Positions 1 to 64,000 of a stretch of 64,000 bases of DNA are shown piece after piece. A model generated the notes under the pieces. It saw only the letters and a list, made by a program, of their open reading frames with translations. It did not search any database and had not been told where the DNA came from. The stretch comes from Streptosporangium minutum (lineage in GTDB: Bacteria; Actinomycetota; Actinomycetes; Streptosporangiales; Streptosporangiaceae). Where the stretch lies: NCBI RefSeq assembly GCF_002149035.1, contig NZ_NGFP01000004.1, positions 1 through 64,000 of the forward strand, read 5' to 3'. A program made the translations under genes and the position numbers. Each line of letters opens with the position of its first letter. The first letter of the stretch is position 1.

Positions 1-257
1 GTCTTCGAGGGCGCAGGGGGCTTTTGAGGGCTCGGGGCCTTTTCGAGGGCTTCGGGGGCGGATTTTTAGGGGCTCTCTGGGACCCGGCGTTCTCTGGGGC
101 TCAGGACCCTCTCAGGGCTCTGGGCACGCTCAGGCCCCTGGGCTCTCTCAGGGCTCTGGGGCCTCTGGGGCTGTCAGGGCGATATAAAACCGTCTGGCCC
201 GGTAGCCGATCCGTTCGGGAACAGATACCGGTAGCCGGTCCGCCCGAGAACGGATAA
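1..257. other. G-rich low-complexity region, no gene seen
   Basis: This stretch downstream of the pabA operon is built from degenerate short repeats of the type GGGCTCTG/GGGGCCTT. They are followed near 181-256 by two imperfect copies of a GGTAGCCG(A/G)TCCG element. Short open frames exist, but their composition follows the repeats and no start has a convincing ribosome binding site. I see no gene. Confidence 0.5.
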
Positions 258-296
258 GAGCCCTTCCGCCACTCGGGGGCGATGGCGGAAGGGCTC
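258..296 (-). terminator. Strong hairpin terminator of the sortase-pabA operon
   Basis: A perfect 14-bp stem (258-271 with 283-296, arm GAGCCCTTCCGCCA) and an 11-nt loop lie 31 bp past the pabA stop codon. No T-run follows, as is common for high-GC actinobacterial terminators. Confidence 0.7.
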
Positions 297-326
297 ACTG
301 GTTAGTCGTTCAAGACGGTTCCGGCG

Positions 327-899
327 TTACACGAATCCCGCGAGCCAATTTCCGAGCAGCCGGTGGCCGTGTTCGGAGATCACCGATTCGGGGTGGAACT
401 GCACGCCCTCGATGGGGGCGGTGCGGTGGCGCAGGCCCATGATCAGGCCGTCACCGGTGGTCGCGCTGACTTCGAGGATCTCCGGGACCGTCTCCGGCAC
501 GACCGCCAGCGAGTGGTAGCGCGTCATGGTCACCGGGGACGGCAGCCCGGCGAAGACACCGCGGCCGTCGTGCGCGATCGCGCTGGTACGGCCGTGCATC
601 AGCTCCGGAGCCCGTGCCACGGTGGCGCCGTGGGCGACCGCGATGGCCTGGTGGCCGAGGCAGACGCCGAGCAGCGGAAGGTCGCGGGCCTCGCAGTAAC
701 CGACGAGCGGGACGCTCACCCCGGCTGCTTCGGGGGTGCCGGGACCCGGACTGACCAGGACCCCGTCGAAGCCGGCTGCGTCCTCCGCCACGACGTGGTC
801 ACGTGGGCGCACGTCGCAGGTGGCGCCGAGCTCACGGAGATACTGGACGATGGTGTGGACGAAGCTGTCGTGGTTGTCCACGACGAGAATGCGGGTCAT
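327..899 (-). CDS. pabA: Class I glutamine amidotransferase, anthranilate/aminodeoxychorismate synthase component II
   Basis: This subunit supplies ammonia from glutamine to a chorismate-using partner for tryptophan or folate synthesis. The 190-aa protein is full length for the family. It shows the oxyanion region VSPGPGTP (49-56), the nucleophile Cys80 in GVCLGHQ, and the His169/Glu171 pair in QFHPES. It is the last gene of a minus-strand operon; its ATG overlaps the stop of the upstream 51-aa membrane protein (TGATG), so translation is probably coupled. The same gene next to sortase, crgA, rhomboid and cyclophilin genes is conserved in actinomycetes and is usually named trpG or pabA. The chorismate-binding partner is not in the window, so the choice between pabA and trpG is open. 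Confidence 0.9.
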   Translation of the reverse strand: MTRILVVDNHDSFVHTIVQYLRELGATCDVRPRDHVVAEDAAGFDGVLVSPGPGTPEAAGVSVPLVGYCEARDLPLLGVCLGHQAIAVAHGATVARAPELMHGRTSAIAHDGRGVFAGLPSPVTMTRYHSLAVVPETVPEILEVSATTGDGLIMGLRHRTAPIEGVQFHPESVISEHGHRLLGNWLAGFV

Positions 900-1054
900 C
901 AGTCCACCGTGGTGTGATCGAGGGGGACGCGGGGTTCGAGCCAGGGGAACACGACGTACCAGAGTACGGCCGCCGCCAGCCCTGCCAGCACCGCCGCGAT
1001 GAACACCTTGGTCGCGAGGCCGCCGGGGAGCAGCCGCCAGATCCAGCCGTACAC
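899..1054 (-). CDS. Conserved 51-aa single-pass membrane protein
   Basis: The GTG start at 1054 is chosen because GAGGAG stands 6 nt upstream and overlaps the sortase stop. The product starts MYGWIWRLLPGG, has one membrane helix at about residues 15-38, and ends in an acidic tail. Small proteins of this size and N-terminus are found at this place in other actinomycetes; that is from general knowledge, not a search. The position between sortase and pabA, with overlaps on both sides, points to co-translation. The function is unknown. A longer frame reaching upstream to 1165 would overlap the sortase by about 100 bp and is less likely. Confidence 0.75.
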   Translation of the reverse strand: MYGWIWRLLPGGLATKVFIAAVLAGLAAAVLWYVVFPWLEPRVPLDHTTVD

Positions 1055-1064
1055 GGGACTCTCC

Positions 1065-1688
1065 TCATCTGCGACGGTCCTCACTCCTGTCCAGCTCTCC
1101 GAAGACGATGAGCCGCTGGGCGGCGGAGTACTCCGGATGGCAGGTCGACAGGGTGATGAGGGCATCGGTGGGCTTGCTGCCGGGCTTGCCGGGGACCGGG
1201 GCGATCACTCCGACCTCGGTGGGCTCGACGACGCGCTTGCCGGTGACCCGGTAGGTGTAGCGGGCCTCGCGGGCGTCGACCACGATGTCGTCGCCCCGGC
1301 GGAGCTCGTCGAGCCGGCTGAAGGGCGCGGCGTAGGTGGTCCGATGCCCCGAAAGAACGAAATTTCCGATTTTTCCCGGCATGGCTGAGCCCGGGTAGTG
1401 GCCGGGCCCCATCCGCAGTTCCTCGAAGCCGACGCCCTCCACCACGGCGTAGCGGTAGTCGTCCCCGAACCGGGGGATCCTCAGCAGCGCCATCGCCCCG
1501 CCCAGCCGGATACGTGTGAGCTTCGCGGGCTCCTTGGCGGCGAACTCCTTGAGGAGCTGCTCGCGCAGCACGGTCTGCTGCCGGTCGGTGTAGGCACCGG
1601 TCCCCCAGAGGAGGTATGCGCAGAAGAGCAGAATGATCACCCCGGCGGTGATGCTCAGCTCCCCGAAGGCCCTCAGCGCGGCTCTCAT
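1065..1688 (-). CDS. Class E sortase
   Basis: This is a membrane-bound cysteine transpeptidase that anchors surface proteins to peptidoglycan. The 207-aa protein has an N-terminal signal-anchor helix at about 9-28 and the sortase catalytic triad: His115 in SGHRTTY, Cys183 in TLSTCHP and Arg192 in SAAQR. The TLSTC motif and the short size fit the actinobacterial class E enzymes (SrtE type), which in Streptomyces attach chaplins; the LAXTG target preference is family knowledge. It is the first gene of a three-gene operon with the 51-aa membrane protein and pabA. Confidence 0.92.
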   Translation of the reverse strand: MRAALRAFGELSITAGVIILLFCAYLLWGTGAYTDRQQTVLREQLLKEFAAKEPAKLTRIRLGGAMALLRIPRFGDDYRYAVVEGVGFEELRMGPGHYPGSAMPGKIGNFVLSGHRTTYAAPFSRLDELRRGDDIVVDAREARYTYRVTGKRVVEPTEVGVIAPVPGKPGSKPTDALITLSTCHPEYSAAQRLIVFGELDRSEDRRR

Positions 1689-1898
1689 GGGCTCAGGCTA
1701 GTGACGGCGGATCATCCCGACCGGGCGCGGATCACGCGATTGATCCAAGGTTTGCGCTGCGATGATCCCTTCTGGGATCGCCATGTCCCGTGTGCGGAGA
1801 CTATTCTTACTCGGGTCTTCGCCCACCAGCGATTACGCTAGCTGACATAACCTGCGCACGGTCCGGATCGCGCAGGGTCGACGCAGGAAGAGACCCCA

Positions 1899-2144
1899 GT
1901 GCCCAAGCCCAAGACTCGCAAGAAGGCGGTCTACACGCCGCCGCAGACGACCCAGCAGGTCAAGATGAGCCCGCGCTGGCTGGCGCCGGTCATGGTGGCA
2001 TCCTGGATCATCGGCATCCTGTGGATCGCCATCTACTACGTGGCGCCCACCGCACCCTTCATCGGTGACCTGGCGAACTGGAACCTGCTGATCGGGTTCG
2101 TTTTCATCATCTTCGGTGTGGTGTTGTCCACTCGCTGGCGTTAG
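1899..2144 (+). CDS. crgA: Cell division protein CrgA
   Basis: CrgA is a small divisome protein that coordinates FtsZ-ring growth and septation in actinobacteria. The 81-aa product has the typical basic N-terminus (MPKPKTRKK), followed by two membrane helices at about 31-49 and 59-76 joined by a short loop. The start is GTG at 1899, preceded by GGAAGAGA. Length, two-helix layout and position beside the rhomboid, cyclophilin and sortase genes all match crgA. It is transcribed alone and divergently from the sortase operon. Confidence 0.93.
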   Translation: MPKPKTRKKAVYTPPQTTQQVKMSPRWLAPVMVASWIIGILWIAIYYVAPTAPFIGDLANWNLLIGFVFIIFGVVLSTRWR

Positions 2145-2159
2145 TTTTTTCCACAGAAT

Positions 2160-2168
2160 TTATCCACA
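2160..2168 (+). promoter_or_regulatory. Perfect DnaA-box match TTATCCACA
   Basis: The 9-mer equals the consensus DnaA box. A one-mismatch version (TTTTCCACA) lies just upstream at 2147-2155, and the far arm of the adjoining hairpin reads as another near match on the opposite strand. Part of the match is inside the terminator stem, so selection for the stem could explain it. Confidence 0.4.
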
Positions 2169-2194
2169 CCCTGGGGAAGCATCAGGGTGTGGAT
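2162..2194. terminator. Bidirectional terminator between crgA and rhomboid gene
   Basis: A perfect 12-bp stem, ATCCACACCCTG (2162-2173) with its complement (2183-2194), separates two convergent genes. A T-rich tract (2142-2150) precedes it on the plus strand. The right arm touches the rhomboid stop codon. Confidence 0.75.
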
Positions 2195-3072
2195 CAGCCG
2201 GTGAGGCCGAACTCGGCCTGGAAGGCGTACGGCGGCAGCAGTGCGACCATCGCCACGAGCACCACGAGCACCGCCACGCAGCCTCCCCACTGGACCGCGT
2301 TACGGTTCTTCGGCGGGGCGTAGGCGAGGATCCCGCCGACGATCGCACCGGTGACCAGGCCGCCGAGGTGTCCCTGCCAGCTGATGTTGGGGATGATGAA
2401 GGTGATCACCGCGTTGGCGCCGATCAGCCAGAGCACGCCGCGGGCGTCGTAGCCGAGCTTCTTGGAGACCACGAACAGCGCGCCGAACATGCCGTAGATC
2501 GCACCCGAGGCGCCCACCGCGCCAAGGTCCAACAGGTAGACGGCGACGGATCCGCCGAGCGCGGAGAGCAGGTAGAGCGCCAGAAAGCGCAGCGAGCCGA
2601 GGCGTCGCTCCAGCTCGGGACCGATGGCGTAGAGCGCCCACATGTTGAACAGGATGTGGGTGAGTGCGAAGGAGCCCGCGGTCAGCGGCTTGTGCAGGAA
2701 GGCCCCGGTGATCAGGCGCCACCATTCGTCCCGGTAGGCGACGTCGCCGGAGCTCATCGAGAAGTAGTTGAGCACCCAGGCGGGGCTCAGGGTCTCCGCG
2801 GCGTAGGCCAGGATGTTGACGATCAGCAGTGCCCAGGTGACCCGCGGCGTGATGACGGCCCGGCCGCCGAAGGTCGACTGCGCCTGCCGTACCGTCTTGT
2901 TTCCCTGGGCCACGCACTCGGGGCACTGGAAGCCGACGGAGGCGTCGCGCATGCAGTCGGGGCAGATGGGACGCTCGCAACGCTGGCAGCGCACGTAGGT
3001 CTCACGGCCCGGGTGCCGGTAACACGTGGGAACGGCGGCGGTTTCAGGCTCGCTGGGTGGCTGAGTGGTCAT
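2194..3072 (-). CDS. Rhomboid family intramembrane serine protease with N-terminal zinc-ribbon/B-box-like domain
   Basis: Rhomboids cleave substrates inside the membrane. This 292-aa protein starts with a cytoplasmic Cys/His-rich domain at about 17-53 (CYRH, CQRCERPICPDC, CPEC) of the type seen in actinobacterial rhomboids. Six or more membrane helices follow. The catalytic dyad is visible: Ser189 in GASGAIYGMFG and His235 in WQGHLGG; His139 and Asn143 (THILFN) provide the oxyanion hole. The gene runs convergent to crgA and away from the cyclophilin gene, an arrangement conserved in actinomycetes. The substrate is unknown. Confidence 0.92.
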   Translation of the reverse strand: MTTQPPSEPETAAVPTCYRHPGRETYVRCQRCERPICPDCMRDASVGFQCPECVAQGNKTVRQAQSTFGGRAVITPRVTWALLIVNILAYAAETLSPAWVLNYFSMSSGDVAYRDEWWRLITGAFLHKPLTAGSFALTHILFNMWALYAIGPELERRLGSLRFLALYLLSALGGSVAVYLLDLGAVGASGAIYGMFGALFVVSKKLGYDARGVLWLIGANAVITFIIPNISWQGHLGGLVTGAIVGGILAYAPPKNRNAVQWGGCVAVLVVLVAMVALLPPYAFQAEFGLTG

Positions 3073-3102
3073 GGCGTGTCGCTGGCCCCTTCGACCGTGC
3101 TG

Positions 3103-3111
3103 TTATCCACA
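3103..3111 (+). promoter_or_regulatory. Second perfect DnaA-box match
   Basis: TTATCCACA occurs again 31 bp upstream of the rhomboid start, in its likely promoter region and outside any hairpin. With the copy at 2160 it brackets the rhomboid gene 943 bp apart. DnaA binding is only inferred from the match. Confidence 0.4.
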
Positions 3112-3150
3112 GACTGCCAGCCTATTCATGATCCCGAGCACCTGGACACA

Positions 3151-3186
3151 TGAAACGGCGGCCTCCATGTGGAGGCCGCCGTTTCA
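3151..3186 (-). terminator. Terminator of the cyclophilin gene
   Basis: A perfect 17-bp stem with almost no loop (3151-3167 with 3170-3186, arm start TGAAACGGCGG) lies 40 bp after the ppiA stop. Confidence 0.8.
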
Positions 3187-3225
3187 GGAGCGCTCAGCGC
3201 CGCACGCGGTCGGTTCCGAGAGCGG

Positions 3226-3762
3226 TCAGCCCTGCACGCGGTCGATGGTGACCGACTCCAGCACGACGGGCTCCTTGGGCCGGTCCCGGGCGTCGGTGTC
3301 GGTCTTGGCGATGGCGTCGACGACGTCCTGGCCCTCGATGACCTCGCCGAAGATGGAGTGCTTGCCGTTCAGGTGCGGCGTGGGCACCACCGTGATGAAG
3401 AACTGCGAGCCATTGGTGCCCTTGCCGAACTGGATGCCGGCGTTGGCCATGGCGAGCAGGTAGGGACGGTTGAAGTAGAGGTCCGGGTGGATCTCGTCGT
3501 CGAACTTGTAGCCCGGACCGCCGGTGCCCTGACCGAGCGGGTCGCCGCCCTGGAGCATGAAGCCCTCGATGACCCGGTGGAAGACCGTTCCGTCGTAGAG
3601 CTTGTCGGTGGTCTTCGCGCCGGTGGTCGGGTTCACCCACTCGCGGGTGCCCTCGGCCAGCTCGACGAAGTTGCGCACGGTCTTGGGCGCGTGGTCCGGG
3701 AAGAGCTGGATCTTCACGGTGCCACGATTGGTCTTCAGGTTCGCGATCAACTTCTCAGCCAC
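3226..3762 (-). CDS. ppiA: Cyclophilin-type peptidyl-prolyl cis-trans isomerase
   Basis: It catalyses cis-trans isomerisation of proline peptide bonds during protein folding. The 178-aa single-domain protein has no signal peptide, so it is cytosolic. Cyclophilin core motifs are present: VFHRVIEGFMLQGGD with the catalytic Arg, GTNGSQFFIT, and the HLNGKHSIFGEV block. The start is GTG at 3762, with AAGGGGG about 12 nt upstream. It is divergent from the 3941 gene. Location beside the rhomboid and crgA genes matches PpiA of other actinobacteria. Confidence 0.95.
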   Translation of the reverse strand: MAEKLIANLKTNRGTVKIQLFPDHAPKTVRNFVELAEGTREWVNPTTGAKTTDKLYDGTVFHRVIEGFMLQGGDPLGQGTGGPGYKFDDEIHPDLYFNRPYLLAMANAGIQFGKGTNGSQFFITVVPTPHLNGKHSIFGEVIEGQDVVDAIAKTDTDARDRPKEPVVLESVTIDRVQG

Positions 3763-3864
3763 GATCGGATTGCCCCCTTCTGGTCTTGGCTAAAGCCTGT
3801 GCAACATGCTGCTCTTGTGGTGTTTTGATGGTTGCGGCCGTAGCCGGTCCATCTAGCATCCTCC

Positions 3865-3878
3865 CATGACTGGTCATG
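3865..3878. promoter_or_regulatory. Palindrome in the ppiA / 3941 divergent promoter region
   Basis: CATGAC-TG-GTCATG is a perfect 6+6 bp inverted repeat midway between two divergent genes. A similar CATGAC-N3-GTCATG stands at 13521-13535 before the ABC exporter. It could be a regulator site; no binding protein can be named. Confidence 0.3.
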
Positions 3879-3940
3879 ATTGAGCCGCCTTCGAGCGGGC
3901 AGGGGTGGCAACGGGGCCCCGACGACCTGGGGAGGATAAC

Positions 3941-4534
3941 GTGCCTCTTGCACAATTTGGAAAGCGTCCCATCGAGATAGTGATACCGGAATCGCGCCTG
4001 AACCAGGTGAAGGCTCAGGTCGCGCGTGCCGCCGACCGGGTAGGCCCGATGGCCACTCATGCCCGGGACGCGGCCACTCACGCCCGTGAGGCCGCCACCC
4101 ACGCCCGTGGGACGGCAAACGACAAGGTCTACGTGGCCAGGGAGTGGGCGGCACCGAGGCTGGACGCCGCCGCTCACTCATTCGAGGAGCAACTCGCACC
4201 GAAGATCAGCGCGATGCTGTCGCAGGCGGCGACCAGGATCGATCCGGCACCGGCGGCCAAGTCCCGCAGGTGGCCGATGGTCCTGCTGTTCACCGGTCTC
4301 GCGGTCGGAGCCATCGGCTTCGCGATGTACCGCAAGAGCGCCGACCAGTGGACCGAGGCGATGAAGGACAGCACGGCCGACGCGTCTCGCTGGGTGGGAG
4401 AGAAGGCGCACTCCGCGACGGGCAAGGCATCCGAGATGATGCACGGCGTCAAGTCGAAGGCCGAATCCACCGCCGAGGAGACCGCTCACACGGCCGACGT
4501 CCAAGCGGATCAGGCAGCCAAGAAAATGTCCTGA
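3941..4534 (+). CDS. Single-pass membrane protein with Ala/His/Arg helical repeats
   Basis: The start is GTG at 3941 because GGAGG sits 5 nt upstream; the frame extends further up without support. The 197-aa product begins PLAQFGKRPIEIVIP. It has a long charged helix with three near-copies of the 7-residue unit ATHARDA (about residues 40-60) and one membrane helix near 112-130. The C-terminal amphipathic region is rich in Ala, Lys and Glu, with motifs like those of apolipoprotein or LEA helices. The function is unknown. It lies at the edge of the conserved sortase-ppiA block and ends in a strong terminator. Confidence 0.75.
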   Translation: MPLAQFGKRPIEIVIPESRLNQVKAQVARAADRVGPMATHARDAATHAREAATHARGTANDKVYVAREWAAPRLDAAAHSFEEQLAPKISAMLSQAATRIDPAPAAKSRRWPMVLLFTGLAVGAIGFAMYRKSADQWTEAMKDSTADASRWVGEKAHSATGKASEMMHGVKSKAESTAEETAHTADVQADQAAKKMS

Positions 4535-4575
4535 TCTATAGCGGTACGAATCTGTAGCGGTACAAGATTCATCGG

Positions 4576-4610
4576 AGTACGGCCCGCACCCTCACGGTGC
4601 GGGCCGTACT
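4576..4610 (+). terminator. Terminator of the 3941 gene
   Basis: A perfect 15-bp stem (4576-4590 with 4596-4610, arm AGTACGGCCCGCACC), a 5-nt loop and a following TT lie 41 bp after the stop. Confidence 0.8.
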
Positions 4611-4696
4611 TCCGTGCTGACCGGCGGGCAGCGACCTCGGGGTGCGGGGGAATCGGTCTGAACAGCCAGGGCCCCGGGGCGGGCCGGCTCTCAGGA

Positions 4697-4825
4697 TCAT
4701 CCTCTTGGCCACCGGTCCCCCGAGTAGCGACGGACCAGCGCCCACGTCACCAGATACACGGCGCCCAGGAAAAGCCCGCAGAGCAGCACCGCAAACAAGA
4801 TCGACTCGAAACTGTACCCGAACAT
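4697..4825 (-). CDS. 42-aa single-pass membrane protein
   Basis: A short frame starts ATG at 4825 with a good ribosome binding site (GGAGG, 5 nt spacing). It encodes MFGYSFESILFAVLLC, a helix to about residue 31, and a basic tail (VRRYSGDRWPRG). One hydrophobic helix followed by positive charges is what a real small membrane protein would show. I do not recognise a family. It stands alone between two larger genes on the same strand, about 245 bp from the secreted protein gene. Confidence 0.5.
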   Translation of the reverse strand: MFGYSFESILFAVLLCGLFLGAVYLVTWALVRRYSGDRWPRG

Positions 4826-5071
4826 GCCCACCTCCGCCGGTCCTGGAGATCAGCCTGTTCGCGATGGCCCATCCGCGTCAATACGGTCGTCGCCTGCCGC
4901 CGCATGTCAATCCGGCCGCCGTCAGCCCTTTTCAGCCCGGACCCACAGTGCCTCACCTCACACGGCTCCGGCCCGTGAGTGCCGCTGCGGCGTGAACTCA
5001 CAGGCCGGAGCCGCGCGTCCGAGCCCGTGCGCGCCGTACCGGTCCCCGTCCGGTACGGCCCGCACCACGGG

Positions 5072-5686
5072 CTACTCGCCGGCCTCTCCGGGCGCCTCCG
5101 CCTTCTCCGCCTTCTGAGCGCAGGCGACGGCCACGCCCTCGGGGAGCGGCGCTCCCGGCACGGCCTCGGCCGTCACCTTGGTCAGCAGGACGCCGTGGGA
5201 GAGCGCGTCGAGGCGGCTCTCGCCCTCCTTCAACGGGGAGACCCTGACCGTGGTGGCCCCGGCGATCTCGTCCTGCTTCGAGGGGTCGAGCGGGGTGGCC
5301 GGAACGGCGAGCGTGGCGGCCACCGAATCGGTGACCTCGGTCACCTTGGTCGCCTCGGTGCTCTCGGCGGCCTTGGTGGTCTCGGCGGCCTTGGTGGTCT
5401 CGGTGATCTTCACCGGGCCCGCCCCGGTGTCCCTGGTGGCCTCCACCGAGCCGGTCTCGATGGCCTTCCGCCAGTGCTCGCCCTTGGCCTGGAGGTCCTT
5501 CAGTTCGGCGTCGGTGAGCCTGCGCACCGCGACGGCGCCCTGCCCGTCGCCGGCCTCGCACACGATGCTGAAGGCCGCCTCCGGCCTGGCGGGGGCGGGG
5601 TCGTCGGAGGCGTTGGCGGCACCGGTCAGGGTGGCCATCAGGGCGCCTGCGGTGACCACGGATGCGGCGAGAAAACGGATGCGCAT
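5072..5686 (-). CDS. Secreted protein with Thr/Ala/Lys repeat linker, function unknown
   Basis: The 204-aa product begins with a clear signal peptide (MRIRFLAASVVTAGALMATL, cleavage likely after ANA at about 26). The start is supported by GAGGAG 6 nt upstream. A central low-complexity segment (about 95-120) repeats ETTKAA, the DNA showing 18-bp direct repeats. Two Cys (about 43 and 189) flank the mature region. No enzyme motif is visible. It is divergent from an OmpR-type regulator, and the shared 124-bp promoter region carries four phased half-sites, so control by that system is likely. Confidence 0.75.
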   Translation of the reverse strand: MRIRFLAASVVTAGALMATLTGAANASDDPAPARPEAAFSIVCEAGDGQGAVAVRRLTDAELKDLQAKGEHWRKAIETGSVEATRDTGAGPVKITETTKAAETTKAAESTEATKVTEVTDSVAATLAVPATPLDPSKQDEIAGATTVRVSPLKEGESRLDALSHGVLLTKVTAEAVPGAPLPEGVAVACAQKAEKAEAPGEAGE

Positions 5687-5736
5687 TCTGTTCTCCTCGA
5701 TCGGTCGGATCTGACGGTCACACCGTCCCGCGCGCC

Positions 5737-5788
5737 GCCTGAACCCAGCCTGAACATCGCCGAAGCCGTCTTCAGGTTGGCTTTAGGT
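5737..5788. promoter_or_regulatory. Phased direct-repeat sites, probable response-regulator operator
   Basis: GCCTGAAC occurs twice with an 11-bp period (5737-5744 and 5748-5755). On the opposite strand the same theme appears twice, also 11 bp apart, within TTCAGGTTGGCTTTAGGT (5771-5788). Tandem half-sites with one-turn spacing are the usual target of OmpR/PhoB-type regulators, and the array lies between the secreted protein gene and the regulator gene. Confidence 0.55.
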
Positions 5789-5810
5789 GGTCTGCGGCAC
5801 GCTGGGCGGT

Positions 5811-6479
5811 ATGCGCGTGCTGCTGGTTGAGGACGAGAAGCGCCTGGCCGACCTGCTGAAGGGCGGGCTGGCCGGCGAGGGGTTCGCCGTGGACGTCGCC
5901 CATGACGGGCGCGACGGGCTGTGGATGGCGAGCGAGAACGTCTACGACGTGATCGTGCTCGACGTCATGCTGCCCCGGATGAACGGTTACACCGTCTGCG
6001 CCAAGCTCCGCGACGCGGAGAACTGGACGCCGATACTGATGCTCACCGCCAAGGACGGAGTGCACGACGAGGCCGAGGCCCTGGACACCGGCGCCGACGA
6101 CTTCCTCTCCAAGCCGTTCTCGTACGTGGTGCTGCTGGCCCGGCTGCGCGCGCTGATCCGCCGGGGCGGCCGGGCCAGACCTGTCTCCATCACGGTGGGC
6201 GACCTGACCGTCGACCCGGCCGGGCTCCGCTGCCGCCGGGGCGAGGTGGAGATCTCCCTCACCCCGAAGGAGTTCGCGGTCCTGCACGGCCTCGCGCGCA
6301 GGCCGGGCGAGGTGGTCTCCAAGAGCGAGCTGCTCGCCCAGGCGTGGGACTTCTCCTACGACGGCGACCCGAACATCGTCGAGGTCTACATCAGCGCGCT
6401 CCGCCGGAAGATCGACTCTCCGTTCGGCCGGTCGTCCCTGGTGACCGTGCGCGGTGCGGGTTACCGGCTGGAGTCCTGA
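5811..6479 (+). CDS. OmpR/PhoB-family response regulator
   Basis: This DNA-binding half of a two-component system is 222 aa long. The receiver domain (1-115) has acidic residues Glu7-Asp8, the phosphoacceptor Asp51 in VLDVMLP, Thr79 and Lys101. A winged-helix effector domain occupies about 128-220 and ends in RGAGYRLES. The ATG at 5811 starts the receiver fold immediately; the frame upstream adds only eight unsupported residues. The histidine kinase gene follows after 1 nt. The phased repeats just upstream suggest autoregulation and joint control of the divergent secreted protein. Confidence 0.9.
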   Translation: MRVLLVEDEKRLADLLKGGLAGEGFAVDVAHDGRDGLWMASENVYDVIVLDVMLPRMNGYTVCAKLRDAENWTPILMLTAKDGVHDEAEALDTGADDFLSKPFSYVVLLARLRALIRRGGRARPVSITVGDLTVDPAGLRCRRGEVEISLTPKEFAVLHGLARRPGEVVSKSELLAQAWDFSYDGDPNIVEVYISALRRKIDSPFGRSSLVTVRGAGYRLES

Positions 6480-6480
6480 G

Positions 6481-7899
6481 GTGTCGCGCCTGTCGGTCAG
6501 GGTCCGGGCGACCCTCGCCGCCACCGCCATCGTCGCGGTCGCGCTGGGCGTCGCGGCGGTGGTGCTCGTCGGCGTGCTCAAGGGCAGCCTCGTGGACAGC
6601 GCCTCCGCCGAGGCGGCCCGGCGCGCCTACGGCACCGCCGACATGATCACCGCCAGCCCCGGGATCATCGCCGGCAGGGTCACCGATCCGCTGGACCCCG
6701 ATGTCCAGGTCATCGAGGAGGCCGACCTCTCCGAAGCGGAGTGGCGGGCGGCCCTGGCCCAGCCCGCCCAGGCCGCCCTGCCGATCACCTCCGGACCGGA
6801 CACTCCCTGGACGGGGACCACCAGATCGGACACCACCCGGTCGACCGCCTCCCGAGGGGAGACAACCCGATCAGACGCCGTCAGGCCGGAGACCACCGGA
6901 CCGGCCGCCGTACACGCCGAGCGGTGGGCGCCCGCCGGCTCATTCACGGTGGCCACCATGCCCGTGTCCACCGTCGAGGGCGTGGTGCTCGTTCAGGCCA
7001 GGGCCTCCCTGGAACCCACCAGCGCCGCCCTGCAGACCCTGCAGGGGCTGCTGATCCCCGGCATCCCCGGACTGCTCCTGCTGGTCGCGGCCCTGACCTG
7101 GCTGGCGGTCGGCCGCGCGCTCGCGCCGGTCTCCGCCATCCGCACCGAGATGGCCGACATCACCGCCAGCGATCTGCACCGCCGGGTACCGGTGCCACGG
7201 TCCCGCGACGAGATCGCCCGGCTCGCCGAGACGATGAACCGCACGCTCGACCGCCTGGAACTCGCCGTCGACCGGCACAAGCGCTTCGTCGCCGACGCCG
7301 CCCACGAGCTGCGCAGCCCGCTGGCCATCCTGCGGACCCGCCTGGAGCTCGCCCCACCCGGACCGCTGGCGGCCGAGGCGCTGACGGACGTGGAGCGGAT
7401 CCAGGCGCTCACCTCCGACCTGCTGCTGCTGGCCCGCCTGGACGCCGGCGAGCCGGCCTGTCACGGGGAGGTGGATCTCGGGCAGGTCGCCGCCGAGGAG
7501 GCGACCCGGTCCCGGCCCAGACCGGAGATCCGCGTGGAGCTGGAGGTGGCCGCGGACGTGGTCGTCCGCGGCTCGGCCGAGGAGTTGCGCCGCCTGGTGG
7601 CCAATCTGGTGGACAACGCGGTACGGCACGCGGACTCTACGGTCACCGTGCGCCTGGCCCGGGACGGGGGCGGAGCCGTACTCGACGTGCGCGACGACGG
7701 GCCCGGCATCCCGGCCGAGCACCGTGAGGCGGTCTTCGACCGGTTCACCCGGCTGGACGAGGCCCGGGACCGGGACGCGGGCGGGTCGGGGCTCGGTCTC
7801 GCCATCGCCCGGGACATCGCGGTACGGCACGGCGGCGGCCTGAGTGTCGTGGGGGAAGGCCCGGGAGCGCGGCTGCGGGCCCGCCTCCCCTCGCCATGA
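6481..7899 (+). CDS. Sensor histidine kinase, partner of the 5811 regulator
   Basis: The 472-aa membrane kinase has a helix at about 12-36, an extracytoplasmic domain of about 150 residues, a second helix near 188-207, HAMP, and a dimerisation domain with His275 in AAHELRSP. The ATPase domain shows N-box NLVDNAVRHAD, G1 DDGPGIP and G2 GSGLGLAIA. The sensor domain contains an unusual Thr/Arg/Ser repeat (TTRSDTTRST, ETTRSD at about 116-143), probably an extended linker. The start is GTG, one base after the regulator stop. The stimulus cannot be inferred. Confidence 0.9.
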   Translation: MSRLSVRVRATLAATAIVAVALGVAAVVLVGVLKGSLVDSASAEAARRAYGTADMITASPGIIAGRVTDPLDPDVQVIEEADLSEAEWRAALAQPAQAALPITSGPDTPWTGTTRSDTTRSTASRGETTRSDAVRPETTGPAAVHAERWAPAGSFTVATMPVSTVEGVVLVQARASLEPTSAALQTLQGLLIPGIPGLLLLVAALTWLAVGRALAPVSAIRTEMADITASDLHRRVPVPRSRDEIARLAETMNRTLDRLELAVDRHKRFVADAAHELRSPLAILRTRLELAPPGPLAAEALTDVERIQALTSDLLLLARLDAGEPACHGEVDLGQVAAEEATRSRPRPEIRVELEVAADVVVRGSAEELRRLVANLVDNAVRHADSTVTVRLARDGGGAVLDVRDDGPGIPAEHREAVFDRFTRLDEARDRDAGGSGLGLAIARDIAVRHGGGLSVVGEGPGARLRARLPSP

Positions 7900-7905
7900 A
7901 CCACG

Positions 7906-8041
7906 GGTGATCCGCGGACGGAGGTGATCCGCGGGCGCAGGTGGTCCGCGGAGGCGGATGATCCGCAGTCACAGATGATCCGGGGACGCGGGTGGTCCGC
8001 AGAAGCGGATGATCCGCGGACGCGGGTGGTCCGCGGGAGGG
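7906..8041. repeat. Eight-copy 17-bp tandem repeat in a convergent gap
   Basis: Units of 16-18 bp run head to tail: GGTGATCCGCGGACGGA, then variants with GGTGGTCCGC and ATGATCCGC, eight in all. Each holds a GATCCGC or GGTCCGC core. The array fills the gap between the kinase and the convergent acetyltransferase gene and contains no gene. Confidence 0.8.
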
Positions 8042-8080
8042 TCCCGCACCGGGGGTGAGGGGCTCCGGGGAGCGTCCGTC

Positions 8081-9043
8081 TCAGCCGATCGGGAGGGCGT
8101 AGGTGGTCGTGCGGTGCTCGACCTCGAATCCGGCGCGGGTGTAGATCCCCAGCGCACCGGTCGGGTTGTCGGCGTCCACCCCCAGCCCGGCCCTCTGGTA
8201 GCCCTGGGCGCGGAACTCGGTGAGGGCGTGGGCGAGCAGCGCGCTCGCCACCCCCTTCCCCCGCCATTCGCGCAGGGTGCCGATGATCTGGATCCACGCC
8301 TCCCGGACCCCGGTGGCCTCGGTGTCGGCCTCGAAGTAATGGGTGAGCAGCACCGCCACGTTCCCGCCCGCCCCGTCCTGGACGAGGAAGGAACCCTCGG
8401 GACGGAAGGCCTGCACGCCGACGATGGCGTTCTTCCAGCTCTCCGGGGTGTGGGGGACACTGCCCCAGTGGTCGGTGAAGGACGCGTTGCGCACCTCCCG
8501 GGCGGCCTCGGCGAGGTCCTCGCCATAGGCGACGATCTTCAACCCGTCCGGCAGGGCGATCGCGGGCGGTTCCGTGCCCAGGTCGCGGCTCATGCCGTAG
8601 AACCACCGGACCGGGGTCATCCCCGCCCCGGCGACCAGCGCCGCCGCGCCCGCGTTGCTGTCGAACGCGTGGACGTGGAGTTCGAGGGGCTGTCCGGGGA
8701 AGCGGCGTCCGTGCAGCACCGGTGTGGTGCGGACCGCCCAGTCGAGCAGATGCCTGCCGAGACCGCGACGGCGGTAGTCCGGATGGACCGCGCCCCACAG
8801 GGTCATCTGATGGACCGGGTCGGCGGCCGGGCGGCAGGCGGTGACGCCGAAGGCCACCATCCTGTCCCCGTCCCACGCGGCCAGGGTGCCCTCGGCCAGG
8901 TCGAGCAGGGGGTTGTCGACGTCGTCGGCGAGGTCGTCGGCTCCGTAGTTCTCCCCGACCCGGTCGGCCCTCTCGACGTCGGCGAGCAGCTCCGCCCATT
9001 TGCCGGTGTCGTTCTTGGTCAGCGGGATCCAGTCGAACGTCAT
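8081..9043 (-). CDS. GNAT family acetyltransferase with two tandem domains
   Basis: This 320-aa protein carries two acetyl-CoA-binding GNAT folds. The first has its pyrophosphate-binding loop at YRRRGLGRHL (about residues 113-122), and the second at WRGKGVASALL followed by the ADNPTGALGIY block near the C-terminus. Two-domain GNATs of this length include mycothiol synthase MshD, but the sequence does not let me assign that activity. The start is ATG at 9043 (MTFDWIPL); another ATG lies four codons upstream. The longer frame runs into a tandem repeat and is not believable. Confidence 0.85.
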   Translation of the reverse strand: MTFDWIPLTKNDTGKWAELLADVERADRVGENYGADDLADDVDNPLLDLAEGTLAAWDGDRMVAFGVTACRPAADPVHQMTLWGAVHPDYRRRGLGRHLLDWAVRTTPVLHGRRFPGQPLELHVHAFDSNAGAAALVAGAGMTPVRWFYGMSRDLGTEPPAIALPDGLKIVAYGEDLAEAAREVRNASFTDHWGSVPHTPESWKNAIVGVQAFRPEGSFLVQDGAGGNVAVLLTHYFEADTEATGVREAWIQIIGTLREWRGKGVASALLAHALTEFRAQGYQRAGLGVDADNPTGALGIYTRAGFEVEHRTTTYALPIG

Positions 9044-9092
9044 GCCCTGGAGCATACGAACACGTGCGGCCGGCCAGCGAGTGCTTTTCTCC

Positions 9093-9204
9093 GCACGGAA
9101 CGCCATACAAGCACGGAAGCCATACAGCGCACGGAACGCCGCACAGCGCACGGACCGCCATACAGCGCACCGAGCGCGGCACAGCGCACCGGGCGGCACG
9201 GAAC
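9093..9204. repeat. 19-bp tandem repeat upstream of the tandem-GNAT gene
   Basis: About six degenerate units of 18-19 bp (GCACGGAACGCCATACAGC type) run between two minus-strand genes, immediately upstream of the acetyltransferase promoter region. The unit differs from the 17-bp array on the other side of that gene. Confidence 0.75.
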
Positions 9205-9208
9205 GGGC

Positions 9209-9649
9209 TCAGAGCAGACGCACCGGGCAGTCCAGCTCCCGGCCGATCCGCTGGAGTCCGGTGGCGAAGCCGTCGCGTGTCTTCCCGCCGGAGCCGATGA
9301 AGAACCGGTTGGCTGCCGAGACGGCCCAGCGGCCCCGGCTCGCGACGTTGAAGACGCGATGGGTGAGGAGCGCGCCCTCGGGATGCGGCTCGACGGCGTA
9401 CTCCCCGCGATACCACCAGCCGCCCTGCGCGGCGAAGGTCCGGCCGGTCACCTCGACGGTCATCGCGTAACCCGTCGCCCGCAGGGTGAACCGCCCGGGA
9501 CCGCCCTCGATCGTGCCGCCCGTCGAGGAGAGCAGCCAGGCGTTGTCCCTCCCGACCGGACCGGGACGGACCGAGAGCACCAGCCGCTCCACCCGCTCGA
9601 CCGGGGCCGCGACCACCCCGGCGACCTCATACATCAGCGTCTTTCCCAT
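9209..9649 (-). CDS. Hypothetical protein, SRPBCC/polyketide-cyclase-like, in a PadR operon
   Basis: The 146-aa soluble protein starts MGKTLMYEVAGVVAAPVERV, resembling the first strand and helix of START/SRPBCC ligand-binding proteins, and ends in a long helix (GFATGLQRIGREL). That fold assignment is by eye and tentative. The ATG at 9649 lies inside the end of the upstream PadR gene (23-bp overlap), so the pair is co-transcribed. It is probably the function controlled by the PadR operator. Confidence 0.65.
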   Translation of the reverse strand: MGKTLMYEVAGVVAAPVERVERLVLSVRPGPVGRDNAWLLSSTGGTIEGGPGRFTLRATGYAMTVEVTGRTFAAQGGWWYRGEYAVEPHPEGALLTHRVFNVASRGRWAVSAANRFFIGSGGKTRDGFATGLQRIGRELDCPVRLL

Positions 9650-10238
9650 CCGGCCCTCCTGACAGATCCGCTCTGCGCTGGTCGGTCCAGGCGAGCTCCC
9701 CGGATCCGAGCCGGTCCAGGACGCTCCGCACCCAGGTGAGCTCGGCGCTCCGGAGCGCACGCTCGCACTCCAGTTCGAGCACGAGCACGCGGGGGAGCCC
9801 GCTCTCCGCCAGGCCTCTCATGTGCGCGTCGCAGGCGAAGACCGCGCTCTCCAGCGCGGCCGCGCGGGTCAGCAGCGCCCGCTCGGCCTCGGGCACCGGC
9901 AGGCAGCCGACCAGCGAGATCGCGGCGAGGAAACCCCGCGTGTCCGGCCCCGGCTCGCTCAGCAGCCTCCGCAACCGGGTCGCCAGCTCGGCCCGGCCCT
10001 CGTCGCTGAGCTCGTAGACCGTGCGCTCGGGACGGCGTCCCTCCCGGCCCGTCTCCACGGGCACGATCAGCTCGTCCCCGGCCAGGCGGCCGACCGCGTG
10101 GTAGAGGCTGCGGGGCAGCCCGGTCACGTAGTCCTTGTGCGTGTCGAGAATGAACCGGTGCATCTCGTAGGGGTGGCTCGGCTTGACCGAGAGCAGCGCG
10201 AGCACGGTGAGCCCGACCAGATCGGGACCTCGCGCCAT
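9627..10238 (-). CDS. PadR-family transcriptional regulator
   Basis: The 203-aa protein has the N-terminal winged helix of PadR regulators (about 8-85: LVGLTVLALLSVKPSHPYEMHRFI, beta-wing GRRPERTVYELSDEGR) and a C-terminal helical dimerisation domain of the Vir type. The start is ATG at 10238 with GGAGG 6 nt upstream. A perfect inverted repeat lies 13 bp before the start codon, consistent with autorepression, which is common in this family. The downstream SRPBCC-like gene overlaps it. Confidence 0.9.
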   Translation of the reverse strand: MARGPDLVGLTVLALLSVKPSHPYEMHRFILDTHKDYVTGLPRSLYHAVGRLAGDELIVPVETGREGRRPERTVYELSDEGRAELATRLRRLLSEPGPDTRGFLAAISLVGCLPVPEAERALLTRAAALESAVFACDAHMRGLAESGLPRVLVLELECERALRSAELTWVRSVLDRLGSGELAWTDQRRADLSGGPDGKDADV

Positions 10239-10250
10239 CGCCGTCCTCCT

Positions 10251-10280
10251 AGTGCAGAATTCTTTATTGCATTCTGCACT
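10251..10280. promoter_or_regulatory. Perfect inverted-repeat operator of the PadR operon
   Basis: AGTGCAGAAT (10251-10260) and ATTCTGCACT (10271-10280) are exact complements around a 10-bp AT-rich spacer (TCTTTATTGC). The site lies directly before the padR ribosome binding site in otherwise GC-rich DNA, as expected for an autoregulatory operator. Confidence 0.75.
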
Positions 10281-10340
10281 ATAAAGATATGGTGCGAGCC
10301 GCACAAGGACGAGGATCTCGTACGGCTCGCGGACGGTCGC

Positions 10341-11561
10341 TCAGCGACGGGTGAAGACCGGCTCCCACGAGCCGGGTCTCTGGCTGTTCTCGCGGTATCC
10401 GGTGAGCGGCACGGCCTCGCCGCCGTTCACGTCCACCAGGAGCAGCCGGTTGCTGAACTCGCCGTTGACGCAGCTGTTGAACCCCTTGGACTCACACGCC
10501 CAGGTGATCACGTGGCTGTCGTCCGCCCAGGCCACGATCTGCTCGACCCATTGCCCGTCGATCGGCTTGACCGACAGGACCTCGCCGGTGCGCACGTCCT
10601 TCAGGGCCATGGCGGCGTTCTTGTCCGGGATCTGAGCCGGGATCCACCGGCCGTCGGGCGACACTCCGGCCGCCTCGTAGGTCTCGGCCGCCCCCGGTGG
10701 TCCGGGCCGCGGGTTGCCGTCCAGGTCATAGAACTTCTTGGTGCCGGGCGGCGTGCTGTTGTGCTCCCACACCAGCGTGCCGTCCGTGCTCCAGGAGAAG
10801 TCCTGGCGGCCGCCGAACCGGTTGTTCTCATCCGGCTCCAGCGCGTGGAACGCGGCCCGCCCGCTGTCCAGGTCGACGACGGTGTAGCCGGTCCGGGACG
10901 TGGGCATCATCTCCTGGCTGTTGTTCACAGGGACGTAGGACTCGTCCGGGTTGCCGCCATAGTTGGTCACCAGAAGCTTCTTCGCGTCGGGGGACCAGCG
11001 CACCGCCCCGGCCGGGCGCTCCAGATCGATCCACCGGACCTCGCCGCCCCGGCCGGTGATCACCCCGACCCGGTGCGCGGGAACCTGCTCCAGCACCGCG
11101 ACCGACTCCCCGCCCGGCGCGACGTCGAGCCATGCCCACGGGGTCTGCTCGTAGGTCTGCCCGCCCTTGTCGTAGAGGCTCCAGGCCCGCGTCAGCACCT
11201 GCCGGTCGTCGGAGATCTTCACCTGGTCCCAGACGTAGTAGGAGTAGACCGCCGTGCCCCCCGCGGCCACCAGGGTCCTGGGCGGCGCGGACTCCGGGTC
11301 TCCCACCGTCTCCGCGGACGGGCTCGGATCGGTCATGACGACGACGGCGGACCGGTCGCCGTCCACCTGCCCCCTCTGGACGAGGACCGGGACCGTGAGC
11401 GCACCGGCCACGACGGCCGCGGTCGCCCCCGCGACCACCGCGAACGCCTTGACCCTGGAACGCCGCCGCCCCCGGAGGACCCTCGACGCCAGGTCGGAGG
11501 GGACCCGCGCCTCGTCGGACCAGTCGCGGAGGGTCCGCCTGACGAGCTCGTCGATGGTCAT
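10341..11561 (-). CDS. Membrane-anchored beta-propeller protein, probable sigma-factor partner
   Basis: The 406-aa product has a short cytoplasmic N-terminus (MTIDELVRRTLRDWSDE, about 38 residues), one membrane helix near 40-60, and an extracytoplasmic region of repeated WD40/TolB-like blades (LDVAPGGESVAV, VRWSPDAKKLLV, SWSTDGTLVW, GVSPDGRWIP). Its ATG overlaps the stop of the SigE-family sigma gene (ATGA). Such pairs are common in actinomycetes, the membrane protein acting as a presumed regulator or output of the sigma factor. Whether it binds the sigma factor is inference. Confidence 0.75.
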   Translation of the reverse strand: MTIDELVRRTLRDWSDEARVPSDLASRVLRGRRRSRVKAFAVVAGATAAVVAGALTVPVLVQRGQVDGDRSAVVVMTDPSPSAETVGDPESAPPRTLVAAGGTAVYSYYVWDQVKISDDRQVLTRAWSLYDKGGQTYEQTPWAWLDVAPGGESVAVLEQVPAHRVGVITGRGGEVRWIDLERPAGAVRWSPDAKKLLVTNYGGNPDESYVPVNNSQEMMPTSRTGYTVVDLDSGRAAFHALEPDENNRFGGRQDFSWSTDGTLVWEHNSTPPGTKKFYDLDGNPRPGPPGAAETYEAAGVSPDGRWIPAQIPDKNAAMALKDVRTGEVLSVKPIDGQWVEQIVAWADDSHVITWACESKGFNSCVNGEFSNRLLLVDVNGGEAVPLTGYRENSQRPGSWEPVFTRR

Positions 11562-12082
11562 GCCGTCGCCTCCCCGAAGATCGTGTACGGCTCCCGCAAC
11601 TCGGGCGCGAGTTCGCGCAGCCTGGCCAGGGAGCGGTGGGCGGTGCTGCGGACCGTGCCCACCGAGCAGCCGAGGATGCCGGCCACCTCGGCCTCCGGCA
11701 GATCCTCGTAGTACCGCAGGACCAGCACGGCCCGCTGCCTGGCCGTCAGTCTGGCCAGCGCGCGGCGCATGTCGATCCGCAGATCGACTCCGTGCGTGCC
11801 GTCGGGCAGGGCCCGGCCGGGCGGCTCCGCGACGACGGTCTCCCGGCGTCGGCGCCACCAGGAGACCTGCTGGCGGTACATCGCCTGCCGGACGTATGCC
11901 TCGGGCGCCTCCACGCTCCGCCACCTGGTCACCGTCCTGGCCAGCGCCGTCTGCAGCAGGTCCTCAGCCGCGTGCTGGTCGCCACCGGTCAGCAGGTAGG
12001 CCAGGCGCATCAGCGCGGGGGACCTCGCCGAGACGAATTCGCGGAACCGTCGCTCCTCTGCGGCGTCCACGATCACCTCCAC
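11558..12082 (-). CDS. SigE-family ECF RNA polymerase sigma factor
   Basis: This is a 174-aa alternative sigma factor. Region 2 covers about 12-80 (FREFVSARSPALMRLAYLL, GDQHAAEDLLQTAL). Region 4 covers about 108-160 (LARLTARQRAVLVLRYYEDL, then helix-turn-helix EVAGILGCSVGTVRSTAHRS). Size and motifs fit the SigE family of ECF factors typical of Streptomyces relatives. It is first in a two-gene operon with the propeller protein. Confidence 0.92.
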   Translation of the reverse strand: MEVIVDAAEERRFREFVSARSPALMRLAYLLTGGDQHAAEDLLQTALARTVTRWRSVEAPEAYVRQAMYRQQVSWWRRRRETVVAEPPGRALPDGTHGVDLRIDMRRALARLTARQRAVLVLRYYEDLPEAEVAGILGCSVGTVRSTAHRSLARLRELAPELREPYTIFGEATA

Positions 12083-12206
12083 TGTGTGGTTACGCCCTAC
12101 AGACGCACCGGAGTGGACGCCACTATGCTCCGCGGGCCGTACGGAATCAGCCGGGACGCCGGCGCGGCCGGTCCTCTCGCCTGGTCACGCCCTCGTTCCC
12201 GCCGGA

Positions 12207-12743
12207 TCACGTGTAGGTGAGCGCCGGGTAGAGGAACAGCATCCAGGAGCCGATCCCGATCTTCAGGAGCGCGTCGAAGCCACCGACCAGCCGGAGCGGC
12301 AACTTCGGCGCCACCTTCAACCCGATCCAGGCGTTCAGCGACGTCACCACGCCGAGGACCGCGATCAGCGGCCCGTGCGCCATTCCCATGATGATGAAGT
12401 GCAGGCCGACCACGAAGAGGATGCTCAAGATCATGGTCCGGTCGTCCCGGTCCTTGAACGTGGTGATCACGTAGTAGAGGAGACCGGCCTCGACGACGAA
12501 GGAGAGGACCAGGGCGGCGATCTGCACCAGGGAGGGCGTGCCCAGGGACGGCTTCAACAGCGCGCTGAGGCCGCTCGCGGTGAATCCGGCGATGAACCCG
12601 CCGATGCCGAACGGTATCCACCGGCTGGGGAAGATCCAGCCGAGCAGGAAACCGAGGCCGACGAAGATGAGGAAGAGCCCGCCGCCGCGGATCAGCGGGT
12701 AGGGGTGGGGCAGGACGGAGTCCAGCGCGAGCAGGGGGAGCAT
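12207..12743 (-). CDS. Multi-pass membrane protein (possibly DUF6609)
   Basis: A 178-aa hydrophobic protein with about six predicted membrane helices, for example GGGLFLIFVGLGFLLGW, LVQIAALVLSFVVEAGLLYYV and MILSILFVVGLHFIIMG. Charged residues sit only in short loops (TTFKDRDDRT). The overall look resembles the DUF6609 family of small actinobacterial membrane proteins; I cannot confirm this. It is a single gene with an AT-rich upstream region holding paired CGAGATATA motifs. Confidence 0.7.
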   Translation of the reverse strand: MLPLLALDSVLPHPYPLIRGGGLFLIFVGLGFLLGWIFPSRWIPFGIGGFIAGFTASGLSALLKPSLGTPSLVQIAALVLSFVVEAGLLYYVITTFKDRDDRTMILSILFVVGLHFIIMGMAHGPLIAVLGVVTSLNAWIGLKVAPKLPLRLVGGFDALLKIGIGSWMLFLYPALTYT

Positions 12744-12774
12744 GACGCCCTTTCGGTCAACACGTTAGCGCAGA

Positions 12775-12808
12775 CGAGATATACCTTAAAATCTAAAGTC
12801 GAGATATA
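12775..12808. promoter_or_regulatory. Paired CGAGATATA repeats upstream of membrane protein gene
   Basis: CGAGATATA occurs at 12775-12783 and 12800-12808, a 25-bp period, in an AT-rich island 32 bp before the start of the minus-strand gene. Direct repeats in such a position may bind a regulator; the AT-rich block is also the likely promoter. Confidence 0.35.
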
Positions 12809-12993
12809 TCGCGTTTCTGGCTGAAACGCGAGCCGGACTACGCCGATCGCGACCTTCGTCCCTTTCGTCCCCTTCGGACCCTTCGATCCGCTCGGGCCGG
12901 TGGCAGGCGGCGGTGTCGGTGCCGTCGGGCAGACTGTGGCCGTGCCGAGCCGCCACAGTGCGAACGCGGCTCCTCAAGTGGAAGGAACCGCCC

Positions 12994-13341
12994 ATGAGCA
13001 TCCGCCGCGTGGTGCCCGACATACATTCGGAGAACCTGGAGGAGAGTCGGGAGTTCTACGGCCTGCTGGGCCTCGTGGAGGTCATGCACCAGGGCTGGGT
13101 CATGACCCTGGCTTCGCCGTCCAACCCCACGGCGCAGCTCACCCTCATGGGCGCGGACTCCACGGCGGCCGTCCAGCCTGACCTGAGCATCGAGGTGGAC
13201 GACGTGGACGCGGTGTACGAGGCCGTGACCGCCCAGGGCGCGGAGATCGTGCACCCCCTGCAGGACGAGGCCTGGGGGGTGCGCCGCTTCTTCGTCATCG
13301 ACCCCAACGGCCGGGTGGTCAACGTCGTGAGCCACCGGTGA
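12994..13341 (+). CDS. VOC-family (glyoxalase/bleomycin-resistance fold) protein
   Basis: The 115-aa protein comprises two beta-alpha-beta-beta-beta modules: IRRVVPDIHSENLEESREFY with the paired-strand start, then LSIEVDDVDAVYEAV and the closing strand FFVIDPNGRVVNVVSH. It is the usual size for a single-domain VOC protein. The start is ATG at 12994, with AAGGA about 9 nt upstream; the extra N-terminal frame is unsupported. Substrate and metal use cannot be read from the sequence. Confidence 0.85.
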   Translation: MSIRRVVPDIHSENLEESREFYGLLGLVEVMHQGWVMTLASPSNPTAQLTLMGADSTAAVQPDLSIEVDDVDAVYEAVTAQGAEIVHPLQDEAWGVRRFFVIDPNGRVVNVVSHR

Positions 13342-13492
13342 CCCGGTGTCCCGACAGACCCGCGCCCGTACGGCCGGGCACGTCGGGGGCGAGACGGCGC
13401 AGGGCGCCCACGGGGAGATCGGGCGCCTCGTAGAGGACCTCGCCCCGCCTGCCCGCCGCGACGGCGCGGGCCGCCGTGATCAGCTCGTCCAC
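13319..13492 (-). pseudogene. Possible 3' remnant of an unidentified gene
   Basis: The minus-strand frame reading VDELITAARAVAAGRRG has strongly biased third-position GC, like real genes here, and stops at 13319, overlapping the VOC gene end by 23 bp. No ribosome binding site or upstream part exists. It may be the tail of a deleted gene or a chance frame. I do not recognise it. Confidence 0.25.
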
Positions 13493-13520
13493 CGGTGCGG
13501 TATGTCGATGAGGGTGGACC

Positions 13521-13535
13521 CATGACGATGTCATG
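13521..13535. promoter_or_regulatory. Inverted repeat before the MacB-like ABC operon
   Basis: CATGAC-GAT-GTCATG lies about 58 bp upstream of the ATPase start in its probable promoter. It resembles the palindrome at 3865. The binding factor is unknown. Confidence 0.35.
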
Positions 13536-13592
13536 CATGGTTGATGATCGCGTCTCTGGCCCGCGTGAGCCCAGGTCAGAAGACTTGTCCCC

Positions 13593-14324
13593 ATGAACGA
13601 TGTGGTGCGTCTGGACGCGGTCAGCAAGGTTTACGGCAGGGGACCGAACACGGTGTTCGCCCTGCGCGAGGTGTCGATCGGCATCCCCCACGGCAGCTTC
13701 ACCGCCGTGATGGGCCCTTCGGGGTCGGGCAAGAGCACGTTCCTGCACTGCGCCGCCGGACTGGACCACCCCTCCTCCGGCTCGGTACGGCTCGGCGGCA
13801 CGGAGCTGGCGGGAATGAACGAGACGGAACTGACCGAACTGCGGCGCAAGCGGATCGGTTTCGTCTTCCAGGCGTTCAACCTGGTCTCGTCCCTCACCGT
13901 GACGGAGAACATCACCCTCCCGCTGAAACTGGCCGGGGTCCGGGTGGACCGGTCCTGGCTTGAGGAGATCGTCAACCGGGTCGGGCTGGCCGGCCGTACC
14001 GGGCACCGGCCCGGGGAGCTCTCCGGGGGGCAGCAGCAGCGGGTGGCGATCGCGCGGGCCCTGGTGACACGGCCCGAGGTGGTCTTCGGCGACGAGCCGA
14101 CCGGCGCGCTGGACACGATCACCGCGCGGGACGTGCTCACACTGCTCCGCGAAGTGGTCACCACCATGGGACAGACCGTGGTGATGGTCACCCACGACCC
14201 GGTCGCCGCCTCCTACGCCGACACCGTCCTGTTCCTCGCCGACGGCAACGTCGTCGACGCGATGGCCGCCCCCAGCGCGGAGAAGGTCGCCGACCGGATG
14301 ACGCGACTCGGAGCGTGGGTGTGA
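13593..14324 (+). CDS. ABC transporter ATP-binding protein, MacB/LolD type
   Basis: This 243-aa ATPase powers the FtsX-type permease encoded next. Walker A is GPSGSGKST (about 42-50), the Q-loop FVFQAFNL, the signature LSGGQQQRVAIA, Walker B VVFGDEPTGALD, and the switch His in VTHDP. The EPTGALD motif is typical of the MacB/LolD group that exports peptides, antibiotics or lipoproteins. Its stop overlaps the permease ATG (TGATG), so the two are translationally coupled. Confidence 0.93.
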   Translation: MNDVVRLDAVSKVYGRGPNTVFALREVSIGIPHGSFTAVMGPSGSGKSTFLHCAAGLDHPSSGSVRLGGTELAGMNETELTELRRKRIGFVFQAFNLVSSLTVTENITLPLKLAGVRVDRSWLEEIVNRVGLAGRTGHRPGELSGGQQQRVAIARALVTRPEVVFGDEPTGALDTITARDVLTLLREVVTTMGQTVVMVTHDPVAASYADTVLFLADGNVVDAMAAPSAEKVADRMTRLGAWV

Positions 14325-16747
14325 TGATCGGTTTCGCGCTCAACACGCTGCGGCACCGCAAGGCTGCCTTCGCCGGCGCCTTCCTCGCCCTGGTCTGCGC
14401 CGCCGCGCTGGTCTGCGCCTGCGGCATCCTGCTCGACACCGGTCTGCGCGGCGCGGTCGAACCCGTCCGATACGCCGGGACCCCGGTCCTGGTCGCCGGA
14501 GACCAGAACGTCCGTGAGACGACCCGCGACGGCGACAAGGTCAAGAGCAAGGCCAAGCCGATCTCCGACCGGGCCTGGATCCCGTCGTCCCTGGCCGACA
14601 GACTGAGGACGGTCCCCGGCGTCCGCAAGGTCGTCACCGAGGTGACGTTCCCGGCGACCGCCGAGGGACGTCCGGTGTGGGGCCACGGCTGGGAGTCCGC
14701 GCCGCTCACCCCCTTCACCCTCCGCGAGGGGCGGGCGCCCGCCGCCGGCGAGGTGGTGGCCGACGCGGCCGCCGGGCTGGCCGTGGGCTCCCGCGTGAAC
14801 GTCCGGACCGCGACCGCCACCCGCGTCTACCGGGTGGCCGGTGTCACCGCCGAGGCGCTCGATCAGCGGACCTCGCTGTTCTTCTCCACCGAGGAGGCCG
14901 CCCGGCTGGCCGGACGGCTGGGCATGGTCAGCGTGATCGGCGTCTTCCCCGAGGTCGACGTCGCTCCCGCGCTCGCCGGCACCCCCGGTGTCGTCTACAC
15001 CGGCGACGAGCGCGGCAGGATCGAGTTCCTGAACGCGGAGAAGGCCCGGACCAAGCTGGTCAGCCTGGGCGGCGCGCTCGGCGGCACCTCGCTGATCGTC
15101 GCGATCCTCGTCGTGGTCGGCACGTTCTCGCTCTCCATTCAGCAGCGCCAGCGCGAGCTCGCCCTGCTGCGCGCCGTGGCCGCCACCCCCGGACAGATCC
15201 GCAGGCTGATCGGCGGCGAGGCACTGCTCCTCGGTCTGCCGGCGGGCCTTCTCGGCGCCGGGCTCGGCGTCGGGCTGGCGTTCTGGCTGCGGTCGCAGTT
15301 CGTGGGGCTTGGCGTGATGCCGGCCAACCTGTCGCTGGTGGTGAGCTTCTTCCCGCCCGCCGCCGCGGTGCTCGCCGTCCTGGGGGCGGCGTGGACGGCG
15401 GCCCGGGTGTCGGGCCGCCGTACCGCGCGGATCAGGCCGGTGGAGGCGCTGGGCGAGGCCGCGGTACGCCCGCCGGGCATTCCGCCGGGCCGCACGATCG
15501 CCGGGCTGGCCTGCCTCGGCGGGGGCGTCGCGCTGACCCTGCTGCTGTCGACGCTGGAGATCGAGGCCGCCTCCAGCCCCGTCACGATGCTGACGGCGCT
15601 GGTCTGGACGATCGCGGTAGCCCTGCTCGGCCCGGTCATCGCCCGCGTCGCCACGGCGGTGCTCGGCCTGCCACTGCGCGCCTTCCGCGCCAGCGGCCAC
15701 CTCGCCGCCGCGAACCTGCGCACCGGCACCCACCGCTTCGCCTCCGTCGTCACCCCGCTCAGCCTGATGATCGCGATGACCTGCACCATCCTGTTCGTCC
15801 AGGACACCATGGGCCACGCGGTCGTCGAACAGTCACGCCAGGGCAACCACGCCGACTACGTGCTCGGCCCGCGCCTGCCCGGCGTCACTGCGGACGCCGT
15901 ACGGAAGCTCGAAGGCGTCGAAGTGGTCACCGAGGTCCTGCGCACGTCGGTCAGAGTCGGGCTGGAGAGGTACGGCGCGCAGGGCGTGACCACCGCGGGG
16001 CTGGAGCGGACCATGGACCTCGGGGTGAGCGCGGGATCGCTCGGCAGGATGGGCGCCGACACCCTCGCGGTCAGCGAGACGGCCGCGAGAAGCCTCGGGG
16101 TCGAGGTCGCCGACCAGGTACGGCTGACGCTCGGCGACGGCACCCCCGTCACGCTCAAGGTCGCCGCGATCTACCGCCGGGGCCTCGGCTTCGGCGACCT
16201 CACCCTGCCCCACGCCCTGGTCGCCGCCCACGTGGACGACCCGCTCAACCAGACCGCGCTCGTCTCCGCCCCCTCGGTGAGACGGGACGCGCTCGCGGCG
16301 GTGCTCGGCGGTGTCGGCGTCCTGGATCGGGTCGAGGCGGCGGCCGAACAGTCCAATGCCGGAGTCAACTACGTGGCCATGGGCCTGATCATCGCCTTCA
16401 CCGCGATCGCGGTGGTCAACACCATCGCGATGGCGACCTCCGACAGGACCCGCGAGCTCGCCCTGCTCAGACTCGTCGGCACCACCCGCCGCCAGCTCAT
16501 GCGGATGCTCCGCCTGGAGACTCTCGTCGCGGTGCTGGTCGCGGTCACCCTCGGCACGCTCATCGCCCTGGTGACGCTCAGCGCGTTCAGCACGGGCATG
16601 ACCGGCTCCGCGCTGCCGTACGTGCCCGTGCTCACCTACCTGGAGGTCATCGCCGCCGCGGCGGGTCTGGCTCTCCTCGCCACCGTTCTCCCGGCCCTCC
16701 TCGCCCTGCGGAGCAGGCCCGCCGAGGCCATCGGCACCCGCGAATGA
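14324..16747 (+). CDS. ABC transporter permease with two FtsX domains
   Basis: An 807-aa membrane protein with an N-terminal helix (FALNTLRHRKAAFAGAFLALV), a large extracytoplasmic domain, a first three-helix FtsX block near 250-360, a second extracytoplasmic domain, and a second FtsX block at the C-terminus (YVAMGLIIAFTAIAVVNTIAMATSDR, then RSRPAEAIGTRE). This double-FtsX design is typical of actinobacterial exporters for antimicrobial peptides or envelope lipids. Substrate is unknown. Start ATG overlaps the ATPase stop. Confidence 0.92.
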   Translation: MIGFALNTLRHRKAAFAGAFLALVCAAALVCACGILLDTGLRGAVEPVRYAGTPVLVAGDQNVRETTRDGDKVKSKAKPISDRAWIPSSLADRLRTVPGVRKVVTEVTFPATAEGRPVWGHGWESAPLTPFTLREGRAPAAGEVVADAAAGLAVGSRVNVRTATATRVYRVAGVTAEALDQRTSLFFSTEEAARLAGRLGMVSVIGVFPEVDVAPALAGTPGVVYTGDERGRIEFLNAEKARTKLVSLGGALGGTSLIVAILVVVGTFSLSIQQRQRELALLRAVAATPGQIRRLIGGEALLLGLPAGLLGAGLGVGLAFWLRSQFVGLGVMPANLSLVVSFFPPAAAVLAVLGAAWTAARVSGRRTARIRPVEALGEAAVRPPGIPPGRTIAGLACLGGGVALTLLLSTLEIEAASSPVTMLTALVWTIAVALLGPVIARVATAVLGLPLRAFRASGHLAAANLRTGTHRFASVVTPLSLMIAMTCTILFVQDTMGHAVVEQSRQGNHADYVLGPRLPGVTADAVRKLEGVEVVTEVLRTSVRVGLERYGAQGVTTAGLERTMDLGVSAGSLGRMGADTLAVSETAARSLGVEVADQVRLTLGDGTPVTLKVAAIYRRGLGFGDLTLPHALVAAHVDDPLNQTALVSAPSVRRDALAAVLGGVGVLDRVEAAAEQSNAGVNYVAMGLIIAFTAIAVVNTIAMATSDRTRELALLRLVGTTRRQLMRMLRLETLVAVLVAVTLGTLIALVTLSAFSTGMTGSALPYVPVLTYLEVIAAAAGLALLATVLPALLALRSRPAEAIGTRE

Positions 16748-16793
16748 CCGTCCGGGGACCGGCGGCACGGGACCCGGGACCGCGACGGTCCCG

Positions 16794-16880
16794 GGTCTCC
16801 GGTCTCCGGTCTCCGGTCCTCCCCAGCCTTCCCGGTTCTCCCGGTCCTCCCGGTTCTCCCGGTTCTCCCGGTTCTCCCGG
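16794..16880. repeat. Tandem 7-bp and 9-bp repeats
   Basis: Three copies of GGTCTCC (16794-16814) are followed, after a short gap, by five 9-bp units CCCGGTTCT (16831-16880, one with a C variant). On the minus strand the second array reads as a collagen-like Gly-Glu-Pro frame, but no gene context supports coding. Confidence 0.8.
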
Positions 16881-16883
16881 CCG

Positions 16884-16912
16884 GAGCGTGCGGGCCCCCG
16901 CCCCGCACGCTC
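16884..16912 (-). terminator. Hairpin after the CU044_5270-like remnant
   Basis: An 11-bp perfect stem, GAGCGTGCGGG (16884-16894) with its complement (16902-16912), stands 12 bp past the stop of the minus-strand reading frame and may also serve the ABC operon. Confidence 0.65.
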
Positions 16913-16923
16913 GTCGTCCCCGG

Positions 16924-17745
16924 TCAGGGCGTCTGGCCGGGCCCGTCGACGATGCCGGAGTCCAGCACGGACATGGCGACGGCACCGTCGCCGTCCACGA
17001 CCTTCATACCGAGGTAGTGGTAGTCCCCGGGATCGAGGATGTAGTAGCCCTTGCTCTCCCCCACGGTGAGGACGACGCCGATGCCCTTGCGTCCGTCCCC
17101 GTCCGCGGTGTTCTCCTCGATCGTGACATTCGGGATCTTCGCCAGGGCCCGGTACATCGCCGCGGTCGTGTCCGCGGGGATCATGGGCCCGAACTTCATG
17201 TACCAGCCGATCGCCCCGAAGGCCCTGACGTCCCCCTCGGCCCCCGCCGGGCAGGTGGGCCCGCAGATCGACAGCGGTGTCCGCTCCTCCTTGAGGTTAC
17301 GGAAATGCTCCAGCAGCGCGTCCGGATCAGTGGGGAGGCCCTCCAGTTCCCGCTGGGTCCGGCTGGGGTCCGTCCGCGCGTTCGGCTCCCCGTCGCCGAT
17401 CCTCAGCTCGCCACCCTCTGCGCGGACGGCCGACCCGCGCCCGTCCATCCGGCTCCAATGCTCGAACGCCGGCAGGTCACCCCCCATATGCTGTGACTCC
17501 TTGATGTAGAACCACTGGTCCGGGCGGATGTCGGCGGTCTTGGTCCGGGTGGCGACGAGCGCGGCGTTCTCAAGCACCACGACCGCGTCGGGCGGTTGGG
17601 CCGCGGGCTGCCGGTCCCCCGACTGCGCGGTCCCCCCTGGCTGGGGCACGGCCACCAGTTGGGGCACGGCCACGGCCGCGGCGACGGCGAGAGCACCGGC
17701 TCCGCCCAGGGCGAGACCCCAGCGCGGGCGGGCCGCGGGCCGTCC
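16924..17745 (-). pseudogene. CU044_5270-family protein, 5' part deleted
   Basis: The frame from about 17745 to 16924 encodes a membrane helix (WGLALGGAGALAVAAAVAVP) followed by the extracytoplasmic domain typical of CU044_5270 proteins (PDQWFYIKESQHMGG, PTDPDALLEHFRNL, LAKIPNVTIEENTADGDGR, GYYILDPGDYHYLG). These proteins are normally encoded just after an ECF sigma factor and begin with a cytoplasmic stretch. Here that stretch is missing and the sequence is joined out of frame to sigma region 2. The open frame to 17883 uses a shadow of the sigma gene and is not a real start. Confidence 0.7.
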
Positions 17746-18140
17746 GCGGCCACCTGCCGATCGACCTGATCGGTGAACGGCTCGACCACCGAGTCCGCCC
17801 CCGTGCGGCTCAGTGCCCGATACAGGCTGATCTCGCGGCGGCGGTGCCGGCGGATGAGGTTGGTGGCGATGCCGTACAGCCATGGCCGCGCGTCGTCACG
17901 GGACAGGTCGTACGACTCCAGGCTCTGGAAGGCCACCGTGAAGGTCTCGGCGACGATGTCCTCGGCGGGATCCTGGCCCAGCCGCCTGATGACGTAGCGC
18001 TTGAGCGCCGGCGCGTGGCGGGTGAACAGCGTGGCGAACTGTTCGGGCTCACGCCGGGACCGTTCGATCACCGCGGCGTCGTCGGCCGCTTCCACGGCTG
18101 CCGGCCGGGGCGGTGCGGCCGTCCGGCTCTCGTGTCGCAT
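17740..18140 (-). pseudogene. ECF sigma factor fragment, region 2 only
   Basis: From ATG 18140 (MRHESRTAAPP; AGAGG upstream) the frame encodes a clear sigma region 2: FATLFTRHAPALKRYVIRR, DPAEDIVAETFTVAF, RPWLYGIATNLIRRHRRRE. After VDRQVAADG (near 17745) the family should continue with region 4. Instead the DNA passes directly into the membrane helix of the partner protein in another frame, and the sigma frame reads on as nonsense to 17403. Region 4 and the partner's N-terminus, several hundred bp, have been deleted. A sigma factor without region 4 should not recognise a promoter. Confidence 0.75.
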
Positions 18141-18253
18141 CTCTTGCCTCTCGGGTCTCTGCCATGACACCCGTTATTGCCACCCGGAGGATCCGCGGTT
18201 CCCGGAAATCATGCGATGGATACAGGGGCCGGCCCGAACCGCGCGGCCACCCC

Positions 18254-19195
18254 CTACCGGCTGAGCGTGGCCGGGCGGCCGATCCCGGCGATCAGCTCCA
18301 GCTGGTCGAGCTGCGCGTCGAGGGTCGGGGCCGCGATGCGGCAGACGAGGTGTTCCGCACCCGCCTCCGTGTAGCGGTTCAGCGTCGCGGCCACCCGCTC
18401 GGCCGGGCCCGCGACCATCGCCTGGATCGTCCGCACCGTCTCGTACGGCAGGCCGTACGTGGACCGGCAGTAGGCGTCGAGCTGCCGCTCGCCCCGCTCC
18501 ACGTCGTCGGTGACCAGCACCGTGACGAACAGCGCCGGGGTGACCGCGTCGCCGGGGCGGCCCGCCGCCCCGGCTGCCCGCCGTACCGCCCGGAGACCCG
18601 CGCGGTAGTCGGCCGGGTCGGGCGGGTAGGGCAGCCAGCCGTCGTAGAGCCGCCCGGTGCGCTCCAGCGCCGACGGGCCGGCCCCGCCCAGCCAGATCGG
18701 CGGCCCGCCGGGCCGGTAGGACGGCGTGGAGTCGGGCAGCCCGTCGAAGCGCAGCACCTTGCCGTGGAACGCCCGCTCGCCCGCCCACAGTGCCCGCCAC
18801 AGGGCGACGGTGTCGTCCAGCCGTCCGAAGCGGCGCTCCCACGGCACCTCCGACACCGCGTACTCAGCCTCCGACCTGCCGGGGAAGCCCGCGCCCACGG
18901 TGACGACCAGCCGCCCGGCCGACAGGTGGTCGATGGAGGCCAGCTCCTGCGCGGCCGTGACCGGACGGCGGAAGGCGGGCAGCAGCGCCGCGGTGCCGAG
19001 CGTGACGCGTTCGGTCACCGGCGCGAGGGCGGCGAGCATGGCCAGCGGCTCGACGCGCGCGCCGAGCAGGGTGTCGTTGGCCCAGACCGAGTCGTAGCCG
19101 AGCCGTTCAGCGCGGACGCCGAAGTCGACCAGCCGCCGGGCGTCGTTCCACTGGCTGTGGTTGGTGGGGAGCAGGACCCCCAGTCGCGTGTTCAC
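18254..19195 (-). CDS. LLM-class flavin-dependent oxidoreductase (luciferase-like)
   Basis: A 313-aa TIM-barrel enzyme of the bacterial luciferase-like family that uses F420 or FMN. Recognisable parts are RLGVLLPTNHSQWNDARRL at the first strand, LAALAPVTERVTLGTAALL, the SAGRLVVTVGAGFPGRSEAEY block, and RPGGPPIWLGGAGPSALERT. It starts at GTG 19195; upstream codons overlap the promoter region. It is divergent from an XRE regulator, and the gap carries a motif also found before the SnoaL-like gene at 20616. The substrate is unknown. Confidence 0.88.
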   Translation of the reverse strand: MNTRLGVLLPTNHSQWNDARRLVDFGVRAERLGYDSVWANDTLLGARVEPLAMLAALAPVTERVTLGTAALLPAFRRPVTAAQELASIDHLSAGRLVVTVGAGFPGRSEAEYAVSEVPWERRFGRLDDTVALWRALWAGERAFHGKVLRFDGLPDSTPSYRPGGPPIWLGGAGPSALERTGRLYDGWLPYPPDPADYRAGLRAVRRAAGAAGRPGDAVTPALFVTVLVTDDVERGERQLDAYCRSTYGLPYETVRTIQAMVAGPAERVAATLNRYTEAGAEHLVCRIAAPTLDAQLDQLELIAGIGRPATLSR

Positions 19196-19217
19196 AGGAC
19201 GGATCGTGCTCCCGTCC

Positions 19218-19246
19218 GGGAATGCCGACAATTCCCTCGACGGAAT
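19218..19246. promoter_or_regulatory. Shared regulator motif, copy 1 (LLM / XRE divergent promoter)
   Basis: GCCGACAATTCC-N6-GGAAT occupies 19224-19246. It contains the inverted repeat ATTCC-N6-GGAAT, and with the preceding GGGAAT (19218-19223) a second arrangement GGGAAT-N7-ATTCCC. The same 17 defined bases recur at 20674-20696. Confidence 0.55.
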
Positions 19247-19270
19247 AGACGGACCCGGCAGACTGGGATC

Positions 19271-19996
19271 GTGGACTTCTCCCAGACCCTGCGCGCGACC
19301 CGGCAGCGCCGCCACCTCAGCCAGCTCGACCTCGCCCTGCGCGCGGGCACGACGCAGCGCCACCTCAGCTTCATGGAGAGCGGCCGCTCCCGGCCCGGCC
19401 GGACCATGGTGGTACGGCTGGGCGAGTCGATGGAACTACCGCTCAGGGAGCGCAACGATCTCCTGCTCTCGGCCGGTTACGCCCCCGTCTACCCGCAGAC
19501 CCCGCTGGACGACCCGAGCCTGGAGCACGTGCGCACCGCGCTGGGGCACATCCTGGCCGGGCACCTGCCCTACCCCGCGATCGTCGTGGACGCGGGGCAC
19601 GACCTGGTGCTCGCCAACGACGCGTTCGGCCTGCTCACCGAGGGCGTCGCGGAGCACCTGCTGCGCCCGCCGGTCAACGTGCTGCGCCTCTCCCTGCACC
19701 CGGAGGGCCTGGCGCCCCGGATCGTCAACCTGGCGCAGTGGGCTCGCCACATCCTCGACCGCATCCCGCACGACGACCTGTACGACGAGCTGTCCGGCTA
19801 CGTGCCGCACGCCGCCCCGGGGCCCGACCACGTGGGCTTCGCCGCCCCCGTCCGGCTCCGCTCGACGCTCGGCGAGCTGCGGCTGACGACCACGATCACG
19901 ACGTTCGCGACCGCGCTCGACGTGACCGTGGCGGAGCTGAAGCTGGAGGCGTTCCTGCCCGCCGACACGGCCACGGCGGCGCTGCTGGCCGGGTGA
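19271..19996 (+). CDS. XRE-family transcriptional regulator, MmyB-like
   Basis: The 241-aa protein has an N-terminal helix-turn-helix (about 5-62: LRATRQRRHLSQLDLALRAG, TQRHLSFMESGRSRPGR) and the C-terminal ligand-binding domain of MmyB-type regulators (PAIVVDAGHDLVLANDAF, VNVLRLSLHPEGLAPRIVN). The start is GTG at 19271. It faces the flavin oxidoreductase, and the matching motif before the SnoaL-like gene suggests it controls both. Confidence 0.88.
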   Translation: MDFSQTLRATRQRRHLSQLDLALRAGTTQRHLSFMESGRSRPGRTMVVRLGESMELPLRERNDLLLSAGYAPVYPQTPLDDPSLEHVRTALGHILAGHLPYPAIVVDAGHDLVLANDAFGLLTEGVAEHLLRPPVNVLRLSLHPEGLAPRIVNLAQWARHILDRIPHDDLYDELSGYVPHAAPGPDHVGFAAPVRLRSTLGELRLTTTITTFATALDVTVAELKLEAFLPADTATAALLAG

Positions 19997-20023
19997 CGGG
20001 CCGGGGCGGTCCGGGGACGATCA

Positions 20024-20140
20024 CGGCCCGGCCCGGCCCGAAGCGGGTGGGATCGGACCGGACCGGCTCGGCTCCGCTCGGAGCGGGTTGGATCGGGGCG
20101 ACCCGGCCCGGCCCGGCTCGGAGCGGGTTGGATCCGACCG
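20024..20140. repeat. Three-copy 40-bp direct repeat
   Basis: GCGGGT(T/G)GGATC recurs at 40-bp steps (GATC at 20051, 20091 and 20131), each inside a CGG-rich unit ending CTCGGAGCGGGTTGGATC. It fills the gap between the convergent XRE and SnoaL-like genes. No gene is visible. Confidence 0.7.
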
Positions 20141-20193
20141 GGTCGGCCCCGGGAGGCGGTCGCGGCCCGGGGCGGATCGACCACGACCGGCTG

Positions 20194-20616
20194 TCAGATG
20201 CCGGGGAACATGTAGTCGGTGGTGATGCGGCCGTTCTCGTCCAGGACGAGGACCTCCAGGCCGCCGCCGACCGCCTCACCGCCGCCGACGGGCACCATCT
20301 CCCAGTTGAGCTTGACGACGTCGTGGAGGCGGACGGCGCCGTCCCGCGCCTGGAAGGTGAACTGCCCGGGGGCGACGAACCGTTCATAGCTGCGGGTCAC
20401 CCGGACGTCGAGTTCGTCATAGCCGTGGGCTTGGAGAGTGGTGGAGTCAAAGCCCAGTCCTGCGGCGATCTCCCGGATCTCCTGGGGCGGCTGAAGGATG
20501 TGGGCACCGCCCTCGGCCCAGAGCTCCTCGATGGCTCTGCGACGCAGCTCGGCGTCCGGCTCGCTCCAGAGGGCGATGTAGCGGGCAGCCAGGTCCTGGG
20601 CATGGATGTCGGTCAC
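20194..20616 (-). CDS. NTF2-like/SnoaL-like protein
   Basis: A 140-aa single-domain protein with the NTF2-like opening helix and strand pattern (DLAARYIALWSEPDAELRRRAIEELWAEGGAHI) and later strands (FTFQARDGAVRLHDVVKLNWEMV, GLEVLVLDENGRITTDYMF). Members act as small-molecule isomerases or hydrolases, or as binding proteins; this one may be non-enzymatic. The promoter region holds the second copy of the motif found before the XRE/LLM pair. Confidence 0.8.
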   Translation of the reverse strand: MTDIHAQDLAARYIALWSEPDAELRRRAIEELWAEGGAHILQPPQEIREIAAGLGFDSTTLQAHGYDELDVRVTRSYERFVAPGQFTFQARDGAVRLHDVVKLNWEMVPVGGGEAVGGGLEVLVLDENGRITTDYMFPGI

Positions 20617-20673
20617 TTTTTCTCCTTGGCTGGTGCCGGTGTTCCTGCCAGATCCTGCGAGAAGGGACCATGG

Positions 20674-20696
20674 GCCGACAATTCCTCAGAGGGAAT
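20674..20696. promoter_or_regulatory. Shared regulator motif, copy 2 (SnoaL-like gene promoter)
   Basis: GCCGACAATTCC-N6-GGAAT lies 58 bp upstream of the SnoaL-like start, matching 19224-19246 in all 17 defined bases and in orientation. The spacers differ, so this is a conserved site and not a long duplication. Confidence 0.55.
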
Positions 20697-20920
20697 GACC
20701 CGCTTCCACACGGGACTGACCGGCCGGCCCCCGCGGGCCGTCACCGCCGACCGCCACCGGTTGTCCGGCCGTCCCGGGTGCGATCCCGGCGGTGGTGATC
20801 AGCGCGGACCTGACCCGCGGACCCGACCCGGCGGGCGTGCCCGCCCGGCTGCGTCCGCTACCGACCGCCTGCCTGGCCGAAGCGAGGAGTCCGCCCGCCG
20901 GCGCACGACGGGGGCGGCGG

Positions 20921-21772
20921 TCAGAACAGGGTCAGCGGCTCGGCCGGCATGGGCTCCGGCAGCGGCTCGATCTCGGGCAGCCGGGTCCGCACCTCCTCAT
21001 GGAAACGACGGGCGAGCATCGGCGCGTCGGCGTTGTCGGGGGTATGGATGAACACCGTCGGCGAGCGGCCCTCGCGCAGCCATTCGGTGACCGTGGCGAT
21101 CCATTGCTGCCAGCCCTCGATCGTACGCGCCGTGTCGTCCCGGCCGAGGTAGCGGATGATCGGACGGTCGGTGAGAGCGGCCGACCGGCGTGGCACGCGC
21201 GGTTTCCTCATCCACGCCTCCCGTTCGGCGTCGCTGGTCGGAGGGCTCTGGAAGAAGGTGGTGGTGTCGAACGGGATCCACTCGGCGTCGACTCGGGCGA
21301 GAACCCCTTCGAGAAGCCGCTCGGATCGCGCGTCATCGAAGAACGCGCGGTGGCGGACTTCGACGGCGTATCTGTGCGAGCGGGGCAGCCGGTGAAGAAA
21401 GCCCGCCAGGGCGCCGAGGTCGGTCGGCGCGAACGATCCCGGTAGTTGGATCCAGAGGGCGTGGGCGCGCGGTCCGAGTGGTTCGATCGCTTCCAGGAAC
21501 GACCGGAGCTCCTCGTCGACGCCGGTGAGGCGACGCTCATGCGTGATCGACTTGGGCAGCTTGGCCACGAAGCGGAAGTCGGGGGTGGTCTGCCTCGCCC
21601 ACGACTCCACCGTGCTCCTCGACGGTGTCGCGTAGAACGTCGTGTTGCCCTCCACCGCGTCGCACCAGGTCGCGTAGGCCCGCAGGCGCTCCCCCGGAGG
21701 AAGCGGATGAGGCAGGAAACGCCCCTGCCATTGCGCCTGTGTCCACATCGCGCATCCCACATGAAGCCGCAT
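20921..21772 (-). CDS. DUF72 family protein
   Basis: A 283-aa TIM-barrel-like protein of the DUF72 (YecE) family. It starts MRLHVGCAMWTQAQWQGRFLP, the family's glycine/tryptophan start, followed by YATWCDAVEGNTTFYATPS and later YAVEVRHRAFF and PTVFIHTPDNADAP. The biochemical role of DUF72 proteins is not established. The ATG at 21772 is preferred; a TTG six codons earlier is possible. It stands alone. Confidence 0.88.
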   Translation of the reverse strand: MRLHVGCAMWTQAQWQGRFLPHPLPPGERLRAYATWCDAVEGNTTFYATPSRSTVESWARQTTPDFRFVAKLPKSITHERRLTGVDEELRSFLEAIEPLGPRAHALWIQLPGSFAPTDLGALAGFLHRLPRSHRYAVEVRHRAFFDDARSERLLEGVLARVDAEWIPFDTTTFFQSPPTSDAEREAWMRKPRVPRRSAALTDRPIIRYLGRDDTARTIEGWQQWIATVTEWLREGRSPTVFIHTPDNADAPMLARRFHEEVRTRLPEIEPLPEPMPAEPLTLF

Positions 21773-21840
21773 GGCTTCGACGCTATCCAAGGCCGGCGGT
21801 GGAAAGGACCGGGTGCGTCACCGGCCGGCTCGACGCACGT

Positions 21841-22488
21841 TCACAGGAGGCCGGCGTCGCGCACCTTCATCGCGACCTGGACACGGTTGTCGGTGCCCAG
21901 CTTGGAGAAGACCCGGGTGATGTTCGCCTTCACGGTCGCGACGCTCATGTGGAGACACTCGGCGATTTCGGCGTTCGAGCTGCCCCGGGCCACCTCGATC
22001 GCGACCTCGCGCTCGCGTTCGGTGAGCCTGGCCAGCTCCCGCTGCGCCTCCGGACGTCGCGGCCCGTGTCCGCCGGTGGCTGCGGTGATCACCTGTCGTG
22101 TGACGCTCGGCGACAGCACCGGCTCGCCCTTCGCCACGGTGCGGACCGCCTCGATCATCTTCGGTGGCGGCGTGTCCTTCAGCAGGAAGCCGTCGGCACC
22201 GAGCCGCAGAGCCCGCAGCACCATGTCATCGGCGTCGAAGGTGGTGAGCACGAGGACGCGGGGCGGGTCTGGCTGGGCGAGCAGCAGCTCCGTGGTGATC
22301 AGCCCGTCCTGGTTGGGCATCCGGATGTCCATCAGCACGACATCGGGCCTGAGGTCACGGATCACTTCCATGGCCCGCCGGCCGTCCTCCGCCTCGCCGA
22401 CAAGGTCCAGGTCGGGCTCGCCACCGAGAATGAGGCGCAGCCCGGTCCGGACCATCGGGTCGTCATCCACGATCACCAGTCGAGTCAC
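21841..22488 (-). CDS. NarL/LuxR-family response regulator
   Basis: A 215-aa regulator with a receiver domain (phosphoacceptor Asp54 in VVLMDIRMP, Lys about 105 in LLKD) and a C-terminal LuxR helix-turn-helix (LTEREREVAIEVARGSSNAEIAE, VATVKANITRVFSKLG). The GTG start at 22488 overlaps the end of the upstream kinase gene by 26 bp, so the two form one unit. The divergent ABC exporter is the probable target. Confidence 0.92.
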   Translation of the reverse strand: MTRLVIVDDDPMVRTGLRLILGGEPDLDLVGEAEDGRRAMEVIRDLRPDVVLMDIRMPNQDGLITTELLLAQPDPPRVLVLTTFDADDMVLRALRLGADGFLLKDTPPPKMIEAVRTVAKGEPVLSPSVTRQVITAATGGHGPRRPEAQRELARLTEREREVAIEVARGSSNAEIAECLHMSVATVKANITRVFSKLGTDNRVQVAMKVRDAGLL

Positions 22489-23641
22489 GATGTGAAGCCT
22501 CCCATGGCAGCCGGGCGTCGAGGATGAAGTGTCCGTCCTGGACGGCATGGCTGAGAGTGCCGCCGGCCATCCGGGTCCGTTCGGCCAGGCCGACCAGCCC
22601 CAGCCTTCCGCCGGGACCGGCAGACGTCCCGGACGGCGTCGGATTGCTCACCCGAATCCGCAGGCCGTCACCCGGCCGTCCGCCGAGCTTGGCCGTCACC
22701 CGGCTGCCCGGCGCATGCTTGCGCGCATTGGTCAGGGCCTCTTGCACGATCCGGTACGCGTGCCGGCCGGTCTGTGTCGGCAGCAGTTCCCGGTTGCCCA
22801 CGCTGTCGTCCACCTCGACCTGCTGGCCGGCGCCGCGCACCTCGTCGAACAGGGCGTCCAGGTTGGCCAGGTTCGGCTGCGGGGCCTCCATGCCGCCGTC
22901 GCGCCGGAGCGTGCCGAGCACGGTGCGTAGTTCGTTCAGCGACTGGTGCGCGTTCTCCTGTATCGCCAATGCGACCTCGCGGGTCTCCTCGGCGGTGAGG
23001 TCCGTCCGGTATGCCAGGCCGCCGGCGAGCATGGACAGCAGGGAGATCCGGTGAGCCAGGACGTCGTGCATCTCATGGGAGATCTTGACCCGTTCCGCCA
23101 GCTTGGCCTGCTCGATCCGCTGCGCCTGTTCGCGCTCCGCGGCCAGTGCCGCCTCTCGCTGTGAGGCCGCCAGGTCACGGCGCCCGCGCAGGTACAGGCC
23201 GAAGACGGTCAGGCCGCCGAGGACGACGGTCCCGGTCGTCGTGGAGACGACGCTCGCCTGGGTGACGCCTTTCCAGCCGTAGGGCGCCACCAGGCACAGC
23301 CAGGACACGAGCGCGACCGGGACGAACTGACGCCAGCGGCGATGCGTGCACAGGGAGACGTACGCGACCTGGGCGGGGCCGGTCGCTGTGGTGGAGAAGA
23401 CGGTCAGCAGGGCGGTCGCCAGCGCGATCGGCCACGGCCGGCGGCGTCGCCACCGCATCAGGACCAGACCGATCACGCCGAGCCCCACGTCGACCAGTGC
23501 CGACGCGAGCCGGTCCTGGTCCCGGAAGACGACCCAGACCAGGACGGTGCCGTGGAACAGCATCGGCAGCACGGCGCACAGGTAGCGCAGTGCGACGCCT
23601 GACTGATCCAGGGGCGGCTGGTTCTCCGTACGGCCGTGCAC
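22463..23641 (-). CDS. Sensor histidine kinase, NarX/DesK-like, partner of the 21841 regulator
   Basis: A 392-aa kinase with about four or five N-terminal membrane helices (residues 17-152), a coiled-coil linker, the HisKA_3 phosphoacceptor His192 in EMHDVLAHRISLL, and an ATPase domain with YRIVQEALTNARKHA and GGRLGLVGLAERTRMAGG. It starts GTG at 23641. This TCS arrangement beside a divergent ABC-2 type exporter is a common antibiotic or envelope-stress detoxification module in actinomycetes. Confidence 0.9.
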   Translation of the reverse strand: MHGRTENQPPLDQSGVALRYLCAVLPMLFHGTVLVWVVFRDQDRLASALVDVGLGVIGLVLMRWRRRRPWPIALATALLTVFSTTATGPAQVAYVSLCTHRRWRQFVPVALVSWLCLVAPYGWKGVTQASVVSTTTGTVVLGGLTVFGLYLRGRRDLAASQREAALAAEREQAQRIEQAKLAERVKISHEMHDVLAHRISLLSMLAGGLAYRTDLTAEETREVALAIQENAHQSLNELRTVLGTLRRDGGMEAPQPNLANLDALFDEVRGAGQQVEVDDSVGNRELLPTQTGRHAYRIVQEALTNARKHAPGSRVTAKLGGRPGDGLRIRVSNPTPSGTSAGPGGRLGLVGLAERTRMAGGTLSHAVQDGHFILDARLPWEASHRDSTGDRG

Positions 23642-23801
23642 AGCCCACAGCCTAGAGACCGTCGGGCCGGCGCCTTAGCGACCTGGGTCGACATCCGGGT
23701 AGCCGCAGGTCCATGACCGGGGCGACGGACCTGGACCTGGGCCCGGTGGTCCTCGACCCGGGTCCGATGACCGACGGTCCCCTATCCGGTGGACTGGATC
23801 C

Positions 23802-24515
23802 ATGATCGAGTTCAGCCACGTCAGCAAGGTCTACAAAGGTGTGAAGGCACTCGACGACGTGTCCTTCACCGTCGGAGCAGGGAGCGTCACCGGTTTCCTC
23901 GGGCCCAACGGCGCCGGGAAGTCGACGGCCATGCGCATCCTGGTCGGGCTTTCCCGCCCCACCTCGGGGTCGGCCACCGTACTGGGCCGGCCGTACACCG
24001 AGCTTGACTGCCCGGGTTCCCAGGTCGGCACCCTGCTCGACGCCGGCGCCCAGCATCCCGGCCGCACCGGGCGGGAGATCTTGACCCTGGGCGTGATGAT
24101 GCTCGGCCTGCCGGTGTCGCGGGTCGACGAGGTCCTCGATCTGGTCGGACTGACCGGCCGGGAGAGCCGGCGGACGGTCGGCGGCTACTCGCTCGGAATG
24201 AGGCAGCGTCTCGGCATCGGTCACGCCCTCCTCGGCCGGCCCAAGGCGCTCATCCTGGACGAGCCCGCCAACGGTCTCGACCCCCAGGGCATCCAGTGGA
24301 TGCGTGAGCTGCTCCGTGGCTTCTCCGGCTCGGGTTGCTCGGTGCTGCTCAGCTCGCACCTGCTGCATGAGGTGGAGCAGGTCGCCGACCACGTCGTGAT
24401 GATCGGCCGCGGCCGTGTCCTCATCCAGGGCACCGTCGATGAGCTCAGGCGGGGCCGGAGCCTCGAACAGACCTTCCTCGAACTGACCGCGAACGCCGAT
24501 CGGAGTACGGCATGA
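23802..24515 (+). CDS. ABC transporter ATP-binding protein, DrrA/CcmA type
   Basis: A 237-aa ATPase with Walker A GPNGAGKST (about 34-42), signature YSLGMRQRL (a variant of LSGGQ), Walker B KALILDEPANGLDP, and the H-loop in SSHLLHEVEQVADHV. It belongs to the ABC-2 exporter group. Its stop overlaps the permease ATG (ATGA). It is divergent from the kinase gene with a 160-bp shared promoter region. Confidence 0.92.
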   Translation: MIEFSHVSKVYKGVKALDDVSFTVGAGSVTGFLGPNGAGKSTAMRILVGLSRPTSGSATVLGRPYTELDCPGSQVGTLLDAGAQHPGRTGREILTLGVMMLGLPVSRVDEVLDLVGLTGRESRRTVGGYSLGMRQRLGIGHALLGRPKALILDEPANGLDPQGIQWMRELLRGFSGSGCSVLLSSHLLHEVEQVADHVVMIGRGRVLIQGTVDELRRGRSLEQTFLELTANADRSTA

Positions 24516-25345
24516 CCAACACCGACGTCCCCGGGACCAAGAGCGACATGAACGACACCACGACGGACGACGCCAGGACCGTCGGCTCGAAAACCGCGGA
24601 CATCCACCGGCCCCCGGCACCGATCCCGTTCCACCGGCTGCTGTCCGTCGAGGCCCGCAAGCTCTTCGACACCCGCAGCAGCAAGATCATGACCGTGGTC
24701 CTGATCATCCTGGTACTCGCGTCCATCACCGGCCGCGGCGTCGTCTCCGGTCCGAAGCTGCACACCCTGATCGGCACCGCCGGAATCGGATTCGGGACCC
24801 TGCTCCCCGTGCTCGGCATCCTCACGGTGACCGCCGAATGGAGCCACCGCACCGCCCTGACCACGTTCGCGCTCGAACCCCGGCGCCGGCGGGTGCTGGC
24901 GGCCAAGTGCCTGGCACCGTTGATCACGGCCGTGGTCGCCTCTCTGTTCGCGGTGCTGGTCGCGGTGCCGGTGACGGCCGTCACCGCCGCCGTTCAGGAC
25001 GTCCCGGCCACGTGGGAGATCTCCCCTCTCGCCCTGCTGGGCTGGACGGGGACGAACGTTCTGGTGGTCGCGACGGGGCTCGCCGTGGGCATGCTGCTCC
25101 TGAACGCGCCGGCCGCGATCGTGATCTGCCTCTCGACCCCGATCCTGTGGGCCGTAGTCGGCAAGCTCGGCGCCACCGGCGAGGTCCTGACCGAGTGGTT
25201 CGACCTGAACACCACCGCCACTCCCCTGACGGCCGGCGACATGACCGGGGGCGACGCCGCCCGGCTGGCCGTGTCGACGATCTTTTGGATCGTCGTCCCG
25301 ATGACGGCCGGCGTAGTGCGCGTGACCCGCAAGGAGGTGAGCTGA
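24512..25345 (+). CDS. ABC-2 type transporter permease
   Basis: A 277-aa membrane protein with an N-terminal cytoplasmic tail of about 45 residues, and six hydrophobic segments (first IMTVVLIILVLASITGRG, second IGFGTLLPVLGILTVTAEW). EWSHRTALTTFALEPRRRRVLAAK is the cytoplasmic loop typical of ABC-2 permeases. It is coupled to the upstream ATPase by a 4-bp overlap. Substrate unknown. Confidence 0.88.
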   Translation: MTNTDVPGTKSDMNDTTTDDARTVGSKTADIHRPPAPIPFHRLLSVEARKLFDTRSSKIMTVVLIILVLASITGRGVVSGPKLHTLIGTAGIGFGTLLPVLGILTVTAEWSHRTALTTFALEPRRRRVLAAKCLAPLITAVVASLFAVLVAVPVTAVTAAVQDVPATWEISPLALLGWTGTNVLVVATGLAVGMLLLNAPAAIVICLSTPILWAVVGKLGATGEVLTEWFDLNTTATPLTAGDMTGGDAARLAVSTIFWIVVPMTAGVVRVTRKEVS

Positions 25346-25373
25346 CATGACCGGACGGCACCCGGCCGTTCCC

Positions 25374-25616
25374 TCAGTCGCCCTTTTTCCCCCTGCTGAG
25401 CAGGCCGCTGACGAGTAGAACGCCTCCAGGAATGAGGAAGACGAACGCGAGTAGGCGCTGACTGCTCTGCTGGTCCGGGCACTGGAACCAGTCGTCCGGG
25501 ACGAACGCGCTCCCGCATGTGTCGTCACCGGAGTGGTGGATGGGCGAGAACCCGATGAAGAGTCCGACCAGAGTCGCAGCGATTCCGGCCGTGATGACTA
25601 GACGAACCCTGCTCAT
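25374..25616 (-). CDS. 80-aa membrane protein with paired extracytoplasmic cysteines
   Basis: The start is ATG at 25616 with GGAGG 5 nt upstream. Two helices (about 6-22 and 52-71) flank an outer loop with two cysteines (DDTCGSAF and WFQCPDQQ) that could form a disulfide. The loop pattern resembles small actinobacterial membrane proteins of unknown function. It is convergent with the permease gene, 28 bp apart. Confidence 0.7.
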   Translation of the reverse strand: MSRVRLVITAGIAATLVGLFIGFSPIHHSGDDTCGSAFVPDDWFQCPDQQSSQRLLAFVFLIPGGVLLVSGLLSRGKKGD

Positions 25617-25935
25617 GGGACCTCCGCGATTCCCGGATCTCGGACCTTGATCGAGTGTCTGCCTCTGTCCTGGGAACGACAAGCCCCCCGGGCGGAACAG
25701 CGACGGAGCGAGCAGTCGCCAGGACCTGTGAACCACGATCTTTCAGGTGGCTTCGGAGCCGTCCGCCTTGCTGGTCGCCGCGGGTCCGGCTGTTCAGGCT
25801 CCTCCTGATCAGTCCGTGGTCGCCCGTTCGGGTGGCTCCCGGAAACCCGTTGGATCACCCGCTCGCGGATCGGCCCGATCGCGGGCCGTACTGACGGAGA
25901 AAGCTGGACGGTCGTGGCCTGGCCGTCGAACGAGG
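25617..25935. other. Intergenic region, no clear gene
   Basis: Nothing recognisable. The minus-strand frame from about 25950 (VAVTSFDGQATTVQ) has somewhat gene-like composition and directly follows the decayed toxin frame, but it has no good ribosome binding site and no family resemblance. This begins the accessory zone. Confidence 0.35.
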
Positions 25936-26190
25936 TCACGGCCACCCGACACGGATGAGGCACACCCCGCGTCGCTCATCCAGCACGATGTATGTCGCGA
26001 GACCACGTTCGCCGAAGGTGTGCGCGAGCATGTCCGCCTTGGGATCGGCCGGGTCGTACGGTTGCCTGCTCCGTGGTGCGACCTCCAGAACCGCGAGGAC
26101 GTAGGGCTCCTTCGGGGAGTTCGGCGGTTTACTCCTCAGCGGCCGGATCGAGCAGGACCCGGTGGACCTACAGGTCGGCCCCGCGCGCCA
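25936..26190 (-). pseudogene. Decayed toxin-like gene (paralogue of 29083-29343)
   Basis: The minus strand carries a broken copy of the toxin-like gene found intact at 29083. Two frames together recover it: VHRVLLDPAAEE, a TAA where the intact copy has Gln, TAELPEGALRP, then a frame change to LAVLEVAPRSRQPYDPADP, HTFGERGLATYIVLDERR. A second in-frame stop (TAG) lies further up. Two stops at Gln positions and a deletion make it non-functional. It follows the DUF6247 gene at 26191 in the same order as the other module. Confidence 0.7.
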
Positions 26191-26499
26191 TCAGGACTTC
26201 CCGCCGAGGCTTCCCCCGAGGGGTAGCTTGCCGACAGCGATCTGCTCAGCTTTGGCGCACATCCGGCGACGCCCTCCGGAGTCCTTCACCGAGTCGCACG
26301 CGGAGATCCACCAGCGGTGGACGGAGCCGTTCAGCGCACCGAGGTCCAAGCTCACTCGAACCTCATCGAGCACCGCCTTGAGCCCCGCGTCGAGAGCTCC
26401 GCGGTCCTGCGGCACGACCAGGGCGGCACGGATGGCTCGCAGGTTCTTCTCATATCGCCCCGCCTCCAGAGCTTCCTTCACGAAAACGCACGCCGGCAT
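26191..26499 (-). CDS. DUF6247 family protein, module 1 (putative antitoxin)
   Basis: The core EKNLRAIRAALVVPQDRGALD, then LKAVLDEVRVSLDLGALN, VHRWWISACDSVKD and GRRRMCAKAEQIAVG, matches the DUF6247 family and is about 80% identical by eye to the copy at 29599. Homology between the copies begins exactly at the EKN codons; upstream (MPACVFVKEALEAGRY) they are unrelated, and no ribosome binding site supports any start, so the 5' end may be recombined. DUF6247 genes commonly precede a small toxin-like gene; here that partner is decayed. Confidence 0.6.
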   Translation of the reverse strand: MPACVFVKEALEAGRYEKNLRAIRAALVVPQDRGALDAGLKAVLDEVRVSLDLGALNGSVHRWWISACDSVKDSGGRRRMCAKAEQIAVGKLPLGGSLGGKS

Positions 26500-26703
26500 G
26501 AACCGACGCCTGTCGACTGGATCGAACGGGCCGCGCGCGCCGTTGACCATGACGGGATCGAGACCGAGGCTCCCGCCGGCACGCTCGATTCCCGACCGCA
26601 ATGCTACGGACCGGGCCGGAAACCGGGTTCCCTCTGCTCAGAGCAGATCTGCCCCAGGCGGATCGTGTCGACGCCGGTCCGGATCGCCTCACATGATGGA
26701 CGC

Positions 26704-27330
26704 ATGAGCGGAGAATCGAATATTCCACTGTTCAATGCGCGGGTAAGACGCGAGCTCTACGACCAGCGTGTTCTCGTTCTCGACGGCCCCCTCGACGATG
26801 ACAACGGCACACTGCTGGCCACGCAACTGATAGCACTCGCCACGGAGGACGCGTCGACGGATATCGCACTGTGGATTCACTCGCCGGGCGGGTCGGTTCC
26901 CTCGATGCTCGCGATCCGCGACATCATCCGACTCATTCCCTGTGACGTATCGACCCTCGTGCTGGGCATTGCTTACAGCGCCGGGCAATTCTTGCTGTCA
27001 TCGGGGGCCCGAGGGAAGCGCCGGGCCCTGCCGCACGCACGTGTCCTGATGCACCAGGGCTCGGCGGGAATCGGTGGCACCGCAGTCGACATCGAACTGC
27101 AGGCCGGCGACCTTCGGCATACTCGCGACACGGTTCTCGGTCTTATCGCCGAGGACACGGGGCAGCCCGTCGAGCGCATATTCGAGGACTCTCTGCACGA
27201 TCGTTGGTACACAGCGCAAGAGGCACTGGACTACGGCTTCATAGATGCAATCGTGCAAAATTTCGACGAAATCGCGCCGCGCAATCGCCCACGGCTCGGA
27301 TTCGGCGTCACCGAAGGAGTCGACCAGTGA
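26704..27330 (+). CDS. ClpP-like serine protease subunit, catalytically complete
   Basis: A 208-aa ClpP homologue. Clp proteases form a two-ring chamber fed by a AAA+ unfoldase. Residues expected for catalysis are present: Ser92 in GIAYSAGQFLL (place of the usual GQAASMG), His117 in HARVLMHQ, and an Asp in the RIFEDSLHDRW segment. The handle region SPGGSVPSMLAIRDII is conserved. It starts ATG at 26704 and overlaps the second subunit gene by 4 bp (GTGA). Base composition is lower in GC than the neighbours (ATA, ATT and TAT codons), which suggests transfer. It is not the main clpP1P2 locus, which would be followed by clpX. Confidence 0.88.
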   Translation: MSGESNIPLFNARVRRELYDQRVLVLDGPLDDDNGTLLATQLIALATEDASTDIALWIHSPGGSVPSMLAIRDIIRLIPCDVSTLVLGIAYSAGQFLLSSGARGKRRALPHARVLMHQGSAGIGGTAVDIELQAGDLRHTRDTVLGLIAEDTGQPVERIFEDSLHDRWYTAQEALDYGFIDAIVQNFDEIAPRNRPRLGFGVTEGVDQ

Positions 27331-27917
27331 CCACATATACGATTCCGAACGTCATCACTCAGAATTCTCGTGGCGAGCGGATCATGGATGTCTACTCGCA
27401 CCTGCTCACCGAGCGAATCATCTATCTGGGCACCGCAATCGACGCGGGCGTCGCGAACGCGCTCATCGCGCAACTGATTTTTCTGGAGTCGGACAATCCC
27501 GATGCCGAGATACAGTTCTATATAAACTGCGAAGGCGGAGATCCGAGCGCGATGCTCGCGATATATGACACCATGCGCCATATCCGCCCGCGGGTTTCGA
27601 CAACCTGCATCGGACAGGCCGTCGCGGTGGGTGCCGTCCTTCTCGCCGCGGGTGCCGAAGGAAAACGTGCCGCTCTCCCGCACGCACGAGTGATCCTGCA
27701 CCAACCAGCTGCTCAGGGGCGCGGAACGATCCCCGATCTCATCTTGCAAGCCGACGAGGTCGTCCGTGTCCGAGCGGACATCGAGCGCATACTGTCACGG
27801 CACACCGGCCAGACGATCGAGACCCTACGCGCCGACACCGATCACGATCGCGTGTTCACCGCGACCGCGGCCTTGGAGTACGGGCTCCTCGATCAGATCA
27901 TCGAGGAGCGCTCATAG
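27327..27917 (+). CDS. ClpP-like subunit lacking the catalytic serine (ClpR-like)
   Basis: A 196-aa ClpP homologue with conserved fold: YINCEGGDPSAMLAIYDTM, GQAVAVGAVLLAAGAEGKR, HARVILHQP, and the tail DHDRVFTATAALEYGLLD. The position of the nucleophile in GQAxSMG is Ala100 (GQAVAVG), so the subunit should be inactive, while the His is kept. It is translated from a GTG that overlaps the stop of the intact ClpP gene. A mixed active/inactive ring, as in plant and cyanobacterial ClpP/ClpR complexes, is the natural reading. Confidence 0.85.
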   Translation: MTTYTIPNVITQNSRGERIMDVYSHLLTERIIYLGTAIDAGVANALIAQLIFLESDNPDAEIQFYINCEGGDPSAMLAIYDTMRHIRPRVSTTCIGQAVAVGAVLLAAGAEGKRAALPHARVILHQPAAQGRGTIPDLILQADEVVRVRADIERILSRHTGQTIETLRADTDHDRVFTATAALEYGLLDQIIEERS

Positions 27918-27944
27918 GCCGGTGGATAATCCCGGCAAGCCACG

Positions 27945-28301
27945 CTACGCGGCCAGAGCATACGCCGCCGAGCAGGTAGCACCTCTCGACGTGCTGTTCT
28001 GAGCAGACCGCAAGCTCTCGGCGACGGCAAGGGTCAGATCGACCAAGGTCACATCCAGCGCGCCGGCGACCGCAGCGATCATCTCGCTCGACGGCTCTTT
28101 GACGCCTCGTTCCATCTCGGAGAGATACTGCGGCGAGACTCCGGCGCGACGTGCCGTCTCGCTCAACTTCTCGCCCCGCTCGTGACGAAGACCTCTGAGA
28201 CGCTCACCGAGCGCGTGCCGCCACAGCGGCTCACGAGCGGGAGACGGCTTGGAGGTGGTCCGATCGATCGCTGGACGTGGCGGCGGGCTGGAAGAGGCCA
28301 T
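27945..28301 (-). CDS. XRE-family regulator resembling ClgR
   Basis: A 118-aa protein with one helix-turn-helix domain (about 28-92: LGERLRGLRHERGEKLSETA, AGVSPQYLSEMERGVKEPSS, IAAVAGALDVTLVDLT). The YLSEMERGVKEPSSEM stretch is close to ClgR, the actinobacterial activator of clp genes (YLSEVERGQKEASSEL from memory). It is convergent with the ClpP pair, 27 bp apart, so regulation of those genes is a reasonable inference. I found no clear ClgR box (GTTCGC-N5-GCG) before 26704. Confidence 0.8.
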   Translation of the reverse strand: MASSSPPPRPAIDRTTSKPSPAREPLWRHALGERLRGLRHERGEKLSETARRAGVSPQYLSEMERGVKEPSSEMIAAVAGALDVTLVDLTLAVAESLRSAQNSTSRGATCSAAYALAA

Positions 28302-28624
28302 GCCTCACCTTAGGTAGATGGCGCGTTCGAGTTCAGCCCGATCCGCGCAGAGCGGAATCGTCCCGGTCCCCTCCGGTCCGTCTGAGGGCGAATCACGCGC
28401 TCACCGAGTGGTCACCGTTGGAAGGACGTCGACCTCGTCCCGCCTGCCTCGTCCACCCTGGAGGGGCAACAGCCCGGGGACGGCGGTTCAAGGCCGTCTT
28501 CACGTGTACGTCAACCGGTAGACGTTCCTCGATCATTGGATGGCGACGGCCACAGACGGTCTTGAACCGCAGGAGCCGGGATGTCGGGCTTGCCCGGGAC
28601 GTGACAGAGGGGACGATCAGCCCC
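28302..28624. other. Gap without recognisable gene
   Basis: I see no coding signal, strong hairpin or repeat between the ClgR-like gene and the small membrane protein gene. Short frames on both strands lack ribosome binding sites. Confidence 0.4.
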
Positions 28625-28876
28625 CTACACCAGCCACCATGAAGCCAGCTCTTGCGATTGGCGATCATCCCGGAGCCGAGGCCCCCGCCGGAGGCCCAGA
28701 AGACGGCGCGGTAGGTGGTAAAAAACGGCAACGATCACGCTAGCGATCAGGAGAACGGAAAGCAGCAGGGCGCCCAAGATGATCACCGTGCGGACGGCCT
28801 CGTGGGCGAACCAGAGATAGATCTCCCCACTGGAGACGCCAGAGAGGGGAGCCTCGACTGTTTCCTCGGGTGACAA
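28625..28876 (-). CDS. 83-aa single-pass membrane protein
   Basis: The start is probably TTG at 28876, because GAGGAG stands 5 nt upstream. The product has an acidic N-terminus (SPEETVEAPLSG), one strong helix (VRTVIILGALLLSVLLIASVIVAVF, about 29-53) and a basic C-terminal tail (RRLLGLRRGPRLRDDRQ). No family is recognised. It lies between the ClpP cluster and the integrase remnants. Confidence 0.5.
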   Translation of the reverse strand: MSPEETVEAPLSGVSSGEIYLWFAHEAVRTVIILGALLLSVLLIASVIVAVFYHLPRRLLGLRRGPRLRDDRQSQELASWWLV

Positions 28877-28916
28877 AGTCGCTCCTCGTCATATGCGCCG
28901 TAGGTGCAGAGTGAGG

Positions 28917-29082
28917 GTATGAGGAGCTGCGGGCGCATGTGAAGGACTTCACCCAGGACGGCGACGAGGGACTGATCTTCGCGGGACCGGATGACGGGCC
29001 GCTCCGCAACACCAACTTCAACCGGCGCGTCTGGTCTCAGGCGCTCGTGGACGCGGGCCTTCCGTTACACGCAGGATCATGG
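28917..29082 (+). pseudogene. Integrase fragment A (catalytic-domain start)
   Basis: The frame YEELRAHVKDFTQDGDEG, LIFAGPDDGPLRNTNFNRR, VWSQALVDAGLP is the segment of a phage-type tyrosine recombinase that precedes the catalytic HxLRH motif. It breaks off after AGLPLH at about 29070, where the opposite-strand toxin-like gene begins. The matching 3' end lies at 29743-29912. No N-terminal half is present. Confidence 0.7.
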
Positions 29083-29343
29083 TCACTCAACACTGATGAG
29101 ATACGCCTCACGTTGCTCGTCCAGGACTACGTACGTCGCGAGACCCCGCTCGCCGAACGCATGAGTAAGCATGGTGGCCTTGGGATCAGCGGGGTTGTAC
29201 GGCTGACCGCTCCACGGTGCGACTTCCAGCAAGGTGAGCAGCTCGGCGAGTGGACGTAGCGCTTCCACGGGGATCGCAGCGATCTGCTCTTCGGCAAGAG
29301 GACCGAGTGTGATCTGTACACCCACGAGCGCCGAGTACCTCAC
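29083..29343 (-). CDS. Toxin-like protein of a DUF6247 module (module 2)
   Basis: An 86-aa protein starting GTG at 29343 (VRYSALVGVQITLGPLAEEQ) and continuing AAIPVEALRPLAELLTLLEVAP, SGQPYNPADPKATML and ERGLATYVVLDEQREAYLISVE. Size, the alternating strand pattern and the final YVVLDEQREAYLI strand suggest a RelE/ParE-like fold, but that is inference. It overlaps the DUF6247 reading frame and ends one or two residues earlier than related proteins normally do. It has a decayed paralogue at 25936-26190. Confidence 0.6.
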   Translation of the reverse strand: MRYSALVGVQITLGPLAEEQIAAIPVEALRPLAELLTLLEVAPWSGQPYNPADPKATMLTHAFGERGLATYVVLDEQREAYLISVE

Positions 29344-29599
29344 GCCACGGCCTTCCGGAGGAGACCGGCTCACCGGCAAGGACCTGCCCGGCTTTGGCAT
29401 GCATTCGGCGGCGTCCTTCTGGATCCCGCACCGAGTCACACGCGGAGATCCACCAACGGTGGACGAAGGCGTTCAGCGCACCGAGATCCGAACTCACTCG
29501 AACCTCGTCGAGCACTGCCTTGAGCCCCGCGTCGAACGCTTCGCGGTCCTGCGGCACGACCAGGGCAGCGCGGATGGCTCGCAGGTTCTTCTCAGGCAT
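29186..29599 (-). CDS. DUF6247 family protein, module 2 (putative antitoxin)
   Basis: The core MPEKNLRAIRAALVVPQD, LKAVLDEVRVSSDLGALN, VHRWWISACDSVRDPEGRR, GQVLAGEPVSSGRPWREVLG is a DUF6247 protein. An upstream ATG (29638) gives MTAQPQDFVPSRLTDA and then TGA, in a different frame, with the MPEKN start overlapping this stop; either translation re-starts here or the 5' end has a frameshift. The frame also runs on past the usual end (after about residue 90) across the toxin gene. It sits inside a broken integrase, in reverse orientation. Confidence 0.6.
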   Translation of the reverse strand: MPEKNLRAIRAALVVPQDREAFDAGLKAVLDEVRVSSDLGALNAFVHRWWISACDSVRDPEGRRRMHAKAGQVLAGEPVSSGRPWREVLGARGCTDHTRSSCRRADRCDPRGSATSTRRAAHLAGSRTVERSAVQPR

Positions 29600-29742
29600 C
29601 GGTGAGCCGGGAGGGCACGAAGTCCTGCGGCTGTGCGGTCATGCTGGAATCTTCTCTCCCTGCTCATAGCGCCTACAGACTCCTGATGGGATGGCTCAGG
29701 AATCCTGTCACGCGAGCGCGCGAAAATGAGGTGATGTGCGGC

Positions 29743-29912
29743 CGTAACACCTGGCCGCCCAGTCAGGCGTGGGTCTCGCCGACCTCAAGGCGCGGATGGG
29801 GCATGACAGCGACCGGACCGCGCTGATCTACCAGCACGCGACGCGGGACGCCGACCAGAAGATCGCCGACGCGCTGAGCGCACGCGTGGAGGCCAAGGGG
29901 AGGAAGAACTGA
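29743..29912 (+). pseudogene. Integrase fragment C (C-terminal catalytic end)
   Basis: The frame LAAQSGVGLADLKARMGHDS, DRTALIYQHATRDADQKIAD, ALSARVEAKGRKN then stop is the end of a tyrosine recombinase, with the catalytic His in RMGHDS and the nucleophile Tyr in IYQHAT. The preceding GRNTW codons look like the usual TGNTLAA with a frameshift. Fragment A lies 660 bp upstream, so the DUF6247 module appears to have replaced the middle. Confidence 0.7.
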
Positions 29913-29997
29913 GCCTCCCCTCGTAATGTGGAGACCGAATCAGGAGAGGTTTGGTCGTGGCAGCGGTCACGCGGCGGCGTTTGATCGGTGCCAGGGC

Positions 29998-30639
29998 CTA
30001 ACCCTCGCCCGGAGTGACAACGCCGGATTCGTACGCCAGGACCACCGCCTGGACCCGGTCGCGCAGCCCGAGCTTCGTCAGGATGCGCCCGACGTGGGTC
30101 TTGACCGTGGTCTCCGACAAGAACAGCTCGGCCCCGATCTCGGCGTTGGACGCGCCTCGGGCCAGGCTGAGGAAGACTTCACGCTCACGCTCCGTGAGCA
30201 CCTTGAGCACGGCGTCCGGGTCGGTGTCGGCCTTCGCGACGAGCCGCCCGATGAGCCGCCGGGTCGTGGCGGGCGCGATGATCGAGTCGCCCCGGTGCAC
30301 GTGCCGGATCGCAGCGATGATCTCCTCTCCCGGCGCGTCCTTCAGCATGAACCCGCTCGCACCGGCGCGCAGCGCGGCCAGGGCGTGCTCGTCGAGGTCG
30401 AACGTGGTCAACACCAGCACCTTCGGCGGGTCGTCCAGCCGCTGGATCTCCCGGGTGGCCGTGACACCGTCCATTCGAGGCATACGGATGTCCATCACCA
30501 CCACGTCGACGCGCCGCGACTCCAACGCCTTCATGGCCGCCAGGCCGTCAGCGGCCTCGGCGACCACCTCCACGTCGGGCTGGGACCTGACGACCATGGT
30601 CAGGCCGTTGCGCAGCAGCTCCTGATCGTCGACGATCAT
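29998..30639 (-). CDS. NarL/LuxR-family response regulator
   Basis: A 213-aa regulator with phosphoacceptor Asp50 in VVVMDIRMP, the KDAPGEEIIAAIRHV switch region, and a C-terminal LuxR helix-turn-helix (LTEREREVFLSLARGASNAEIG, TTVKTHVGRILTKLGLRDR). It starts at ATG 30639, overlapping the kinase stop by 4 bp. It is the third gene in a unit with the kinase and a polytopic membrane protein. Confidence 0.92.
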   Translation of the reverse strand: MIVDDQELLRNGLTMVVRSQPDVEVVAEAADGLAAMKALESRRVDVVVMDIRMPRMDGVTATREIQRLDDPPKVLVLTTFDLDEHALAALRAGASGFMLKDAPGEEIIAAIRHVHRGDSIIAPATTRRLIGRLVAKADTDPDAVLKVLTEREREVFLSLARGASNAEIGAELFLSETTVKTHVGRILTKLGLRDRVQAVVLAYESGVVTPGEG

Positions 30640-31910
30640 GATCCTGATGATGGGAGACTCCTCGGCTCATAGGGCACGGTAGCCGACAGTTCGAAGCCGG
30701 CGCCGGGGCGCCTGCCGGCCTCCAGGACGCCTCCCACCATGCTGAGACGTTCGCGCATCCCGGTCAGCCCGACGCCGGCCTCCTCGGCGAGCGGCCCGTC
30801 GCCGTCGTTCGTGATGGTGATGTGCAGTCCGTCCGGGCGCCACGTCAGCGTCATGTCGGCCGCGGCCGTCGCCCCCGCGTGCTTGATGACGTTGGTCAAC
30901 CCCTCTTGGATGACACGAAAGGCGGTCAGGTCGACCGCGGGGCGCAGCGGTCGGGAGTCCCCGACCTCCTGTACGGCGACGCGTACGCCCGCATCGCGCA
31001 CGTGGTCGAGCAGGTCGGAGAGGTCATCGAGGCCCGGTTGCGGAGCGGTGCCGCCGTCGGCGCGTAGCACGCCCAGGAGCCCGCGCATGTCGCGCAGGGC
31101 CTCGCGCCCGACCCCGGCGATGGTGGCGAACACACCCGCCCCGGGCGAGTCCGGATCGGACAGCCTGCCACCCTCCGCCTGGCTGACCATGACAGCGAGC
31201 GAATGAGACACCACGTCGTGCATCTCGCGGCTGATACGGTCGCGCTCCGCCCGCGCCGCCTCCTTCCGCTCCCGCGCACGGTCGGCCTCGGCGCGCTCGG
31301 CCTTCGCTCTGAGCTGGGACAGGAACAACCCCCGCATCCGGCTGAGGCGGCCCAGCGACCAGAGGCACACTGCCGCGGCGATCAGGCCGACCGACAGCCC
31401 GATCCGCCACGCGGCCAGCTCGTAGGAGCCCGACGAGCCGCCCCACGAGGCCGGATTCCACAGACGCGCCAGGACCAGGACCACACCCGTCAGGGCGACG
31501 GCCAGACAGACCAGGCTGGGCAGCAGGTCGAGCCGGCCGGACGCCGTGTAGAGCAGCAGTCCGAAGACCAGCGTGCTCGGCAGCAGCACCGCCGGATAGT
31601 AGGCGCCGCCCGGGTCGTTCAAGGGCGGCAGCGCCACCAGCAGCAGCATCGCCGCGGCGGCCAGTCCGTACGCCGCCAGTGGGCGCAGCCGACGCGGAAC
31701 GACGCAAGCATGCAGCACCAGCAGGCCGAGACCCGCGAGCAGGCGGGACGACAGAGGACTGTCCGAGGCCCGGAGCAGGCCCAACGAGACCAGTCCGAGC
31801 GGCAGGACGAGCAGGACGGCGAGTATGGCATCGGCGCTCACCTGATGCCGGTTGAGAAACGAGTCCATCGCGGCGCCGGCAGGGGACGGGGACTCTCGCA
31901 CACCCACCAT
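30636..31910 (-). CDS. Sensor histidine kinase, NarX/DesK-like, partner of the 29998 regulator
   Basis: A 424-aa kinase with six N-terminal membrane helices (about 27-190), a coiled coil, His231 in REMHDVVSHSLAVM, and an ATPase domain with FRVIQEGLTNVIKHAG and GVGLTGMRERLSMVGG. The ATG at 31910 is chosen because it overlaps the stop of the upstream gene (TAATG); an internal ATG at 31868 is possible. Its ligand is unknown; the upstream membrane protein may be a sensor partner or the exported function. Confidence 0.9.
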   Translation of the reverse strand: MVGVRESPSPAGAAMDSFLNRHQVSADAILAVLLVLPLGLVSLGLLRASDSPLSSRLLAGLGLLVLHACVVPRRLRPLAAYGLAAAAMLLLVALPPLNDPGGAYYPAVLLPSTLVFGLLLYTASGRLDLLPSLVCLAVALTGVVLVLARLWNPASWGGSSGSYELAAWRIGLSVGLIAAAVCLWSLGRLSRMRGLFLSQLRAKAERAEADRARERKEAARAERDRISREMHDVVSHSLAVMVSQAEGGRLSDPDSPGAGVFATIAGVGREALRDMRGLLGVLRADGGTAPQPGLDDLSDLLDHVRDAGVRVAVQEVGDSRPLRPAVDLTAFRVIQEGLTNVIKHAGATAAADMTLTWRPDGLHITITNDGDGPLAEEAGVGLTGMRERLSMVGGVLEAGRRPGAGFELSATVPYEPRSLPSSGS

Positions 31911-32923
31911 TATGGTCGGCGTGTCTGAGCGAGGTGCCGGCGGCGGGACAGGTACGCCAGCGCGGCCACCGCCAGGGCCGCGCCCCACAGCGGCCACAGC
32001 ATCTCCGGCAGCCAGGCGCCCAGCTCGTCGGTCGCCCCCGCCGGGCCAACCTGCTCGCCGGTGAGCTTCTTGCGGACATACATCAGTCCGGCGGAGGTGA
32101 TGGGGAGGGAGACGGCCAGCGCCGAGTAGGCCGGGAATCGCGCCGGAATCGGCCGCCCGCGCAGGAACGGCATCCAGCGCGGCCAGATCTCACCCCACGG
32201 CCGGACCAAACCGAAGGTCAGGACCGCGCCGAGGAGACCGAGCGTGCTGAGACCGGCGCCGATCGGGGTGATCTCGGCGATGTAGGCCAGGAACTGGTCG
32301 CTGATGCCGACGGGCACGCCCAGGAGCCAGCCGAAGCGGGTGACGGCGTAGACGACGGGGACGGCGACCGCGACAGCGGTCGCATACCACCCGATCCGTA
32401 GCGCGCCGGCGGCGCTGCCGGCCCGCCCGGGCCCTCCGATCAGCGCGCGCGTCCCCAAGAGCATCAGGCTGACGCCGGCCGCCATCAGGATGAGCAGGTT
32501 GACGCTCGGCCACGTCAGCATGGTCGCGATCACCGAGAACTCGGCCTGGCCGGCGAGCGCGGCAGCCAGCATCACCGGCAGGTACCCGGCGGTCATCATG
32601 ATGCGCACGTCGGGCAGGACCACTGCCAGGCCGACGCCGGCCACGACTGCCACGACGGCGGGGGCCCGGTTGAGCGGGCCTCTGGCGGCGAGCACGGCAA
32701 CGACGCCGGCCACCAGCGCCGACACCACCAGCACGCCCCCGCCCACCGCCGCCGGAACAGGGTCGAGCAGGGTGTTGCCCGCGCCCGCATGGCCGGCGTC
32801 GAACGGATATCCGGGCCCTCCGAAAACCCAGCGCAGGCCGAGGGCCAGATAACTCACCGACCAGACGACGATGATCAAGACCGGCACGATCGTACGGGGG
32901 CTTCCTGGAGGAGAGGTGTTCAC
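31910..32923 (-). CDS. Polytopic membrane protein of a two-component operon
   Basis: A 337-aa protein with about eight to ten membrane helices (for example IVPVLIIVVWSVSYLALGLRW, VLVVSALVAGVVAVLAARG and PLWGAALAVAALAYLSRRR). It starts at ATG 32923 and overlaps the kinase gene by one base (TAATG). Similar genes are seen before NarL-type systems in actinomycetes, but no function is known to me. The operon ends against the integrase remnants. Confidence 0.75.
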   Translation of the reverse strand: MNTSPPGSPRTIVPVLIIVVWSVSYLALGLRWVFGGPGYPFDAGHAGAGNTLLDPVPAAVGGGVLVVSALVAGVVAVLAARGPLNRAPAVVAVVAGVGLAVVLPDVRIMMTAGYLPVMLAAALAGQAEFSVIATMLTWPSVNLLILMAAGVSLMLLGTRALIGGPGRAGSAAGALRIGWYATAVAVAVPVVYAVTRFGWLLGVPVGISDQFLAYIAEITPIGAGLSTLGLLGAVLTFGLVRPWGEIWPRWMPFLRGRPIPARFPAYSALAVSLPITSAGLMYVRKKLTGEQVGPAGATDELGAWLPEMLWPLWGAALAVAALAYLSRRRHLAQTRRP

Positions 32924-33096
32924 GTGGCCTAATCTGCCGCTGCGGCGGTGCCCCGCACGTCGTCACCGGGTCTCGGCCGGGTCCTCCGGAGGTCGCGACA
33001 GCGTCGTCCCAGAGGAGGACCTCCCAGCCGCGGTGAGCTCGGGATGACGCTCGACCGCCCAGTCCGCGAGGGCGGGCCGGGGGCTCCCGCAGTTGG

Positions 33097-33198
33097 TTGG
33101 ACGGCGCCGAGACGATCTACCGTCTCCAGATCCGGCCCGTCATGCAGGAGGGCGCGACGGCGATGGACGGCCTCTTCGGAGGCGCACGAGGGGCGTAG
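33097..33198 (+). pseudogene. Integrase 3' tail next to the outer att copy
   Basis: The frame LDGAETIYRLQIRPVMQEG, ATAMDGLFGGARGA then stop looks like the extreme C-terminus of actinobacterial element integrases of the pSAM2 type (from memory, VYRKQIRPVIQTGA...MDRIF). It ends 58 bp before the partial tRNA copy at 33257, the position expected for an integrase at an att junction. All upstream parts are missing. Confidence 0.6.
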
Positions 33199-33233
33199 TC
33201 ACCCAGTTAGGCACTCAAGCCCGGTTTTCATGA

Positions 33234-33854
33234 TCACACACTGAGCATTCCCGCAGGTGGAGCCCAGGAGATTCGAACTCCTGACATCTTGCTTGCAAAC
33301 GGGAGCCGGTCACTACCTGGGAGGCTATTCGCCCTGCTCAGGCGTGTGATGCCGGATGGCAGAGAGAGATGATATGTGATTCTGTTGCTGTACTTCGCTG
33401 CTGTACGTGTAGAGGCCAGCCAAAGATCCGAAGCATCTGCGGGCTCAGCGTTCCCCTCACCCGGAAGAGTGGCGGCGATGTGCGATTCCTCTTCCGCCAG
33501 GCGTTTGAAAAGGTCCGGGTAGGCATGCTGAAGCAGATCTCGTACTTGCCGCTCCAACTCCGGAACATTGACTGTGGCGGCGCTGTGCACAATCTTCCAG
33601 TCGATGCTGAAGTATCGGTGGACCACGTTGTTGCGCAGCCCTCTGATCAGCTTCCATGGAATCTCAGGGGTAGAGGCTCGGGTCTCATCCGAGATTCCTC
33701 CGACGGCTTCACCGATGATGGACAGTTGCCATATGACCGCATCACGGCGCATCGAGTCCTTAGCCCATACCTCGGGTGAGACACCTTCGAGGTATGAGGA
33801 GATCTTCCTGGCGGCTTCCACGATGTCCACCAGATACAGGCCCTCACGCTGCAT
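33234..33854 (-). CDS. hepT: HepT-like HEPN ribonuclease toxin with abnormal C-terminus
   Basis: The first 130 residues form a HEPN toxin of the HepT family: VDIVEAARKISSYLEG, WQLSIIGEAVGGI, and the RNase motif R74-N-N-V-V-H79-R-Y81 (RX4HXY). Such proteins are normally 110-140 aa and act on RNA; the partner MNT protein modifies the motif Tyr by AMPylation (known for HepT/MntA). Here the frame continues for about 75 more residues straight through the att copy at 33257-33299, so the C-terminus is probably an insertion artefact. It starts at ATG 33854 and overlaps the mntA-like gene by 11 bp. Confidence 0.82.
   Translation of the reverse strand: MQREGLYLVDIVEAARKISSYLEGVSPEVWAKDSMRRDAVIWQLSIIGEAVGGISDETRASTPEIPWKLIRGLRNNVVHRYFSIDWKIVHSAATVNVPELERQVRDLLQHAYPDLFKRLAEEESHIAATLPGEGNAEPADASDLWLASTRTAAKYSNRITYHLSLPSGITRLSRANSLPGSDRLPFASKMSGVRISWAPPAGMLSV
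33257..33299. repeat. att-like copy of the tRNA-Ala 3' half (outer site)
   Basis: These 43 bp match 34638-34680 with two mismatches. They cover the tRNA-Ala gene from the anticodon loop to its 3' end, the usual attachment core for tyrosine integrases. The rest of the tRNA is absent here. The 1,381-bp span to the true tRNA holds a toxin-antitoxin pair and an integrase tail. Confidence 0.8.
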
Positions 33855-34140
33855 ACAACACCTGGGCATCCTTGAGGACCTGATCGCGGATGACCCAGTG
33901 GAGACCTTCCTTGGAAACCACATCGACCTTACGTCCGAGCAGGTCTTCCAGCTCCTCCTGAAAACCGAAGAACTCAAGTCCGATGTTGTTGCCTGGCTTC
34001 AAGACGTAGAGGAGATCGATGTCACTCTCGGCGTCATCCTCGCCACGAGCAACTGAGCCGAAAACGTCCAACTCAGCAATGCCGTACTTCTCGCACAATC
34101 TGGCCAACTGCGTGTAGACGGTTGTGAAGTCAACGCTCAT
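33844..34140 (-). CDS. mntA: MntA-like nucleotidyltransferase antitoxin
   Basis: A 98-aa minimal nucleotidyltransferase (MNT). The catalytic signature GSVARGEDDAESDID, residues 28-42, has the Gly-Ser and Asp40-x-Asp42 pair (GSX10DXD). It starts at ATG 34140 with GGAGG 4 nt upstream and is followed by the HepT-like gene with an 11-bp overlap. In characterised HepT/MntA systems the MNT protein neutralises the HEPN RNase by adding AMP to its Tyr. Both genes lie inside the att-bounded segment. Confidence 0.88.
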   Translation of the reverse strand: MSVDFTTVYTQLARLCEKYGIAELDVFGSVARGEDDAESDIDLLYVLKPGNNIGLEFFGFQEELEDLLGRKVDVVSKEGLHWVIRDQVLKDAQVLYAA

Positions 34141-34380
34141 GGCACCTCCCGGGTCCCATGTTGTCACCTCGGTCGCGCCGTCGCATGGTTCGGCCCCATC
34201 TTGTGGCCCTGGTCTGCTCGCCTTGTCCCAGGTCGACGGCGAACAGGATGATCAAGCTTCCCCCTCAGCCGCATCGGCCTGGGGATGCTCGCCTCGGTCG
34301 AGTACGAGATGCGCTACCCGAACACCCGCCTGGCATGAGAGTCAACCAAGCCGACGCCACCGAATCCGGGGTACATCACA

Positions 34381-34577
34381 CCTCGAATGCCGGGGCCTCG
34401 ATCCGGGAGCTGATGGAGCGCATGGGCCACTCCAGCACTCGGGCAGCGATGATCTATCAGCACTCGACCGACGAGCGGCAGCGGGAGGTGGCCCGGAAGC
34501 TCGACGACCTCGCCCGTGGGGCCTTGGCGAAGGGATCGGGCACGCAACGGGCACGGGAGCGGAAGAAGGCCGAATGA
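34381..34577 (+). pseudogene. Integrase 3' fragment next to tRNA-Ala
   Basis: The frame GASIRELMERMGHSSTRAA, MIYQHSTDERQREVARKLDD and a basic tail ending ERKKAE is the C-terminal end of a tyrosine recombinase, with catalytic His in RMGHSS and Tyr in IYQHS. The upstream part is lost: HTSNAGAS looks like the remains of HTGNTLAAxAGAS. It ends 61 bp before the tRNA, as an element's integrase does. It resembles fragment C at 29743 in the same region. Confidence 0.75.
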
Positions 34578-34637
34578 AGATCGAAGCCCAGGTTACGGCA
34601 TCATGCCTGGCCTGGGTTTTTGTGTGTCCGAGAGGGA

Positions 34638-34680
34638 GTGGAGCCTAGGAGATTCGAACTCCTGACATCCTGCTTGCAAA
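34638..34680. repeat. att-like copy within tRNA-Ala (inner site)
   Basis: This is the 3' half of tRNA-Ala, from the anticodon loop to the discriminator plus one base, matching 33257-33299 at 41 of 43 positions. It would be the reconstructed chromosomal end of the integrated element. Confidence 0.8.
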
Positions 34681-34711
34681 GCAGGCGCTCTGCCAACTGA
34701 GCTAAGGCCCC
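34639..34711 (-). tRNA. tRNA-Ala (anticodon TGC)
   Basis: The 73-nt gene folds into a standard cloverleaf. The acceptor stem is GGGGCCT paired with AGGCTCC (one G-U), the D-arm GCTCAGTTGGCAGAGC, and the anticodon stem-loop CCTGC-TTTGCAA-GCAGG with TGC at the anticodon. The T-arm is AGGAGTTCGAATCTCCT and the discriminator is A. CCA is not encoded. In actinomycetes a tRNA-Ala of this kind follows tRNA-Ile after gyrA; here it serves as an integration target. Confidence 0.95.
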
Positions 34712-34839
34712 GCGATTCAAGCCGTTGACCTGCGCACATGCTCCGCTTACGACTTGCTTCAGTCGTACACCGTAGCAACAAGACCCGCTTCCGCGCCACT
34801 TGGCCCCCGCGCCCGCCCTCTGGCGACTCAGGCGCCGCA

Positions 34840-34980
34840 CGGGCGAGGCGAGGCCGCCTGTTATCTCCTACCCATTATTGTCATTTAGTGCATTTCTTTC
34901 ATGTCCATTAATTTCACTTTAAAACGGTCCAAACTCTGCTAGCTTGACGGTCCGTCCCTCTCAAGCATCAGGAGTTTCAT
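34840..34980 (+). promoter_or_regulatory. AT-rich promoter region of the nuclease gene
   Basis: This block is far richer in A+T than its surroundings (for example TTATCTCC, CATTATTGTCATTTAG, CACTTTAAAACGG) and runs up to the GTG at 34981, with AGGAG about 7 nt before it. It is likely a promoter region, and its composition marks it as imported or as a site for nucleoid-associated silencing proteins. No precise -10/-35 pair can be fixed. Confidence 0.45.
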
Positions 34981-35737
34981 GTGAGAAGAGGCATTATGAC
35001 AATCACGTTGGCCGCCGTGGTCGCATTCGCCACCGCGGGCTTCGCCCTTCCGGCCGGCGTCGCGCCGAACATACCGGCGGGGGGCGGTCCGGGCGAAGGT
35101 GAAGAAGATCATCGATGGTGACACCTTGGTCCTTCTCATCGGACGGAAGGAATCGAAGGTCCGGGTGCTGGAGGTGAACGCGCCCGGCGGAAAGGAGTGC
35201 TGGGCGAAGGAGGCGACCGCGCGGATGGCCAAGCTGCTGCCGGTGGGCTCCACCGCGTACACGCTGGCCGACAGGAAACCACGGGACAGGAATGGCCTCA
35301 GCCTTCTCTATGTCTGGAATTCCGACGGTGTTTTCGTCAACCAAAACCTCCTTCGGTACGGCTATGCAAAATGGAAGTCCATGACACCGAATGACCGGTT
35401 CACCGAACGCCTGAGGAAGGTGGAGGAGAAGGCCGCCGGGGAACGTCTCCGGGTCTGGTCCGGAAAGTGCGGTGGCACGGCCACTCCGACCCCCGCCCCG
35501 ACCTCGACCGGGACTCCGAACCCGCCGAAGCCGAGTCCCACCTCCAAGCCGAGCCCGACCCCGAAGCCGACTCCCACCCCGAAGCCGAGTGACACGGCAA
35601 GCACCGGGAATGACCCGCGCTTCCGGACCTGCGGGGAGGCGAACGCCGCAGGTTACGGACCTTACCGGCGGGGCGTCGACCCCGAATACTCCTGGTATCA
35701 GGATCGTGACGGAGACGGCCTGGTCTGCGAGCGCTGA
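34981..35737 (+). pseudogene. Secreted thermonuclease-like protein with excalibur domain, frameshifted
   Basis: From GTG 34981 a signal peptide is encoded (VRRGIMTITLAAVVAFATAG, AGVAPNIPAGG). In a second frame from about 35085 come an SNase-like domain (KVKKIIDGDTLVLLIGRKES, VRVLEVNAP, KEATARMAKLLP, RNGLSLLYVW), a Pro/Thr/Lys linker, and a C-terminal excalibur calcium-binding domain (TCGEANAAGYGPYRRG, DRDGDGLVCE). The two frames are separated by one extra G in a run of six (35079-35084); removing one G joins them. It may be a real mutation, slipped-strand switching or a sequencing error. The internal GTG at 35099 would give a product without export signal. Confidence 0.75.
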
Positions 35738-35824
35738 TCACACCGACCGGGTATCGGGGCGTCCTTGCCCAGGCGGGTGTTGGTGACACCACGCACGGCC
35801 GCCGTCCGGATGGATGTTCCGGAC

Positions 35825-35847
35825 CCCACCGGCCTGAAGCCGGTGGG
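35825..35847 (+). terminator. Terminator after the nuclease gene
   Basis: CCCACCGGC-N5-GCCGGTGGG, a perfect 9-bp stem, lies about 90 bp past the nuclease stop. Confidence 0.6.
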
Positions 35848-35858
35848 TGCCCGTATCT

Positions 35859-35922
35859 GTTTCCCCGGCGGAGCCGGGAGGGGCCGCGGCGTTTCCCCAG
35901 CGGAGCCGGGAGGGGCCGCGGC
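35859..35922. repeat. 32-bp direct tandem duplication
   Basis: Two adjacent 32-bp units beginning GTTTCCCCGGCGGAGCC (35859-35890 and 35891-35922) differ at one position. They lie in the convergent gap between the nuclease gene and geosmin synthase. Confidence 0.85.
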
Positions 35923-35980
35923 CGGAATCCGACCTGCCCGGCTCCGCATCGTCCGTGTCACGACCTGCCCGGCCGTCCGT

Positions 35981-38694
<2,714 letters not shown>

Positions 38695-39435
38695 CTAAAG
38701 AGCCGAGGCGCACACCGGCGTCTCCACCCGCGCGCTGCCGAGCACCAGGGTGGGGAAGTCGGCGATGGAGTCCAGGATGTGCGTGGCGCCGCCCTTGAGG
38801 AGGCGCTCCTTGCTGTGCACTCCGGTCAGGACACCGGCGACCACCGACGCGCCGGAGCGACGGCCGCAGAGCATGTCGCTCTCGGAGTCACCGGCCACCG
38901 CGACCTGACGGACATCCTCGATGCCGAGACGCAGAACCGCGGCGAGGACCATGTCGGGCATGGGGCGGCCGCGTCCGGCGTCTTCCGGGCAGAGCGCGAG
39001 ATCGACCTTGTCCGACCAGCTCAGGGCAGCCAGCACCCGGTTGAGCGTGATCCGGCTGAAGCCGGTGATGAGGCAGATCTTGACGTCGGCGGCACGGAGC
39101 TTCTCCAGCGCCTCGACCGTGCCGGGCAGCGGGGCCAGGCCCGCGCGCCCGATGGCGCCCTCGTAGGAGCGCTCGAAGGTCAGGTTGGCCGCCTGGGCCT
39201 GGGCCTCGTTGTCGGGGAAGATCCCCCGGAAGACCTCGATCGTCGGGCAGCCCCGGGACCGGTGCACGTGCACCATGGCGCGTGCGTACGCACCGGTCCC
39301 GGGCACGATGCCCTGCGTGGCGATCGCCTCGGCGAACGCCCGTTCGACCATGGCGATATCACCGATCGTGGTGCCTGCCAGATCCAGACAGGCAAGCCTG
39401 ATGGGTATTACTCCCCCACCTTGGGCAAGGACCAT
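38695..39435 (-). CDS. HAD-family hydrolase, phosphonatase-like
   Basis: A 246-aa haloacid dehalogenase-type phosphohydrolase. Motif I is CLDLAGTT with nucleophile Asp18 in the DxAGT form typical of phosphonatase-like enzymes; motif II is ITGFSR; the Lys/Arg motif region precedes AVAGDSESDMLCGRRSGA, motif IV. Phosphonatases cleave phosphonoacetaldehyde, but the group includes other phosphate-ester hydrolases and no phn genes are nearby, so the substrate is open. The start is ATG at 39435 with a weak ribosome binding site. Confidence 0.85.
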   Translation of the reverse strand: MVLAQGGGVIPIRLACLDLAGTTIGDIAMVERAFAEAIATQGIVPGTGAYARAMVHVHRSRGCPTIEVFRGIFPDNEAQAQAANLTFERSYEGAIGRAGLAPLPGTVEALEKLRAADVKICLITGFSRITLNRVLAALSWSDKVDLALCPEDAGRGRPMPDMVLAAVLRLGIEDVRQVAVAGDSESDMLCGRRSGASVVAGVLTGVHSKERLLKGGATHILDSIADFPTLVLGSARVETPVCASAL

Positions 39436-39464
39436 GAAAGCACCCAAATCGGTAGCCGCGTTGT

Positions 39465-39584
39465 TCAGTTCTCGCTGCCGGTGGCCTCAGTCCACAGATC
39501 CAGCTCGGCGCGGTCAGCCTGCACCTTGCGCCAGACCAGCAGTCCCCCAAGCGCGACCAGCGCCAGAACGAGCAGCTTCTTCAC
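39465..39584 (-). CDS. DLW-39 family small membrane protein
   Basis: A 39-aa protein, starting GTG at 39584 (MKKLLVLALVALGGLLVWRK) and ending in the soluble tail ADRAELDLWTEATGSEN with the name-giving DLW motif. The family is known to be encoded near gyrA and the tRNA-Ile/tRNA-Ala genes of actinobacteria; here tRNA-Ala is 5 kb away with the nuclease, geosmin synthase and HAD genes in between. The function is unknown. Confidence 0.9.
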   Translation of the reverse strand: MKKLLVLALVALGGLLVWRKVQADRAELDLWTEATGSEN

Positions 39585-39737
39585 GGTGTGACCCCACTTC
39601 TTGACGGTCTCACCTGCCGGGGTGAGACAACGCCCGGTTCCAACGGTTCCCTGCAGCCTAGCAAGGGATCGGGCCATGATCCGGCTTGCACCGTAAGCCA
39701 ACGTGGCAAATCTGCGCCAACCGGGTGATTTTCATCA

Positions 39738-40148
39738 TCATGTCGTACGGCTCGCGCCCGACCGATCGCGATCCGCGACCAGTTCGACCTCGAAGCCGTC
39801 CTCGTTCTCAAGATAACCCGCGTATTGGTCGGTTCCGCCCGCATGAGGGTGCCGATCGGCGAACATCAAGGTCCATCCGTGCTCCGGCGCCGCCGCGACC
39901 AGCGCATCCACCTTCTCCGAGCCGATTACGCGGAACGCCAAATGATTCAGACCCGGCCGGCATCGATCATGAGAGGGAGCGGTCATGGCCGGCGACTGCT
40001 CGACGACGATGTACACGCCGTCCAGTGCCCAGCTCCGGCCGTCGCTCCATTCCTGGAAGATCTGGTATCCCATCTCCTCCAGCAACCATCCCCATGACCT
40101 CGTCGCGCGGCCGAGGTCGGGCACCCACAGCTCGATGTGATGCAGCAT
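39738..40148 (-). CDS. VOC-family protein
   Basis: A 136-aa glyoxalase/dioxygenase-fold protein. It begins MLHHIELWVPDLGRATRSWG with the first metal-site His region, continues LNHLAFRVIGSEKVDALVAA, and ends in YLENEDGFEVELVAD, where the Glu would be the last metal ligand. Length fits a single-subunit VOC enzyme of the lactoylglutathione-lyase-like group. The ATG at 40148 is chosen because upstream codons are GC-rich low-complexity sequence. Substrate unknown. Confidence 0.85.
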   Translation of the reverse strand: MLHHIELWVPDLGRATRSWGWLLEEMGYQIFQEWSDGRSWALDGVYIVVEQSPAMTAPSHDRCRPGLNHLAFRVIGSEKVDALVAAAPEHGWTLMFADRHPHAGGTDQYAGYLENEDGFEVELVADRDRSGASRTT

Positions 40149-40334
40149 GGCCAGATCCTGCCACCCGCCACGGCCGCCGCGTACGGCCCGGCCGGCGCCA
40201 CCCCGACAGCACCGCCTCGGCCCGACAGCGCCGCCTCGCCCGAGCGGCACCGCTCCGGCCGGACGGCTCCACCCGGCCGGACGGTCCCGGCCGGCCGAGA
40301 GGGGGCCGGGGTGGCCGAGAGGAACCCCGGGCGG

Positions 40335-40619
40335 TCAGCCGCCTTCGACGAGGTCGGCGTAGTCGGGGTGACGTTCGATCCAGGTCTTCACGAACGGGCA
40401 ACGCGGCACGATCTTCACCCCTTCGGCGCGGGCTCCGTCCAGCGCCGCGCGGACGAGCGCGCCCCCCACCCCTTTGCCCTCGAACTCCGCGTCGACCTCG
40501 GTGTGGGTGTAGACGATGACACCGTCGCGCCGGACGAACTCCAGCTGTCCGGCGTGCTTGCCGTCCACCTCCGCCTCGAAGAACTCACCACCGGGTGAGA
40601 GCTTGACATCGACCTGCAT
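40335..40619 (-). CDS. Small GNAT-type acetyltransferase (YjdJ/GTTG-like)
   Basis: A 94-aa protein of the short GNAT subfamily. The strand pattern FFEAEVDGKHAGQLEFVRRDG, VIVYTHTEVDAEFEGKGVGGAL gives the CoA-binding loop E-G-K-G-V-G-G, and VPRCPFVKTWIERHPDYADLV is the family's conserved C-terminal CPFV..WI..HPDY motif. It starts at ATG 40619. Function in the cell is unknown. Confidence 0.88.
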   Translation of the reverse strand: MQVDVKLSPGGEFFEAEVDGKHAGQLEFVRRDGVIVYTHTEVDAEFEGKGVGGALVRAALDGARAEGVKIVPRCPFVKTWIERHPDYADLVEGG

Positions 40620-40911
40620 GCGGCCTCCTCCGTCTGGCCGCCGGACGGCGGCGCCTCGATAAGCGGAACTCCTGCCCCGTTCATTCCCGGGAAACGTCCG
40701 TGCCCGTAGACGGGAGGCCCGTGACGTACACCGCCGGGCCGGTCGACGCCCCGGCGGCCGTGGCACGGCTTCTCCTACGCGGATCGGGCGACGACGGCCC
40801 CGCACCGGGCCCGAGCTGGGCGGGGCCGGGCAGGACGACGGCCGGTTGCCCGGCGGGCACTTCACAAAAAGGATCCGACGAGATTTTGAAGGATAAGTAA
40901 ACTGGGAGCGA

Positions 40912-41058
40912 TTACAGCGGCACTGATCCACCGGCCTTTCCCGAGGTGGTCAGTGCTTTCACCGAAGACTCGAGATCGCGGGTGAACAACGTCGGCGTCC
41001 AGCAGGTCACTTCAGCCTCCGGAGCACCGTGCCCGATCGCCGTACGGCTCCACGGCAT
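40912..41058 (-). CDS. Possible 48-aa hypothetical protein
   Basis: A short frame MPWSRTAIGHGAPEAEVTCW, LESSVKALTTSGKAGGSVPL starts at ATG 41058, with a GGGGGG tract about 6 nt before it. It may be a real small gene of the type common downstream of XRE regulators in actinomycetes, but no such regulator is present and I do not recognise it. Confidence 0.3.
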   Translation of the reverse strand: MPWSRTAIGHGAPEAEVTCWTPTLFTRDLESSVKALTTSGKAGGSVPL

Positions 41059-41346
41059 CGTGAGCCCCCCTGCCCTCAGGGAGCCGGCCCAGATGTCGGC
41101 GCGGCCGAGCCGGCCGGTCCGGGCGCCGATCACCGTGGCACGGCACGAGCCGCGCGAGCGGACCCGGCACGTGCGGCGACGCCTCCGGAAGCCGGTCGCC
41201 TCCTGGCGGAGCATGCCACCGCCTCAGGTGCCCTGCCGTACGACGGTCGCGATCGGGCAGGTGCTCACCGGGCCCGGTTCAGGTCTTTCCGATGCCACCG
41301 CCATGTCGACCCCTTCCACCCCTCGATCGTCTGCAGAGGTTTCCCC

Positions 41347-41718
41347 GTGAGCACTGCCGTCCGTGTCACAGTCACATCCGACGACACCCTGGAGAACGTG
41401 TCCCTGCTCGCCCTGGCCGGCGAGCTCGACTACACCAACGCCGAGCGGCTCCAGCACGACTTCCAGGAATCCATCGGCACGGAGTCGCGCGATCTCATCG
41501 TCGATCTGAAGGATCTGACTTTCTGCGACTCCACCGGGATCCAGGTGTTCCTGGCCGTTCGGAAGCTCGTCCACGGCCGTGGCCACAGCGTCGTCCTGGC
41601 CCAGTTGCATCCCCGCCTGGAAAGGCTCTTCCACCTGACCGGGCTCACCCAGGCCTTCGGCATCCAGCCCACCGTCGGCGACGCCGTCGAGGCTCTGCAG
41701 GCACAACAGTCGTCATAG
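41347..41718 (+). CDS. STAS-domain anti-sigma factor antagonist
   Basis: A 123-aa SpoIIAA/RsbV-type protein. It starts at GTG 41347 and has the STAS core: LLALAGELDYTNAERLQHDF, DLIVDLKDLTFCDSTGIQVF with the phospho-site Ser in CDSTG, and VVLAQLHPRLERLFHLTGL. The unphosphorylated form binds and removes an anti-sigma kinase. The RsbW-like gene at 42027 is its likely partner. No sigma factor gene is next to it. Confidence 0.9.
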   Translation: MSTAVRVTVTSDDTLENVSLLALAGELDYTNAERLQHDFQESIGTESRDLIVDLKDLTFCDSTGIQVFLAVRKLVHGRGHSVVLAQLHPRLERLFHLTGLTQAFGIQPTVGDAVEALQAQQSS

Positions 41719-41777
41719 GGGTCCGTACGGGCGGGGTCCGCGTGCCGTCGCACGCGCGTCCCGGCCCGTAAGCCCTG

Positions 41778-41840
41778 CTCGTCCGGCTCGCACACCGCTC
41801 CCGTCCGGCTCGCACACCGGCCTCGTCCGGCTCACGCGCC
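41778..41840. repeat. Three-copy ~21-bp tandem repeat
   Basis: CTCGTCCGGCTCGCACACCG and two variants (one CTCCC..., one ending CTCACGCGCC) stand in tandem between the STAS gene and the RsbW-like gene. The remainder of the gap, 41841-42026, shows no gene. Confidence 0.7.
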
Positions 41841-42026
41841 GCTCTGCGGCGGACGGGTCCGCGGCGGGCGGTCCTCGGCGGATATCTCGTCTGCCCACAT
41901 GGTCGTAAGTTGGCAATGACCGGGCAGGTGTTTAGCATCATGTAACTCGTCAGCAACGCCGTGATTCTGGAGCGAGTCGGCTCACCCTCCGGTGACTGCC
42001 AGACAAGGCGACGTCAAGGGGGTGTC

Positions 42027-42425
42027 GTGACCGGCGACCACGGCCAGCACTGGCCGATCGACGACGATCTCACCGCTCTGCGGCAACGTCTCCTCCGCCA
42101 TGCGGCTCACGCCGGCATGCGCGGTGAACGGCTGGACGACCTGCTTCTCGCGGTCAACGAGGCCGTCATCAACGTTCTGGAGCACGGCGGCGGCAAGGGC
42201 ACGTTGAGCATCTGGCACAACGACACCTGCATCACCGTGGAAGTCGTCGACACCATGGGCGATCTCGCCCCCCAGAACATCCCTCCGGAACGTCCCACCG
42301 GCACGGTGCGGGGATTCGGCCTGTGGCTGATGAGCCAGCTGTGCGACGAGTTCAGCATCCACCAGGTCTCCGGGGAGTCACGCGTCCGCCTGCGGATGTT
42401 CCTGCACCCCACTCCCGCCCTGTAG
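42027..42425 (+). CDS. RsbW-like ATP-binding anti-sigma factor / serine kinase
   Basis: A 132-aa GHKL-fold protein. The N-box is DLLLAVNEAVINVLEHGGG and the G1/G2 parts are VEVVDTMGDLAP and GTVRGFGLWLMSQLCDEFSI. Such proteins bind a sigma factor or phosphorylate a STAS antagonist. The GTG at 42027 is preceded by GGGGGTG; the 22 codons upstream are unlikely. Together with the STAS gene it forms a partner-switching pair, but the two are 308 bp apart with a repeat between them. Confidence 0.85.
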   Translation: MTGDHGQHWPIDDDLTALRQRLLRHAAHAGMRGERLDDLLLAVNEAVINVLEHGGGKGTLSIWHNDTCITVEVVDTMGDLAPQNIPPERPTGTVRGFGLWLMSQLCDEFSIHQVSGESRVRLRMFLHPTPAL

Positions 42426-42537
42426 CCCCCGCTCCACGGCACGGTCCGATCCGACGGGGCCGATAAACGGATCGCCCGTACCGGTCGTCCCTGGATATCC
42501 TGCCCGCCCGCACGATCTCCACAGGGAGCGCAGGTTC

Positions 42538-42942
42538 ATGGTCCGCTACACCGACGCCGTCGACACGATCGAAGCCGACCGGCTTAAGGGCTTCTTCGTG
42601 GGATGGCCGACTCCCGCGTCTCCCGAGCAGCACCTGGCGGTTCTGCGGGGGAGCTACCGCGCGGTCGTCGCGATCGACGAGGAGACGGACCGCGTCGTCG
42701 GCTTCGTCAACATGATCAGTGACGGCGTCCTGACCGCGCTCGTCCCCTGGCTGGAGGTCCTCCCCGAATACCAGGGGCAGGGGATCGGCAGCGAGCTGGT
42801 GCGGCGGATCCTCGCGGACACCGAGCACCTCTACTCCGTCGACCTCCTCTGCGACGCGTCACTCCAGCCCTATTACGAGCGCTTCGGCATGCTCCGGCTC
42901 CCCGGCATGACCCTCCGGCACCGCTCCGCCCTCCAGGGCTGA
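42538..42942 (+). CDS. GNAT-family N-acetyltransferase
   Basis: A 134-aa acetyltransferase with the CoA loop in VLPEYQGQGIGSELVRRIL and the closing helix/strand VDLLCDASLQPYYERFGM. It starts at ATG 42538. The fold is complete for a single-domain GNAT. Substrate is unknown; the neighbours give no clue. Confidence 0.88.
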   Translation: MVRYTDAVDTIEADRLKGFFVGWPTPASPEQHLAVLRGSYRAVVAIDEETDRVVGFVNMISDGVLTALVPWLEVLPEYQGQGIGSELVRRILADTEHLYSVDLLCDASLQPYYERFGMLRLPGMTLRHRSALQG

Positions 42943-42982
42943 GGCGACGGCCCCGGAGGACCGCCCTGCTCCGGGGCACGAT

Positions 42983-43456
42983 TCACCCGGGTACGGCCCT
43001 GCCGTACTCCAGATATGCCGGTCCACCGAGCTCGCGAGCGGCGGCCGCCGCCTTGACCCGCCGGGCCAGGCGCTCGTTCAGCAGGTCGTCCACGTCCTCG
43101 ACGGGGTGGAAGCCGAAGCCCGTCAGCTCGCCGTCGGCGAACGTGATCCGCCTGAGCGTGTCCGCGCCGAGCACGCCACCGTCGAAGACGAAAAGGATCA
43201 GGTCGCCCACCCCCTGGTGAGGCGCCCAGTCCACCGCGAGCAGGCGGCCGATCGGCGGCTGGATGCCGAGCTCCTCACCGACCTCGCGGACACAGGCCTC
43301 GTAGGGGGTCTCTCCCGGCTCCACGCCCCCGCCGGGGATCTCCCGATCCGTCTTGTAGGACGGATGGACGATCATGACGCGGCCGTCCTCGTCGAAGAAG
43401 AGCGCACCCGCCGCCGCCCGGGCACGGGTGCGGGGCAGGCCGTCCTGCTCACTCAT
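42983..43456 (-). CDS. NUDIX hydrolase
   Basis: A 157-aa protein with a full Nudix box, residues 43-65 (GGVEPGETPYEACVREVGEE, then LGI), matching GX5EX7REUXEEXGU. NUDIX enzymes cleave nucleoside diphosphates linked to another group; this one may be a housekeeping MutT-like or sugar-nucleotide enzyme, and the specificity is not visible. It is convergent with the GNAT gene. Confidence 0.9.
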   Translation of the reverse strand: MSEQDGLPRTRARAAAGALFFDEDGRVMIVHPSYKTDREIPGGGVEPGETPYEACVREVGEELGIQPPIGRLLAVDWAPHQGVGDLILFVFDGGVLGADTLRRITFADGELTGFGFHPVEDVDDLLNERLARRVKAAAAARELGGPAYLEYGRAVPG

Positions 43457-43648
43457 GGTTTCGACTCTAGGCGAGCCCCGTCCGCGGGACCACGGGCAGA
43501 TCGCCTACCGGGCCGGCGCCGCGATCCCGCACCGGCGGCGGGTCCGCGGCTCCTCTCGCCCAGGTACGAAGCCTTTGCCTGAGACGGAGATCAATCCGCA
43601 GGTCAGCGGGGGATGACGAGCATATCGTCTGTGCGCTGGGGGGATTCG

Positions 43649-44722
43649 ATGGGCCTTCTTAGGGTGGGCAGGGTCGGTGTGGCGGTTGCGGCGGCGGGCG
43701 CCGTGCTCGTCGGGTGCATGCCGTGGCAGGGTGAGGAACCGCAGGACAAGAAGGACACCGGCGTGGCCGCCGCCGCCAAGGCCTCCGCGGCCGCCGCCGG
43801 GCAGGCGGCCCTTCTCAAGACCAGGCTGGCGGCCGCCGCGAAGGTCCACGCCAACGAGCTGGGGCAGATTCCCGTGCTCATGTACCACCGGGTGGTGGAC
43901 AAGCCGGCGACCCAGGATGACCGCACCCCGCAGCAGTTCCGCACGGAGCTGGAGCGGCTGGCCAGGGAGGACTACGTCCCGATCACGGCGGCCGAATACG
44001 TCACCGGGCGCATCGACATCCCCGCGGGGCGGCACCCGGTCGTCCTCACCTTCGACGACTCGTCCCCGTCGCAGTTCGACCTGGACGGCATGGGCGCGCC
44101 CAAACCGCAGACCGCCGTCGCCATCCTCCAGGAGGTCGCCCAGCGTCACCCGGGATTCCGCCCGGTGGCCACGTTCTACGTGACGCGCGACATGTTCGGG
44201 AAGACGACCCCGGAAGAGCAGGCCCAGATGCTGATGTGGCTCCGTGACAAGGGGTTCGACATCGGCAACCACACTCGCGACCACCAGAGCCTCCGCGGCA
44301 AGCCGGAGAAGCAGGTGAGCTCCGAGGTCGCCGCCGGCCACGAGCTCATCACCAAGCTGCTGAACGCCAACCCCGTCACGCTGGCGCTGCCGTACGGCAA
44401 CCAGCCGACCAAGAAGGAGTGGGGCCGCAAGGGCGCCGCCGGTGACGTCTCCTACGACTACGGCGGGGTGTTCCTCGCCGGATACACCCCCGCCATGTCG
44501 CCGTTCAACAAGAAGTTCGACCCGGACGGCATCCCGCGCATCCGCTCGATGGACAAGACCGGCGACTGCGTGAAGTTCTGCTCCACCGCCTGGCTCGACT
44601 GGCTGAAGGCGAACGGCGACGAGCGCTACACCTCCGACGGAGACGCGAAGACGGTCGCCTTCCCGAAGTTCAAGACGCCGTTCGTGGTCAAGCGTTACAC
44701 CGACCGCGTCCTCGCCTACTGA
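43649..44722 (+). CDS. Polysaccharide deacetylase lipoprotein (NodB homology)
   Basis: A 357-aa protein with a lipoprotein signal (MGLLRVGRVGVAVAAAGAVL, lipobox VLVGC with Cys23), an Ala/Lys linker, and a NodB domain: IPVLMYHRVVD, PVVLTFDDSSPSQF with the catalytic Asp and metal Asp, FYVTRDMFG, and IGNHTRDHQSL with the HxxxH metal pair. It would remove acetyl groups from peptidoglycan or a related polysaccharide on the cell surface. The ATG at 43649 follows GGGGGG at 6 nt. The start twelve codons earlier would spoil the signal. Confidence 0.9.
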   Translation: MGLLRVGRVGVAVAAAGAVLVGCMPWQGEEPQDKKDTGVAAAAKASAAAAGQAALLKTRLAAAAKVHANELGQIPVLMYHRVVDKPATQDDRTPQQFRTELERLAREDYVPITAAEYVTGRIDIPAGRHPVVLTFDDSSPSQFDLDGMGAPKPQTAVAILQEVAQRHPGFRPVATFYVTRDMFGKTTPEEQAQMLMWLRDKGFDIGNHTRDHQSLRGKPEKQVSSEVAAGHELITKLLNANPVTLALPYGNQPTKKEWGRKGAAGDVSYDYGGVFLAGYTPAMSPFNKKFDPDGIPRIRSMDKTGDCVKFCSTAWLDWLKANGDERYTSDGDAKTVAFPKFKTPFVVKRYTDRVLAY

Positions 44723-44860
44723 CCCGCTCGTCCGGGACGGCGGTCGCGGGCGGGTGACGGACCTGGAGCGGGACGGGCGACGGACCCGGAACCGGGGGCG
44801 GGTCCCCGGCCGGAGCGGGGCGGCGGAGAGGTTTTCGGCGTCCGGTGTCCCGCCTCGGCG

Positions 44861-46132
44861 TCAGTGTGACAGGATCCTGGTCTCCTTGACACCGGTCCTC
44901 TCGGTGGGCGCCGGGGCGCGGAGACCCCGCACCCCCGGGGAGAGCAGCGCGGCGAGGGAGGACAGCACGATGACCGCGGCGCACCCGAGCAGGGCGGGCC
45001 TCGGGCCGATCACGATCGCCAGCGGTCCCGCCACCAGCAGGCCGACCGGGCCGAACATCAGGGATCCGAGAGCGTCGTAGGAGCTGACCCGCGACAGCGA
45101 CTCGGCCGGGATCTCCCGCTGCATCGTGGTGTTCCACAGCACCCCGAAGATGTCGAAGCAGACCCCCATCACGACCGCCCCGAGGATGATCGTCCACAGC
45201 GGGGTCCCCAGGCCGAGCAGCAGGTAGGGCAGCGCCGTGGGCACGGTGAGGATCGTGCCGACCAGAATGGGGCGGCGGGGGCGCAGCCGCAGCGCGATGA
45301 AGACGCCGCCGATCATGCCGACCGCCTCGCCGGCCAGGATCGCCGCCCAGGCCGCCGCCCCGCCCAGGTTCTCCTCGGCCACCAGTGGCCCGAGCACGCC
45401 GTGCGCGGCCTGCACGGCCATCACCAGCACCGAGAACTGCGCGACCACCACCCACAGCCACTGCCTGGAGACGAACTCGCGCCAGCCGCCGCGCAGGTCG
45501 GCGAGGACCGAGTGGCTCCCGGCCGCGGAGCGTTCCGCCGGGGTGAGGCGGAGCGCCGCGATGAGCACGCCCGCCACGGCGAACATGGTGCCGCTGACGA
45601 TGAGCGCCCAGCCGCCGCCGAGCAGGACGACCGTGGCCCCGCTCAGGATGAGCCCGGCGACGCGCGAGCTGTTGGCGCCCAGTCCCAGCAGGGCGTTGGC
45701 GGTCTGCAGCCGGTCGGCGGGGACGACGTCGGGGATGATGCCGGTCAGGGCGGGGAAGAGGATCGCCATCGCGACGCCGCTGATCGCCGCGGCCGTCACC
45801 AGGGCGGGGAGCGGGGTCCATCCGGTGAGCAGCATCGCGGCGAGGCAGAAGAACGCCGCCGCGTTGATCGCCTCACCGGCCATCATCACCCGGTGCCGGG
45901 GCAGCCGGTCGGCGATCACTCCGCCCACGAGCATGAACGCCACCATCGGCAGCGCCTCCGCCGTGAGCACCACCGACAGCGTCGTGGCCGTCGCTCCCGG
46001 CAGGGCGAGGATGCCGAAGGCGAGGGCCACGGGTGCGAACGAGCTGCCCAGCACCGAGACGGTCCGGGCGACGAGCAGCAAGGTGAAGCGCCGATCTCGG
46101 AGTATCTCGAGGTCGCGGCGGTAGCTGTGCAC
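44861..46132 (-). CDS. MFS transporter
   Basis: A 423-aa protein with 12 predicted helices. It has the MFS loop 2-3 motif GGVIADRLPRHRVM and the related segment between helices 8 and 9 (IALRLRPRRPILVGT). It resembles macrolide-type exporters of the DHA3 group. The start is GTG at 46132 with AAGGAG 8 nt upstream. The leader of the message carries two mutually exclusive hairpins (46153-46193). The exported compound is unknown. Confidence 0.9.
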   Translation of the reverse strand: MHSYRRDLEILRDRRFTLLLVARTVSVLGSSFAPVALAFGILALPGATATTLSVVLTAEALPMVAFMLVGGVIADRLPRHRVMMAGEAINAAAFFCLAAMLLTGWTPLPALVTAAAISGVAMAILFPALTGIIPDVVPADRLQTANALLGLGANSSRVAGLILSGATVVLLGGGWALIVSGTMFAVAGVLIAALRLTPAERSAAGSHSVLADLRGGWREFVSRQWLWVVVAQFSVLVMAVQAAHGVLGPLVAEENLGGAAAWAAILAGEAVGMIGGVFIALRLRPRRPILVGTILTVPTALPYLLLGLGTPLWTIILGAVVMGVCFDIFGVLWNTTMQREIPAESLSRVSSYDALGSLMFGPVGLLVAGPLAIVIGPRPALLGCAAVIVLSSLAALLSPGVRGLRAPAPTERTGVKETRILSH

Positions 46133-46152
46133 GTGCTGGCTCCTTCACGAAA

Positions 46153-46193
46153 TGCCCGAAGAGCCTCCATCCTGCCGTTCTTCGGGCAGGATG
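46153..46193 (-). promoter_or_regulatory. Mutually exclusive hairpins in the MFS leader
   Basis: Arms TGCCCGAAGA (46153-46162) and TCTTCGGGCA (46179-46188) form a perfect 10-bp stem. Overlapping arms CATCCTGCC (46168-46176) and GGCAGGATG (46185-46193) form a perfect 9-bp stem. Only one can exist at a time. In the minus-strand transcript both lie just before the MFS ribosome binding site. Confidence 0.5.
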
Positions 46194-46248
46194 TCGCTTC
46201 AATATGCGGGGCCCGCGACCACCCGCGCCCGGAGACGCACCGGCGGGG

Positions 46249-46390
46249 TTCCGTACGGCGGAGCGGCGGGGATTCCGTACGGCGGAGCGGCGGGGATTCC
46301 GTACGGCGGAGCGGCAGCGGTGAAGGCGGTGGAGAAGAGCGGAGCGGCAGGGGTGAAGGCAGTGGAGAAGGGCGGGGCGGGCACGGCCGG
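46249..46390. repeat. 24-bp x3 and 33-bp x2 tandem repeats
   Basis: TTCCGTACGGCGGAGCGGCG recurs at 46249, 46273 and 46297, period exactly 24, followed by two copies of a 33-bp unit (GGTGAAGGC(G/A)GTGGAGAAG...). Both periods are multiples of three and keep one plus-strand frame open from 46152 to 46406 (IPYGGAAG, GVKAVEKG repeats). No ribosome binding site supports it, so I call the region repeat DNA with possible coding. The rest of the gap to 46606 is AT-richer and holds the likely metX-like promoter (TTGACC at 46489). Confidence 0.75.
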
Positions 46391-46606
46391 AAAAGTCACG
46401 CGGTGAGAAACCCTCAGGCCGTTATCGAGAGCGCGAAAAGTCCCCCGTGCATGCGAAAAGACCCGCGACAAAGTGCCATATAGCCGTATTGACCTGCGAA
46501 AACGGGGCAATGCACCCTGCCTTCCGTTCAGCGCCCCGGCTAAAATACCGACTCAGGAGCGCGAAGCATCGGACGATCGAGACCGGTGGTCGGCAAGGAG
46601 GCCTCC

Positions 46607-47623
46607 ATGGACTACGACGTCTTCGACCTCGGTGATGTCCGGCTGCAGAGCGGCATCACGTTGCCCGCCGCCGAGCTGGCGTACAAGACCTACGGCGAGC
46701 TCAACGCCGGCAGGGACAACGTGATCGTCTACCCGACGTGGTACTCGGGCCAGCACTACGACAACGAATGGCTGATCGGCGAGGGCATGGCGCTCGATCC
46801 GTCGAAGTACTTCATCATCATCCCCAACATGCTCGGCAACGGGTTGTCGTCGTCTCCCAGCACCACCCCGCCTCCGCACGACCGTGCGCGTTTCCCGCAC
46901 GTGACGATGTACGACAACGTCCAGGCGCAGCACCGCCTCGTCACCGAGCGGTTCGGCGTCGAGCGTCTGGAGCTCGTCACGGGCTGGTCCATGGGAGCCG
47001 GGCAGACCTACCAGTGGGCGGTCAGCCATCCGGACATGGTCCGGCGGATACTTCCCTTCTGCGGCGCGGCGAAGACCAGCCTGCACAACATCGTCTTCCT
47101 TGAGGGCGTCAAGGCCGCCCTCACGGCCGACGCGGCGTGGGACAACGGCTGGTACCGCGAGCAGCCGGGCGTCGGGCTGCGGGCGCTGGCCCGGGTCTAC
47201 GCGGGCTGGGGCTTCTCCCAGCAGTTCTACCGGGAGAAAATCTACGAGCGCGAGCCGCTCGGCTACGGCTCCCTCGAAGACTTCCTCGTCGGCTTCTGGG
47301 AGGGGTTGTTCATCAAGCGCGACGCGGACAACCTGCTCGCCATGCTGTGGACCTGGCAGAACGCCGACGTGGGGAGAACTCCGGGGTTCGGCGGCGTGGA
47401 GGAGGCGCTCGCCGCGATCCGCGCGCCGGCGATCGTCATGCCCGCGGAGCAGGACCTCTACTTCCCGCCTGAGGACAGCGAGTGGGAGGTCGCCCACATG
47501 TCCGACGCGGAGCTGCGGGTCATCCCTGGCGCGTGGGGGCACTTCGCCGGCGGCGGTCTCAATCCGGTCGACACGACGTTCATCGACGACGCCCTCAAGG
47601 AACTGCTCGCGAAGGACGTGTAG
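46607..47623 (+). CDS. Alpha/beta-fold hydrolase, MetX/homoserine acetyltransferase-like
   Basis: A 338-aa enzyme of the MetX superfamily: LAYKTYGELNAGRDNVIVYPTW is the typical start, the nucleophile elbow is TGWSMGAGQTYQW, the acid lies in PAEQDLYFPPED, and the catalytic His in GAWGHFAGGG. True homoserine O-acetyltransferases carry other conserved substrate residues, and no met genes are near, so a broader esterase/acyltransferase role is possible. The start is ATG at 46607 with AGGAGG 6 nt upstream. Confidence 0.87.
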   Translation: MDYDVFDLGDVRLQSGITLPAAELAYKTYGELNAGRDNVIVYPTWYSGQHYDNEWLIGEGMALDPSKYFIIIPNMLGNGLSSSPSTTPPPHDRARFPHVTMYDNVQAQHRLVTERFGVERLELVTGWSMGAGQTYQWAVSHPDMVRRILPFCGAAKTSLHNIVFLEGVKAALTADAAWDNGWYREQPGVGLRALARVYAGWGFSQQFYREKIYEREPLGYGSLEDFLVGFWEGLFIKRDADNLLAMLWTWQNADVGRTPGFGGVEEALAAIRAPAIVMPAEQDLYFPPEDSEWEVAHMSDAELRVIPGAWGHFAGGGLNPVDTTFIDDALKELLAKDV

Positions 47624-47690
47624 CCGACGCTCGTCCTCGGGACGGGAAAACCCTTGGACAGGCTCCGAGGCCGGCTGGCAGTTTCGAAGG

Positions 47691-48446
47691 ATGGCACGGA
47701 CATTCGAGGACCTCGTCGCCGAGGCCGGATCCGTCTCCGTCGACGGGTGGGACTTCTCATGGCTCGACGGCCGGGCGACGGAGGAGCGCCCCTCGTGGGG
47801 ATACGCACGGCTCCTGGGTGAGCGGATGGCGCAGGCGTCGGCCGCGCTGGACGTCGAGACCGGCGGCGGGGAGGTGCTCGCGGGTGTGCCGCGGCTCGCC
47901 CCTCGGACGGTCGCCACGGAGTCCTGGCCGCCGAACCTCGCGCTGGCGACCGCACGGCTGCGTCCGCGCGGGGTCACGGTCGTCGCCACCGGCGACGAGC
48001 GGCGGCTCCCGTTCGGCGACGGCGTCTTCGACCTGGTGACCAGCCGCCACCCGGTGACCACCTGGTGGGAGGAGATCTCCCGCGTGCTCCAGCCGGGAGG
48101 GACGTACTTCTCCCAGCAGGTCGGCCCCCGGACCGCCATGAGGCTGACGGAGTTCTTCATGGGCCCCCAGCCGGCCGGCTCCGGACGCGATCCCGAGCGG
48201 GCCGGGGCGGCGGCCGAGGCGGCGGGGCTTGAGGTGCGCGACCTCCGGATGGAGTCGCTGCGCATGACCTTCCACGACATCGGCGCTGTGATCTACTACC
48301 TGCGAAAAGTGATCTGGATCGTCCCGGGGTTCACGGTCGACCGTTACCGCACAGAGCTCAAGGCCCTGCACGACCGGATCCAGGCCGACGGCCCCTTCCT
48401 CGCGCACACGACGCGGTTTCTCATCGAAGCCCGCAGACCGGACTGA
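47691..48446 (+). CDS. Class I SAM-dependent methyltransferase
   Basis: A 251-aa protein. The usual motif I is degenerate (LDVETGGGEVLAG), later segments LRPRGVTVVATGDERRLPFGDGVFDLVTSRHPV give motif II/III, and VLQPGGTYFSQQVGP is the motif typical of the Methyltransf_11 group. It starts at ATG 47691; the long open frame upstream is a shadow of the MetX-like gene. Target unknown. Confidence 0.85.
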   Translation: MARTFEDLVAEAGSVSVDGWDFSWLDGRATEERPSWGYARLLGERMAQASAALDVETGGGEVLAGVPRLAPRTVATESWPPNLALATARLRPRGVTVVATGDERRLPFGDGVFDLVTSRHPVTTWWEEISRVLQPGGTYFSQQVGPRTAMRLTEFFMGPQPAGSGRDPERAGAAAEAAGLEVRDLRMESLRMTFHDIGAVIYYLRKVIWIVPGFTVDRYRTELKALHDRIQADGPFLAHTTRFLIEARRPD

Positions 48447-48502
48447 CGGCCACGGGAGACGGGAGACGGAAGGGACGTCCACGGGGATCGTCGCCCGGCC
48501 GG

Positions 48503-48985
48503 TCAGGTGACCGGGACGATTCCGGCCTCGACGAGGACGCCGTCCTCGATCCGCAGCAGGCCCAGGGTGCCGTGGGGCTGGCGACGCCGGTCCGTCGGCG
48601 ATCCGGGGTTGAAGATGCGCAGCCCGGCGTCGCTCTCGTCGAGCGGGATGTGGGAGTGGCCGAAGATCACCAGATCGGCCGAGGGGAACCGGCGGCGCAT
48701 GCGGGCAAGCCGTCCCCGCGCCGCCCCGCTGTCGTGGATCATCGCCACGCGCAGCCCGCCGAGGTCGAGTTCGAGCGTCTCGGGCGCCGCGATGTCGGGC
48801 CCGTCGTTGTTGCCCTTGACGACGTGGACCGGCGCGTAGGTGGCCAGCTCGTCGAGCACGCCGGCGGTGCAGACGTCACCGGCGTGCAGGATCAGGTCCG
48901 CGCCGCGGAGGTGCCCGGCCACCCGCGGCGGGCACGACTTCCACCGCCGTGGCGCGTGCGTGTCGGCGAGGACCACTACTTTCAC
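48503..48985 (-). CDS. Metallophosphoesterase, YfcE/MJ0936-like
   Basis: A 160-aa binuclear-metal phosphodiesterase. Metal-binding motifs occur in order: DTHAPRRW, HAGDVCT, KGNNDGPD, IHDSGAARG and FGHSHIP. It matches YfcE-type enzymes in size. The GTG at 48985 begins the first strand (VKVVVLADTH) directly; the upstream extension lacks support. Substrate unknown. Confidence 0.92.
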   Translation of the reverse strand: MKVVVLADTHAPRRWKSCPPRVAGHLRGADLILHAGDVCTAGVLDELATYAPVHVVKGNNDGPDIAAPETLELDLGGLRVAMIHDSGAARGRLARMRRRFPSADLVIFGHSHIPLDESDAGLRIFNPGSPTDRRRQPHGTLGLLRIEDGVLVEAGIVPVT

Positions 48986-49131
48986 GACACCATTCTCCCG
49001 CCGCACCCCGTCCGCCGTACGCCCGGCCTTGCGGGACACGCGTGCCGGCGGGAGCGGACGGCCGGAGTATTCTTACTATTGAAGATCGTAGACGGTCGGG
49101 GCGGCCCTGCCCCATGCGTACGGAGGCGAGG

Positions 49132-49554
49132 ATGGACGGCCCGGCCCGCAGGCATCCGTTGCGGATGCCTCGCCGGCTGTTGCTGCTCATAACGCTCGTC
49201 CTGGGCATCGCGGGAATGCACACGCTGGGACACGCCGACCACGGCGGGGACCGGCCCGGCGCGGCCGCGGAGCACCGGGGCCCTGATGCGGCCCTCGCGC
49301 CTCCACCGGCCCCGGAGTCCGTGGACGGGTGGTGGGTGTCGGACACGGACAGCGACCTGCCCCGTCTCGACCCGGCCTCGGTCTGCCTGGCCGTGCTGAC
49401 CGCGCTCCTCGTCCTGCTCCTCGGCGCGCTGTGGGCGCGGCGGCGGGCGCCACGGGCCGGGACCGTCGCCCTCGCGTCGTCGCCGCCCGTCGCCCGGCCG
49501 CCGCCCAGGAGAACGGCTCTGCGCCTGGCACGCCTTTCGGTTCTGCGCATATAG
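49132..49554 (+). CDS. DUF6153 family protein
   Basis: A 140-aa membrane protein with an N-terminal helix (LRMPRRLLLLITLVLGIAGM) that includes HTLGHADHG, a loop with His residues, and a second helix (ASVCLAVLTALLVLLLGALW). It ends in Arg-rich PPRRTALRLARLSVLRI. The ATG at 49132 is supported by GGAGG 6 nt upstream. DUF6153 genes commonly stand directly before DUF305 genes; this is the arrangement here, 84 bp apart. A metal-related role is suggested by that pairing. Confidence 0.8.
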   Translation: MDGPARRHPLRMPRRLLLLITLVLGIAGMHTLGHADHGGDRPGAAAEHRGPDAALAPPPAPESVDGWWVSDTDSDLPRLDPASVCLAVLTALLVLLLGALWARRRAPRAGTVALASSPPVARPPPRRTALRLARLSVLRI

Positions 49555-49638
49555 GCCGGCCACGTCGGCGGACGGTCCCCGAGACCTGCCCGCGGACGAC
49601 CGGCACGCAGGTACCACGAACCGGAAAGAGACCAGTCA

Positions 49639-50265
49639 ATGACGTTCACCAACCGATCCGCCACCCGCAGGCTCGCACTCGCCGCCGCGGGGACCGGCAT
49701 GCTCGTACTGCTCACGGCCTGCGGCGGGGATGACCGGCCGTCGGCCGCGCCCACCGGCACGCCCGGCGGCGCGCAGGCCGCCGCCACGAGCCCGCAGCCG
49801 TCGGCCTCCTTCAACGACGCCGACGTCGCCTTCGCCCAGATGATGATCCCGCATCACGAGCAGGCGGTGGAGATGGCCGAGCTCGCCGAGTCGCGGGCCG
49901 GCGCTCCCGAGGTCAAGGAGCTCGCGGCGAAGATCAAGGTCGCTCAGGATCCCGAGATCGCCGTCATGAACGGCTGGCTGTCAGCCTGGGGCAAGCCTGC
50001 CGGCCCCGAGGGGGGTCATGGGGGGCACGACATGCCCGGGATGATGACCGGAGAGGACATGGCCAAGCTCCGTGAGGCCAAGGGCGCAGAGTTCGACCGG
50101 ATGTTCGCCAAGCTGATGATCGCCCACCACAAGGGGGCGATCGAGATGGCCAGGACTGAGCAGGCCCAGGGGAGCAACCCCGAGGCCAAGTCGCTGGCCA
50201 GGAACATCGAGACCACGCAGCAGGCCGAGGTGGAGCAGTTGCAGGGACTGCTCGACCGTCTCTGA
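49639..50265 (+). CDS. DUF305 family lipoprotein (putative copper-related)
   Basis: A 208-aa exported protein with a lipobox (LVLLTACGG, Cys28) and two copies of the DUF305 helix pair: FAQMMIPHHEQAVEMAELA and FAKLMIAHHKGAIEMARTE. The His/Met-rich motifs and the HGGHDMPGMM linker would suit copper binding. DUF305 proteins are often found in copper-responsive clusters. It is the second gene of the DUF6153-DUF305 pair and ends in a strong hairpin. Confidence 0.9.
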   Translation: MTFTNRSATRRLALAAAGTGMLVLLTACGGDDRPSAAPTGTPGGAQAAATSPQPSASFNDADVAFAQMMIPHHEQAVEMAELAESRAGAPEVKELAAKIKVAQDPEIAVMNGWLSAWGKPAGPEGGHGGHDMPGMMTGEDMAKLREAKGAEFDRMFAKLMIAHHKGAIEMARTEQAQGSNPEAKSLARNIETTQQAEVEQLQGLLDRL

Positions 50266-50310
50266 CTCACATCCTCTGACGCAGGTCCTCTGACGGCACT
50301 CCGCGTCAGG

Positions 50311-50344
50311 CCGGTGCCCGGGAGCGCACGCATCCGGGCACCGG
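50311..50344 (+). terminator. Terminator of the DUF6153-DUF305 pair
   Basis: CCGGTGCCCGG (50311-50321) and CCGGGCACCGG (50334-50344) form a perfect 11-bp stem 46 bp past the DUF305 stop. Confidence 0.75.
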
Positions 50345-50360
50345 CGCCGCTCCCGGGCCC

Positions 50361-50584
50361 GTTCACCGCGTTCGCCGCGTTCGCCGCGTTCGCCACGTTC
50401 GTCACGTTCACCGCGTTCGCCACGTCCCTCCTGCCTGTCATGCCCGTCATGCCCGGCTTCCGGGTGGACGGCCCTCGGCGCGGCTTCGAGCGCGACGGCC
50501 ACCACCGCATGGGCCACCACCACACCGGCCACCGCCGCACCGGCCGCCACCGCGCGGGCCGTCGGCCATCGGCCATCGGCCATC
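50361..50584. repeat. 9-bp x7 and 7-bp x3 tandem repeats
   Basis: Seven 9-bp units GTTCGCCGC/GTTCACCGC/GTTCGCCAC run from 50361 to 50423, and GGCCATC is repeated three times at 50564-50584, with a CAC/CGC-rich stretch between. Open frames follow the repeats on both strands; none has a convincing start, so I see no gene in 50345-50700. Confidence 0.75.
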
Positions 50585-50706
50585 GGCATCCGGGGGCATC
50601 GCACCGATCTCCCGTAGTAGTCCCCCGCTTCTCCGGAGGCGTTCCCCCTCCGGGCATCATCCGCCGGCGCGATCGGCCCCGCTACCGGAATCCACCCGTT
50701 GCCCAT

Positions 50707-50723
50707 GTACCCCCATGGGGTAT
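50707..50723. promoter_or_regulatory. CsoR-like copper operator before the DUF4396 gene
   Basis: GTACCCCCATGGGGTAT is a GC-tract palindrome (core CCCCATGGGG) with AT flanks, like the pseudo-palindromic sites of CsoR copper repressors. It is followed at once by TATAAA, a likely -10 element, 58 bp before the gene. No csoR gene is in the window. Confidence 0.55.
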
Positions 50724-50780
50724 AAATTGGCGCATATCGGGGACGGCCGACCGGGCCGGCTGATGGGCAAGGAGAAGGCG

Positions 50781-51305
50781 ATGTCCGAATCGACGCAGCA
50801 CACGGGCCACCCGGAGCACGGAGAGCACCACGGGCACGATCACCACGCGCCCATGGGCCACTCCTCGACGGTGACGTGGCGGATGGCCGCGTCGGCGACC
50901 CTGCACTGCCTCACCGGGTGCGCCATCGGCGAGGTGCTCGGCATGGTGATCGGCACGGCTCTGGGCTGGTCCAACACGGCGACCATCGTCTTGGCCGTCG
51001 TGCTGGCCTTCTTCTTCGGCTACGCCCTCACCATCGTGGGACTACGCAAGTCCGGCCTCGGCTGGCGCGAGCTCGTACGGCTGGCGCTCGCCGCCGACAC
51101 CGTGTCGATCATCGTCATGGAGATCGTCGACAACGGCGTGATGATGGTGGTGCCCGGCGCCATGGACGCCGGGCTCACCTCGGGCCTGTTCTGGGGCGCT
51201 CTCGCGTTCGCCCTGCTGGTGGCCTTCCTCGTCACCACTCCGATCAACAAGTGGATCATCGGCAAGGGCAAGGGGCACGCGGTGGTCCACGCCTACCACC
51301 ACTGA
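50781..51305 (+). CDS. DUF4396 family membrane protein
   Basis: A 174-aa protein with a His-rich N-terminus (HTGHPEHGEHHGHDHHAPMGH) that looks metal-binding, then four membrane helices carrying LHCLTGCAIGEVLGM and DTVSIIVMEIVDNGVMM. DUF4396 genes often occur in copper clusters. The start is ATG at 50781 with AAGGAG 6 nt upstream. The CsoR-like palindrome in its promoter supports copper control. It ends 8 bp before the convergent DUF5682 gene. Confidence 0.88.
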   Translation: MSESTQHTGHPEHGEHHGHDHHAPMGHSSTVTWRMAASATLHCLTGCAIGEVLGMVIGTALGWSNTATIVLAVVLAFFFGYALTIVGLRKSGLGWRELVRLALAADTVSIIVMEIVDNGVMMVVPGAMDAGLTSGLFWGALAFALLVAFLVTTPINKWIIGKGKGHAVVHAYHH

Positions 51306-51313
51306 GAACCGCC

Positions 51314-54127
51314 TCATCGGCCGGAGGCGGACCTCCCGGCGAGCAGTCCCGCGACGGCGTCCGCCGCCTCGGGATGCCGGACCAGCAGATCGGCCACCTC
51401 GCGGTGCTCGGGTCCGCCGGCGAGGTGAACGGCCGGCTGCCACCCCGCCTCGCACCCGAGCAGCACGGCCACGGCGTCACATGCCGCCGGGTGACCGGCC
51501 AGCAGGTCGGCCACCGGCCCGGCCGGCGCGGGCACCGGTCCGGCCACCGCCTTCGGCGTCTCCCTCGCCGACCACGGCGGTACCCACGTGTCGACGGAGG
51601 ACAGGCCCGCCGGGAACGTGCGGCCCGCCTCGCGGACGAGCACGGGCACCAGCTCGTGCGCCTGGTCACGCAGGGTCGTGATCAATTTGGGGAGCCACGG
51701 GAGCAGGACGGTGTCGGGCAGCCGGGCGAAGGCCTTGGACATCACCTCGACCACGAAGGGCGCCAGCGCCGGAACCGGCTCAAGCGCCTGCACGAACCCG
51801 CTCAGGTACAGCGGGAACGCCGGGACGACGAGGGGGTTGTCCAGCAGCTCGTCACACCGCGATCGCAGCTCGTCCTGCGTGAGCAGGCCGAGCCGGAACC
51901 GGGCGGCCCACAGCAGCGCCACCTTGGCCGGCGCCTCGGGATGCGACTGCCGTACGGCGAGTTCGAGCTGGGCGCGGTCACACCCCAGGGCCAGCGCGAG
52001 ACTCTCCATGCTGGACAGGAATCCGAGCATGGCGGCCACCTGGCGGACGCCGACCTCCTCGTCCACGAAAGCGGTCGGCAGCAGCGTGCAGTAGTGCGCG
52101 TACCCGGTGGTGACGAAGTCCTCGCACCAGGCCGGCAGCACCGGCTCGGTCGCGCGGTAGTGGGCCAGCAACCGGCGGATCCGGCGCAGCACGTCGGGGG
52201 CGTCGTCCACGGTGCGCTCGGCGGCCAGCAGTTCCACGGCCCGACCGCCGAGCTCGTCGGTGAACCGCCGGCTGCCCAGGTACAGGATGGCGTCCTCCAC
52301 CGCCGCGAGAGCGACGGCGGCGGTGGCCTCAGGCGCCCACACGGTACGGCGCAGGCGCTGCTCCAGCACCTGCTCGACGGTGACTCCCTCGTAGCCCAGC
52401 TCGATGATCGATCGCTGGTGACGGCCGATCGCCAGGTCCCAGCTCTCCTGGATCGGCCGCTCACCGAGGCGACGCGCGCCCATGATGGGACGGACGGCGT
52501 CCTCAGGCAGCAGGTAGCGCAGCATCCACAGCAGGTGGGAGCAGGGCACCAGCTCCGGGTCCGCGGCGAGGTTCAGCAGCGCCCGCTGCTGGGTGCGCTT
52601 CTCCAGGTCGAGCCCGAGCGGCTTCAACCGGTCGTAGACGTCCTGGGCCAGCGGCGGGAGTGCCCGGTAGCCGACCTCTCCGATCCGGTCACCGCCCAGA
52701 AGGATCTCGCACAGGCGGCGCACGTCCCGGCGGCCGGGCACCACGTCCTTCTCGATGCACGTGACCGCGGCGTCCTGGAAGTCGTAGGGCGTGGGACGGG
52801 CCCGGTTACGCAGGCCGGCGAGCAGGATGGACGTCTCGAACACGGCGATGGCGTCCGCCGTACTGGCCAGGTAACCGTTGCGGCGGGCCAGCCGGACGAT
52901 GTCGACGCACCAGCCCAGCAGCTCCGCCTCGTCGAGACCGTCCAGCGCGGGCGGGTTCGCCAGGAAACCGGACAGCCGATCGGTGACCGGCCCCTGCGGG
53001 ACGGGCGCCGCCGGCCGCGCGCGCCCGGGGCGCTTGCGGGCCCCTTTCTGGCCTTCGAGCTGGTACGGCGTGACGCCGTGGCGTGCCACGGCCTTGGTCC
53101 AGGTCGCCGCGGCGATCGACACCGAGCCGGAGGCCAGCGCGAACTGGGCCTCGATGGCGGAGTGGCTGGACGGGATGAGCCCGTACAGCCAGCGCGTGGC
53201 TGTCCGGGGGCTGATGTCGTAGGCCGGCGCCTCCGCCGCCAGGCCGAACTGCTCGACCCGGCTGGCCGCGTGGAACGCGCCGCACACGTACAGGCACTGC
53301 GACGGGTCGGCGTCCGACGCGGCCAGGTGCTCCCGCATCCGGGTCCACATGTAGCGCTCGCGGTCCTCGTCGCGGGCCAGCCGATCGCCCCCGTCAGGGC
53401 CCAGCCGTCGGAACAGGCTGCCGATCAGCACCATGACCTGGCGGTAGGTGTCGTAGTCCGCTCCGGCCAGGGGCTGCTCCACGTACTGGTCCCACCACTC
53501 GGACCAGTGCCGGACCTTGCCGTGGTGGAGCAGGTGCTCCTCAAGCTCGGCGAAGCGGGGCCGCAGGTCGCCGATCTCGACGCCGACGGCGTCGCCGTGC
53601 AGGGCCGCTTCCTCGCCGTGCCCGGCGGCGCCGTCGGCGTCATCGCCGGCGGCCGGCTCGCGGGGCAGCCACTGGAAGACGTGGTCCGCCGAACGGTCCA
53701 CCAGCACCAGCTCGACCCCCGGCGTGTCGAGGGCGTAGGCGATGGCCTGGTACTCGGCCGACGCCTCGGTGATGGGCGCCACGACGCTGAGCGGCCCCCA
53801 TGCCGGCGGGAAACCGTCGATCTCCGACGCGAACGCCTGCAACGCCACGGGCAGCCGGCAGTTGCGCAGCTCGTCCAGGAGCGGCCGCAGGTCCTCGCAC
53901 AGCTCCAGGTAGATGACCCTGGGCTGCTTCTCCCGCAGGCGTCGCACCATGGCCAGCGCCGAGGCCGGTGAGTGGTGGCACACCGGGAAGATCTCAAGCT
54001 CCTCGCGCAGCGCCCGGTCGACGTCGTCGACCAGGCCCGACAGGATGCCGGGCAGGGCGCTCGGCGCGTCGGCGAAGGCGGTGGCGGCACCGAGGAGCTG
54101 CTCGCGCAGGGCGCCGAAAGGACTCAT
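51314..54127 (-). CDS. DUF5682 family protein
   Basis: A 937-aa soluble protein, last gene of the five-gene MoxR/VWA operon. The N-terminal third looks like the DUF5682 core: IFPVCHHSPASALAMVRRLR with His51-His52, VIYLELCEDLRPLLDEL, and later CLYVCGAFHAASRVEQFG. Motifs of this kind (paired His early, GxxH late) occur in the EreA/ChaN-like superfamily; I infer a possible hydrolase. The rest is helical, without recognised motifs. It starts at ATG 54127, overlapping the AAA+ gene stop by 4 bp. Confidence 0.85.
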   Translation of the reverse strand: MSPFGALREQLLGAATAFADAPSALPGILSGLVDDVDRALREELEIFPVCHHSPASALAMVRRLREKQPRVIYLELCEDLRPLLDELRNCRLPVALQAFASEIDGFPPAWGPLSVVAPITEASAEYQAIAYALDTPGVELVLVDRSADHVFQWLPREPAAGDDADGAAGHGEEAALHGDAVGVEIGDLRPRFAELEEHLLHHGKVRHWSEWWDQYVEQPLAGADYDTYRQVMVLIGSLFRRLGPDGGDRLARDEDRERYMWTRMREHLAASDADPSQCLYVCGAFHAASRVEQFGLAAEAPAYDISPRTATRWLYGLIPSSHSAIEAQFALASGSVSIAAATWTKAVARHGVTPYQLEGQKGARKRPGRARPAAPVPQGPVTDRLSGFLANPPALDGLDEAELLGWCVDIVRLARRNGYLASTADAIAVFETSILLAGLRNRARPTPYDFQDAAVTCIEKDVVPGRRDVRRLCEILLGGDRIGEVGYRALPPLAQDVYDRLKPLGLDLEKRTQQRALLNLAADPELVPCSHLLWMLRYLLPEDAVRPIMGARRLGERPIQESWDLAIGRHQRSIIELGYEGVTVEQVLEQRLRRTVWAPEATAAVALAAVEDAILYLGSRRFTDELGGRAVELLAAERTVDDAPDVLRRIRRLLAHYRATEPVLPAWCEDFVTTGYAHYCTLLPTAFVDEEVGVRQVAAMLGFLSSMESLALALGCDRAQLELAVRQSHPEAPAKVALLWAARFRLGLLTQDELRSRCDELLDNPLVVPAFPLYLSGFVQALEPVPALAPFVVEVMSKAFARLPDTVLLPWLPKLITTLRDQAHELVPVLVREAGRTFPAGLSSVDTWVPPWSARETPKAVAGPVPAPAGPVADLLAGHPAACDAVAVLLGCEAGWQPAVHLAGGPEHREVADLLVRHPEAADAVAGLLAGRSASGR

Positions 54128-55239
54128 GACAGCGTGGAGATCGCCTGGCGGCCGCCTTCGAGGAAGTCCTTCCACTCCCCGCCTTCCTGCTTGCTGCGGG
54201 GCTCGACGACACCGTGCCAGTACTTGTTCAGGATGGCCAGGTCCTCAGGACTGCGACGGGCCAGTGAGCCGACCAGCGAGCCGGCGAGCGTCTCGGCCCG
54301 CAGCGTGCGGTCGCCGAAGAAGTGGCTGTGCAGGATGGCGTCCTCGATCACGCCGATCTGCTCGGCCGTGGACAGCGCCGACTCCAGCTTCTCGTCGTCG
54401 CTGGTGGCCGACGCCGCCGCGGCCCGCAGGTCGGCGAAGCTCTGCAGCAGGATGTCCAGCAGCGTGGGCGGCAGGTCCAGCTCGATCCGGTGCCGGCGCA
54501 GCAGTTCCGTGGTGCGGAACCGTACGATCTCCGCCTCGCTGCGCTTGTTCGTCACCACGGGGATCCGGATGAAGTTGAAGCGCCGCTTCAGGGCCGACGA
54601 GAGGTCGTTCACGCCCCGGTCCCTGCTGTTGGCCGTGGCGATGATCGAGAATCCGGGCTGGGCGAACACGATGTTGTCGTCGTCGAGTTCGGGGACGGAC
54701 ACGTACTTCTCGGAGAGAATGGAGATCAGGGCGTCCTGCACGTCGCTGGTCGAGCGGGTCAGCTCCTCGAAGCGGCCGATCACGCCCTGCTCCATCGCCG
54801 TCATGATCGGCGAGGGGATCATCGACTCCCGGGACTGCCCCTTGGCGATCACCATGGAGACGTTCCACGAGTACTTGATGTGGTCCTCGGTCGTGCCGGC
54901 AGTCCCCTGGACGACCAGGGTCGAGTTGCGGCAGACGGCGGCCGCGAGCAGCTCGGCGAGCCAGCTCTTGCCGGTGCCCGGATCCCCGATCAGCAGCAGA
55001 CCGCGGTCCGACGCCAGGGTCACGATGGCGCGTTCGACGAAGCTGCGGTCACCGAACCACTTCTGGGAGATCTCCCGGTCGAGCCCGTCGGAGCGCTCGG
55101 ACCCGAGCACGAACAGCCGCACCATCCGGGGGCTGAGCCGCCACGAGAACGGTTTGGGGCCGTCGTCGACCGACTCCAGCCAGTCGAGCTCCTCGGCGTA
55201 CTTCACCTCGGCGGGGGCACGCAGCATCTCGTCGGTCAT
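54124..55239 (-). CDS. MoxR-type AAA+ ATPase
   Basis: A 371-aa AAA+ chaperone-like ATPase. Walker A is GDPGTGKS (85-92); Walker B/sensor parts follow (FEELTRSTSDVQDALISILSE, then SIIATANSRDRGVNDLSSAL with sensor 1 and KRRFNFIRIPVV with the arginine finger region). MoxR proteins work together with VWA-domain proteins encoded next door, here at 55252. It sits in the middle of a minus-strand operon, 12 bp after the VWA gene and overlapping DUF5682. It is cytosolic. Confidence 0.93.
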   Translation of the reverse strand: MTDEMLRAPAEVKYAEELDWLESVDDGPKPFSWRLSPRMVRLFVLGSERSDGLDREISQKWFGDRSFVERAIVTLASDRGLLLIGDPGTGKSWLAELLAAAVCRNSTLVVQGTAGTTEDHIKYSWNVSMVIAKGQSRESMIPSPIMTAMEQGVIGRFEELTRSTSDVQDALISILSEKYVSVPELDDDNIVFAQPGFSIIATANSRDRGVNDLSSALKRRFNFIRIPVVTNKRSEAEIVRFRTTELLRRHRIELDLPPTLLDILLQSFADLRAAAASATSDDEKLESALSTAEQIGVIEDAILHSHFFGDRTLRAETLAGSLVGSLARRSPEDLAILNKYWHGVVEPRSKQEGGEWKDFLEGGRQAISTLS

Positions 55240-55251
55240 TCGCGGGGTCTC

Positions 55252-56592
55252 CTAGGCGAGGAAGTTCTTGAGCTCGAACACGAGTTTGCGGATGTGACCC
55301 GAGATCACGGGGGTGCCCAGGTCCTTGAGCTTCTGGCGGAACCACGGGTCCACGCTCTGGTGTCCCGAGCTGTTCACCGAGCCGACCGGGATGAACTTCA
55401 CGCCCGAACGGTGCAGCGCCTCGAAGTCGGTGATCAGCGCCCGGTTGTCGTAGAAGTCGGAGATCCACACCATCACGGTGTTACGCGGGTCGGCGATCTT
55501 CGGCCGGGCGACGGCCATCGCGACGGTCCCGTTGGTGCCTCCCCCGAGGGTCGTCCGCAGCAGCACCTCGAACGGGTCGTGCACCCACGGGGTCAGGTCG
55601 AGCGCTCGGGTGTCGTAGGCGACCAGATGCACGTCCACCTTGGGCAGGCCCGCGAAGATCGATGCGAGGATCGTGCAGTTCACCATCGCGTCGACCATCG
55701 AGCCCGACTGGTCGACGACCACGATCAGCCGTGCCGGCGTGGTCCGCCGGGCGGTCTGCCGGTAGTACAGCCGGTCCACGTACAGCCGCTGGTCCTCCGG
55801 GCTCCAGTTGGTGAGGTTCTTCCAGATCGTGCGTTCGACGTCGAGGTTGCGGAACACCCGCTTCGGCGGCACCGACCTGTCGATGACGCCCACGCTGGTC
55901 TTCTCGACCTGCGTGCGCAGCACCTCGGCGACCTCGTCGACGAACCTGCGGATCAACGCCTTGGCGTTGGCCAGCGCGACTCCCGACAGGTTGGCCTTGT
56001 CCCGCAGCAGCTGCTCGATGAGCGACATGCTCGGCGTCAGGCGGGCGGCCAGAGTCGAGTCGGCCAGCACCTCGCGCAGGCGCATGCGGCGGACCAGGTC
56101 GCCTTCCAGGCCGGCCAGCACACCGGCCAGTTCGCCCCCTCCGGGATGGGACCGCAGCTGTCCCGGCTCGGCCCCGAGCGCCTGCTCGAACCAGCCAGCG
56201 TCCTGCTGCCAGCGGGCCAGGTCGGTGGCGCTGACGCTGCCCGTCCCCGTCGAGAACACGTTGAGCAGGAGCTTCGACACCAGGGCCGCCCGGCGCACCT
56301 CGGCCTCACCGGCCCGCGCCGGCGGGTGCCCGTCAGCGGGGGCGGACGCGACATCGTCCTTCTGCTCCAGCAGGCCCCGCAGCTCGACGCCCAGGTCGGG
56401 GAAGCGCTGCACGATGTTGTCCACCGACACCGCCGGGTCGAGCAGCGCCGGCGGCAGTCCGAGGTCGCCGACGATGGCCATGCTGGCCGCCTCAAGCGAG
56501 GGCTGTTCGTCGTTGTCGAACAGCCGTGCCAGGAGCCGCCAGTAGAGCACCTGGCGCCGGTTCTCGTCGGCGCTGATCGGGGAGTCGCTCAT
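55252..56592 (-). CDS. VWA-domain protein (CoxE-like), MoxR partner
   Basis: A 446-aa protein with an N-terminal helical region and a C-terminal von Willebrand A domain. The metal-ion-dependent adhesion site is complete: Asp294-x-Ser296-x-Ser298 in VVVDQSGSM, the Thr in TTLGGGTNGT, and the Asp in VWISDFYDN. In MoxR systems the VWA protein is the substrate adaptor or effector. It overlaps the 466-aa gene by 4 bp. Confidence 0.92.
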   Translation of the reverse strand: MSDSPISADENRRQVLYWRLLARLFDNDEQPSLEAASMAIVGDLGLPPALLDPAVSVDNIVQRFPDLGVELRGLLEQKDDVASAPADGHPPARAGEAEVRRAALVSKLLLNVFSTGTGSVSATDLARWQQDAGWFEQALGAEPGQLRSHPGGGELAGVLAGLEGDLVRRMRLREVLADSTLAARLTPSMSLIEQLLRDKANLSGVALANAKALIRRFVDEVAEVLRTQVEKTSVGVIDRSVPPKRVFRNLDVERTIWKNLTNWSPEDQRLYVDRLYYRQTARRTTPARLIVVVDQSGSMVDAMVNCTILASIFAGLPKVDVHLVAYDTRALDLTPWVHDPFEVLLRTTLGGGTNGTVAMAVARPKIADPRNTVMVWISDFYDNRALITDFEALHRSGVKFIPVGSVNSSGHQSVDPWFRQKLKDLGTPVISGHIRKLVFELKNFLA

Positions 56593-57989
56593 CGCCTCAG
56601 CAACCGCCCGGCCCGCTCGCGCAGTACGGCCACCGCGTCACCGGCCCTGGCCTCGGCCTTCACGACCTTGGGGTCCGTGGGGCCCAGCGCCCAGTCTCCG
56701 GTGTGCACCTCGACCGTCTGGCGCTTGACCGTCGTCTGAACCGCGAGGGGCTGCAGCAGCCAACGGCCGCCGTCCCAGCGGACCAGGCCGATGCACGCCG
56801 AGGAGGAGGCCACCAGTTTGGGAGTGAGCGGACCGCAGGCCGGCAGGCGGTCGACGTCGACGGCGAGGGTGCTGCCCCCCAGGTCCAGCGTGCCGTCGGC
56901 CGCCGCGCGGTAGCCCTCCACCAGCACGGGCTCGGCGATGCGCACGGGGTGGCGGTCCAGGGGCGGCACCGCCGGGGCGAGCGCGCCGGCGAGCTGGAGC
57001 CTGGCGGTGGCGAACGGGTCGACGGGCTCGCCCATGCGTGCCCGGTCGTCGTGCCACACCAGGTCACCGCTGCCCAGCAGGGGCAGGTCCGTGACATCCA
57101 GACAGCGGTGCCCTGCCAGCGCGCCCAGCAGCGCGGGGTAGCCTTCCAGCAGCCGCCACAGGGCCGGGCCGACGATCGTGTCCACCTTCGCGGCGGCGAC
57201 GCTCGTGCGCACCAGCCGGGACGGCGTGCCGTCGGCGGGTTCCAGGATGCCGTGCACCTGCATCTGTACGGCGGTGCCGTGCTCGTGCACGTCGACGCCG
57301 AGGATCAGCAGCCGTCCCGACACCACGCCCGCGGCCCCGGAGGCACTGGGCAGGCCACCGGCCTGCGACAGCAGCAGAGCACGCGTCCACAGGTCGGCCC
57401 ACCGCCGGGCGGGCAGGCGCTCCACCGTCCCGACGGGGCACGACGCCCGCAGCTCGGCCGCCAGGCCGTCGAGCAGCACCGCGAGCCGGCGCAGGCCGGG
57501 TTCGGGCAGCAGGGCCTCGATCGTCTGGCTTGAGGCGGAGACGAGATCGTGGTCGACGCCCCGCCATCCGGTGATGGCCAGCTCGCCGAGCCAGGACCGG
57601 CACCCGCTGAGCAGATTGTCCGCCGCGAGCGCCGGCGTGGCCGGCGGTTCCTCCCACGACGCCCGGACCCTTCCCAGCGCGGTGTCCAGGCGGGCGAGCA
57701 GGGCGTCGTGCACCGCGCCGAACAGTGCGGCGCGCCCGCCGGCCAGAGCCGTCAGATGCTCCTCGGCGACCGAACCGGCGGCGAGCTTTCCGGCCGCCTC
57801 GCCCACCCGCCCGCCGAGCGGCGTGGCCGAGAGAGCACCGGCCAGGGAGGTCAGCGCCGTCGCGCGCTCCTCGCTCAGCCGGGCGAATCCGTGCACGAGC
57901 GCGTCGTCGAAGCCCGTCACCAGATCGAGGGCCTCCCCGACTCCCGGCGGAACGCCGTCGAGTAGTTCGGCGAGCTGTACACCAAGCAT
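56589..57989 (-). CDS. 466-aa protein of the MoxR/VWA operon, no recognised family
   Basis: A soluble, Ala/Leu-rich protein. The first 240 residues are helical (FARLSEERATALTSLAGALS); the last 200 look like mixed strands (LLILGVDVHEHGTAVQMQVHG, TLAVDVDRLPACG, WLLQPLAVQTTVKRQTVEVH). It occupies the place where similar operons carry a DUF5691-type gene, but I cannot see that family in it. ATG 57989 overlaps the SWIM gene stop (TGATG). It is probably a structural or adaptor part of the same system. Confidence 0.75.
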   Translation of the reverse strand: MLGVQLAELLDGVPPGVGEALDLVTGFDDALVHGFARLSEERATALTSLAGALSATPLGGRVGEAAGKLAAGSVAEEHLTALAGGRAALFGAVHDALLARLDTALGRVRASWEEPPATPALAADNLLSGCRSWLGELAITGWRGVDHDLVSASSQTIEALLPEPGLRRLAVLLDGLAAELRASCPVGTVERLPARRWADLWTRALLLSQAGGLPSASGAAGVVSGRLLILGVDVHEHGTAVQMQVHGILEPADGTPSRLVRTSVAAAKVDTIVGPALWRLLEGYPALLGALAGHRCLDVTDLPLLGSGDLVWHDDRARMGEPVDPFATARLQLAGALAPAVPPLDRHPVRIAEPVLVEGYRAAADGTLDLGGSTLAVDVDRLPACGPLTPKLVASSSACIGLVRWDGGRWLLQPLAVQTTVKRQTVEVHTGDWALGPTDPKVVKAEARAGDAVAVLRERAGRLLRR

Positions 57990-58480
57990 CAGCGGACCGC
58001 CCCCATGGCCGGGAACCAGTGCATCTCAGCGATGGGCTCGGTGGTGTCCGGCAGTTCCAGGTAGGACAGGTGGCGCAGGAAGCGGCTGAACACCATGGCG
58101 CCCGGCGTGGGCTCGTGCCGGCCGTTCAGGCAGCTCATCAGATCCGCGCCGTCACCTACCTCGACGTGCAGGTAGCGGGCGACCTGGTCGAGGCCGTACT
58201 GGAGCACGGCCGCCCCGGCGAGGTCATGCAGGTGCTTGCACGGCGAGCCGCGCAGCCCGCCGCACGGCCGGTTGTTGTTGGTGCTGCAGTTGAAAGCGTG
58301 AGTTCCAGCGGTGATCGACGAGACGTACACCCGAGCGATGTCCGAACCACTCGACACGACACCCTGCAGGCGGCCGTCCGCCAGCTCGACGAAGGGGACA
58401 CTCGCCAGTTTGCGGGGCTGAACGGGGGACACCACCCGTGCCACGCTGCGCTGTTCCCACGCGGCTCCGTCCGTGTTCAC
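57989..58480 (-). CDS. SWIM zinc-finger protein, first gene of the operon
   Basis: A 163-aa protein with a metal-binding motif C65-x7-C-x7-C81-x-H83 (FNCSTNNNRPCGGLRGSPCKH), a spaced version of the SWIM finger CxCxnCxH. The start is GTG at 58480 with GGAGGT 7 nt upstream. It is much shorter than the usual 400-aa SWIM partner proteins of MoxR/VWA loci and lacks their C-terminal part, so this is a reduced form. It likely binds a nucleic acid or protein partner and opens the five-gene operon. Confidence 0.75.
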   Translation of the reverse strand: MNTDGAAWEQRSVARVVSPVQPRKLASVPFVELADGRLQGVVSSGSDIARVYVSSITAGTHAFNCSTNNNRPCGGLRGSPCKHLHDLAGAAVLQYGLDQVARYLHVEVGDGADLMSCLNGRHEPTPGAMVFSRFLRHLSYLELPDTTEPIAEMHWFPAMGAVR

Positions 58481-58653
58481 GATCCCCGACCTCCAGCCCA
58501 AACGGCTCGCGGACGCCGGCCGACACGGCGGCATCTACGCGAACGGCCGATCATGAACCGGCAATTTACCGCATCACGGACTCGGTCGGCGCCAAGCGCG
58601 GGCGGGGGATACCCGAGGGCCTGACGGTGTCCGGCGCCAGGCGCGGACACGGG

Positions 58654-59097
58654 CTAAACAAGGGGCGGGGCGGGTGGTTCAGCCTGGCTCCGGCTCGGGC
58701 CGGCGATCAGGGCGAGCGCGGCGACAGTGCCGTAGAGCGGGAGCACGAGCCAGGGTCCCTGCGAACCCTCGGGACAGTAGGGGGAGAAGAACGCGATGAC
58801 CGACAGCGCGTAGTAGGCGGCCGTGGCGAGCGCGCCGCCTGCTCCCACCCGGGCCAGGAGACGGCGCCTCCGGGGCGGCGATCGCCAGGCGGCCACGGCC
58901 AGTGCCGCCAAGACGAGGGGGAGAAGGCCGGCCAGCGCGCCGAAGCCCAGGCCGAGCACGTCGAGACCGGTGTATCCGCCTTCGGTGTTCAGATGGGCGC
59001 AGACGTTGATCTCCGCATCTGCCTGTGACGACGCCAGGTGCGGGAGGGCGGACAGGAGGACGGCGCTCATCCAGCACAACGGGGCACGGTACGTCAT
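58654..59097 (-). CDS. Membrane protein, three or four helices, unknown
   Basis: A 147-aa protein starting at ATG 59097 (GGGAGGGAAGG upstream), with a signal-like start MTYRAPLCWMSAVLLSALPH, an outer loop with Cys (INVCAHLN), and three helices (LGFGALAGLLPLVLAALAVA, ALATAAYYALSVIAFF, WLVLPLYGTVAALALIAG). A second Cys (SPYCPEGSQG) may pair with the first. No family is recognised. The frame upstream reads through the 13-bp repeat array and is not used. Confidence 0.65.
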   Translation of the reverse strand: MTYRAPLCWMSAVLLSALPHLASSQADAEINVCAHLNTEGGYTGLDVLGLGFGALAGLLPLVLAALAVAAWRSPPRRRRLLARVGAGGALATAAYYALSVIAFFSPYCPEGSQGPWLVLPLYGTVAALALIAGPSRSQAEPPAPPLV

Positions 59098-59167
59098 CGC
59101 CTTCCCTCCCGGGGCTCCGCAACGGCTCACTTCCGGCCTTCCTGGGCTCCACAACGGCTCACCTTCG

Positions 59168-59271
59168 GGCATGGACCTCTGGCGCAGACCTCTGGCGCAG
59201 ACCTCAGGCATGGACCCCGGGCGCAGACCCCGGGCACGGACCTCTGGCGCAGACCTCGGGCACGGACCTCG
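59168..59271. repeat. Eight-copy 13-bp tandem repeat
   Basis: Eight exact-length 13-bp units (GGCGCAGACCTCT, GGCATGGACCTCT, GGCACGGACCTCG and variants) fill 59168-59271. The preceding stretch holds a two-copy repeat of GGGCTCC(G/A)CAACGGCTCAC. The array lies between two minus-strand membrane protein genes. Confidence 0.85.
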
Positions 59272-59376
59272 GGACGGAGAGAAGCACCGCCTCCGCCCCG
59301 GCATGCGGGACCCGCAGACCGGGCTCCGCCGCCGGGCCGCGTCGTCACTGGGCCGAGCGGACCGGTGAGGGTGTTC

Positions 59377-60306
59377 CTACTGGCTCTCGTCCTCGGCGAG
59401 GGTGCCGCACTTGAACCCGGGTTCCCGCTCGGGGGTGAGCCGGAGGGAGCCGAGGATGGTCCTGTCCATGGAGCGCCGGAAGGTCTCCAGCTTGTCGCAG
59501 TCGTAGAAGACGTACGCGCCGTTGCTCTCGCCGAGCACCATCATCCACCGGCCCCCGTAGAGCGGCTTGTCGTTCTCGGCGTTCTTGAGGATGGCCCACT
59601 GGTCCTGGAAACCGACGTAGGTGATGAGCTCGTTGGCCTTCCCGGTCTGCTGCACCTCGATCGCCCCCAGGGTCATCTGCATGATCAGCAGGAATCCCAG
59701 GCCGATGCCGGTGAGTGCGCCGACGATCACCTTCATGCCGGCGCGGCCGACGGGCTTGCGGCGCAGCAGCCGGAACGGCACCAGGAAGGTCAGTACGCCC
59801 AGCCCCACGGCCACGACGACCATGACGGCGACGTCGCTTCCGCCCAGGAGGTCGAGCAGGCCCCAATAGGTCGCGCCGCACCACAGCGCGGCGAACGCGG
59901 CGACCAGCCAGGGTCGCCTCCTCACGGCCCCCACGAGCCTGCCGACCGCGCCGCGGGTCACCTTGTCGGCCAGCCAGCCCACCCCGACGACGACGCCGAG
60001 CACCGGCAGGGCGACCAGCAGTAGCAGGACCAGGGTGCCCATCAGCCGGCCGAGCAGGACAGACTGGTCGATTCCCGCCTGTTGCGGACTGACCTCGAAT
60101 ATCGAGTACATCGACTCCACGCCGAGGTAGAGCACGGCGTAGAGCGCGACACCGATCGGAACGATGATCGAGCCGATGCGCTCGATCATCTCCAGGACGC
60201 CGCCACCTTCCTCCTCTTCCGATGGATCTTTCGGAGCCACCGGGGGATTATCTTGCGGAATAGGGGAAACATATGGAGGTTGCTCAGAAATATCCTGGCT
60301 TGTCAT
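59377..60306 (-). CDS. Membrane protein with five or six helices, unknown
   Basis: A 309-aa protein with an acidic, Pro-rich cytoplasmic N-terminus (PPVAPKDPSEEEE), helices at about 47-64, 88-113, 132-150, 155-178 and 194-214, and a soluble C-terminal domain of about 90 residues (NELITYVGFQDQWAILKNAE, MMVLGESNGAYVFYDC). No motif is recognised. The gene has an unclear ribosome binding site. Confidence 0.7.
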   Translation of the reverse strand: MTSQDISEQPPYVSPIPQDNPPVAPKDPSEEEEGGGVLEMIERIGSIIVPIGVALYAVLYLGVESMYSIFEVSPQQAGIDQSVLLGRLMGTLVLLLLVALPVLGVVVGVGWLADKVTRGAVGRLVGAVRRRPWLVAAFAALWCGATYWGLLDLLGGSDVAVMVVVAVGLGVLTFLVPFRLLRRKPVGRAGMKVIVGALTGIGLGFLLIMQMTLGAIEVQQTGKANELITYVGFQDQWAILKNAENDKPLYGGRWMMVLGESNGAYVFYDCDKLETFRRSMDRTILGSLRLTPEREPGFKCGTLAEDESQ

Positions 60307-60369
60307 GTCGAGTGATCATAAGCCATAGCGATTGACCCGGAATTGCCGCAAAACAAACGCGTCATCCCA

Positions 60370-60582
60370 TCAGTCGCCCATTTGGCCACGAGCTGGGTGG
60401 CTGCCGCCGTACGCCGCGCGACAGGCCGAGGCATGCCTGCCCGTACCGGGGCCAGCCCATGATGCCGGGGACGGTGGTTGCCCACGGGATGGCGACGGCC
60501 ATGCTGAGCGCGGGGCGTCCACCACCATGCGGGCGGCTTCTCCCTTGAACTCAGGCGAGAGCTGCCTGCGATGCCCAGTCAC
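60370..60582 (-). pseudogene. Remnant of an IS3-family transposase orfA
   Basis: The frame VTGHRRQLSPEFKGEAARMV, VDAPR is the start of an IS3/IS911-type OrfA (helix-turn-helix protein). After that the similarity moves to another frame (SMAVA...VPGIMGW resembling SIAxVARELGxNPGTLGxW) and is too decayed to follow. There is no orfB and no clear terminal inverted repeats in this gap, so it is an old fragment. Confidence 0.55.
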
Positions 60583-60647
60583 GTATCTACCTTTTCCGAA
60601 TTCTCTGTCAGCTCATGTATCTGACCGTCCAGAGCTCGTTGGACATC

Positions 60648-61289
60648 TCACCGGCCGCGCCGCCGGGAAAACCACCAGCCCGCGGAGGCGAGACCGAGCG
60701 CCCCCACGACCGCGCCCGCATAGATCCAGAGCGAGACCGCTCCGTCCTGCGACGCGTGAGGTGGAGAAGGAGCAGCGGTCGCCGCCGGACGAGTGGCTGT
60801 GCCGAGGACGGCGAGCAGTCCGGAGGTGAGGGTGGACACGTCGGGGATCGCGTCCTTCGGCCGCAGAGGCCCCTCGCCCGGACGGACCGCCCGGTTTCCG
60901 CTGCAGAGCGTGGTGTGCAGGGGCACACCCGGATCGGTCTCGAACATGCCGGTCTGCCCGGTGGAGGCGAACACCAGATAACGAGCCCCGATGTCGAAGC
61001 CGTACCCGCAGGAGGCGCCGTCGGAGTTGGTGGCCACCTGGAAGGCGGCGTCCGCCCTCCCCTTGTAGACCTGGTCGGCGTGGAAGGTGTAGACGATCGG
61101 CGGCCGGGGGCCGAGGGGGTCGCCCTCGACCTGGCGGACGGCCGTCACCGTCCCGGTGAAGACGGCGGCCGACTGTTCCATCTGGGCCTTCGGCTCGAAC
61201 GGGACGCAGGAGCAGGCGCACGCCGTACCCGGAGCGATCGCGAAGGTGGCGGCGACAAGCAGGAGAACGGCCAGAACCCGGTGTCTCAT
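60648..61289 (-). CDS. Secreted/anchored protein with CxCxxxP start (TIMP-like fold)
   Basis: A 213-aa protein with signal peptide (MRHRVLAVLLLVAATFAIAP, cleavage before ACACSCVP), an N-terminal C-x-C motif and further Cys in the pattern of TIMP/netrin-like domains (SCGYGFDIGARYLVFA, LCSGNRAV), then a linker, a C-terminal helix (SLWIYAGAVVGALGLASAGW) and basic anchor. Actinobacterial proteins of this kind are surface-exposed with unknown role. The start is ATG at 61289. Confidence 0.75.
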   Translation of the reverse strand: MRHRVLAVLLLVAATFAIAPGTACACSCVPFEPKAQMEQSAAVFTGTVTAVRQVEGDPLGPRPPIVYTFHADQVYKGRADAAFQVATNSDGASCGYGFDIGARYLVFASTGQTGMFETDPGVPLHTTLCSGNRAVRPGEGPLRPKDAIPDVSTLTSGLLAVLGTATRPAATAAPSPPHASQDGAVSLWIYAGAVVGALGLASAGWWFSRRRGR

Positions 61290-61432
61290 GCCTCCATCAC
61301 GTATCGCCTCGGACAACGGTTCGATGGCGGATGACGGAGAGCGGGGTCGCGGCATGAACGACGAACCAGCAGCCCTGCTCTTGGTCACGTCCGCGCTGTT
61401 GTGCACGGCCGTCGCTTCCTTCTCCTTCGATC

Positions 61433-62194
61433 ATGGTTTCGCAACCTGAAGGATCACGCGACGGCCGTCCTCGTTTCACGGCGCCATGCCTACTGGCTGG
61501 GGAAACTCGTACAACCTCCGCGGACGTAACCGGCCTGCTGCGTGGCGGGGCGGTCGCCTGGGTCTCGGTGGAGGTCCCCGAGAACATCACCACTCCTGAG
61601 GGTGTGGAGTTCCGGCCCCACCTGTTCGGCGCGACCTCGTTCGACGGCTCGCTCGCCACAACGTTCAAACGGGCCGTCACCAACGTCGTCTGTGACAACA
61701 CGATGGCGGCCGGCCTGGCCGAGCGCGGCCAGCAAGTCAAGATCAAGCACTCGAAGTATTCGAAGCTACGGCTTGACGAGGCACGCGACGCGCTCAGCAT
61801 CGTCTACGCGGTGGCCGACGACTTCGCCCAGCAGGTCAAGCGGCTGTGCGAGACCACTGTCACCGACCGCCAGTGGGCCGCCTTCCTCGACGAGCTCGTG
61901 CCCATGCCCATAGACCGGGGCCGCTCCTGGACCCTCGCCGAGACCAAGCGGGAGTCCCTGAACCGGCTCTGGCGCCACGACGACCGGGTGGCGCCCTGGT
62001 CCGGCTCCGGCTGGGGCGTGCTCCAGGCCGTCAACACCCACACCCACCACGAGCAGACCGTCCGCGGTGCCTGCCGGGCCGAGCGCAACCTCCTACGAGC
62101 CGTGACCGGCGGCGGCGTCGACGACCTCGACCGCGAGACCCTCCACACCCTGGAGAAGGTCCTCGGCCGTCCTGTCCTGGCCTTCGTTGCGTGA
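61433..62194 (+). pseudogene. DUF932-domain protein, N-terminal third missing
   Basis: From about residue 38 the frame gives the DUF932 core typical of plasmid and phage-like elements: AWVSVEVPENITTPEGVEFR, TSFDGSLATTFKRAVTNVVCDNTMAA, IKIKHSKYSKL, WGVLQAVNTHTHHE. Intact proteins are about 370-400 aa and begin about 140 residues earlier. The first 38 residues here are unrelated, and no ribosome binding site is seen. The 5' part was lost by recombination, next to the IS3 remnant. Confidence 0.75.
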
Positions 62195-62196
62195 TT

Positions 62197-62241
62197 CCGT
62201 GTCGTGTGGCTCCTGCAGGACGCGGGAGCCACACGACACGG
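62197..62241 (+). terminator. Terminator after the DUF932 remnant
   Basis: A perfect 17-bp stem (62197-62213 with 62225-62241, arm CCGTGTCGTGTGGCTCC) with an 11-nt loop begins 2 bp after the DUF932 stop. Confidence 0.8.
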
Positions 62242-62410
62242 GACGTGGTCGCGATCCGTTGGGTGAAGTTGGCCGTCATCACATGCCGACTTACTGAAAG
62301 CGACGGAGAGCACTGGAAAGGAAGGCGGCAAGGCCGCAGAAATACGGGTGTACCTGCTAAGCAGCAGCTGAAACTAGAGCTGTCCAGGCAGCCTGAACCA
62401 GGAGGGCCCG

Positions 62411-62926
62411 ATGGCACGACGCAAGGCGAACGAGGAGCTAAGCGCAGTCGAGTCGCTCAACATCGCTCTACAGACGATCACTATCTTTCACGGCTACGTC
62501 CAACAGGCCGATACCAAGCTGGCCACTACGGCCACCGTCCATCTCGGATTTACTGCGGTGGCCGCGACACAAGTCGGCAGCCTGGGCAACGCTTGGACGA
62601 ACGGTCTGCCAATGGCGGCTGCCGCGGTCATCATCGTTCTGCTGTTCACAGCAGGATTTCTCCTCGCAGGACACCACCTCATCGCCGCGCTGCGTCCTCG
62701 CCTCGCCGGCCCGGCCGGACCCAACAGGTTCGGTCTAGTGCGGACAGGCGAGGTGCCATCACAGGCTGACCCGGCGAAACAGCAGCGCGAAGCATGGGCT
62801 CTAATATCCACTCTCGCTGACATTGCGCTTCACAAGCACAACCGGATCCGACGCAGCCTGCCTTGGATGATTCTGATGCCTATCTCCACCATGGTGTGGC
62901 TGGCGCTGGCGACGCTGACCGGCTGA
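62411..62926 (+). CDS. Pycsar-type effector-like membrane protein (PycTM-like)
   Basis: A 171-aa membrane protein. After an N-terminal helix comes QQADTKLATT (ADTK at 33-36), at the start of the first membrane helix, then a second helix (AAAVIIVLLFTAGFLLAG), a soluble segment LRPRLAGPAGPNRFG, and a final ADIALHKHNRIRRSL plus C-terminal helix. This order, with ADxKA-like motif, PRL...FG and LAxIxxxKxxRLR-like motifs, is the layout of PycTM effectors of the Pycsar anti-phage system (cyclic-pyrimidine-activated membrane disruption). I rate it as a probable relative by motif only. No cyclase gene is in the window. The start is ATG at 62411 with AGGAGGG 6 nt upstream. Confidence 0.6.
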   Translation: MARRKANEELSAVESLNIALQTITIFHGYVQQADTKLATTATVHLGFTAVAATQVGSLGNAWTNGLPMAAAAVIIVLLFTAGFLLAGHHLIAALRPRLAGPAGPNRFGLVRTGEVPSQADPAKQQREAWALISTLADIALHKHNRIRRSLPWMILMPISTMVWLALATLTG

Positions 62927-62974
62927 CAACAGTGAAACGGAGTAGCGGCCACGCGCAACCCGTTCCGTTCCAGG

Positions 62975-63748
62975 TCAGGAGATTTCGTCGAGAGGAGCGA
63001 ACATGGAGTCGGGATCGGCCGGCGGTAGCGGGACTCCGAGCCGCTCGAAAGCCTGGCGCAATGCGTTGTCGCTGGCGAGCACAAGATCATATATACCTGC
63101 CGTCCGCTGGGCTGCCACGATCTCTGCGACGAGCTTGAGGAGCTCTCCAGCTTCCTCTTTGCGGGCGTCAAGCATCTGCTCGAAGATGCCGGCCGCGTTC
63201 TCGGGATCCTCGGTGAGCCGTACGGCGTAGCGCGCGAACGAGCTGCCGGTGGCTTCGGACAGGAGACCTTCCCAGACCGCACTGGAGTCCCGAAGCTTTT
63301 CGACACGCAGCTTCGTGGCCTCAGCACGCGCCTCGATCTCGTACATGTTGAGCAGATGGGCACGCCTGATCTCCTTCACCTCCTCAGGCAGCCCGATTTC
63401 AGCTCTCGCACCCCATCGACAGATGATCGCAGGGTCGGTATGCGTCACTCCCGCGAGGCAGCGGTCGAGGGCTTCGTTGACCGCTGCCTCGGCAGTGTCC
63501 GGTTCAAATATGGAGTGCCTCCGTGTCGTAGCGCGGACCGTCTGCCGCACGAGGTCACTGACGCGGTCTGTTTCCTCCCGCTCGGGTACCCATTGGCTGC
63601 GCCTGTCGCTCGGCAGCCGGGACAGACGGACTGCCACGGTGAAGTCGAACGCCTCCCCGAGGGCGGGTGAGGTGAAGGCTGGGATGTCGCTTTCCTCCGG
63701 CAAGGAGGGTGCGGGGGCGGTGTTGAAGCGCTGTATGAGGAACGTCAT
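62975..63748 (-). CDS. Hypothetical protein, helical, unknown
   Basis: A 257-aa soluble protein, Glu/Arg/Ala-rich, with long helices (EEVKEIRRAHLLNMYEIEAR, AEATKLRVEKLRDSSAVWEG, EQMLDARKEEAGELLKLVAE) that may form a coiled coil. The N-terminus (FDFTVAVRLSRLPSD) could be a strand-rich segment. No family is recognised. ATG 63748 lies 3 bp after the stop of the 63752 gene, so the two form an operon entering from the right edge. Confidence 0.7.
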   Translation of the reverse strand: MTFLIQRFNTAPAPSLPEESDIPAFTSPALGEAFDFTVAVRLSRLPSDRRSQWVPEREETDRVSDLVRQTVRATTRRHSIFEPDTAEAAVNEALDRCLAGVTHTDPAIICRWGARAEIGLPEEVKEIRRAHLLNMYEIEARAEATKLRVEKLRDSSAVWEGLLSEATGSSFARYAVRLTEDPENAAGIFEQMLDARKEEAGELLKLVAEIVAAQRTAGIYDLVLASDNALRQAFERLGVPLPPADPDSMFAPLDEIS

Positions 63749-63751
63749 CGG

Positions 63752-63991
63752 TCAGCCGTCCTTCAGGATGCGGATCAGGTAGTGGAAGAGCGGGGTGGAC
63801 ACGACACGCTTCTGCCGCCATACCAGGAGGTAGAGCTGGTAAGTCCGGCGTTGCTGAAGGCTGCCCGTGCCAGCGGTGCTGAAGACGCCTTCCAACACCG
63901 GCCGTAGTGACGGGCGTCTGTCCCACTCCTTCATCCAGTCGGCGAACAGCTGCCACAGCTGGCTGGCCAGGCTGGATTTCCGCCCCGCCAT
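63752..63991 (-). CDS. Hypothetical protein, possibly cut by the window edge
   Basis: At least 79 aa, with ATG at 63991 (MAGRKSSLASQLWQLFADWM). Its frame continues upstream (TDEMAGRK) to the window edge, so the true start may lie outside. It is rich in Trp, Leu, Arg and Tyr (RRTYQLYLLVWRQKRVVSTP). No family is recognised. It precedes the 257-aa gene by 3 bp and shares its direction. Confidence 0.55.
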   Translation of the reverse strand: MAGRKSSLASQLWQLFADWMKEWDRRPSLRPVLEGVFSTAGTGSLQQRRTYQLYLLVWRQKRVVSTPLFHYLIRILKDG

Positions 63992-64000
63992 CTCATCGGT

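Follow-up and report, generated by a model that had tools for sequence, protein, structure and literature searches.

The repeated motif

This locus raises the question of what a motif does that occurs twice in the window, the whole 64-kb stretch of DNA analysed here, with the gene for an XRE regulator between the two copies. Judged from the sequence, the two copies are very probably docking sites for the product of that gene. The explanation that we favour as a whole, and hold with high confidence, is that both motifs contain operators of this MmyB/MltR-type regulator (19271-19996), through which a small set of enzymes would be controlled.

The motif, GCCGACAATTCC-N6-GGAAT, is present without mismatches at 19224-19246 and 20674-20696, both on the plus strand, and the 64-kb window has no further exact copy. 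The initial annotation had described two copies in one orientation with different spacers, and this is what the scan gave, with exact matches starting at 19224 and 20674 and the spacers CTCGAC in the first copy and TCAGAG in the second. With up to three mismatches allowed there are three matches in the window against 0.12 expected from shuffles, and none of 100 shuffled windows contained three; the third match is the first site on the opposite strand, since the core is palindromic. A location within 80 bp of gene starts was also borne out, as 28 nt lie between the first copy and the start of an LLM-class oxidoreductase gene (19195), 24 nt between the same copy and the start of the XRE gene (19271), and 57 nt between the second copy and the start of a gene for a SnoaL-like protein (20616).

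The motif as a unit had to be redefined: both copies are present as described, but the conserved unit is a 16-bp palindrome, ATTCC-N6-GGAAT, and the rest is a predicted -35 box of the regulated gene that abuts it, so that the motif is a composite. The -35 portion is GCCGACAA, which on the minus strand reads TTGTCGGC. An operator consisting of the entire GCCGAC...GGAAT string was not accepted, since different genera have ATTCCN6GGAAT in common but not the flank; GACA, GGCA, CTCA and CGCG are all found beside the palindrome in different loci, and the palindrome therefore is the conserved unit. For the GCCGAC half, a -35 box belonging to the target gene on the minus strand is the better reading, and the "same orientation" of the two copies accordingly means orientation relative to the LLM and SnoaL-like genes. 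Operator 1, ATTCC-CTCGAC-GGAAT (19231..19246), is located in the 75-bp intergenic region between the divergent LLM and XRE genes and is conserved both in the genus and among 102 homologous loci, and operator 2, ATTCC-TCAGAG-GGAAT (20681..20696), is upstream of the SnoaL-like gene and conserved in the genus; neither is assigned to a strand.

Genes at the locus

The regulator gene (19271..19996, plus strand, P0001) starts with GTG and encodes an XRE protein of 241 aa that belongs to the MmyB/MltR family. Residues 87-239 match PF17765 with 68.6 bits (cut-off 26.3, E 9e-19) and constitute an MmyB-type, PAS-like ligand domain, and the N-terminal HTH is recognized by PF01381 (HTH_3) and PF13560, both above cut-off. 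The best PDB match is 3pxp, both by sequence profile and by fold. The predicted model has a pLDDT of 91.2, and ranks 1 and 2 in Foldseek are both 3pxp with an E-value of 9e-11, a TM-score of 0.45-0.49 and an rmsd above 9, the low TM-score and high rmsd indicating that the two domains may sit differently. The closest named relative among the best 80 of 565 homologues is the XRE protein of Streptosporangium canum, with 99.6% identity by BLAST, which points to a genome in Streptosporangium or close to that genus.

The first target gene is divergent and encodes an LLM-class (luciferase-like) oxidoreductase (18254..19195, minus strand), with 183 bits to PF00296 (cut-off 27.9, E 1e-53). Its score of 148.4 to the F420 subfamily TIGR03619 is under the cut-off of 166.9, and its cofactor, F420 or FMN, is thus unproven. 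A divergent oxidoreductase gene that has its upstream region in common with the regulator gene is a trait of the MmyB/MltR family, and here the LLM gene, 75 bp away, takes this place. In S. canum (L032 / L091) the first 18 LLM codons alone remain to the left of the XRE gene, and the operator is intact.

The second target gene (20194..20616, minus strand) encodes a SnoaL-like protein of 140 aa with an NTF2 fold. In the Pfam search the protein of the window had no match and did not reach the SnoaL model, and six of 47 homologues touch SnoaL_2, with a best E-value of 3e-4. By profile it matches 3dxo, which is SnoaL-like, with an E-value of 1e-11, and its model (pLDDT 94.8) has 3dxo as the best fold match, with TM-scores of 0.75/0.89, the next matches including CatM and ketosteroid isomerases. 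The modelled protein is thus assigned to the cone-shaped alpha+beta fold of SnoaL and ketosteroid isomerase. The identities given to the three genes at the outset, an MmyB-like XRE regulator (PF17765), an LLM oxidoreductase (PF00296) and a SnoaL-like fold (3dxo), all hold. Imperfect GC-rich repeats with GGAGCGGGTTGGATC-like units occupy positions 20020-20140 of the window, between the stop codons of the XRE and SnoaL-like genes.

Conservation of the palindrome at regulator loci

Homologous regulator loci were collected from named relatives (80 loci, the best 80 of 565, from at least 25 named genera as counted by eye) and from the family (22 loci), 102 in all. In 85 of these 102 loci an exact palindrome is found in the 260 bp that precede the regulator, and in 95 this span has a palindrome with at most one mismatch. 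Nine control patterns were searched exactly, five of them scrambled and four with the spacers N4, N5, N7 and N8; eight were found in none of the 102 loci and one in a single locus, and with one mismatch allowed the five scrambled patterns were found in 0, 0, 0, 0 and 1 of the 102. The 102-locus counts do not represent independent events, since the loci were found by regulator homology, are related and come partly from the same genomes; with distinct upstream sequences only, the palindrome is exact in 80 of 96.

Among the close orthologous loci of the genus ATTCCN6GGAAT begins 40 bp before the regulator in all eight, and seven of the eight have a second copy before the linked SnoaL gene. In the eighth genome (G006) a copy is found at an unlinked SnoaL gene, some 190 kb away from the regulator (L083 vs L034). 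An LLM or SnoaL homologue is divergent to the regulator in 74 of the 102 loci, and further loci have an MDR dehydrogenase or SnoaL_2 gene in this position. Six Nocardia loci (L111, L132, L136, L137, L141 and L160) contain a pair of tandem palindromes 37-47 bp apart, some with one mismatch, between the SnoaL gene (MDR in L160) and the XRE gene.

In seven of the 102 loci (L096-L098 and L175-L178) the 260 bp before the regulator contain no site, and all seven keep a site at the linked SnoaL gene. None of the seven has a divergent LLM or SnoaL gene, which 74 of the 95 site-bearing loci do have (Fisher 6e-5, for sequences that are related). The predicted -10 box of the regulator, GGCAGACT, is kept in six of the seven (L096-L098 and L175-L177), corresponding to five distinct sequences, as L096 and L177 are identical. 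This pattern of loss suggests an operator whose first role is at the targets, with autoregulation coming after it. Among the 95 loci with a site, 21 lack an LLM or SnoaL homologue in divergent orientation within 320 bp, and 15 of these were examined: an MDR dehydrogenase gene is present in five (L145, L155, L160, L166, L170) and a SnoaL_2 gene in one (L109), an LLM gene is found farther off in one (L164), the neighbours are unrelated or unclear in six (L099, L101, L131, L140, L152, L185), and there is none in two (L133, L161).

Copies in whole genomes

In 30 genomes that contain such loci the pattern CAATTCCN6GGAAT has 45 copies, with 0-4 per genome and 29 of the 30 genomes matched, and the re-spaced palindromes N7 and N5 have four each. 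Forty of the 45 copies are at a regulator locus, where the usual partner is a SnoaL, LLM or MDR gene; copies without a locus of their own were assigned to L097, L098, L107, L131 and L151 by sequence and position, by eye. Four copies precede unlinked homologues, namely an LLM gene (L200), a SnoaL gene (L221), a SnoaL_2 gene (L214) and an MDR gene (L202), and one (L199) has no recognised target homologue beside it.

The longer pattern GACAATTCCN6GGAAT is found at 32 places in 341 genomes of the family, and the reversed pattern at none. Genomes of this kind avoid TTA, which is contained in the reversed pattern, making this control not fully fair, and the re-spaced controls were added for this reason. 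XRE, SnoaL, LLM or MDR homologues are found at 29 of the 32 family sites, MDR homologues being preceded by the sites in L066 and L068, and three exact sites (L063, L070, L078) have no recognised target homologue adjoining; these three and L199 are either chance copies or mark further target types. A regulator with an E-value of 1e-70 or better is encoded by 24 of the 26 site-bearing genomes, against 107 of the 341 overall (Fisher p 2e-11, with the overlap of site-bearing and regulator-bearing genomes counted by eye). Targets that carry a site without linkage to the regulator include LLM genes on another contig (L077, L200) and extra SnoaL genes (L081, L221).

The small regulon that had been proposed thus finds support in this conservation, as the palindrome tracks the regulator subfamily and its SnoaL, LLM and MDR partners across actinomycetes, at 0-4 copies per genome in the 30 genomes. 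Many copies unrelated to promoters, the outcome that the initial annotation had set against its own proposal, did not occur, 44 of the 45 copies being at such genes. One locus, L223 (G352:C51:162300-165500), has a second MmyB-like regulator, 59% identical to that of the window, with an ATTCC-N6-GGAAT operator and a divergent MDR gene; the genome also has a SnoaL-type locus, and cross-talk is possible.

Predicted promoters and position of the operator

The LLM gene has a predicted -35 box, TTGTCG (19226..19231, minus strand), with its first T common to the operator, and after a 17-bp spacer a predicted -10 box, CACGAT (19203..19208, minus strand), 7 nt before the GTG start codon, so this transcript should be leaderless. 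The same -35 hexamer is predicted for the SnoaL-like gene (20676..20681, minus strand), with a putative -10 box CAGGAT (20652..20657, minus strand) after an 18-bp spacer, and AGGAGAAA (20619..20626, minus strand) is the likely ribosome binding site. For the XRE gene a -10 box CAGACT (19259..19264, plus strand) is predicted 6 nt before GTG, again without a leader, and GGCAGACT is kept there in other loci; operator 1 overlaps the expected -35 position of this gene.

The geometry was examined in alignments of sites that were all chosen for an exact operator, 44 distinct on the LLM side, 48 on the SnoaL side and 40 distinct on the regulator side. On the LLM side TTG adjoins the palindrome in 44 of 44, all of them chosen for the exact operator, the A and T of an nAnnAT box are at fixed places in 31 and 30 of the 44, and an in-frame start codon is found 34-36 nt from the operator edge in 41, a distance at which the LLM transcripts look leaderless. 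The SnoaL side is looser, with T as the base after the operator in 33 of 48 and C in 13, and the -10 A and T are each present in 38 of 48; most of these genes have a leader, and in roughly one in four the start codon follows at 34-36 nt. On the regulator side the 40 distinct sites at -49 to -52 are accompanied by a box resembling TACAAC, from which the start codon is 6-7 nt away, and by sequence most regulator genes look leaderless. In loci with the site at -49 to -52 one presumed dimer site is located midway between two promoters and ends near -36 of each. In the clade of the window the regulator start is nearer, and the operator consequently overlaps the -35 region of the regulator.

Further sites in the genome and a paralogous group

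A search of the genome for further copies and their targets, as the initial annotation had advised, gave a third site outside the window, at C190:43112 (L003, G000:C190:41612-44628), which is located in front of a further SnoaL-like gene and, after it, an MDR dehydrogenase gene. The SnoaL-like gene of L003 is 55% identical to that of the window, and its MDR dehydrogenase is 56% identical to that of L145. The divergent regulator of L003 is a remnant of 38 residues, 95% identical to the relative in L127, that ends at TTQR, beyond which there are other genes. If the remnant is real and no assembly fault, the regulator of the window is a likely remaining reader of the third site. AATTCCN6GGAAT occurs exactly at five places in the genome, and two of these, C13:44449 and C544:18824, have no target homologue within 1.5 kb. 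With one mismatch there are 30 matches against four for the control; most of the additional matches are unrelated, five of them being copies of one repeat (ACTTCCGGGTTCGGAAT), and exact matches alone were therefore used.

A second MmyB-like group is present in the genus (L040-L055), 49-56% identical and mostly with ISTRH instead of TTQRH. Upstream of these genes there is an ATTAC-N7-GTAAT palindrome, in most followed by GGTT, and TTAC-N7-GTAATGG is exact in eight of 16 loci. Where intact, the palindrome ends about 36-37 bp before a likely leaderless start, with the start codons read by eye. A different recognition helix together with a different palindrome hints at a family-wide code.

Proposed regulation and its alternatives

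Seen directly were the sequence and conservation of the operator, its joint occurrence with the regulator, the neighbour genes and the near-constant distances; binding, the dimer, the promoter boxes, the direction of control and the ligand are what we infer. A dimer of the regulator would most likely read ATTCC and GGAAT in two successive major grooves, with half-site centres 11 bp apart. At the LLM and SnoaL promoters the operator would span about -51 to -36. Its last T would belong to the predicted -35 box TTGTCG as well, and a protein bound there would be placed like a class II activator, beside sigma region 4. In class II activation, exemplified by lambda CI at PRM and by CRP at its class II sites, the operator abuts the -35 box with its centre near -42 to -43.5. 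The operators described here would have the same arrangement, and ligand-gated activation is the preferred mechanism on account of this position. The PAS-like domain would bind a small hydrophobic signal or substrate, and the ligand-bound dimer would switch on the LLM oxidoreductase, the SnoaL-like protein and, elsewhere, the MDR dehydrogenase. As operator 1 overlaps the -35 region of the regulator's own, presumably leaderless promoter in this clade, the regulator is expected to hold its own gene down.

The same operator could serve a repressor, a reading that is possible but rather doubtful. The unliganded protein would then block the -35 region of the LLM, SnoaL-like and regulator genes until released by the enzyme substrate, which is the scheme of many one-component detoxification switches. 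The operator does touch the target -35 boxes and, in this clade, also extends over the -35 region of the XRE gene, and the TTGnC -35 is near consensus, so that the promoters could fire unaided; it is rather good for an activator-dependent promoter and counts against activation. An XRE protein of C. glutamicum, MsrR, represses divergent genes and itself according to passages of PMC7532634. Against repression, the target-side edge of the operator is held near -36 and the operator does not cover the -35 and -10 boxes, and the founder of the family, MmyB, is described as an activator in the sections of PMC3406030 consulted.

Ownership of the site is judged by association, and the palindrome might instead belong to another regulator, encoded elsewhere, that controls the LLM, SnoaL-like and MmyB-like genes together. 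Two site-bearing genomes (G049 and G184) have no XRE homologue at E 1e-70, which would fit this improbable case, but G184 is just 63% complete, an MmyB-like regulator is found in the other 24 of the 26 site-bearing genomes, 40 of the 45 copies in the 30 genomes are at regulator loci, and the paralogue group, with its different recognition helix, has a different palindrome in the same place. A further possibility, that no specific regulator is involved and the repeat arose by chance or is simply a promoter element, has hardly any probability left. Part of the repeat (TTGTCGGC) is indeed read as a -35 box, but there are few copies, and almost all of them are found at a small number of gene families. 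Both the chance and the plain-promoter readings were rejected on the expectation of 0.12 matches in the window at three mismatches and on the drop from 45 copies to four each for N5 and N7 in the same 30 genomes.

Relation to known regulators

Direct control by the MmyB-like regulator, preferably as a ligand-gated activator, can be compared with described systems. MmyB, from the methylenomycin cluster on SCP1 of S. coelicolor, likewise joins an XRE HTH to an MmyB-type ligand domain, and pseudo-palindromic "B-boxes" have been suggested as its sites in the portion of PMC3406030 consulted. Its targets differ, being antibiotic genes, and the B-boxes are likened to our operators by description. MltR (Caur_2278, PDB 3pxp) is the best PDB match of the XRE protein by sequence and fold and also has a divergent oxidoreductase gene; the site predicted for it, in the same part of PMC3406030, is two-fold, with a separation of about one helical turn. 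The MmyB-like genes of actinomycetes described there are linked to SDR and MDR genes, whereas SnoaL-like and LLM genes are the main partners here and are joined by MDR genes in some clades. No operator sequence for MltR or MmyB-like genes was found in the consulted part of PMC3406030. A 2025 survey reports, in its main text, 223 palindromic motif clusters of XRE regulators, with conserved palindromes upstream of XRE genes and half-sites in adjacent major grooves, as here (PMC12565409). Neither ATTCC nor GGAAT appears in the main text of that survey, and ATTCC-N6-GGAAT may be among its clusters (Table S1). Our literature searches listed no paper on an ATTCC-N6-GGAAT operator of an MmyB-like regulator.

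The two regulator groups together lead to a tentative joint claim, about which we remain somewhat on the doubtful side: MmyB-like regulators would share a positional and a recognition code, the operators and targets of many uncharacterised actinomycete members would be predictable from sequence, and the intact regulator of the window would command the third, unlinked SnoaL-MDR pair. The positional part could be that the site ends near -36, in many cases with a single dimer shared by the two divergent, leaderless promoters on either side, and the recognition part could be that the start of the recognition helix sets the half-site, TTQRH giving ATTCC with N6 and ISTRH giving ATTAC with N7.

Actinomycetes encode many MmyB-like regulators, and these have links to antibiotic and redox genes (PMC3406030, in the part consulted); with the same site before the same few enzyme genes in many relatives this poorly understood family gains a concrete set of likely targets. 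The operator ties an unassigned SnoaL-like family and the LLM oxidoreductase to one signal, and with a specific 16-bp site that has 0-4 copies per genome, a nearly fixed place in the promoter and few kinds of target, the binding, the direction of control and the ligand become directly testable.
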